Assembly: GCA_027482195.1 (NCBI GenBank)
Contig: JAIXWE010000043.1
Span: forward strand, 1 to 36,530
Origin: Alphaproteobacteria bacterium
GTDB taxonomy: Bacteria; Pseudomonadota; Alphaproteobacteria; Micavibrionales; Micavibrionaceae
Length of the DNA: 36,530 nucleotides
Reading direction: 5' to 3'
Of this stretch, positions 1 through 36,530 are shown piece by piece. Every line of letters begins with the position of its first letter. Positions within the stretch are counted from its first letter, which is position 1. The position numbers and the translations under genes were made by a program. The notes under the pieces are model-generated. The model was given only the letters and a program-made list of their open reading frames with translations. It searched no databases and was not told the DNA's origin.

Positions 1-251
1 ATCTGCGTTTGATGTTGTTGGCAGACCCGAAAATTACCCTGATGGGGCTTGTTGACCGGGATCATGATGATGAGGAGAGTATCATAAATGACATAAAACA
101 GGAAGTTGAAGATGTGCTTCTTGATCTTCGCGAAGGAGAGATTTATGAATCAGAGAAGATTGAAGAAGATTTGCGGGTAGCTGTTCGTCGTCTTTTAAAT
201 CAAATTTTTGGAATTAAAACAAAGGTTTCTATTCATCTTTTAAGAATATAG
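1..251 (+). CDS. rnj: Ribonuclease J, C-terminal end (partial)
   Basis: The window opens inside this gene; the reading frame runs from base 3 to the TAA at 249-251. The visible part, about 82 codons, includes LLADPKITLMGLVD, which resembles the stretch in RNase J that enters the C-terminal domain, followed by a charged helix and the closing IFGIKTKVSIHLLRI. RNase J is a metallo-beta-lactamase-fold ribonuclease of RNA decay and rRNA maturation; its catalytic part lies outside the window. The position just before a DUF1467 gene and proS matches the usual alphaproteobacterial order and supports the call. The identification rests on this tail and the context, so it is good but not certain. Confidence 0.8.
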   Translation, partial: LRLMLLADPKITLMGLVDRDHDDEESIINDIKQEVEDVLLDLREGEIYESEKIEEDLRVAVRRLLNQIFGIKTKVSIHLLRI

Positions 252-258
252 GTGAGAT

Positions 259-543
259 ATGGGTTGGGTGTCGGGTACGGCTGTTTTCTTTATGATTTGG
301 TGGACATTAATTTTTTGTGTTCTGCCATGGGGGAACCGTATGCAAGATATTCCCGAGGGCGGGCAGGCGGGGTCAGCTCCGATTAATCCGCGGATTAAGG
401 AAAAATTCATCGCCACAACGATTGTTTCGGTGATAGTTTGGGTGATCATTTATGCCCTTATTGAATCAAATCTCATCAGTTTTCACGAGATGGCAAAAGA
501 GCTTGTGAAAATGGATGAAGCGGTAACACAAAACTTGAAATAA
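259..543 (+). CDS. DUF1467 family small membrane protein
   Basis: A 94-residue protein with two predicted membrane helices, at about residues 4-22 and 52-72. The sequence CVLPWGNRMQ after the first helix and the short Pro/Gly linker before the second are typical of the DUF1467 family, which has no established function. It starts 7 bases after the RNase J stop with a purine-rich AGGTGAG just upstream, so it is probably cotranscribed with rnj. In many alphaproteobacteria this family sits between rnj (sometimes with an epimerase gene) and proS, as here. The conserved position hints at a link to the inner membrane or lipoprotein release, but that is only inference. Confidence 0.8.
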   Translation: MGWVSGTAVFFMIWWTLIFCVLPWGNRMQDIPEGGQAGSAPINPRIKEKFIATTIVSVIVWVIIYALIESNLISFHEMAKELVKMDEAVTQNLK

Positions 544-556
544 CATGGAACAGTGT

Positions 557-1111
557 ATGAAAAATTTTTTGCTTCTCACCCTTATGATTTTAATGCCTTT
601 TGCTGCGCTTGCGCGTGATAAAACTGATGGCCAAAGCGAGACATTGGCCGTGCAAACAATGTTGTGTCAAAAATTGGCGCAACACACACCATCAAATGAT
701 GTCAATTTTCAACCGGGTGTGGATGCGCAGGGAAATGCGGTTGCCCCGGCCGATCTGAATGCGACCCAGCCCATCGTGAAGCACTTCATCGAAGTGCCGC
801 TCACAATTGATTTGGCACGAAGAATGAATTTGAGTGTTGCGGGCGCAGAAATGCGCGCCAATATTGGTGTTTTGCGTTTAGGCACACAAGACGGATCCGT
901 CATATTTAATGGCCAAGACATTACGCAATCCGCAAAAATTTTATGTGATGGTGGAACGCCACCCGCAACAATTGTGACATCACCTGTTGGGCTTCAGCAA
1001 AATAATAATGTTATGCCGTCACCTTCTATGCCTTCCTCAGCGCCGATGGTTGATCCTAACGCGCCGCCATTGCCGGCGACGGCTGCCCCATCCGCCACAT
1101 CATCCCCTTAA
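557..1111 (+). CDS. Secreted hypothetical protein with Pro/Ser/Ala-rich tail
   Basis: I do not recognise this 184-residue protein. It opens with a clear Sec signal peptide (MKNFLLLTLMILMPFAALA, cleavage expected before RDK), so it should be periplasmic or outer-membrane associated. The middle has two cysteines (in MLCQKL and ILCDGG) that could form a disulfide. The last 40 or so residues are rich in Pro, Ser and Ala, like a disordered wall-spanning tail. I chose the ATG at 557 because the signal peptide starts there and GGAA lies upstream; an in-frame ATG at 545 adds MEQC. It fills the gap between the DUF1467 gene and proS and is likely part of the same transcript. No function can be assigned. 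Confidence 0.7.
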   Translation: MKNFLLLTLMILMPFAALARDKTDGQSETLAVQTMLCQKLAQHTPSNDVNFQPGVDAQGNAVAPADLNATQPIVKHFIEVPLTIDLARRMNLSVAGAEMRANIGVLRLGTQDGSVIFNGQDITQSAKILCDGGTPPATIVTSPVGLQQNNNVMPSPSMPSSAPMVDPNAPPLPATAAPSATSSP

Positions 1112-1132
1112 TTTTTTTGAATGAGTTTTGCA

Positions 1133-2605
1133 ATGACCAACGTCGCCACAAAGACTGATAAAAAACCACAAACGGCCATCAGCCCTACACGCGCGGAAAA
1201 TTTTCCGGAGTGGTATCAGGAAGTTATTAAGGCGGCGGAGCTTGCGGAAAATTCCCCCGTGCGCGGATGTATGATCATCAAGCCTTACGGCTATGCGTTG
1301 TGGGAGAATATTCAAAAACAGCTTGATGATCGCATCAAAGCCGTGGGTGTTGAGAATGCCTATTTCCCGCTTCTTATTCCTTTAAGTTTTATCAGCCGTG
1401 AAGCCGAACATATTGACGGTTTTGCAAAAGAATGTGCGGTGGTCACCCATCATCGTCTGGAAAAAAACAGCGAAGGAAAATTGGTTCCCGCACCCGATGC
1501 GGAATTGGAAGAACCGTTTGTCATTCGCCCCACATCCGAAACAATTATCGGCGACGCCATGGCGCGGTGGACACAATCTTATCGTGATCTTCCTTTGCTC
1601 CTTAATCAATGGTGCAACGTCATGCGTTGGGAAATGCGCACACGGTTATTTTTGCGCACATCTGAATTTTTGTGGCAAGAAGGGCATAACGCCTTTGAAA
1701 CCGCGGATGAGGCCGAGGCCGATGCGCGCAAAATGTTGGATGTTTACAATGATTTGTATGTGAATGCGTTGGCTCTTTCTGGTTTTTGTGGTGAAAAAAC
1801 AGCCGATGAGCGTTTCCCGGGCGCGATACGCACTTATACAATTGAAATCATGATGCAAGATGGCAAAGCATTGCAAGCTTGTACATCGCATAATTTGGGT
1901 CAGACATTTGCAAAATCGTGCGATATTAAGTTTCAAGGTCGTGACGGGCGCGAGCAATTGGCCTGGACAACATCGTGGGGACTTTCCACACGCTCTATCG
2001 GCGGGTTGATCATGTCACATGGCGATGATGACGGATTAATTATGCCGCCGCGCGTGGCCCCTGTGCAAATTATTATTCTCCCCATCATGAAAGAAAAAAA
2101 TCCGGCTCTTTTAGAGCATGCGGATCATTTGAAGCGAAATCTCCAAGCGTTGGGTATTCGCGCAAAGGTTGACACATCGGATGATCGCGCGCCGGATAAA
2201 ATGTGGCGTGCCATTAAACGTGGCATTCCCATTCGCGTTGAGATCGGGGAGCGGGAGTTAGCCGAAGGTAAGCTTACCTTTACGCGCCGTGATTTGGGCC
2301 GTGAATCAAAAACAACCTGCTCAGAAAATGAGTTTTTAGAGAGTGCGCAAAACACTCTCGATGCTATTCACGAAGAATTATTAAATCGTTCGCGTACCCG
2401 CGCAAAAGAGATGATAAAGAATGTAACCTCACTTGCTGAGCTGAAAGATATTTATCAATCAAATTTTTCAGGTTTTGTAAAAGCTCCGATCGCGGTTTTG
2501 GATGATCCGGATTACCAGACAATCAAAAAAGAATATTCCTTATCGGCGCGCTGTATTCCTTTTGAAGATGAGGGCGCAACCGTCCTTATTGGAAAGTCGT
2601 ACTGA
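1133..2605 (+). CDS. proS: Prolyl-tRNA synthetase, archaeal/eukaryote-like type
   Basis: Class II aminoacyl-tRNA synthetase that charges tRNA-Pro with proline. The sequence shows the features of the archaeal/eukaryote-like (type 3) form: VRGCMIIKPYGYALWENIQ near the N-terminus, PTSETIIGDAMARW, the motif 2 block RTSEFLWQEGH, the motif 3 region with SHGDDDGLIMPPRVAP, an anticodon-binding domain, and a C-terminal domain ending in a terminal tyrosine (IGKSY). The zinc cysteines often seen in that last domain are missing. The length is about 490 residues, and the insertion domain of the usual bacterial ProRS is absent. ATG 1133 has GAG at a workable distance; ATG 1121 is an alternative that adds four residues. 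The locus (before lolC-lolD-dnaE) is where alphaproteobacteria normally carry the ordinary bacterial form. Confidence 0.95.
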   Translation: MTNVATKTDKKPQTAISPTRAENFPEWYQEVIKAAELAENSPVRGCMIIKPYGYALWENIQKQLDDRIKAVGVENAYFPLLIPLSFISREAEHIDGFAKECAVVTHHRLEKNSEGKLVPAPDAELEEPFVIRPTSETIIGDAMARWTQSYRDLPLLLNQWCNVMRWEMRTRLFLRTSEFLWQEGHNAFETADEAEADARKMLDVYNDLYVNALALSGFCGEKTADERFPGAIRTYTIEIMMQDGKALQACTSHNLGQTFAKSCDIKFQGRDGREQLAWTTSWGLSTRSIGGLIMSHGDDDGLIMPPRVAPVQIIILPIMKEKNPALLEHADHLKRNLQALGIRAKVDTSDDRAPDKMWRAIKRGIPIRVEIGERELAEGKLTFTRRDLGRESKTTCSENEFLESAQNTLDAIHEELLNRSRTRAKEMIKNVTSLAELKDIYQSNFSGFVKAPIAVLDDPDYQTIKKEYSLSARCIPFEDEGATVLIGKSY

Positions 2606-2607
2606 TC

Positions 2608-3852
2608 ATGATCTCTGCGTTTGAATCTTTCGTTGCTTTTCGTTACTTGCGGGCCCGTAAATCCGAAGGATTTGTTTCCGTTATTGCGGGCTTTTCTTTT
2701 CTTGGAATTATGTTGGGTGTTGCGACATTGATCATTGTCATGTCGGTGATGAACGGTTTTCGTGCGGAATTAGTCGGACGGATTTTAGGATTAAACGGAC
2801 ATTTGAATATTTACACCCAAGGTGCGCCACTTAATAACTATACGGATTTGCAAAATAAGGTAAAAAATGTCGAAGGGGTTATCTCAGCTGAACCAGTTGT
2901 TGAAAATCAAGTTCTTGTGAGTGTGAATGGCGCGGCCGCGGGTGCGGTTGTGCGCGGCTTTTCGGAAGAATATTTGAAACGAAAACCACTTCTATCCACC
3001 TCGATTACCGAGGGGCGAGCGGAAGATTTTACGGGCGATGTTGCCGCCATTGGTATCAAGATGGCGGAGCGTATGAACATCAAATTGGGCGACACAATTA
3101 CGTTGCTCTCCCCGCAAGGGAAGGCGGGGCCGTTTGGAACCATTCCGCGTACCATGCAATATCGTGTTGCGGTGATTTTTGATGTTGGCATGTTTGAGTA
3201 TAACAGCGGCTTTGTTTTTGTGCCTCTCTCATCGGCGCAACGTTTTTTTGGTTATGCTCCGGATACCGTTTCGATGTTGGAGATCATGTCAAACGACCCG
3301 CAAAAAATTGACGGTATCAAAAATGCAATCGCGCTTGTGACACAAGGTCAGGCGGGCGTTTACGATTGGCGCGATGCGAATGCGTCCTTCTTTAATGCGC
3401 TTCAGGTGGAACGGAATGTGATGTTTTTGATCCTGACTTTGATCATTCTTGTTGCGGCTTTTAATATCATTTCAAGCATGATTATGCTGGTCAAAGATAA
3501 ATCGCGTGATATTGCGATCATGCGCACGGTGGGTGCGTTGCGTGCAAGCATGTTGCGGATTTTTATGCTAACAGGAGCAAGTGTGGGAATTGCCGGAACG
3601 GTTGCTGGCGCGGCCTTGGGAATTACGTTTGCGTTGAACATTGAAGCTATTCGTCAGGGGCTTCAATCTCTCACCGGCACGGAACTATTTTCGGAGGAAA
3701 TTTATTTCCTCTCAAAACTCCCCGCGCAAATTGATTGGACTGAGGTCGTAGTCGTGGTCGGTATGGCCGTAGTTCTCTCTATTCTTGCAACACTTTATCC
3801 GGCGTGGCGTGCGGCAAAACTCGATCCGGTGGAGGCGTTACGCTATGAGTAA
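2608..3852 (+). CDS. lolC: Lipoprotein-releasing ABC transporter permease LolC/E
   Basis: A 414-residue inner-membrane permease of the Lol system, which extracts mature lipoproteins from the inner membrane and hands them to LolA. It shows the LolC/E family layout: a membrane helix at about residues 22-45, MSVMNGFRAEL right after it, a large periplasmic domain, then three helices at about 270-295, 315-345 and 375-400 belonging to the FtsX domain, ending in the cytoplasmic AKLDPVEALRYE. Only one permease gene is present next to lolD, which fits the single-permease (homodimeric, LolF-like) arrangement of many alphaproteobacteria rather than the LolC plus LolE pair of E. coli. It starts 2 bases after proS and overlaps lolD by 8 bases. 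Confidence 0.95.
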   Translation: MISAFESFVAFRYLRARKSEGFVSVIAGFSFLGIMLGVATLIIVMSVMNGFRAELVGRILGLNGHLNIYTQGAPLNNYTDLQNKVKNVEGVISAEPVVENQVLVSVNGAAAGAVVRGFSEEYLKRKPLLSTSITEGRAEDFTGDVAAIGIKMAERMNIKLGDTITLLSPQGKAGPFGTIPRTMQYRVAVIFDVGMFEYNSGFVFVPLSSAQRFFGYAPDTVSMLEIMSNDPQKIDGIKNAIALVTQGQAGVYDWRDANASFFNALQVERNVMFLILTLIILVAAFNIISSMIMLVKDKSRDIAIMRTVGALRASMLRIFMLTGASVGIAGTVAGAALGITFALNIEAIRQGLQSLTGTELFSEEIYFLSKLPAQIDWTEVVVVVGMAVVLSILATLYPAWRAAKLDPVEALRYE

Positions 3853-4528
3853 TTCACTTCTTCTTGAGGCAGATGGATTGGAGCGCACCTATATTCAAGG
3901 TGATAATCAACTAACAATCTTTCGTAATTTGAATCTTAAATTAGAGCCAGGTGAAATTGTCGCCTTGGTTGGTTCAAGTGGTGCGGGTAAATCCACGCTT
4001 CTTCAAATGATCGGCCTTCTTGATACGCCAACACGTGGCAAAATTATGATGGCGGGAAAAGATGTCTCGCACTTGAATGACGAACAACGCACATTGCTAC
4101 GCCGTCAGATGTTGGGTTTTGTTTATCAATTTCATTATTTGCAACCTGAGTTCTCAGCGCTTGAGAATGTGATGTTGCCGATGATGATCAACCATGTTTC
4201 CAAATCACAGGCGCGTGAAAAAGCAACACAGCTTTTAACGGACATGAAACTTGGCGCGCGGCTTGATCATCGTCCTGCGCGTCTTTCTGGTGGTGAACAA
4301 CAACGTGTGGCGATTGCCCGCGCGCTTGCGAATGATCCCAAAATTCTTCTTGCGGATGAGCCAACCGGCAATCTTGATCCGAATACAGCTGATTCCGTTT
4401 TTGATATTCTTCTTAATCTTGCACGCGAAAAAAATGTGAGCGCAATCATCGCGACACATAATATGGATTTGGCACAACGTATGGACCGCATTTTAGAATT
4501 AAAGAACGGCCAACTTAAACCTTATTGA
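3845..4528 (+). CDS. lolD: Lipoprotein-releasing ABC transporter ATPase LolD
   Basis: The 227-residue ATPase that drives LolC-mediated lipoprotein release on the cytoplasmic face of the inner membrane. Walker A is GSSGAGKST, the ABC signature is LSGGEQQRVAIARAL, Walker B is ILLADEPTGNLD, and an H-loop histidine follows in ATHNMD. I chose ATG 3845, inside the last codons of lolC (8-base overlap), because it gives the normal N-terminus; the same frame is open further upstream to 3785, but that would run across the end of lolC. The overlap implies translational coupling with the permease. It is followed 11 bases later by dnaE. Confidence 0.95.
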   Translation: MSNSLLLEADGLERTYIQGDNQLTIFRNLNLKLEPGEIVALVGSSGAGKSTLLQMIGLLDTPTRGKIMMAGKDVSHLNDEQRTLLRRQMLGFVYQFHYLQPEFSALENVMLPMMINHVSKSQAREKATQLLTDMKLGARLDHRPARLSGGEQQRVAIARALANDPKILLADEPTGNLDPNTADSVFDILLNLAREKNVSAIIATHNMDLAQRMDRILELKNGQLKPY

Positions 4529-4539
4529 GATTTTCAATC

Positions 4540-7500
4540 ATGGCGCAAACGGCCCGCTTTGTTCATCTGCATGTCCATTCGGCCTATTCCTTGGCCGAAG
4601 GGGCCATTCGTCTTTCCAAACTTGGAAAATTATGCGCGGAAGACCACATGCCTGCGGTGGCCGTTACCGATACATCCAACCTTTTTGGTGCGATGGAGTT
4701 TTCCTCGGAATGCGTCAAGGCCGGTATTCAACCCATCATCGGTTGTCAAATTTTGATCGGTGATGACGAAGCGGAATTGGTTTTATTGTGCCAATCTGAA
4801 ACCGGATATCGCAATTTATGCCATCTTGTGAGTCAATCTTTTCTAACCTCTGACGGAACGCGCAAACCACGCATTTCATGGGATGAATTAGAGTCTTACA
4901 ACGCGGGACTTTTATGCTTAACCGGCGGGCTAAGGGGGCCGGTTTCAAAGGCCCTTCTTGGGCGTCGCCCCGATGAGGCGTTGAAAACAACACAACATCT
5001 TAAAAATATTTTTAGTGATCGGTTATATATTGAATTGCAACGCCATAACATGGCGGAGCAAGACATGATCGAGGAAGATTTAATTAAGCTTGCCTATGAT
5101 CTTGAGATTCCACTTGTTGCCACGAATGATTGTTATTTTCCAACAAAAGACTTTTATGATGCGCATGATGCACTTTTATGTATTGCCGACGGGCGTTATG
5201 TGACGGAACAAGATCGCCGTCGTGTAACGCGCGAGCATTATTTTAAATCGCAAGATGAAATGGTTGCACTGTTTTCTGATCTTCCTGAGGCTGTTGATAA
5301 TACAATTCAAATTGCGCAGCGTTGTCATTATTTCCTCGAAACGGTCAAGCCAATTTTGCCCCCGTTTGAATCTGAGTCAGGTTTAAAAGAACCTGAAGAA
5401 TTACGCTGGCAATCTCAAGAAGGTTTAAAGGAAAGATTGGAGAAATTTGTTTATCCGCTTTGTGATGCTGCGGATAAAGATTCCAAAACGAAAATCTATC
5501 AAGATCGTTTGGATTTTGAAATTAATACCATTATTAATATGGGTTTTGCTGGATATTTCTTGATCGTTTCTGATTTTATTAAGTGGGCCAAGGCGCAAAA
5601 TATTCCGGTGGGCCCTGGGCGCGGGTCGGGTGCGGGGTCATTGGTAGCGTGGGCTTTGCAAATTACGGATCTTGATCCCATTCAATTTAATTTGCTTTTT
5701 GAAAGATTTTTAAATCCTGATCGTGTGTCGATGCCCGATTTTGATATCGATTTTTGTCAAGATCGGCGTGATGACGTTATTCGTTATGTTCAAGATCGTT
5801 ACGGGCGCGATCGTGTTGCACAAATTATCACCTTTGGGCAATTAAAAGCACGCGCAGTTGTGCGTGATGTTGGTCGTGTTTTGCAAATGCCTTATGGGCA
5901 AGTTGATAAAATTGCGAAAATGATTCCCAACCATCCCGCCAATCCGATGACACTGGAAGAAGCGTTGGAAAAAGATTCCGAACTTCAAGCACAACGCAGT
6001 GATGAAACCATTAATCGCCTTTTGACAATTGCGCTTCAGCTTGAGGGTTTATATCGCCATGCGTCAACCCACGCGGCCGGAGTGGTTATTGCGGACAGAC
6101 CGCTGGAACAACTTGTTCCCGTTTATCGTGATCCATCATCCGATATGCCGGTGACGCAATTTAATATGAAGTATGTTGAGTTGGCGGGCTTGGTAAAGTT
6201 TGATTTTCTTGGCTTAAAAACACTGACCGTCATTCAAAAAGCGGTGGAGTTGATTGCCGATAAGGGCGAGAAAATTGATATTTTGAAAATCCCGCTTGAT
6301 GATACAAAAACATATGATTTGATTTCAGCGGGTCAGACGGTTGGAATTTTCCAGCTCGAAAGCTCTGGCATGCGCGATACACTGCGTAAAATGCAGCCCA
6401 ACCGTTTCGAAGATATTATCGCGCTTGTGGCGCTTTATCGCCCGGGGCCGATGGATAACATTCCGAAATATTGCAATGTCAAAGCCGGAAAAGAGGCCGC
6501 AGATTATCTTCACCCAAAACTGCAAGAGATGCTTCAAGAAACATACGGCATCATGGTCTATCAAGAACAGGTCATGCAAGCCGCCCAGATTTTAGCGGGC
6601 TATACATTGGGAAGTGCGGATTTATTACGTCGCGCCATGGGTAAAAAAATTAAATCTGAAATGGATGCACAGCGCGAAAATTTTGTAAAAGGTGCGGTTG
6701 CCAATTCAAACATCAAACCTGATCGTGCGGAAGTTATTTTTGAGCAGATTGAAAAATTTGCGGGTTACGGTTTTAACAAATCACACGCCGCCGCCTATGC
6801 CCTTATTGCTTATCAAACTGCGTGGCTTAAGGCCAATCATCCGGTTGAGTTCATGGCGGCGTCGATGACGCTTGATCTTGATAATACCGACAAATTGGCA
6901 CTTTTCCGTCAGGCTTTGGACAAGATGAATATTCCTCTTTTACTGCCCGACATTAATCACTCCAGCGTTTTATTTGCGGTCGAAGGGCACGCCATTCGGT
7001 ATGCATTGGCCGCGATCAAAGGTGTCGGGGCACAAGCAATGGATTATGTTGTCAAAGAGCGTCACAAAAACGGGCCTTACACATCACTTGATAATTTTTT
7101 GGGGCGACTTGAATCCCGTGTCATGAATAAAAAACAATTTGAAAGCCTGGCGGCGGCCGGAGCTTTTGATAAACTGCACGCAAATCGGGCGCAAATTTTT
7201 GAAGGGGCTGAGAAACTTATTCATTACGCCCAAGCGCGCGCAGAAGATCGCGCCAGCAATCAAAACAGCTTGTTCGGAAATGATATTATCCCTGAGCGTG
7301 ATGGGGCGGCGCAACTTCTTCCCACACTTCGTGAATGGTCGCCTTTGGAAAAATTATCACATGAATTTGATGCAATTGGTTTTTATCTGTCTGCACACCC
7401 GCTTGATACCAAAAAAGGTCAGCTTGAAAGACTCAATATCATTCCGATGGCACAGCTTGATCAGATCTTGGCGGATCGTTCAACCGCGCGGGTACAAATG

Positions 7501-7974
7501 GCGGGTGTCGTTATTCGCAGAGCTGAAAAAATTTCACAAAAAAGCGGTAATAAATATGCTTTTCTCACATTGTCTGATGCAACCGGAATTTTTGAGATTA
7601 CGTTATTCTCCGAAATTCTTGCGCGCACCCGCAAATATTTGGATGAAGGCAAATCACTATTGCTCACCGTCGATGTCGAAACACGGGAAGAGCAATTGCG
7701 CATGACGGCACAAGATATTCGCCCGTTAGACGAGGCGCTTGCGGATCGTATCCGTGAGGTGGTCATCAGCATTAAAAATGATCATGCGGTTCCGATTATT
7801 AAATCACGTCTTCATGATGAACAAAAAGACGGCACGGCTCATGTTTTCATTACCCTAACAACCGCCGCGGGAGAGAATGTGAAAATCAAACTTCCGGGTG
7901 TGTATCATTTCAGCCCCGAAACACGTAACGAGCTTTACCGCACGGAAGGTGTCGCGAGCGTGAGTGAGTTGTAA
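4540..7974 (+). CDS. dnaE: DNA polymerase III alpha subunit
   Basis: The replicative polymerase, 1144 residues. An N-terminal PHP domain begins HLHVHSAYSL; the next PHP motif reads TDTSNLFG, where active PHP domains have TDH, so this domain is probably not a working nuclease and proofreading would depend on DnaQ. The polymerase core has GPGRGSGAGSLV and PDFDIDF, and the three catalytic aspartates fall at residues 400, 402 and 555, almost the E. coli numbering. A tandem helix-hairpin-helix region and an OB fold (about residues 985-1060) follow. I prefer ATG 4540 (MAQTARF) to the TTG at 4525, which lies inside the lolD stop region. The gene follows lolD by 11 bases. Confidence 0.97.
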   Translation: MAQTARFVHLHVHSAYSLAEGAIRLSKLGKLCAEDHMPAVAVTDTSNLFGAMEFSSECVKAGIQPIIGCQILIGDDEAELVLLCQSETGYRNLCHLVSQSFLTSDGTRKPRISWDELESYNAGLLCLTGGLRGPVSKALLGRRPDEALKTTQHLKNIFSDRLYIELQRHNMAEQDMIEEDLIKLAYDLEIPLVATNDCYFPTKDFYDAHDALLCIADGRYVTEQDRRRVTREHYFKSQDEMVALFSDLPEAVDNTIQIAQRCHYFLETVKPILPPFESESGLKEPEELRWQSQEGLKERLEKFVYPLCDAADKDSKTKIYQDRLDFEINTIINMGFAGYFLIVSDFIKWAKAQNIPVGPGRGSGAGSLVAWALQITDLDPIQFNLLFERFLNPDRVSMPDFDIDFCQDRRDDVIRYVQDRYGRDRVAQIITFGQLKARAVVRDVGRVLQMPYGQVDKIAKMIPNHPANPMTLEEALEKDSELQAQRSDETINRLLTIALQLEGLYRHASTHAAGVVIADRPLEQLVPVYRDPSSDMPVTQFNMKYVELAGLVKFDFLGLKTLTVIQKAVELIADKGEKIDILKIPLDDTKTYDLISAGQTVGIFQLESSGMRDTLRKMQPNRFEDIIALVALYRPGPMDNIPKYCNVKAGKEAADYLHPKLQEMLQETYGIMVYQEQVMQAAQILAGYTLGSADLLRRAMGKKIKSEMDAQRENFVKGAVANSNIKPDRAEVIFEQIEKFAGYGFNKSHAAAYALIAYQTAWLKANHPVEFMAASMTLDLDNTDKLALFRQALDKMNIPLLLPDINHSSVLFAVEGHAIRYALAAIKGVGAQAMDYVVKERHKNGPYTSLDNFLGRLESRVMNKKQFESLAAAGAFDKLHANRAQIFEGAEKLIHYAQARAEDRASNQNSLFGNDIIPERDGAAQLLPTLREWSPLEKLSHEFDAIGFYLSAHPLDTKKGQLERLNIIPMAQLDQILADRSTARVQMAGVVIRRAEKISQKSGNKYAFLTLSDATGIFEITLFSEILARTRKYLDEGKSLLLTVDVETREEQLRMTAQDIRPLDEALADRIREVVISIKNDHAVPIIKSRLHDEQKDGTAHVFITLTTAAGENVKIKLPGVYHFSPETRNELYRTEGVASVSEL

Positions 7975-7976
7975 AG

Positions 7977-8516
7977 ATGAGCTTTTTTGAAATTTTTTAT
8001 TCTCTTTTTATTTTAGCTTTTATTTTTATAGCCATCATTATTTTTCGTCATGAAAAGATCTCCGGAATTTCCGCAACACCAACCTTGCGCCGGACACGCA
8101 CAGTGATGATTAACATGCTCAAAAGGCATGAACTACATCCGGTAAGAATTTATGATTTGGGCAGCGGCTGGGGTGGGCTTTTACAACGGCTCCATAAAGA
8201 ATTTCCAAACGCGGCAGTTAGAGGGTATGAAACATCTTTTTTCCCGTATTGGGTTTCAAAAATCTTCACATGCTTTTCAAAAAACATTCAGATTGAACAA
8301 AAAAACTTTTTTGAAATTGAGTTCACGCATAATGATGTGGTGATGTGTTATTTGTCCCCGCAACATATGGCGAAACTTAAAAGCAAGTGGGAGAGTGGCG
8401 CAGGGCATCCGGGGAGTGTCATTTCGGCTTCCTTCCCGATCAAGGGGTGGGAACCAATTATGGTAGAAAAGCGTGGCAAGCTGATTCCATCTTTTATTTA
8501 CCTCTATAAGTTATAG
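7977..8516 (+). CDS. Membrane-anchored SAM-dependent methyltransferase, FAM173-like
   Basis: A 179-residue protein with one N-terminal membrane helix (about residues 4-24) and a class I methyltransferase domain. The SAM-binding motif I is YDLGSGWGGL, followed by an acidic post-I position in GYETSFFPYW, then NDVVMCYLSPQHM and SFPIKGWEP. Helix plus these motifs in this order match the family that includes the mitochondrial lysine methyltransferases ATPSCKMT and ANTKMT (FAM173), and many uncharacterised bacterial members. The substrate is unknown; a membrane or ribosomal protein is possible but only a guess. It starts 2 bases after the dnaE stop, so it is cotranscribed with it, and ends 4 bases before the rpsB promoter. 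Confidence 0.8.
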   Translation: MSFFEIFYSLFILAFIFIAIIIFRHEKISGISATPTLRRTRTVMINMLKRHELHPVRIYDLGSGWGGLLQRLHKEFPNAAVRGYETSFFPYWVSKIFTCFSKNIQIEQKNFFEIEFTHNDVVMCYLSPQHMAKLKSKWESGAGHPGSVISASFPIKGWEPIMVEKRGKLIPSFIYLYKL

Positions 8517-8520
8517 TTTA

Positions 8521-8549
8521 TTTACATAGTCATAGACCTTTGTTAGAAT
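8521..8549 (+). promoter_or_regulatory. Sigma-70-type promoter of rpsB-tsf
   Basis: TTTACA (8521-8526), a 17-base spacer and TAGAAT (8544-8549): five of six matches in each box with ideal spacing. It lies just after the methyltransferase stop and would start transcription near 8556, giving a leader of about 187 bases. A short imperfect palindrome, TTAGAATATATCTAA (8543-8557), covers the -10 and might be chance in AT-rich DNA. Confidence 0.65.
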
Positions 8550-8642
8550 ATATCTAAATATACAAGGAAGGCTCGGCTAAGCTTTTCCCTTGCATTTTCG
8601 GGCTCAAACCCGTATAAACACATCAACTTTAATAAATTCACA

Positions 8643-8735
8643 TGCGGAAATCGGGCGGTTGCCTGCCTGAGACCCGGTGTTTAGCCCTCAAGCTAGATAC
8701 TATTCCGCAGAGGCTTTAACCGGATAGAAAAGGAG
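8643..8735 (+). promoter_or_regulatory. Structured rpsB 5' leader, candidate autoregulatory RNA
   Basis: By hand this folds into a three-way junction. P1 is 8643-8649 with 8703-8709 (TGCGGAA/TTCCGCA, 7 pairs). P2 is 8652-8656 with 8661-8665 around a GGTT loop. P3 is 8676-8685 with 8692-8701 (10 pairs, three of them G-U) around CCTCAA. The P2 loop GGTT, plus C8656, can pair with AACCG at 8718-8722, a pseudoknot ending just upstream of the Shine-Dalgarno AAAGGAG (about 8729-8735). Two smaller hairpins lie further upstream (8563-8592 and 8599-8612). The position suggests repression of rpsB-tsf by free S2 protein, as known for the E. coli rpsB leader, but this is inference. Confidence 0.5.
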
Positions 8736-8742
8736 ACAACCC

Positions 8743-9537
8743 ATGTCCATGCCTGAATTTTCAATGCGCCAATTGCTCGAAGCTGGTGTTCACTTTGGTC
8801 ACCACACACGCCGTTGGAACCCAAAAATGCGCCCATTTATTTTCGGTGTGCGTAACGGCGTTCACATTTTAGATTTGCAACAAACTGTGCCGATGTTGGA
8901 AACCGCGTTGCGCGCCGTGCGCGACATTGCGGCCAATGGCGGGCGTGTTTTGTTCGTGGGAACAAAGCGTCAAGCACAAGAAAAAATTGCCGAAAGCGCA
9001 AAGCGTTGTGGTCAATACTACGTCAATCATCGTTGGTTGGGTGGTATGTTGACCAACTGGAAAACCATGTCGACAACCATTGCGCGCTTGAAAGAGCTTG
9101 AAATTATTTTCGCAGGTGACCGCAAAGGTTACACGAAAAAAGAATTGTTGATGATGGCACGCGAGATGGAAAAATTGGAAAAATCCATCGGCGGAATTAA
9201 GGATATGGCTGGTCAACCTGACGCCATTTTCGTGATCGACACCAACAAAGAAGATCTCGCGATCAAAGAAGCCAACAAACTCGGCATTCCTGTGATTGCG
9301 ATTATCGACAGCAACTCAACACCCGAAGGTGTGACATACCCAATCCCTGGTAACGACGACGCACTGCGCGCGATTGAGATTTATTGCGATCTTTTCTCGT
9401 CTGCGGTTCTTGATGGTATCTCAGCGGAATTGTCACGTTCAGGCAAAGATTTAGGTGCGGCGGAAACCCTTACGGTGGAAATTCCACCTGCGGCAAACGA
9501 AGCATCGGATGATGTGAAATCTGCGGCAAACGCGTAA
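8743..9537 (+). CDS. rpsB: 30S ribosomal protein S2
   Basis: Ribosomal protein S2 of the small subunit, 264 residues, slightly longer than the E. coli protein because of an Ala/Glu-rich C-terminal tail. Family blocks are plain: [49 protein letters not shown], and [22 protein letters not shown] 8743 sits 7 bases after a strong AAGGAG, and a second ATG two codons later could not be excluded. It is the first gene after its own promoter and leader and is followed 30 bases later by tsf, the universal rpsB-tsf pair. Control probably acts on the leader RNA. Confidence 0.98.
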
Positions 9538-9567
9538 CTCAACTTTTTAACAAGAAGGAATAAACAC

Positions 9568-10497
9568 ATGGCTGATATAACTGCGGCAATGGTAAAAGAA
9601 CTGCGCGACAAAACTGGCGCAGGTATGATGGACGCGAAAGCGGCACTCGTTGAAAACAACGGCAGCATGGATGATGCGGTTGATTGGTTGCGCAAAAAAG
9701 GCTTGGCGAAGGCCGCGAAAAAATCTGGCCGTACTGCGGCGGAAGGTTTGATTGCTGTGTCAACGGATGCGTCGGGTAAAACCGCCACGGTGGTTGAGGT
9801 AAACTCCGAAACCGATTTCGTTGCACGTAACGAACAATTCCAAGCTTTCGTGCGCAAAGTTGCGGATGTTGCTCTTTCCACCCAAGACTCTGTTGAGCAC
9901 TTGGCGGACGCCGCGTTTGATGCCGGTAAATCTGTGAAAGAACATTTGACGGATCTCATCGCAACAATTGGCGAAAATATGAATCTCCGTCGTTCGAAAA
10001 AAATCGAAGTCTCAAACGGTGTCGTGGCAACTTATGTTCACTCGGCTGTGGCTCCGAATTTGGGTAAAATCGGCGTTGTCGTGGCGTTAGAGTCAACGGC
10101 TTCGGCTGATAAGCTTCAAGCGTTGGGCAAGCAATTGGCGATGCATATCGCAGCGGCGAACCCAGAATTTTTGGATGTGGCCTCGGTTGATCCAAAAGCT
10201 GTTGAGCGTGAGAAAAATGTTCAACGCGAAACAGCGCGCGCATCGGGTAAGCCTGATGACATCATTGAGAAAATGTTGGAAGGCCGCATGCGTAAATTCT
10301 ATGAGGAAGTTTGCCTTCTTGAGCAAGTGTTCATCATGGACGGCGAAACACGCATCAAAGATTTGTTGGCAAATGTTTCGAAAGAAGCGGGTGCACCCAT
10401 CACTCTCAAAACATTTGCACGCTTTGGCGTTGGTGACGGGATTGAGAAGGAGCAAACCGACTTCGCATCCGAAGTTGCGGCGGCTGTTAACGCTTAA
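9568..10497 (+). CDS. tsf: Elongation factor Ts
   Basis: The nucleotide exchange factor that reloads EF-Tu with GTP, 309 residues. The N-terminal UBA-like domain and EF-Tu contact region are clear: [20 protein letters not shown], then [16 protein letters not shown], the TDFVARN motif being the hallmark of the family. Two core subdomains follow, and the C-terminal module ends in a short acidic helix. The start has AAGGAA 8-13 bases upstream. It shares the rpsB transcript and is followed 10 bases later by a strong intrinsic terminator, so the rpsB-tsf unit ends here. Confidence 0.98.
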
Positions 10498-10503
10498 AAT
10501 TCC

Positions 10504-10536
10504 AAACCCCACTGTCAAAACGGTGGGGTTTTTTTC
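10504..10536 (+). terminator. Intrinsic terminator after tsf
   Basis: The arms CCCCAC (10507-10512) and GTGGGG (10523-10528) form a stable GC-rich stem. AAA stands before it and a run of seven or more T follows. It begins directly after the tsf stop and is the only textbook terminator seen in the window. Confidence 0.9.
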
Positions 10537-10543
10537 TTGTGGC

Positions 10544-10572
10544 TTGCGCCGCAATTTTTGTGTGCGTAAAAT
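10544..10572 (+). promoter_or_regulatory. Possible promoter of the pyrH-lpx run
   Basis: TTGCGC (10544-10549), a 17-base spacer, then TAAAAT (10567-10572). The -35 is weak (three of six) but the -10 has five of six. A promoter is expected here because the preceding terminator should cut off readthrough from tsf. The transcript would have a leader of roughly 15-20 bases before pyrH. Confidence 0.4.
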
Positions 10573-10595
10573 CAAATTCCGAAAGGGTTTATTCC

Positions 10596-11351
10596 ATGTC
10601 CGCTGTTTGCTCTATTCCGACTTCATCCTCACCCAATCTTAAATATCGCCGCGTGTTGCTTAAAATTTCCGGCGAGGCATTAATGGGCCCGCGCGAGTTT
10701 GGTCTTGATCCCGACACGGTCGCGCGGATTGCCGATGATGTAAAGCAAGCGGTTGATATGGGGGTTCAAGTTTGTATCGTTGTTGGTGCGGGAAATATTT
10801 TCCGCGGTGTCTCGGGTGCATCGGATGGGATGGATCGCACCACGGCGGATCATATGGGCATGCTCGGGATTGTGATTAACGCACTGTGCCTTCAAAACGC
10901 GCTTGAAAAAATTAATATTAAAACGCGGGTGCAATCGGCGATCAGTATGGATCAGATTTGTGAGCCGTATATTCGCCGTCGCGCCATGCGCCACATGGAA
11001 AAAGGCCGCGTGGTAATTTTTGCGGCCGGCACGGGTAATCCTTATTTCACATCTGACACGGGGGCATCATTGCGCGCCTCGGAAATGAATTGTGATTTGA
11101 TCGCCAAGGGCACAAAGGTCAACGGAATTTATACGGCTGATCCGTTCAAAGATCCGGAAGCAAAAAAATATGATAAGTTGGCCTATATGGATATTTTGAC
11201 CAAAGATTTAAAGGTCATGGATGCAACGGCGGTATCATTGGCGCGGGAAAATAAAATTCCGGTGATGGTATTTTCTATTCGTGAGCAAGGAAATTTTGCA
11301 AAAGTTTTGCGTGGTGAAGGGGAATTCACCATCGTGACGGATGAGAAGTGA
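10596..11351 (+). CDS. pyrH: UMP kinase
   Basis: Converts UMP to UDP with ATP, an essential pyrimidine step, in the cytoplasm. The 251-residue protein shows the amino-acid-kinase fold motifs of bacterial UMP kinase: [12 protein letters not shown] near the N-terminus, [10 protein letters not shown], the [12 protein letters not shown] block, and [19 protein letters not shown] near the nucleotide site. I chose ATG 10596 (MSAVCSIP) with AAAGGG upstream; the frame is open to 10539, but that region contains the end of the tsf terminator and a promoter-like sequence. It leads the usual pyrH-frr-uppS-cdsA-dxr order, 13 bases before frr. Confidence 0.96.
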
Positions 11352-11364
11352 GAAGGAGTTTGCA

Positions 11365-11916
11365 ATGTCAAATATAACAGATTTAAAACAACGTATGTCC
11401 GGTGCCATTGAGGTTTTGGAAAAAGAATTTTCAGGCCTGCGCACGGGCCGTGCATCGACCAACATGTTGGAGCCGGTTACGGTTGAGGCTTATGGATCAC
11501 GCATGGCGCTGAACCAAGTTGCCTCCGTCAGCGTGCCTGAACCACGTCTTTTGACTGTTCAGGTGTGGGATATGACACAAACAAAAGCTGTTGAGAAAGC
11601 TATCCGTGACGCGGGTTTGGGTTTAAATCCGCAAGCTGAAGGATCTCTCATTCGCGTGCCAATCCCGGAACTTTCGACCGAACGCCGTACGGAACTTTCA
11701 AAAGTTGCTGGAAAATATGCGGAAAATGCACGCGTGTCTGTGCGCAATGTGCGTCGCGATGGAATGGACGCCGTCAAGAAATCGGAAAAAGATAAATTAA
11801 TTTCTGAGGATGATGCAAAGCGTCAGTCGGAAGAGATTCAAAAACTAACGGACGAATTTATCAAAAAAATTGATACGATGTTGGCGGCGAAAGAAGTCGA
11901 TATCATGAAGGTTTAA
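11365..11916 (+). CDS. frr: Ribosome recycling factor
   Basis: Splits post-termination ribosomes together with EF-G. At 183 residues it has the normal family length. Family signatures visible are the N-terminal helix with [12 protein letters not shown], then [22 protein letters not shown], and the C-terminal helix bundle with [23 protein letters not shown] 11365 follows a strong AAGGAG; the frame is also open upstream to 11341, but that would overlap the pyrH end and adds only eight residues. It lies between pyrH and uppS with short gaps (13 and 3 bases), so it is read from the same transcript. Confidence 0.97.
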
Positions 11917-11919
11917 TTC

Positions 11920-12660
11920 ATGAATGATGTGTCACCACCCTCCGTTCCGCAACATGTGGCCATCATCATGGATGGTAATGGACGTTGGGCGCGCGCGCGC
12001 AACTTACCCCGCACGGCCGGTCACCAAAAAGGGATTGAGGCAATCAAACGTGTGACCGAAGCCGCGATCGAACTTGAAATTCCTCACCTGACTCTCTTCG
12101 GTTTTTCATCTGAGAATTGGAACAGGCCTCGGGAAGAAGTTTCCGAATTGATGCGGCTTTTAAGGTATTACTTGCGCGCAGAAACTGCGGAGTTGCACAA
12201 AAGCGGTATTCGTTTGGGTGTCATTGGTGACCGCGGCGCATTCGATCATGATATTGTTGAAATGATTGAAAATGCGGAGCGCTTAACGGCGGATAACAGC
12301 CGTTTAAATTTAACTATCGCACTTAATTACGGTGGGCGGCAAGATATTTTGCAAGCCGTACAACAAGTCACCGATCATGCGTGGCGGCAAAATAAGCATC
12401 TTACAAAAAATGAAATTGAAAATTTGTTTCCGCAGTTTTTGTACACGTCTGGAATTCCAGATCCTGACATGATGATCCGCACCAGTGGCGAGCAGCGTAT
12501 CTCTAATTTCCTCATCTGGTCGTGCGCTTATACAGAATTTTATTTTTCCGATGTTTTGTGGCCAGATTTTTCGAAAGATGATTTGGCATCGGCTTTGGAA
12601 TCTTATCAAAAGCGTGACCGTCGTTTTGGTGGCTTAAAAACAGATCACCATAAACTATAA
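11920..12660 (+). CDS. uppS: Undecaprenyl diphosphate synthase (cis-prenyltransferase)
   Basis: Makes the C55 lipid carrier precursor for peptidoglycan and O-antigen from farnesyl diphosphate and isopentenyl diphosphate. The 246-residue protein has the cis-prenyltransferase motifs in order: IIMDGNGRWARAR with the catalytic aspartate, GHQKGIEAIKRV, TLFGFSSENWNRP, LNYGGRQDI, and near the C-terminus PDMMIRTSGEQRISNFL and YTEFYF. It starts 3 bases after frr. Its isoprenoid precursors come from the pathway that includes dxr two genes downstream, so supply and use of prenyl units lie in one operon. Confidence 0.97.
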   Translation: MNDVSPPSVPQHVAIIMDGNGRWARARNLPRTAGHQKGIEAIKRVTEAAIELEIPHLTLFGFSSENWNRPREEVSELMRLLRYYLRAETAELHKSGIRLGVIGDRGAFDHDIVEMIENAERLTADNSRLNLTIALNYGGRQDILQAVQQVTDHAWRQNKHLTKNEIENLFPQFLYTSGIPDPDMMIRTSGEQRISNFLIWSCAYTEFYFSDVLWPDFSKDDLASALESYQKRDRRFGGLKTDHHKL

Positions 12661-12672
12661 GGCTGATCGACA

Positions 12673-13362
12673 ATGACGCGCAATTTTGCATTACGTTGTT
12701 TATCGGCTTTTTTTCTCATTCCTTTGACTTTTTTTATTATTTATCAAGGGGGATGGCTTCTTGGCGTTTTTCTTACCTTTGCCTATGCTGTCTCTTGTGC
12801 GGAATGGTACAATCTGGCGCGTAAAACAAAACGCGTTTTCTTTTATACTTTTGTTGGCATTCTTTATATTTCGATTTCGTTTTATGAATTTACTTACCTT
12901 CGTTTGTTTCTTGATGGCGGAATTTATCTCGCTCTTGTTCTTCTTTTTTCTATATGGGCGGCCGACACGGGGGCTTATGTGTTTGGAAAAAATTTCGGCC
13001 GCAGCCACATGTCACCAACCATCAGTCCGAATAAAACCTGGGCCGGTATGCGCGGTGCCATGATTTGCACAGCCTTTACATTGGTCATACTTTTATATTT
13101 TGCGCCAATGGTCAAAAATATTCTTCCCAATTCCATCATGCTGAACTGGCAACATCTTTTTATTCTCATCCCCGCGGGCATTGCCTTGGGGTTTGTGGCG
13201 CAAGTGGGTGATTTATTGGTATCCGCTTTAAAACGAAAAGCGCAGAGCAAAGATTCCGGTTCACTTATTCCCGGTCATGGGGGCATTTTAGATCGTATTG
13301 ATTCCTTATTATTGGCTGTGCCTGTTTTTATTCTAATTTGCAGGTATGTTTTAAATGTCTGA
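12673..13362 (+). CDS. cdsA: Phosphatidate cytidylyltransferase
   Basis: Makes CDP-diacylglycerol from phosphatidic acid and CTP, the branch point of phospholipid synthesis, in the inner membrane. The 229-residue protein is very hydrophobic, with about six membrane segments, and is shorter than the roughly 285-residue E. coli enzyme, mostly at the N-terminus. The family signature is complete: SALKRKAQSKDSG followed by PGHGGILDRIDS. ISPNKTWAGM is also typical. It starts 12 bases after uppS and its last 8 bases overlap the start of dxr, so the two are probably translationally coupled. Confidence 0.94.
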   Translation: MTRNFALRCLSAFFLIPLTFFIIYQGGWLLGVFLTFAYAVSCAEWYNLARKTKRVFFYTFVGILYISISFYEFTYLRLFLDGGIYLALVLLFSIWAADTGAYVFGKNFGRSHMSPTISPNKTWAGMRGAMICTAFTLVILLYFAPMVKNILPNSIMLNWQHLFILIPAGIALGFVAQVGDLLVSALKRKAQSKDSGSLIPGHGGILDRIDSLLLAVPVFILICRYVLNV

Positions 13363-14509
13363 GAAAAAACGTATCGGTATTTTAGGCTCAACCGGATCAA
13401 TTGGGTGTAACGCTTTGGATTTGATTGCGCATCATCCGGAGAAATTTTCTTTGGAATATATCACGGCTGGAAAAAACTGTGATCTTTTAATCGCGCAAGC
13501 CCTCACGCACCGCCCCAAACATGTCGTTATTCAAGACGAAACGCAGTTTCAAAAATTGAAAGAAGCTCTTGCACCGTATGATATTAAAGTTCATGCGGGC
13601 AATGAGATGATTGTTGCAATCACAAGTCATGAAGTTGACTTGACTGTTGCGGCGATTGTTGGCGTGGCGGGTTTACGCCCAATGATCAATGCGTTGAAAT
13701 ATTCGCAAGCGGTTGCAATCGCGAATAAAGAACCGCTTGTCGCCGCGGGTGATTTGGTCATGGCATGTGCCAAAAAATATAATGCCAAAATCCTCCCCAT
13801 CGACAGCGAGCATAATGCAATTTTTCAAGTCTTTGAGGAACATAATCGTGCGTCAATTGCGCGGCTTGTGCTGACGGCGTCGGGCGGGCCATTTCGTGTA
13901 TGGACAAAAGATCACATTCAAAATGCCACACGCGAAGATGCTTTGAATCATCCCAATTGGAAGATGGGGCCAAAAATCACAATCGACAGTGCGACATTGG
14001 TCAATAAAGCGTTGGAGCTCATTGAGGCGCATTATCTTTTTCAAATGCCTCACGATAAGATTGACGTTGTGATTCATCCGCAATCCATCATTCATTCTTT
14101 GGTGGAATATGAAGATGGGTCTTATTTGGCGCAAATGGGTGCGGCCGACATGCGCACACCGCTTGCTTATGCATTGGCGTGGCCCCAGCGTATGCAGACA
14201 TCAGGTCAGCGTTTAGACCTTTTGCGTATGCCGACATTGAGTTTTGAAGATGTCGATCATGAAAAATTCCCGAGTTTGAATTTGGCGCGGGAATGTCTCA
14301 AGGCCGGGCAGGGGGCGTGTATCACCTTTAACGCCGCCAATGAGGTTGCCGTTGATGCGTTTTTAAAGGGGAAAATCACCTTCCCTATGATAAGCCATCT
14401 GATTGAAAAAGCTTTGCAGAATCAAAATCTTATGCAAGTTTCTGACTTAGATGCTATTTTAGAGTATGATAAGACTGTGCGAACGCAAGTTCAAACCTAT
14501 ATAATGTAA
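13355..14509 (+). CDS. dxr: 1-deoxy-D-xylulose 5-phosphate reductoisomerase
   Basis: Second enzyme of the non-mevalonate (MEP) isoprenoid pathway; it turns DXP into 2-C-methyl-erythritol 4-phosphate with NADPH. The 384-residue protein begins with the nucleotide-binding motif ILGSTGSIGCNALDLI and carries AIANKEPLVAAG, the metal and substrate site PIDSEHNAIFQ, LTASGGPFR, and WKMGPKITIDSATLVNKALE. Length and motifs are ordinary. It overlaps cdsA by 8 bases and is followed 25 bases later by rseP. The product pathway feeds uppS in the same gene cluster. Confidence 0.97.
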   Translation: MSEKKRIGILGSTGSIGCNALDLIAHHPEKFSLEYITAGKNCDLLIAQALTHRPKHVVIQDETQFQKLKEALAPYDIKVHAGNEMIVAITSHEVDLTVAAIVGVAGLRPMINALKYSQAVAIANKEPLVAAGDLVMACAKKYNAKILPIDSEHNAIFQVFEEHNRASIARLVLTASGGPFRVWTKDHIQNATREDALNHPNWKMGPKITIDSATLVNKALELIEAHYLFQMPHDKIDVVIHPQSIIHSLVEYEDGSYLAQMGAADMRTPLAYALAWPQRMQTSGQRLDLLRMPTLSFEDVDHEKFPSLNLARECLKAGQGACITFNAANEVAVDAFLKGKITFPMISHLIEKALQNQNLMQVSDLDAILEYDKTVRTQVQTYIM

Positions 14510-14534
14510 GAGAGTTTAAAATAAGGAAGTTTTG

Positions 14535-15923
14535 ATGGACGGTATACTTGATCTTGCGCATGTGATTGCATCCAATATTTGGATTTATGGCGTCACTTTT
14601 CTCGCGATCCTCAGCGTTTTGGTGTTTGTGCATGAATGGGGTCATTATATTGTGGCGCGCTTATGCGGTGTGCGTGTTGAAACTTTTTCGATTGGTTTTG
14701 GAAAAGAAATATGGGGTTTTAATGACAAACACGGCACGCGATGGAAAATTGCGTTAATTCCATTGGGCGGCTATGTCAAAATGTATGGCGACCAAGATCC
14801 AGCCAGCGCAGGTCACAGTGATGAAGTTGACGCAAGCGACGGGTCAAAGCGCAAAATGAATGACGAGGAAAAGAAACTTGCTTTCTTCTCAAAATCAATT
14901 CCGCAACGCTCGGCAATTGTTTTCGCGGGTCCCGCGATTAATTTTATCTTTGCCATTCTTATTTTGGCTTTTGTGTATGGAACTTATGGCCGCCCAGTCA
15001 CACCTCCGGTTTCATCGGCGATTGCGGTGGAAAGTGCGGCTTACAAAGCGGGCTTTCTTCCCCATGACGAAGTGATTGCGATTGATGGCAAAAATGTTGA
15101 CAGCTTTGATGACATTCGTCGCGCCGTGATGATCGCACTTGATACACCTATGGTGTTTGATGTGAAGCGCGGTGAAGACATGGTCTCCATCACTGTCACG
15201 CCTGAAAAGAAACAAGACGAAGATCGCTTTGGCTTTAAGCACGAACGCGGATATCTCGGCTTCATTGGCCCCGCTGATGGCTTGGATTTAAAAAGTGTGA
15301 CGGCGGTCAATGGTGTTGAAACAGAAACACTCGATGCAGCAAAAATGGCAATTGCCGGTAATTATGATCGTCCACTAACGCTGACGATGAAGAATATACA
15401 AGATCCAAAGGCGCAGCCGCAGGACATGATGGTGAATATTCCATCTAGCTTGAATGAAGATCTTGGAAAAACAGAAACCCAAAAAATTGTTTTGGGGGTC
15501 AAGCCAGGTGACACGGTCTTACATTTCACACCCGTGAAAGCCATGACGGAAGCAATGGCACAAACATGGTACATCACAACCGATACGCTTCAAGCTTTGG
15601 GGCAAATGGTAACCGGCACGCGCAGTGCCCAAGAATTGGGCGGCATTATCCGCATCGGTGCGATTGCGGGCACCATGGCGGAGCAGGGGTGGATCGCCAT
15701 TTTAACCTTCACGGCATTGTTGTCGATTAATTTGGGGCTGATTAACCTGTTCCCGATTCCCATGTTGGATGGCGGTCATTTGACCATGTACGCGATTGAG
15801 GCCGTCAAAGGCTCGCCGCTTTCCGACCAAACCCAAGAATATGCATTTCGCTTTGGCTTTGTAATTTTGATTGCCTTGATGGTTTTTGCCAATCTGAACG
15901 ATCTTTTACAGCTTATTTTATAA
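14535..15923 (+). CDS. rseP: Site-2 protease RseP family (membrane zinc metalloprotease)
   Basis: An intramembrane zinc protease that cuts transmembrane anti-sigma factors and remnant signal peptides. The 462-residue protein has the zinc motif HEWGH in the first helix (about residue 35), the following LGGYVKMYGD, a PDZ domain (about residues 165-230), a second, weaker PDZ-like stretch, and the third zinc-site motif NLFPIPMLDGGHL near the C-terminus. A charged insertion of some 30 residues rich in Asp and Lys sits after KMYGD, as in many alphaproteobacterial members. ATG 14535 follows AAGGAAG; a TTG one codon upstream is less likely. Its place before bamA fits an envelope stress role. Confidence 0.95.
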   Translation: MDGILDLAHVIASNIWIYGVTFLAILSVLVFVHEWGHYIVARLCGVRVETFSIGFGKEIWGFNDKHGTRWKIALIPLGGYVKMYGDQDPASAGHSDEVDASDGSKRKMNDEEKKLAFFSKSIPQRSAIVFAGPAINFIFAILILAFVYGTYGRPVTPPVSSAIAVESAAYKAGFLPHDEVIAIDGKNVDSFDDIRRAVMIALDTPMVFDVKRGEDMVSITVTPEKKQDEDRFGFKHERGYLGFIGPADGLDLKSVTAVNGVETETLDAAKMAIAGNYDRPLTLTMKNIQDPKAQPQDMMVNIPSSLNEDLGKTETQKIVLGVKPGDTVLHFTPVKAMTEAMAQTWYITTDTLQALGQMVTGTRSAQELGGIIRIGAIAGTMAEQGWIAILTFTALLSINLGLINLFPIPMLDGGHLTMYAIEAVKGSPLSDQTQEYAFRFGFVILIALMVFANLNDLLQLIL

Positions 15924-15932
15924 TGACATAAT
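15905..15932 (+). promoter_or_regulatory. Possible promoter of bamA
   Basis: TTTACA (15905-15910), a 16-base spacer and CATAAT (15927-15932), five of six in each box, overlapping the end of rseP. The 117-base gap between rseP and bamA is the longest inside this run, which makes a separate promoter plausible. The region is AT-rich, so a chance match is possible; TTGCAG-N16-TACTAT at 15957-15984 is a weaker alternative. Confidence 0.35.
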
Positions 15933-16040
15933 ATATTAATAATACGTGCGGAAACCTTGCAGTTTTCTCCCAATTCTTTACTATGTCACCAGGTCTTTTC
16001 ACGAGTTACTTGTTTCATTCTTAAGGTAAACACTCATTCC

Positions 16041-18305
16041 ATGCTCCTTTTTTCTCGCCTCCCTCTTATCGCGTTTTTATGTTTGATGTTTCTAAGCTCT
16101 GCGGCCTTTGCCAACGCGGTGCGTGAAATTCAAATTGTGGGTGCGCAACGTATCGAACCCGCCACGGTTTTGACTTACCTTCCTTTGAAAAAGGGTGATG
16201 AGGTTACGCAAGAACTTCTTGATGAATCTCTCAAAAGTCTTTTTGCAACCGGGCTTTTTGCCGATGTGCAATTGGCTGAGAATAACGGTGTGATCACGGT
16301 GAATGTCACCGAAAATCCGATTATCAATCAAATTGCTTTTGAAGGAAATGATGAGATTAAGGATGACTCCTTGCTCTCGGAAATTCAATTGCGTCCGCGC
16401 CAAGTTTTCACGCGCACCAAAGTTCAAAATGACGTCACGCGTCTTTATGAATTATATCGTCGCAGCGGGCAATATTCCGCGGTGGTGGAGCCAAAAATTA
16501 TTCAGCTTGATCAAAACCGTGTCAATTTAGTGTTTGAAATTTCCGAAGGGCCCGTCACAAAAATCGGCAGCATTCGTTTCGTTGGAAATCAGCGTTTTAA
16601 TGACGAAGAATTGCGCTCAGTTTTGGCATCATCGGAAGAACGTTGGTATAATTTCTTAACCTCAAGCGATCGTTATGACGCAGACCGTTTGGCCTTTGAC
16701 CAAGAATTGCTTCGTAAATTTTATTTAAAAGAAGGTTACGCCGATTTTCGGATTTTGTCGGCTGTTTCAGAATTGTCAAAAGATAAAAATGATTTCTTTA
16801 TCACCATCACCGTTGATGAAGGTGAGCGTTACCGCGTGAGTGATGTGCGGATTAATTCGCAAATTCGTAATCTCAATCCAGAATCTTTGAAAAAGAATAT
16901 CACCTTCCAACCCAAAGAATGGTATAACGCAGAAGAAGTTAAAACGACCGCCGATGTCATGACGACAAGCCTCGGTGATTTGCAATTTGCTTTTGCAACG
17001 GTTACACCGGACGTGCAACGTAACCGTGATCAAAAAACCGTTGATATTATCTTTAACATCAATGAAGGTCCCCGTGTTTTTGTTGAGCGCATTAACATTG
17101 ACGGAAACTCACGCACACTTGATAAAGTTATTCGCCGTGAATTTGAGTTGTCGGAAGGTGATGCTTTTAACCGCACCAAACTTTCGAAATCCGAACAAAA
17201 TGTGAAAGATCTCGATTTCTTTGAGAAGGTTGACGTCAAAACACTTCCCGGATCTGCGCCGGATAAAACAGTTGTCGATGTGAGTGTTGCCGAAAAATCA
17301 ACCGGTGAATTGTCGGTCGGGGCGGGGTTCTCGACATCCGACGGGCCTTTGGCTGATTTCAGAATTCGTGAGCGCAACTTCCTCGGCAAGGGCCAGGATT
17401 TGGAATTGGCAACAACAATTGCAGGTAAGCGGACGGAGTTTGATGTCTCTTTCACGGAACCTTACTTCATGGACCGTGATTTGTCGGCCGGTATTGATGC
17501 GTTTCACATCACCCGCGATCAACAAGATGAAAGTTCGTTTGATCAACGCCGCACGGGAGGCGGTTTCCGCATAGGCTATCCGCTTTCAGATAAGTGGCGG
17601 CAAACATGGCGTTATCGCATTGAGCAAAATGAAATCAGGAACGTCGATTCTGACGCGTCACGTTTTATTCAAGACCAAGAAGGCAACCGCTTCACCTCGG
17701 CCATTTCACAACGCATTGTTTATGATGATCTCGATAGCCGTGTTTTTCCAACAGATGGCTTTACATCGTGGATTGATACCGAATTTGCGGGTGCGGGCGG
17801 TGATGCCAAATATGTTTCCGGAAAAGTTGGTGCGGCTTACTATTACCCAATTGCAAAACAATGGACCTTCAGCACCACCGGTGAAGTTGCGGCGATTGAA
17901 GGTTGGTCAGATGACACCGTGCGTATCAATGAACGCTTTTTCTTAGGTGGTGATAATTTGCGCGGTTTTGACACGGCCGGTGTTGGTCCGCGCGATTTAA
18001 CAACCGATGACGCTTTGGGCGGTAACAAATATTACCGAGGCAGTGTGGAACTCCGATTCCCCATCGGCTTCCCCGAAGAAATGGGCGTTTATGGTCATGC
18101 TTTCGGTGATGTTGGATCTTTATGGTCATTAAATGAATCGGGCGTGGGAATTGTTGATGAAAACACACCGCGCGCTTCGGCCGGAATTGGGTTTTCGTGG
18201 CGGTCGCCGTTTGGCCCGTTGCGGATTGATTTAGCGGAGCCAATCTTGAAAGAAGACTATGATAAAGATGAGCTTTTCCGGTTCAGCTTCGGAACACGTT
18301 TTTAA
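16041..18305 (+). CDS. bamA: Outer membrane protein assembly factor BamA
   Basis: The core of the BAM machine that folds beta-barrel proteins into the outer membrane. The 754-residue precursor has a signal peptide (about residues 1-24, ending SSAAFA), then POTRA repeats over about residues 25-420, starting VREIQIVGAQRIEPATVLTY, then a 16-strand barrel of about 330 residues. The barrel carries RGFDTAGVGPRD, the conserved L6 loop with the RGF motif, and the chain ends in the aromatic FSFGTRF, the usual barrel sorting signal. I chose ATG 16041 because it puts the signal peptide at the N-terminus; the frame is open to 15957 but has no such signal. skp follows 21 bases later. Confidence 0.97.
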   Translation: MLLFSRLPLIAFLCLMFLSSAAFANAVREIQIVGAQRIEPATVLTYLPLKKGDEVTQELLDESLKSLFATGLFADVQLAENNGVITVNVTENPIINQIAFEGNDEIKDDSLLSEIQLRPRQVFTRTKVQNDVTRLYELYRRSGQYSAVVEPKIIQLDQNRVNLVFEISEGPVTKIGSIRFVGNQRFNDEELRSVLASSEERWYNFLTSSDRYDADRLAFDQELLRKFYLKEGYADFRILSAVSELSKDKNDFFITITVDEGERYRVSDVRINSQIRNLNPESLKKNITFQPKEWYNAEEVKTTADVMTTSLGDLQFAFATVTPDVQRNRDQKTVDIIFNINEGPRVFVERINIDGNSRTLDKVIRREFELSEGDAFNRTKLSKSEQNVKDLDFFEKVDVKTLPGSAPDKTVVDVSVAEKSTGELSVGAGFSTSDGPLADFRIRERNFLGKGQDLELATTIAGKRTEFDVSFTEPYFMDRDLSAGIDAFHITRDQQDESSFDQRRTGGGFRIGYPLSDKWRQTWRYRIEQNEIRNVDSDASRFIQDQEGNRFTSAISQRIVYDDLDSRVFPTDGFTSWIDTEFAGAGGDAKYVSGKVGAAYYYPIAKQWTFSTTGEVAAIEGWSDDTVRINERFFLGGDNLRGFDTAGVGPRDLTTDDALGGNKYYRGSVELRFPIGFPEEMGVYGHAFGDVGSLWSLNESGVGIVDENTPRASAGIGFSWRSPFGPLRIDLAEPILKEDYDKDELFRFSFGTRF

Positions 18306-18326
18306 TTTTATTGAGAAAAGGATTTT

Positions 18327-18890
18327 ATGATGCGTTATCTCACTCTTTTATTTGTTTTGCTCTTTTTATTGCCCTTCACCGCACAGGCTGAGGAAAAGAA
18401 ATCTGCGGCGGCACCGATTCCGATTGCGGTGCTTGATACGCGCGCGGTTTTGGAACAATCATCCGCCGGAAAATCAATTTCAAGCCAGTTAAACTCACGC
18501 CGTGAATCACTTCAAAAAGAAGGCGCAGCCTTTGAGAAAAAAGTGCGTGATACCGAGGCGTCTTTAGCCAAGCAACGCAAAGATATTGAAAAAGAGGAAT
18601 TTGAAAAGAAACGTAAAGGCTTTGAACAAGAATTTGTAAAAACCCGTCAAGACATTTTGAAAAAAGGGAATGGGCTTGAACAAGCGCGCAGAACGGCCTT
18701 GGGTAAATTGCAAAATGAAGTTGCAAAAATTTCCGCCGATATTGCAGAGGAAAAGAAAATTCTTTTGGTTATTGATCGCGAAAGTGTTGTCATCGGTCAC
18801 GAAAGCCTTGATATCACCAAAGAGGTCATTGCGCGCTTGAACAAATCCATGCAGTCCGTTCCTTTGCCTTCTGCTTCTTCCAAGCCGTAA
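18327..18890 (+). CDS. skp: OmpH/Skp family periplasmic chaperone
   Basis: A periplasmic chaperone that holds unfolded outer-membrane proteins for BamA. The 187-residue precursor has a signal peptide (about residues 1-21, ending TAQA), then a short beta region with IAVLDTRAVLEQSSAGKSI, a long charged coiled coil (about residues 55-135, the tentacle arms) and a closing segment with LLVIDRESVVIGHESLDITKE. A Ser/Pro-rich tail follows. AAAGGA lies just upstream of the ATG. It sits directly between bamA and lpxD, the classic order, 21 bases after bamA and 6 bases before lpxD. Confidence 0.92.
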   Translation: MMRYLTLLFVLLFLLPFTAQAEEKKSAAAPIPIAVLDTRAVLEQSSAGKSISSQLNSRRESLQKEGAAFEKKVRDTEASLAKQRKDIEKEEFEKKRKGFEQEFVKTRQDILKKGNGLEQARRTALGKLQNEVAKISADIAEEKKILLVIDRESVVIGHESLDITKEVIARLNKSMQSVPLPSASSKP

Positions 18891-18896
18891 TGTGTC

Positions 18897-19865
18897 ATGC
18901 CGGATCCGCGTTTTTTTAAAACTTCCCCGGCACTGACGTTAGAGAGTCTTTGTGCGTGCACAGACTCTTATTTAGAAAATAACGCTTTTGGAAAAACTGT
19001 GATCGAGGATGTGGGCCCGCTTCACACCGCCAAAAAAAATCATGTGAGTTTTCTTGATAATCCAAAATACCGCGACATACTTTTAAATTCTAACGCGGGC
19101 GCCTGTTTTTTAAAACCGGAGCAAAAATCGCTCGCACCTGATCATATGATCCCTCTTTTAACGCGCAATCCCTATCGCTCCTATGCCTTAGCGGCGCAAT
19201 ATTTTTATCCGCAAAAATCTATGACGGGGTTTAGATCAGAAAAAGCAAGCATTCACGCAACTGCGAAGATTCATGAAACATCCATTATTCATGATTTCGT
19301 GGTGATTGATGAGAATGTTGAAATTGGCGCACATTGCGAAATTCATCCGCATGTTACAATTTCCCACAGCTTGATAGGGGATCACGTCGTTCTTTATCCC
19401 GGGTGTCGCATTGGCCAAGATGGGTTTGGTTTTGCAATTGATAAAACGGGGTTTGTAAAAGTTCCGCAATTGGGGCGCGTGATCATTGAAGGTCATTCCG
19501 AGATCGGAGCAAACACAACAATTGATCGCGGCGCTTTGAATGATACAATTATTGGCATGGGCACGTGGATTGATAACATGGTGCAAATTGCGCACAATGT
19601 AAAAATTGGCCGTGGATGTATTATTGCTGCGCAAGTCGGAATCTCAGGAAGCACCGAAATCGGAAATTATGTGATGATGGGTGGGCAAGTTGGTGTTGCC
19701 GGTCATTTGAAAATCGGTGACGGTGCAAAAATCGCCGCAAAATCAGGTGTTACGCGTGATATTCCCGCGGGGCAGGAATGGATGGGGTATCCCGCCACCT
19801 TGATGAAGAAAAATTTACGCCAGGTTGTAACACTGGCGCGCTTGGCTGAAAAAAATAATTATTAA
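18897..19865 (+). CDS. lpxD: UDP-3-O-acylglucosamine N-acyltransferase
   Basis: Third step of lipid A synthesis: adds the N-linked 3-hydroxyacyl chain from acyl-ACP. The 322-residue protein has an N-terminal uridine-binding domain ([13 protein letters not shown]) and a left-handed parallel beta helix of hexapeptide repeats from about residue 115 to 290. The catalytic histidine region reads [15 protein letters not shown] and the block [14 protein letters not shown] is typical of the family. A C-terminal helix pair ([13 protein letters not shown]) closes the trimer. It starts 6 bases after skp and is followed 12 bases later by fabZ, in the standard lpxD-fabZ-lpxA order. Confidence 0.97.
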
Positions 19866-19877
19866 GAGGAAGAAAAA

Positions 19878-20342
19878 ATGTCGCACACACTACCATCACC
19901 GATTGATATTCGGCAAATTATGGATCTCATCCCCCATCGTTACCCGATGTTGCTTGTCGATCGTGTGATTGATTACGTGCCGCACGAACGCGCAACAGCA
20001 ATTAAAAACGTCACCATGAATGAACCGTTTTTCCAAGGGCATTTCCCAGGTGTCCCGGTCATGCCCGGTGTGTTGATTGTGGAATCAATGGCTCAGGCAG
20101 CGGGCATTTTGGTTGTTCATTCGATGAACGCAGCCGGCCAGGCGAAGTTAGTTTATTTTATGACGATTGACGAAGCAAAATTCCGCAAGCCCGTCACGCC
20201 AGGTGACACAATGTATATTCATGTCACATGTATAAAATCACGTGGGAATGTGTGGAAATTTCGCGGCGAAGCAAAAGTTGATGGTGTTTTGTGCGCAGAA
20301 GCACAATTCAGCGCAATGATTGTTGATCATGATAAGGCCTGA
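19878..20342 (+). CDS. fabZ: 3-hydroxyacyl-ACP dehydratase
   Basis: Dehydrates beta-hydroxyacyl-ACP in fatty acid elongation. The 154-residue hot-dog-fold protein has [17 protein letters not shown] at the N-terminus, the catalytic histidine in [16 protein letters not shown], and the catalytic glutamate in [19 protein letters not shown] precedes the ATG. It lies between lpxD and lpxA, which compete with it for the same hydroxyacyl-ACP pool, so the operon links membrane phospholipid and lipid A supply. A gap of 59 bases separates it from lpxA. Confidence 0.97.
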
Positions 20343-20401
20343 TCTTCGTAACATACCGCAAGCATCCGTGATTTGTTGTCAAAACTTTGAAAGAATAAAA
20401 T

Positions 20402-21208
20402 ATGAGTATGTCACAGATTCATTCAACTTCGATTATTGATCCAAAAGCCAACATTGGGCGCGATGTTATTATCGGGCCTTATTGTGTTGTGGGCCCCAAT
20501 GTTACGCTTGAGAATAATGTGGAATTAAAATCACATGTTGTCATTGATGGACATACACAGGTTGGCGAAGGCACGGTGATTTATCCGTTTGCGTCGATTG
20601 GCCATGCACCGCAAGATTTGAAATATAAAGGTGAGCCATCCCAATTAATCATTGGGAAAAGAAACACCATTCGCGAACATTGCACCATGAATCCCGGCAC
20701 GCAAAGCGGTTCAATGAAAACCATTGTGGGTGATAATTGTTTGTTTATGATGAGCACACATGTCGCACATGATTGCATTATTGGTAATCATGTGATCCTT
20801 GCAAATAATGCAACTTTGGGTGGGCATGTTGTGGTGGGTGATCATGTCTTAATTGGCGGGCTGGCGGCGGTGCATCAATTTGTGCGCATCGGATCTTTCG
20901 CAGTGATTGGCGGTATGTCAGGTGTCGAAAGCGATGTCATTCCTTATGGCCGTGTGAAAGGTGAGCGCGCGTTCCTTGCAGGATTGAATTTGGTGGGCCT
21001 TGAACGAAATGGTTTCACAAAGGATCAAGTGCGTAATTTGCAACGTGCCTTCAATCAATTATTTGGCGACGAAGGAACGCTCGAACAACGCATTGATATC
21101 GTTGCGCAAGATTTTACAAATGATGATGTTGTCATGCAAATCATTGACTTCGCACGTGGCAAAGAGCGTTTTCCGCTTTGCGCTCCGCCCAAAAAGGTTG
21201 CCTCATGA
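20402..21208 (+). CDS. lpxA: UDP-N-acetylglucosamine acyltransferase
   Basis: First step of lipid A synthesis: moves 3-hydroxyacyl from ACP to UDP-GlcNAc. The 268-residue protein starts HSTSIIDPKANIGRDVIIGP, the first turns of a left-handed beta helix, and carries the catalytic histidine in STHVAHDCIIGNHV (near residue 125 of the E. coli enzyme). PFASIGHAPQDLKYKGE and the C-terminal helical domain with NLVGLERNGF are family hallmarks. Two in-frame ATGs (20402 and 20408) could start it; the first is better placed after GAAAG. The stop overlaps the lpxI start in an ATGA, so the two are coupled. Confidence 0.97.
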   Translation: MSMSQIHSTSIIDPKANIGRDVIIGPYCVVGPNVTLENNVELKSHVVIDGHTQVGEGTVIYPFASIGHAPQDLKYKGEPSQLIIGKRNTIREHCTMNPGTQSGSMKTIVGDNCLFMMSTHVAHDCIIGNHVILANNATLGGHVVVGDHVLIGGLAAVHQFVRIGSFAVIGGMSGVESDVIPYGRVKGERAFLAGLNLVGLERNGFTKDQVRNLQRAFNQLFGDEGTLEQRIDIVAQDFTNDDVVMQIIDFARGKERFPLCAPPKKVAS

Positions 21209-22032
21209 GTGTGCCAATTCTGGGTATTATCGCAGGAGCTGGGCGCGCACCAGAAATTTTGGTGGAGCACTGCCTTCACAAAGGAATTCCTTTCGCTTTA
21301 TGTGGAATTGCCGGGGTTACCGACACACATTTCTTGGAATGTTACCGCGGGGAGTCTATCCCCTTGGGTCAGGCAGGGAAATTAATTCAGTTTCTAAAAA
21401 GTCAAAATGTATCCGATCTTGTTTTAACCGGTGCGTTGCAACGCCCTGATTGGAATAAAATTCAAGTGGATGCGCGGGGCTTGCGTTTCATTACTCATAT
21501 TTTGATTAAGAAAACATTGGGTGATGATGCGCTTTTACGGCTTGTGCGTGAGGAGTTGGAGTCAGAGGGCTTTCGTGTAAAAGGAATTCAAGATTACGCA
21601 CCAGAGCTATTAGCACCGGAAGGAAGTCTTTCGGCGATTCATCCAACCAATGCTGATTATAAAAGTGTTAAAATGGGGTGGAACACTGCGCATTTTCACG
21701 GAAGCCAGGATAAAGGCCAGGCGGTTGTGGTTCAAGGTGATACCATTATTGGCTTTGAAGATAAATCTGGAACGGATGCCTTGATTGATAAGGTAACACC
21801 TTTTATGAATCAACGCGGGCCCATTCTTGTGAAAGCGTGTAAGCCTCAACAAGATCGTAATCTTGATTTACCAACCATTGGGCCAAACACGGTTCAGCGA
21901 TGCGCGGATAAAGGCTTTATTGGTATTGGAATTGAGGCTGGCGCAACCTTGATTATTGATAAGGAAAAAGTCATTGATTTGTGCAATCAAAATAATTTGT
22001 TTTTGCTGTCGTTAAGCTCAAATTCTATTTGA
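21205..22032 (+). CDS. lpxI: UDP-2,3-diacylglucosamine pyrophosphatase LpxI (DUF1009)
   Basis: Splits UDP-2,3-diacylglucosamine to lipid X and UMP. It is the functional replacement, unrelated in fold, for LpxH in alphaproteobacteria. The 275-residue protein begins ILGIIAGAGRAPEILVEHC and contains SDLVLTGALQRPDW, TLGDDALLRLV and QGDTIIGFEDKSGTDALI, with the C-terminal domain motif GIGIEAGATLIIDKE. ATG 21205 overlaps the lpxA stop by 4 bases, which fixes the start; the open frame upstream to 21178 lies inside lpxA. Its last 8 bases overlap the convergent creA gene, and lpxB comes only after creA. Confidence 0.95.
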   Translation: MSVPILGIIAGAGRAPEILVEHCLHKGIPFALCGIAGVTDTHFLECYRGESIPLGQAGKLIQFLKSQNVSDLVLTGALQRPDWNKIQVDARGLRFITHILIKKTLGDDALLRLVREELESEGFRVKGIQDYAPELLAPEGSLSAIHPTNADYKSVKMGWNTAHFHGSQDKGQAVVVQGDTIIGFEDKSGTDALIDKVTPFMNQRGPILVKACKPQQDRNLDLPTIGPNTVQRCADKGFIGIGIEAGATLIIDKEKVIDLCNQNNLFLLSLSSNSI

Positions 22033-22525
22033 TCACTGGCTTTTCAATGTCTCCGGTTGGCCACGGCATGATGGTCACTGTGCCGATTGAATTTTTAGGT
22101 GAACCTTCAATAACTTTGCGGCTGCTTGATACATAAACAAGAGTGTTGGTTGGTGCGTCATAAAACCGCTCAACTTTCAATGTTTTGAAAACCAAGGAAC
22201 GGCTTTTTTCAAAAATATCTTCATTCTTTTTCAACGGAGCTTTAAAACTAATTGGCCCTGTTTGGCGACAGGATAAACTGACGTCTGATGTGTCTTCCGC
22301 CAAGCCCAATGTTCCGCTGATGCCCCCCGTGACGGCCATAGAGGTGAAACAAGTAACACCCGTGACTTTTGGGTCATCAAAGGCTTCGATGCGGATTTTA
22401 TCGGATCCCGTCAAACGAAAGGTTGTGGTAATATCGCCTAAGAATCTTTCTGATTTATTTTGGGCAAATGCCGGGGAAGCGGCAAAGCTTAAAAAAAGTA
22501 AGATACAAATAACGCTGATTTTCAT
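22025..22525 (-). CDS. creA: CreA family periplasmic protein
   Basis: A 166-residue secreted protein of the CreA family, whose role is unknown in any species. The signal peptide is MKISVICILLFLSFAASPAFA. The family core is clear: a stretch ending IRIEAFDDPKVTGVTCF, then GGISGTLGLAEDTSDVS, and CRQTGPI. Two cysteines, in TCF and SCRQ, could form a disulfide. AGGAGA lies 7 bases upstream of its ATG. The gene is in opposite orientation to the lpx genes around it: it overlaps lpxI tail to tail by 8 bases and is divergent from lpxB across 42 bases. It therefore breaks what is an unbroken lpxA-lpxI-lpxB run in many relatives. Confidence 0.88.
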   Translation of the reverse strand: MKISVICILLFLSFAASPAFAQNKSERFLGDITTTFRLTGSDKIRIEAFDDPKVTGVTCFTSMAVTGGISGTLGLAEDTSDVSLSCRQTGPISFKAPLKKNEDIFEKSRSLVFKTLKVERFYDAPTNTLVYVSSSRKVIEGSPKNSIGTVTIMPWPTGDIEKPVIK

Positions 22526-22567
22526 GGGGTTTGTCTCCTGTCACAAGGACTATAGGGTAAAAAAACG

Positions 22568-23716
22568 GTGCAGAAAATATTTATTATTGCGGGTGAGGAG
22601 TCAGGCGATCAACTTGGGGCGGCCCTTTTGGCGGAGCTTAAAATGCGTCATCCTTATCTTAAAATCCGCGGCATTGGTGGATCCTTGATGGTGTCGGCGG
22701 GATTGGAAGAAAGTTTCTTTCCGATGAATGAATTATCTTTGATGGGGCTTGCGGAAATTATACCGCATATTCCAAAAATGCTGCGCCGTATTGATCAAAC
22801 AGTTGAAGCTATTCGTGTTTTTAATCCGGATATTATCTTGACCATTGACGCGCCGGAGTTTTCTCACCGCGTGCAAAAGAAACTTCAGGCTGAGAAAATT
22901 TCAGGTAAGCGCGTGCATATGGTCGCCCCAAGTGTGTGGGCGTGGCGCGCGGACCGGGCTCAAAAAATAGCACGGTTTTTAGATGGCCTTTTATGTTTGT
23001 TACCCTTTGAGCCACCTTTTTTTGAACGCTACGGATTAAAATCTGAATTCATGGGGCACCCTGTGATGGATATGGAAGGGGTTCAAACGGCAAATGGCCC
23101 CGCGTTTCGCTTTCGTCACATGATTGGGCTTGATCAAAAAATGGTTGGGCTTTTTTTTGGAAGTCGCCGCTCAGAAATTGAAAAAATGGGTTCAATTTTT
23201 TTACAAGTTGCAAAAAATCTTCAACAACATGACCCCAATATTGGCTTTATTTGCCCCACCACATATTCTTTGCGCGCAAGCGTGGAGTCATTGTTACGCA
23301 CACATCATATTTCCGCCCATATTGTCACCGATCCAAAAGAAAAATGGGATGCGTTTGCGGCATGTAATGTTGCCGCTGCCACCTCGGGTACAGTTGGTTT
23401 GGAGTTAAGTATTTTGAACATTCCACACGTTATTTCTTATAAAATGAATTCGCTCACTTGGGCGGTGGTAAACCGTGTTGTGACAACAAAATTTGCGCAT
23501 CTGAGTAATAATATCTTGAATAAAGAAGTTGTTCCGGAATTTTTGCAAGAAAAAGCCGATCCACAGATGATCACAGAATCTCTTCTCACATTTTTGAATG
23601 ATCGCGACAAAGTCCAAATGCAAAGAAATGATTTTGCTGAGATCAGAGCAGCGTTAACAACACCACATAAAAAATCAGCCGCACAAGCGGCGGCCGATTT
23701 TATTGAAAGCTTGTAA
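22568..23716 (+). CDS. lpxB: Lipid-A-disaccharide synthase
   Basis: Joins lipid X and UDP-diacylglucosamine to the lipid A disaccharide, a GT19 glycosyltransferase at the inner membrane surface. The 382-residue protein starts IFIIAGEESGDQLGAALL, the family N-terminus, then IRGIGGSLMVSAGLEESF, SLMGLAEIIPHIP, DAPEFSHRVQKKL, APSVWAWRADRAQKIA, and AATSGTVGLELSI. The start is a GTG at 22568; no ATG lies nearby that keeps the N-terminal motif. Because creA lies between it and lpxI in reverse, it needs its own promoter in the 42-base gap. It ends 2 bases from the convergent gltA. Confidence 0.96.
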   Translation: MQKIFIIAGEESGDQLGAALLAELKMRHPYLKIRGIGGSLMVSAGLEESFFPMNELSLMGLAEIIPHIPKMLRRIDQTVEAIRVFNPDIILTIDAPEFSHRVQKKLQAEKISGKRVHMVAPSVWAWRADRAQKIARFLDGLLCLLPFEPPFFERYGLKSEFMGHPVMDMEGVQTANGPAFRFRHMIGLDQKMVGLFFGSRRSEIEKMGSIFLQVAKNLQQHDPNIGFICPTTYSLRASVESLLRTHHISAHIVTDPKEKWDAFAACNVAAATSGTVGLELSILNIPHVISYKMNSLTWAVVNRVVTTKFAHLSNNILNKEVVPEFLQEKADPQMITESLLTFLNDRDKVQMQRNDFAEIRAALTTPHKKSAAQAAADFIESL

Positions 23717-23718
23717 AC

Positions 23719-25029
23719 TTAGCGTTTATCCATAGGAACAAAATCACGCGTGACCGCACCGGTGTAAAGTTGACGTGGCCGTCCGATACGATTTGCGGGC
23801 TCTTCCATCATTTCTTTCCATTGTGATACCCAACCAACAGTGCGGGCAACAGCAAATAAAACTGTGAACATACTCACGGGGAAACCCATCGCCTTGAGGA
23901 TGATACCGGAATAGAAATCAACATTCGGGTAGAGTTTGCGTTCGACGAAATAAGGATCAGAGAGAGCAATTTTCTCCAGCTCCATCGCAAGTTCCAGCAA
24001 CGGATCATTAATCCCTAACTCCGCCAAAACTTTGTCGCATGTTTCTTTCATGATGGTCGCGCGCGGATCAAAGTTTTTGTAAACGCGATGACCAAATCCC
24101 ATCAAGCGATATTTTTTATCTTTAACGCCTTGAATAAATTCGGGTACGCGATCTTTGTGACCGATCTCTTTCAACATCTCCAACACCGCTTGGTTCGCAC
24201 CACCATGCGCAGGGCCCCATAACGAAGCAATTCCGGCGGCGATACATGCAAAAGGATTGGCTTGCGAAGATCCCGCCAAACGCACAGTGGATGTTGATGC
24301 ATTTTGTTCATGATCTGCATGCAAAATCATAATTTTATCCATCGCATCCGCCAAAATGGAATTGACCTTATAAGGTTCCGCGGGAACAGAGAAACACATA
24401 TGCAAGAAATTCTCAGAAAAACTCAAATCATTGCGCGGATAAACAAAAGGCTGGCCAATTGAATATTTAAAGGCCATGGCGGCAAGGGTTGGAATTTTCG
24501 CAATCAAACGATGTGCCGAAATTTCACGTTGCTTTGCATCCGAAATATCAAGTGAGTCATGATAAAAAGCCGCCAACGCGCCAACAACGCCACACATAAT
24601 GGCCATCGGGTGCGCATCGCGTCGGAATCCGCGATAAAAGAAATAAAGCTGTTCATGCACCATGGTGTGATAGGTGATGTTCTTACGAAATTCTTCATAT
24701 TGGGTTTTGTTCGGAAGATCGCCATATAAAAGCAAATAGGCGACTTCAAGGAAATTTCCTTTTTCTGCAAGGCTGCGAATGTGATAACCGCGGTGAAGAA
24801 GAATGCCATTATCACCATCAATATAAGTAATGCGCGATTTGCAACTTGCCGTTGAGGTAAAGGCGGGATCGAGCGTGAAAATATCAGCTTCCTCATAAAG
24901 AGAGCGTATGTCAATCACATCTGGCCCCATTGTGCCTTGCAAGACAGGAAGTTTCCAAGATTGACCAGATTGATCATTCGTAAGTGTAAAGGTTTTCTCA
25001 GCCGTTTCGGGAGCAGTTTTCGCAGACAT
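23719..25029 (-). CDS. gltA: Citrate synthase
   Basis: Condenses acetyl-CoA and oxaloacetate to citrate, the entry to the TCA cycle. The 436-residue protein is of the Gram-negative (type II, hexameric) kind, with an N-terminal beta domain before the catalytic core. Catalytic residues lie in [17 protein letters not shown] (histidine), [14 protein letters not shown] (histidine) and [13 protein letters not shown] (aspartate). ATG at 25029 has AAAGGA about 8-13 bases upstream. It follows gltX on the same strand with a 110-base gap that holds a good promoter and a hairpin. Its 3' end lies 2 bases from that of lpxB. Confidence 0.98.
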
Positions 25030-25036
25030 TATCTTA

Positions 25037-25114
25037 TCCTTTATAAATCAAAATAAATCAAAAACGAGGCGGGACACATTTTGTGCAAACCCACTTTACG
25101 CAGGAGGAGTAAAG
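25037..25114 (-). promoter_or_regulatory. gltA leader: hairpin with anti-Shine-Dalgarno loop
   Basis: On the gltA strand the leader holds CTTTAC, a nine-base loop TCCTCCTGC, and GTAAAG (25094-25114). The loop contains CCTCCT, complementary to Shine-Dalgarno sequences, including the gltA site AAAGGA at 25037-25042. Loop-to-site pairing could dampen translation. This is a paper structure with no further support. Confidence 0.3.
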
Positions 25115-25127
25115 ATTTTCTAAACCA

Positions 25128-25156
25128 ATTATAGGCGTATTAAATGGTTGGGTTAA
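25128..25156 (-). promoter_or_regulatory. Sigma-70-type promoter of gltA
   Basis: Read on the minus strand: TTAACC (25156-25151), a 17-base spacer and a perfect TATAAT (25133-25128). The -35 overlaps the last codons of gltX. Transcription would start near 25121, leaving a leader of about 90 bases before gltA. Confidence 0.6.
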
Positions 25157-26540
25157 GGGCTGATTTAAGGCGATTGAGCGTTTCATCCTTGCCCAAAACC
25201 TCCAAAACAATAGGGAGATGGGGGGAAACCATGCGGCCCGTGATGGCGGCGCGCAGGGGCATCATAACCTTTGCCAATTTTCCACTATGCTTCTCATCGG
25301 CCAATTGACGGCAAGCGTTATCAATGGGCTTTTGTAAAAAATCATCGATATTTTGGAAAATAAAAATTAAATCAGATAAAACGGCCTGCCCCTCAACATT
25401 CAACTGAGCCTTCGCTTTTTCATCAAAATCGAGAGGAAGTAATTTTAATAAAAATTCTGATTCGTCAGCAATTTGTATCAATGTCTTACCACGTGACTTT
25501 AACTCCGGCATCAAACGCAAAAGCCAATCGGGACGCACGGTTAAATTCCGCTTTGCAAAAAATGGAACTAAAAGATCCACCAATCTTTGATCATCAGCGA
25601 GTTTTATAAAATACGCATTCACACTATTGAGTTTTTCAAAATCAAAACGCGCGGCCGCACGCCCAATACCATCAAGGTCAAATAATTCTAAAGCGCGGGA
25701 ATCATCGACAATATCTTCATCACCGTGGCTCCAACCCAAGCGCAAAAGATACGCGCGCATGGCTTCGGGCAAATATCCCATATCGCGATATTCTTCGACA
25801 CCGGTGGCGCCGTGGCGTTTTGAAAGTTTCGCACCATCCGGCCCAAGAATAAGAGGCAAATGTGCATAGATTGGAACCGCCCAGCCCATCGCGTCATAAA
25901 TCATATTCTGTCGAAAGGTGTTGTTTAAATGGTCATCACCGCGAATGACATGCGTCACACCCATGTCATGATCATCAACAACAACCGCCAACATATAAGT
26001 TGGCACGCCATCTGAGCGCAGGATAATCATATCATCTAAATTTTCCGCGCTTACTTTCACCTCGCCTTGAACATGATCGTGAACAATATATTCCCCAGTT
26101 AACGGAGCTTTGATGCGAATAACGGGTTTGATGTTGGCGGGAGCTTGTGATGGATCACGATCGCGCCAGCGACGATCGTAAAATTGTGAACGCCCTTCGG
26201 CCATAGCCCGGGTACGCATCTCTTCCAATTCTTCTGGTGTGCAATAACAAAAATAAGCTTTGCCATTTTTTACAAGCTCATGCGCAACCGCCGCATGACG
26301 TTCGCGCCGCGCATATTGTGAGACAATCTCACCATCCCAATCAAGGCCAAGCCAATTCAGTCCGTTAATAATCGCTTGCACCGCCTCTTCGGAGTGACGC
26401 TCGCGGTCGGTATCTTCGATACGGAATAACATTTTTCCGTTATTTTTTCGCGCATAGAGCCAGTTAAACAACGCCGTGCGTGCGGTGCCAATATGCATGA
26501 AACCGGTGGGAGAAGGGGGGAAGCGCGTGATAATCGTCAT
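25140..26540 (-). CDS. gltX: Glutamyl-tRNA synthetase
   Basis: Class I synthetase that charges tRNA-Glu (and, in many alphaproteobacteria, tRNA-Gln, for later amidation by GatCAB). The 466-residue protein begins ITRFPPSPTGFMHIGTARTA with the HIGH-type motif HIGT, has the editing-free Rossmann core with FRIEDTDRERH, the KMSKS-type motif LSKRHG, and an all-helical anticodon-binding C-terminal half. I chose the ATG at 26540; a TTG at 26546 adds two residues. Neither has a visible Shine-Dalgarno. The gene is divergent from comEC and upstream of gltA on the same strand, a common alphaproteobacterial neighbourhood. Confidence 0.96.
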   Translation of the reverse strand: MTIITRFPPSPTGFMHIGTARTALFNWLYARKNNGKMLFRIEDTDRERHSEEAVQAIINGLNWLGLDWDGEIVSQYARRERHAAVAHELVKNGKAYFCYCTPEELEEMRTRAMAEGRSQFYDRRWRDRDPSQAPANIKPVIRIKAPLTGEYIVHDHVQGEVKVSAENLDDMIILRSDGVPTYMLAVVVDDHDMGVTHVIRGDDHLNNTFRQNMIYDAMGWAVPIYAHLPLILGPDGAKLSKRHGATGVEEYRDMGYLPEAMRAYLLRLGWSHGDEDIVDDSRALELFDLDGIGRAAARFDFEKLNSVNAYFIKLADDQRLVDLLVPFFAKRNLTVRPDWLLRLMPELKSRGKTLIQIADESEFLLKLLPLDFDEKAKAQLNVEGQAVLSDLIFIFQNIDDFLQKPIDNACRQLADEKHSGKLAKVMMPLRAAITGRMVSPHLPIVLEVLGKDETLNRLKSALNPTI

Positions 26541-26588
26541 AGTCAAGGAGATAATGAAATTGTAAGCTTACCGCAAGGGGAAAGGCGC

Positions 26589-28778
26589 ATGGGGCTTCAA
26601 AAAATCGCACAAAAATGTGAGGAGATTGTCGCGGCACAGCAAGCACATTTGCTTTTGTGGGCGACTGTCGCCTTTGCCTGTGGGTGCGGTTTATATTTTT
26701 CATTAAATTTTGAACCACGCCCTCTCGCACTTTATGCCGTAACAGGCGCACTTATTTCTTTGACCTCTTTTGTGGGGTATAAGGTTTATCGTTCACACGA
26801 CGCTGGGCAATATCTTCTTTTTATTTTTCTTGTTGCGATCTGTTTTTTGATGGCGGGTGGTGCGGCTTCGTCATTGCGAACCCATTTTCTCAACACGCCC
26901 CTTCTTGTTAACACCCCCCAAGCCTTAATGGTTGAGGGAAGTATCCGTGAAATAGAGCGCGATCCATTCACTGGGCACGCCACGCTTATTCTTGAAAAAA
27001 TAAAACCCTATAATCTTAAAAAAATTCGTTTAACGTCACGGTTAAAGGGAAATCCATTTGGTGATGTTGATCTGAATGATCGCGTGCAAATATTGGTAAA
27101 ATTATCGCCACCATCACGCCCCGTGATTGTTGGCGGTTTTGACTTTCAACGCTATAGTTTTTTTCAAGGTTTATCTGCGCAAGGTTTTGTTCTTCAAAAA
27201 CCACAAATAATCTCAAAAGCCCCTAAAAATATTTTTTCATTAGAGAAAAAGCGTGCAGAGATTCACCAAAGGCTGCGCGATCAATTGCCGCCACACATCG
27301 CCGGAATTGCCAATGCCTTGATGACGGGTGAGCGTGCCGACATTGCCGAAGATGATTGGGAATCTTTGCGGGCTTCCGGCCTTGCGCACATCATCTCAAT
27401 TTCTGGGCTTCATGTGGTGATGGTGGCCGCACCCGTCTTTTTTATCGTACGGTTATTTTTGGTGATGATCCCTTATTGCGCTTTATACTGGCCGGTGAAG
27501 AAAATTGCGGCCTTGATTGCCCTTCTTGTGTGTTGTGCTTATGTCGGGTTTGTTGTGCCTTCGGTTCCTTCCACGCGTGCTTTGCTCATGACGGGCCTTG
27601 GCTTGATTGCGATCATGTTGGATCGTTCACCTTTTTCATTGCGCCTTATTGCCTTTGCGGCTTTTGTTGTTCTTCTTTTTTATCCTGAAAGTATTTGGAG
27701 CGCGTCTTTCCAACTCTCATTTGCCGCCGTGATTTCACTTGTGTGGATTGCGGAAGTAACACGCAATTTTTGGATGCGTCAAAAAGAAAATGCAAGTTTT
27801 GTCACTGCTACCTTGCTGTGGTTTTCGGCTTCAATCGTCACCTCTTTTGTTGTGGCTCTTGCAACGTCACCGCTGACCAGCTTTCATTTCCAACAAATCG
27901 CGGTTTACAGTGTGGTGGCAAACGCGTTGGCTATTCCGATTACGGGCCTTCTCATTATGCCGATGATTATTTTGTCCTTTGCGCTTTTGCCTTTTGAATT
28001 CGGGAATATTCCAATTGAAATTTTGGGGTTTGGAATTGAATCGCTGCTGGCGATTGCAAATATGGTGGCATCATGGCCTTTTGCAATCTGGAACACGCCG
28101 TCTTGGAGCCCGGTGGCTTTATTGTTTCTTACATTTGCCGGGCTTTTTTTATTTTTGGGCATTGGCCGCGCGTGGATTTTAAGTGTGCCGTGCCTTGTGA
28201 TGGCCATTATTTTTATTCTTATCACGCCGCAACCCATGATGCATATCAGTGGCAACGGCAAGCAAGTGATTGTCAAAAATGAAAGCCAAGCGGTGTTATC
28301 CGCAAGGCGCAGCGAAGGGTTTATGACGCAAACCGCGCTTCAACATATGGATGTAACAAAATTTGATTTTTTACCCAAAGAAGGGCGCGTTGAGTTTAAA
28401 AACAAAGCCTCCATCACATGCGGTGTGAACGCATGCCGTTACGAATTGCCTTTTGTAAAAATAACTGCGGGCAAAAATATGCAAGCGTTATTGGAAGATT
28501 GTGCATGGGCGGATGTGATTATCACTACCGAAAAATTTAATCCTAAAACCTGTGAAGCTGAAATCTTTGATCGAAAAAGATTTTATCAAACAGGAGCCAT
28601 CGCTATTTATAAAGATGGTGACAGCATTACCGTGCGTGACACGCAAGGGGTGCGCCCATGGACGACATGGCGTGGGCAGGGTGTGTGGTTGGAAACACCC
28701 CGCCGCCCAAAAGAAATTAATGATATGTCCGCAAAAGAGACACCAATTCCCCCTGAATTTGCACGCGATCGGGATTAA
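26589..28778 (+). CDS. comEC: ComEC/Rec2 family membrane protein, DNA uptake channel homologue
   Basis: A 729-residue polytopic inner-membrane protein of the ComEC/Rec2 family, the channel for single-stranded DNA in natural transformation. It has an N-terminal DUF4131-type domain with three membrane segments, a soluble OB-like part, then the competence domain starting IANALMTGERADI and GLAHIISISGLHVVMVAAPV, with about eight further helices. The C-terminal part (from about residue 555) keeps a CGVNAC and CAWADV pattern but has no HxHxDH metal motif, so the metallo-beta-lactamase-like nuclease domain looks reduced. ATG 26589 has AAGGGGAAAGG upstream; the ATG at 26493 would run antisense through the gltX start. 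Its last 62 bases overlap lexA. Confidence 0.88.
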   Translation: MGLQKIAQKCEEIVAAQQAHLLLWATVAFACGCGLYFSLNFEPRPLALYAVTGALISLTSFVGYKVYRSHDAGQYLLFIFLVAICFLMAGGAASSLRTHFLNTPLLVNTPQALMVEGSIREIERDPFTGHATLILEKIKPYNLKKIRLTSRLKGNPFGDVDLNDRVQILVKLSPPSRPVIVGGFDFQRYSFFQGLSAQGFVLQKPQIISKAPKNIFSLEKKRAEIHQRLRDQLPPHIAGIANALMTGERADIAEDDWESLRASGLAHIISISGLHVVMVAAPVFFIVRLFLVMIPYCALYWPVKKIAALIALLVCCAYVGFVVPSVPSTRALLMTGLGLIAIMLDRSPFSLRLIAFAAFVVLLFYPESIWSASFQLSFAAVISLVWIAEVTRNFWMRQKENASFVTATLLWFSASIVTSFVVALATSPLTSFHFQQIAVYSVVANALAIPITGLLIMPMIILSFALLPFEFGNIPIEILGFGIESLLAIANMVASWPFAIWNTPSWSPVALLFLTFAGLFLFLGIGRAWILSVPCLVMAIIFILITPQPMMHISGNGKQVIVKNESQAVLSARRSEGFMTQTALQHMDVTKFDFLPKEGRVEFKNKASITCGVNACRYELPFVKITAGKNMQALLEDCAWADVIITTEKFNPKTCEAEIFDRKRFYQTGAIAIYKDGDSITVRDTQGVRPWTTWRGQGVWLETPRRPKEINDMSAKETPIPPEFARDRD

Positions 28779-29403
28779 GAATGCGCGGTTTGTACGCATC
28801 ATTCTCCGGCTCCAAAATGACTTTGCCCCCCTCGCGGCGCAAGCGTTTCAATGTCACTTCCATCCCGTCAACAAGGGCGACAATAATTTTTCCATCGCGT
28901 GCTTGATCAGCTTTACGAATAATGACGGTGTCACCGTCTTGAATGCCGGCTTTGATCATGGAATCGCCATCCACGCGCAACGCGTAATGCTCCCCAGACC
29001 CAACCAAGTTTTGCGGAATATCCACGTGTTCGCCTTCATGACGAATGGCCTCAATCGGCGTGCCGGCGGCAATTTTCCCCAAAAAGGGCAGGGTTAAAAG
29101 CTCCGAAACAGCTTGATGCACCTGTTTCATAATCCCCAGATCATTATGAGGGGGGCTTTTTGATAAGGTTGGCGTGGAATTTGTTGACCCTTCGGGCAAG
29201 CGTTTGACCTCTAATGCCCGCGCACGGTTTGGCAAGCGTTCCAGATACCCACGCTCAACAAGCCCGGTGATAAGGCGGTGGATGCCCGATTTTGATTTGA
29301 GATCAAGCGCATCTTTCATCTCATCGAACGAGGGGGCGATGTCGCCATGGCTCATGCGGTCATGAATGAAAAGGAGCAAATCCTTTTGTTTTTTCGTTAA
29401 CAT
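28717..29403 (-). CDS. lexA: SOS repressor LexA
   Basis: Transcriptional repressor and self-cleaving protease of the DNA damage response. The 228-residue protein has an N-terminal winged helix (residues 1-65, LTKKQKDLLLFIHDRM, with KSKSGIHRLITGLVERGYL), a linker, and an S24 peptidase domain. The cleavage site is Ala113-Gly114 in GKIAAGTP, the nucleophile Ser148 in GDSMIKAGI and the general base Lys186 in MEVTLKRL. The linker is longer than in E. coli LexA, as is usual in alphaproteobacteria. A GTTC-N7-GTTC operator lies 38 bases upstream, so the gene should repress itself. Its C-terminal codons overlap the comEC 3' end by 62 bases on the other strand. Confidence 0.97.
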   Translation of the reverse strand: MLTKKQKDLLLFIHDRMSHGDIAPSFDEMKDALDLKSKSGIHRLITGLVERGYLERLPNRARALEVKRLPEGSTNSTPTLSKSPPHNDLGIMKQVHQAVSELLTLPFLGKIAAGTPIEAIRHEGEHVDIPQNLVGSGEHYALRVDGDSMIKAGIQDGDTVIIRKADQARDGKIIVALVDGMEVTLKRLRREGGKVILEPENDAYKPRILNPDRVQIQGELVSLLRTYH

Positions 29404-29440
29404 AATTAAATCCTGTTGTCTGAATGAGACTTGTTTATCT

Positions 29441-29455
29441 GTTCATCTTTTGTTC
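29441..29455 (-). promoter_or_regulatory. LexA operator (SOS box)
   Basis: GTTC, seven bases (ATCTTTT), GTTC on the + strand. This is the direct-repeat LexA box known from alphaproteobacteria, unlike the CTG-N10-CAG box of E. coli. It sits 38 bases before the lexA start codon, as expected for autoregulation. Confidence 0.85.
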
Positions 29456-29518
29456 TACAGGATTCGAGGAAAAAAGGAAAGAGATAAAAAATTATTCATA
29501 AACATGCCACAAACACTG

Positions 29519-29546
29519 ATTTATAGTACAGTCGAGTACTATAAAT
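29519..29546. repeat. 28-bp inverted repeat between ppiD and lexA
   Basis: Two perfect 11-base arms (ATTTATAGTAC and GTACTATAAAT) around the six bases AGTCGA. It lies 64 bases upstream of the LexA box and 43 bases past the ppiD stop. There is no T-run on either strand, so a standard terminator is unlikely; a dimeric regulator site or a recombination scar are alternatives. No known regulator is recognised. Confidence 0.7.
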
Positions 29547-29588
29547 AGCCCAGCTTTTTATTAACATATTCGAAAATGTGCGGTTGAA

Positions 29589-31457
29589 TTATTGCCCGTC
29601 TGGCTTGGTGCCGTACATGCGTTCAAGCTGTGCTTGGTTGACGCGGACATTGCCGGTTTTTTCCATGTGCGCGAGGAGAAGCTCCAATGTCTCGCGGGGC
29701 AAAGTTTCTTCAAGATTTTTTTTCTGCTGATCGGCCTTGGCGTTATCCAAAGACGGCAAAGTAATCTCTTTCACACGACCGATGAAAACAGCGTCAGGTG
29801 TGGAAATTGAAACAACGTCACCTTTCTTCGCCATCATGAAAGAACCAACAAGAGGCGCGGGCAAATTTTGTGCTGCTTTGTCACTGCGCGCAATGACTGC
29901 ACTTTGCGCCGCACGACCAAGTTTTGAAAATTCTTTTTTACCCGCTTTAACCTCGTTGAAAAGAGATTCTGTTGCAGCAATATTTTTTTGCGCTTTTTGG
30001 GTATCTTCCCAAAGAGCAATCACATCTTTTTTGACGTCGTCCAACGCTTTTTGATGCAAGGGCGTGGATTGATCCACCTTGACCACATACATACGCCCGT
30101 CGGAGAGATCGCTCATGCTCGATGTTTCACCAACTTGCAAGGCCCAGATTGATTGAATAATTTTTTCTTCGTCTTTGGAGAATTTTTGTGAAAGTTGATC
30201 AACCTTGACCGCGCCTTTCTCAAGAGAGGACAGCGCGAGAAGATCAAGTTTATACTCCGCCTTTAATTTCTCAAACGACTCCCCGCCCGCAAGACGATCT
30301 TCGATCAGGCTGATGGTTTCAAACATGGTGTCCGATGTTTTGGTCGCAAGAATTTCTTTGCGAATAGATTCTTTTACCTCATCCAAGGGTTTTGTTTTCG
30401 CATCAACCTCACCAACAATTTTCACCACGTGAAAACCAAGCGGGCTTTGCACGGGGCCAACAACATCATTTATTTTTGCGGCAAAAACTGGTGTTGCCAA
30501 CATATCGGGCAAGGATTTTTCATCAAAATCATTGCGGCCATTAAAGGCTTTGGCGTTGCCCGTCACTTGTTCCACGGCTGATTTCACATCCTTGCCGCCT
30601 TTGACCGCATCGATAATTTTTTGCGCCTGTGCGGCGTCGCTTACCAAAGCTTGCTCCAAAGTACGTTTGGCGGGTTGGGCGAAGGAATCCGTGTTCTCAT
30701 TATAAAATTGTTCAATTTCTTCGTCAGAAACAGTCACGGATGTGTTGAATTTATTCGGATCAAAAACAGCCAACGTCACATTGCGTTTTTCGGGCACTGT
30801 AAAATCGAGTTTTACCGTTTCATAGAATTCTTTAAGTTCTTTATCACTTGGGGAGTTTTCAAGTTTTACATCCACATGAGGGAAACGCACATATTCCACG
30901 CTACGCTTTTCGCCTTGATAGCGGGCGAGGGCGTTTGCAACCATGTTCGGAACGTAAACACCCGCCGTCAAAGATTGACGCAGCATTGTGTTTGCAAGTT
31001 CATTGCGTAAGGTTTCAACCAATTCCGCTTCGGACATGTTTTGCGCTTGAAGAAGACGTTGCAGTGTTTCTTTTTTATCGCCATTAGGCCCGGCGAGAGG
31101 AGCAACAAGTGCGGCCACGCGCTTGGCCACTTCTTCATCGGATACGGCAATGCCGAGATCATGTGACGTTTTGTTCATCAAGATATTCATGATTTTGCTG
31201 GCAAGCACTTGGTTGATCAAACCCATCTCATAAGCGGTTTGTGGTTCCATTTGCTGGGTGCGTAAAATGCGTTGCACGTCCATATCAAACTCACGTGGTT
31301 GAATATGCACACCTTCAACCTTGGCCACTTCTCCGCTTCCCGTTCCGTGGCTGTAAGATCCTGTCCAATCCATCACCACCAACCCGGCCGCACCCATCAC
31401 AAGAAGGCCTAAAAAGATTGCCGAGAAAATACCTTTGCGCATGGAAGAGAGAGCCAT
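29589..31457 (-). CDS. ppiD: PpiD/SurA-like peptidylprolyl isomerase, membrane anchored
   Basis: A periplasmic folding factor held by one N-terminal membrane helix (about residues 8-28), 622 residues, close to PpiD of other Proteobacteria. The SurA-type N-terminal chaperone region (about residues 38-180) begins EVAKVEGVHIQPREFD. A parvulin (PPIC) domain follows at about residues 260-355, with SPLGFHVVKIVGEV at its end, then a long helical C-terminal part. It probably aids folding of secreted and outer-membrane proteins, in line with bamA, skp and rseP elsewhere in the window. It is divergent from tpiA across 86 bases holding a strong promoter. The symbol is given by layout; the alphaproteobacterial branch is usually annotated SurA_N domain protein. 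Confidence 0.85.
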   Translation of the reverse strand: MALSSMRKGIFSAIFLGLLVMGAAGLVVMDWTGSYSHGTGSGEVAKVEGVHIQPREFDMDVQRILRTQQMEPQTAYEMGLINQVLASKIMNILMNKTSHDLGIAVSDEEVAKRVAALVAPLAGPNGDKKETLQRLLQAQNMSEAELVETLRNELANTMLRQSLTAGVYVPNMVANALARYQGEKRSVEYVRFPHVDVKLENSPSDKELKEFYETVKLDFTVPEKRNVTLAVFDPNKFNTSVTVSDEEIEQFYNENTDSFAQPAKRTLEQALVSDAAQAQKIIDAVKGGKDVKSAVEQVTGNAKAFNGRNDFDEKSLPDMLATPVFAAKINDVVGPVQSPLGFHVVKIVGEVDAKTKPLDEVKESIRKEILATKTSDTMFETISLIEDRLAGGESFEKLKAEYKLDLLALSSLEKGAVKVDQLSQKFSKDEEKIIQSIWALQVGETSSMSDLSDGRMYVVKVDQSTPLHQKALDDVKKDVIALWEDTQKAQKNIAATESLFNEVKAGKKEFSKLGRAAQSAVIARSDKAAQNLPAPLVGSFMMAKKGDVVSISTPDAVFIGRVKEITLPSLDNAKADQQKKNLEETLPRETLELLLAHMEKTGNVRVNQAQLERMYGTKPDGQ

Positions 31458-31504
31458 TGTAAAACCTTTACCTAAAGTGGGGCTTGTTATTTTTTTGTCT
31501 GGCG

Positions 31505-31532
31505 ATTATACGCAAGGAAACCCCGATGTGAA
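31505..31532 (-). promoter_or_regulatory. Sigma-70-type promoter of ppiD
   Basis: Read on the minus strand: TTCACA (31532-31527), a 16-base spacer and a perfect TATAAT (31510-31505). Transcription would start near 31498, about 40 bases before the ppiD ATG. It lies between the divergent ppiD and tpiA genes. Confidence 0.65.
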
Positions 31533-31543
31533 GGACAAAACCA

Positions 31544-32275
31544 ATGGAATCCCCGCGTAAATTCATTTGTGGCAACTGGAAAATGAACGGCGATATCACA
31601 AGCGTGCAAACATTATTGTCGGATTTGCGCGCGGCTCCCCAAAAGGGCGTGGATATGTGCATTTGCCCAGCTTTCGTGCATCTTTCTTTGACCCAATCGG
31701 TCTTGCCAGAAGGGTTTTTCTTAGGTGCACAAGATTGTTCAGCCCAGCAAAATGGAGCTTTTACAGGCGATATTTCCGCCAGCATGTTAAAAGATATGGG
31801 CTGTTCCCACGTCATTTTGGGTCATTCGGAGCGGCGGCACTATCATGCCGAGACCGATGAACTGATTGCCTCCAAGATGGCGGCGGCCCATGATTCGGGT
31901 TTGGTGGTCATTCTTTGCGTCGGCGAAACCCTCACTGAGCGTGAAACAGGCCAGGCCGAAGCGATTGTTTCACGCCAGCTCAAAGCCGCCTTAATCCCTT
32001 CTGTTACCGCAACAAATACGATTATTGCCTATGAACCTGTCTGGGCGATTGGAACGGGAAAAGTGGCATCACGCCAAGATGTGGAAACAATGCACGCCAC
32101 CATCCGTAAAACTCTGGACAAATATGCTGGGATGCGTATTTTGTACGGCGGATCCGTCAAGCCGGACAACGCCGCAGAATTAATGCATGCCCCGAATGTC
32201 GATGGGGCTTTGGTGGGCGGTGCCAGCTTAAAAGCTGATCAGTTTTTGGCGATTATCGAAGCCGCCGCCGTGTAA
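31544..32275 (+). CDS. tpiA: Triosephosphate isomerase
   Basis: Interconverts dihydroxyacetone phosphate and glyceraldehyde 3-phosphate in glycolysis and gluconeogenesis. The 243-residue TIM barrel has the catalytic lysine in FICGNWKMNG, the catalytic histidine in ILGHSERR, the catalytic glutamate and flexible loop in AYEPVWAIGTGKVA, and the phosphate-binding YGGSVKPDNA and GALVGGASL. Length and motifs are ordinary. ATG 31544 is preceded by AAGGAC. It leads the + strand run tpiA-secG-pyrG, with 17 bases before secG; the other sugar-path gene, eno, lies 3.3 kb downstream. Confidence 0.98.
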   Translation: MESPRKFICGNWKMNGDITSVQTLLSDLRAAPQKGVDMCICPAFVHLSLTQSVLPEGFFLGAQDCSAQQNGAFTGDISASMLKDMGCSHVILGHSERRHYHAETDELIASKMAAAHDSGLVVILCVGETLTERETGQAEAIVSRQLKAALIPSVTATNTIIAYEPVWAIGTGKVASRQDVETMHATIRKTLDKYAGMRILYGGSVKPDNAAELMHAPNVDGALVGGASLKADQFLAIIEAAAV

Positions 32276-32292
32276 TGTAAAGGATTAAGAAA

Positions 32293-34265
<1,973 letters not shown>

Positions 34266-34343
34266 TATTTTCCTTGATGTTTCCAGAATGCGGGATTAAC
34301 GTCTCTCTCATTTCAAACTTTCTTTTCCTGCGTGAGGTGTAAC

Positions 34344-34679
34344 ATGGATTTACGACGTTTCTTTCGAAGGGATGCGCAAAACCCTCACGTGATTGATATT
34401 CCGCAAAGCACGGTTCAACCAATTCTTGATTTAATTGACCATATTCAAGAAGCTGATATTCGCGCCAAAATAAAAGAATTAAGTGAAATTATCGTCAGAG
34501 ATTATATTCTTAACCAAGAACGCAATCTTGATGAGCTTGCTTTATGCAGGCGGTTAGATGCGGTGGCAAAATTAATCCGCGATCTGGATACGGGAAGAGA
34601 TCCATGTGACACCGCCCATGATTTTAAAATGAGGGTGGTTGATACGCGCTTTCTTTTATTAAAATTGCGTATGCAATAG
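34344..34679 (+). CDS. Hypothetical protein, small helical
   Basis: I do not recognise this 111-residue protein. It has no signal peptide or membrane helix, looks mostly alpha-helical, and is rich in charged residues: a basic N-terminus ([10 protein letters not shown]), then [22 protein letters not shown] and a C-terminal helix ending [11 protein letters not shown] 34344 has GAGGTG 5-10 bases upstream, a good ribosome site; a GTG at 34332 adds four residues. It lies between pyrG and kdsA, an insertion into a gene pair that is close in many relatives. The ribosome site, codon pattern and lack of a rival frame make it a likely real gene. Confidence 0.65.
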
Positions 34680-34737
34680 TTTCTTCTATCATATTTGTGA
34701 TTTGCAAGTTGCACGCGCTTGCGCTAATTTGACGACC

Positions 34738-36530
<1,793 letters not shown>

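Follow-up and report, generated by a model that had tools for sequence, protein, structure and literature searches.

Genes and features at the rpsB-tsf locus

The window, that is, the whole stretch of 36,530 nucleotides that was analysed, carries the gene rpsB for ribosomal protein S2 at positions 8743..9537 (Pfam PF00318, E 9.4e-95; ATG at 8743). It is followed as the next gene on the same strand by tsf for elongation factor Ts at 9568..10497 (Pfam PF00889, E 3.1e-71). Both genes, and all leader features described below, are on the forward (+) strand. Genes with matches to the families of amino acid kinases and ribosome recycling factors lie 3' of tsf, and the DNA polymerase III alpha gene (dnaE) occupies 4525-7974. 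Between dnaE and rpsB there is an ORF of 179 amino acids (7977-8516), for which no Pfam match was found at E<=0.001; its segment DLGSGWGGLL shows what we take to be a resemblance to class I methyltransferases. In a single scan, the closest named relatives of the S2 protein were those of an unclassified alphaproteobacterial MAG (82% identity) and of Micavibrio MAGs (73%), which makes a relative of Micavibrio the probable source.

The gap upstream of rpsB extends from 8517 to 8742 (226 bases), and reading of the sequence places the Shine-Dalgarno AAGGAG of rpsB at 8730..8735. The initial annotation called it the largest gene-free gap; 34266-34701, flanked by long ORFs, exceeds it in length but contains an ORF of 115 amino acids. 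The initial annotation had also pointed to the amount of pairing in the leader, but its folding energy is not unusual: the minimum free energy (MFE) of 8600-8742 was -36.6, against -31.7 +/- 4.4 for shuffled sequences (z -1.12), and 28 of the 200 shuffles folded as well as the natural sequence. With this z value, folding energy was rejected as evidence for a leader structure. Because the folding energy by itself is ordinary, the case for the leader rests on conservation.

Comparison with the rpsB motif of Rfam

The whole window was compared with Rfam at the curated cut-offs, and no match was obtained. When 211 bases were searched at relaxed thresholds, 8639-8739 matched RF01815 (rpsB) along the entire length of the model with 28.2 bits (E 4.5e-4), which is below the gathering score of 40 bits, a search threshold and not a structural feature; the match covers 101 bases against 132 model positions. 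A match of 8723-8767 to the Rfam S4-Flavobacteria model reached 17 bits against a cut-off of 35.2 and was judged to be due to chance. A search of the window's own genome with a stricter filter gave no match to RF01815. In a sample of the order, 39 of the 114 genomes matched RF01815 at E<=0.001 and 15 of the 114 exceeded the cut-off; among 14 named control genomes, Caulobacter vibrioides alone was matched and none exceeded the cut-off. On these counts, the curated model is a poor one for this lineage. From its name and structure, we take RF01815 to be the Rfam entry of the rpsB motif described by Meyer et al. in 2009.

The account of the rpsB motif in that paper places it in most Alphaproteobacteria, describes a stem P1 and a junction of three stems in which P2 and P3 vary in length, together with a pseudoknot that joins J2/3 to a 3' extension after P1, and cites in vivo work on E. 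coli (Meyer et al. 2009, PMC2704228). As the motif was thus reported in most Alphaproteobacteria in 2009, an earlier remark that a described alphaproteobacterial counterpart is not known was wrong.

A covariance model built from the leaders of relatives

A covariance model from related genomes had been proposed in the initial annotation, and such a model was built. We gathered 63 leaders through the S2 protein; L093 was left out of a first alignment (A1), and L008, L018, L029, L065 and L092 were also left out of a second one (A2), which contains 57. The leaders L031-L060 were excluded from counts, because their selection had rested on how well they match RF01815. The model made from the 57 aligned leaders, termed R2, scores the window at 65.3 bits (E 1.2e-16), where the Rfam cut-off misses it; the window belongs to the R2 training set. 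In the window's own genome R2 found one strong place, the rpsB leader, with the next one at E 0.058, and all five leaders that had been kept out of R2 were found.

In the order, 87 of 108 genomes matched R2 at E<=0.01, a sample that overlaps the training set; in the phylum, 51 of 200 genomes matched, 43 of them within the class. Both tables list 31 genomes whose rpsB is known; inspection by eye located the R2 match just before rpsB in 27 of them, again with overlap with the training set. As for the other four, G029 has a weak match elsewhere and G023, G027 and G037 have none; rpsB of G027 starts at the contig end, and L010 (from G023) and L025 (from G037) are divergent versions of the leader. 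No leader motif was found in L093, the leader of G029; the RpsB homologue at this locus has 43% identity, and the genome is 73% complete with 5% contamination. Genomes negative with R2 are not proof of absence, because the whole-genome search missed the leader L160, to which R2 assigns 33.6 bits once supplied with its locus.

Stem P1 and its flanks

P1 is formed by 8643..8649 and 8703..8709, base for base as it had been drawn from the window by hand, and all 7 pairs are changed on both sides among the 57 leaders. Its 3' strand is followed by the conserved GAGG at 8710-8713, and its 5' strand is preceded by a conserved CACA. The CAC of the latter (8639..8641) prolongs P1 through the pairs C8639-G8712 and C8641-G8710 around an A-A mismatch, while A8642 is unpaired. 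These two pairs are present in 54 of 57 and 57 of 57 leaders of A2, respectively, and because both are nearly invariant they give no covariation evidence.

The P1 segments form standard pairs in 99.6% and 93.5% of the cells of A2. Taking P1, its flanks and the pseudoknot described below together, 96.5% of the cells are paired, against 33-47% when the partners are slid by 1-3 columns, and 127 cells show double changes, against 36.6 expected from shuffles.

The J2/3-tail pseudoknot

The sequence CCGGT at 8674..8678, in J2/3, is complementary to the ACCGG tail at 8719..8723, which ends 6 bases before AAGGAG. On A2, where the pseudoknot counts use the tail columns of L004, 95.4% of the cells of these pairs are paired; most of this pairing is plain sequence conservation, since shuffles already give 92.9%. 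Double changes were observed at three of the five pairs (5 cells, against 0.7 in shuffles), and with slid partners 4-55% of the cells are paired. The row of the window itself is one column off in A2, so that 2 of its 5 pseudoknot cells were scored as unpaired.

When the tail was left unaligned, all five positions pair in 58 of 60 leaders, against a mean of 51.9 and a maximum of 55 in 2000 shuffles in which the tails were redealt. The two exceptions are L015, which is gapped by the alignment, and L030, which has a C-T mismatch. In L010 and L025, both outside the 60, no tail of the searched form was found. Single relatives carry alternative pseudoknot letters, TTTCAGT/ACTGAAA in L025 and TAACAGT/ACTGTTA in L015. 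In L010, from genome G023, the letters CTTTGT/ACAAAG were noticed by eye; the tail there merges into the Shine-Dalgarno AAAGGAG, part of which the pseudoknot itself would cover.

The tail had originally been paired, as AACC, with a GGTT loop of P2. The four-base complementarity is there in the letters of the window, but it is not conserved: 27.9% of the cells pair, against 29.2% in shuffles. Among the 51 leaders whose P2 region is 10 bases or longer, the window being one of them, none allows this pairing with the loop formed in the MFE hairpin. The loop-tail duplex is weak, at -1.8 kcal/mol; J2/3 and the tail together reach -6.6 kcal/mol. The tail pairs with CCGGT of J2/3 at 8674-8678 and not with the P2 loop.

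The hairpins P2 and P3

In the MFE fold P2 is a hairpin of 8 bp at 8651-8658/8663-8670 with the loop TTGC (-11.0 kcal/mol). A hairpin had been placed correctly in this region, but in a different register (8652-8656/8661-8665) that gives 5 bp and -6.1 kcal/mol; the GG of the supposed GGTT loop is inside the stem of the 8-bp P2. The length of P2 is variable, and it is very short or absent in some relatives; both P2 and P3 differ too widely in sequence and length among leaders to be aligned. Compared with mononucleotide shuffles, the P2 regions are more stably folded, with a mean z of -3.0 for 50 of the 62 leaders, the other 12 being too short.

P3 was likewise drawn at the right place, with ten pairs (8676-8685/8692-8701). 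Its outer three pairs did not stand, as their GGT belongs to the pseudoknot; because the J2/3-tail pairing takes these three pairs, P3 was shortened to 7 bp at 8679-8685/8692-8698. The pairs are present in the window, and in relatives the P3 regions, too, are more stable than their mononucleotide shuffles (mean z -2.65 over 62 leaders).

With P1 and its covariation, a three-stem junction bearing P2 and P3, and a pseudoknot of five pairs, a motif extending from 8639 to 8723 lies directly before the rpsB ATG at 8743 on the same strand, which agrees with the position of the rpsB motif before rpsB or tsf. It shares with the motif of Meyer et al. 2009 the site before rpsB, P1, the junction, the variable P2 and P3, the five-pair pseudoknot and the occurrence in Alphaproteobacteria; it is unlike RF01815 in that it scores under the Rfam cut-off and its match is shorter than the model. 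We conclude that the leader is a member of the rpsB motif family, in which it is filed on its structural features rather than on its Rfam score.

The promoter of the leader

The promoter that the window has in common with its relatives is at 8589..8618, with CTTGCAT at 8589-8595, a spacer of 17 bases and TATAAA at 8613-8618. The pattern CTTG-N3-N16..18-TA was found upstream of the motif in 48 of 62 leaders, against 3.3 expected from shuffles. The initial annotation had chosen another promoter, TTTACA at 8521 with TAGAAT at 8544-8549. This site does match the consensus at 10 of 12 positions, but the one that recurs in relatives lies nearer, at 8589-8618; a consensus promoter scan gave 2 sites in the scanned stretch, with 0.9 expected.

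Judged from the position of the promoter, transcription would start near 8624-8627, about 15 bases before the motif, so that the transcript leader would consist of hardly anything beyond the motif. According to PMC9549626, the Rfam rpsB hit of Magnetospirillum gryphiswaldense begins 6-7 bases after the mapped transcription start.

Inspection by eye suggested that some relatives have one more hairpin, located after the promoter and before P1, for example CGGACGAATAACCGTCCG in L022. Possible hairpins of this kind before CACA were noted in L003, L008, L009, L020, L022, L023, L079, L088 and L091; none was seen by eye in the window.

Relation to the E. coli leader and the proposed control by S2

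According to the account in a 2024 review, PMC10931766, in E. coli S2 that is in excess over 30S subunits represses its own translation by binding the 5'UTR, S1 helps in this repression and Ts drops along with S2. The same account calls the details of the mechanism unclear, the ribosome-binding site being outside the operator (PMC10931766).

The E. coli leader, represented in Rfam by RF00127 (t44), resembles the window in its CACA-P1-GGAGG core, in its J2/3-tail pseudoknot (GGGGU with ACCCC) and in its site before rpsB, and it differs from the window in the letters of the pseudoknot. It matches R2 with 22.1 bits (E 3.4e-4) and RF01815 weakly, with 20.9 bits (E 0.024). The RF00127 match ends within the 3' strand of the pseudoknot, and Rfam lists RF00127 as an sRNA. 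RF00127 and RF01815 overlap in the E. coli leader (L094, 361-463), and Rfam shows no clan joining them.

The idea that a structured RNA at this place controls rpsB-tsf is supported by the fit to the rpsB motif and by the anatomy held in common with the S2-repressed E. coli leader. It is highly probable, in our judgement, that the leader is an rpsB motif which acts as the 5' leader of the rpsB-tsf mRNA and is controlled by S2 as in E. coli. For the leader of the window, the structure, its conservation, its position and the promoter common to relatives are demonstrated; S2 as the ligand and repression at the level of translation are carried over from E. coli by homology. Transcription would begin about 15 bases upstream of the motif, and the RNA would form P1 topped by the hairpins P2 and P3. 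CCGGU of J2/3 and the ACCGG after P1 would then make a compact pseudoknot a few bases 5' of the Shine-Dalgarno. S2 in excess of 30S subunits, helped by S1 in the case of E. coli, would bind and stabilise this fold, and the folded leader would stop 30S loading on the nearby start site and lower the translation of rpsB; the expression of tsf would fall too, by coupling. It is the closeness of the pseudoknot to the Shine-Dalgarno that may hinder 30S loading.

Three other readings were weighed. The motif might be mainly an element of expression or stability that lacks S2 sensing in the lineage of the window. Promoter and motif do lie close together in relatives, and neither functional tests in Alphaproteobacteria nor alphaproteobacterial S2-binding or reporter data are among the literature matches listed; but the pseudoknot and the P1 flanks, common to the S2-repressed E. 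coli leader, are more than stability requires, and we consider this reading improbable.

Marginally less credit still is due to a two-state switch, in which the GGU of J2/3 would have two alternative partners, one in a lengthened P3 and one in the tail, with S2 picking the pseudoknot state. The two states are indeed near in energy in the window, where a P3 of 10 bp has -10.5 kcal/mol, against -5.2 kcal/mol for the 7-bp P3 to which the -6.6 kcal/mol of the pseudoknot duplex is to be added, loop costs excluded. A conserved switch was nevertheless rejected, since a lengthened P3 with at least 2 of GGU paired was found in 35 of 61 leaders, no commoner than the 38.8 expected by chance. The structure as first drawn, with the P2 loop GGTT paired to the tail AACC and a P3 of 10 bp, can be set aside as very improbable: the letters of the window permit all its pairs and the 10-bp P3 alone is the stronger hairpin, but the loop-tail pairing is not conserved and its duplex is weak in the comparisons given above, and P2 favours the other register.

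Occurrence outside Alphaproteobacteria and meaning of the finding

At 6 of the 10 loci that are not alphaproteobacterial by their record titles, which also supply the phylum names below, R2 matches end at most 18 bases from the first base of the S2 match; the 25 alphaproteobacterial loci tested with R2 partly overlap the training set (e.g., L132 with L013, L134 with L071, L137 with L081 and L140 with L088). A pattern of CNCA, a stem of at least 6 bp and GNGG before rpsB, devised after the alphaproteobacterial leaders and L151-L160 had been viewed, was found in 18 of 30 Armatimonadota, 7 of 29 Chloroflexota and 58 of 63 Alphaproteobacteria, with 0.3 expected per set. When a stem of at least 5 bp and a Watson-Crick pseudoknot with an AC tail were demanded, the numbers were 7 of 30 for Armatimonadota (0.1 expected), one of the seven, L170, being doubtful by eye, 51 of 63 for Alphaproteobacteria and 0 of 29 for Chloroflexota (0.08 expected). 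Each phylum sample contains the genome that prompted it, and the Chloroflexota set is without L222, whose leader is cut off. The loci of the P1-core observation are L151-L154, L158-L160, L163-L192 and L193-L221.

Armatimonadota and Chloroflexota are absent from the list given for the rpsB motif in 2009 (PMC2704228). We lean towards regarding the rpsB leader as an ancient sensor of S2 that reaches well beyond the groups of 2009, with the CNCA-P1-GNGG core in Armatimonadota and Chloroflexota. The letters of its pseudoknot would have changed often (CCGGT, GGGGT, CGGGT, TGGGT, CTGGT, CAGGT), and the pseudoknot would have been gained or lost between phyla, Chloroflexota having P1 without this pseudoknot.

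The leader of the window is an ordinary and well-supported addition to an established family of ribosomal protein leaders; its hand-drawn structure has been corrected, and a model from relatives scores it well where the Rfam cut-off misses it. It brings a Micavibrio-like lineage under an already known mode of regulation of ribosomal proteins, and the age of S2 autoregulation would be seen in a new light if the P1 core is indeed more widespread.
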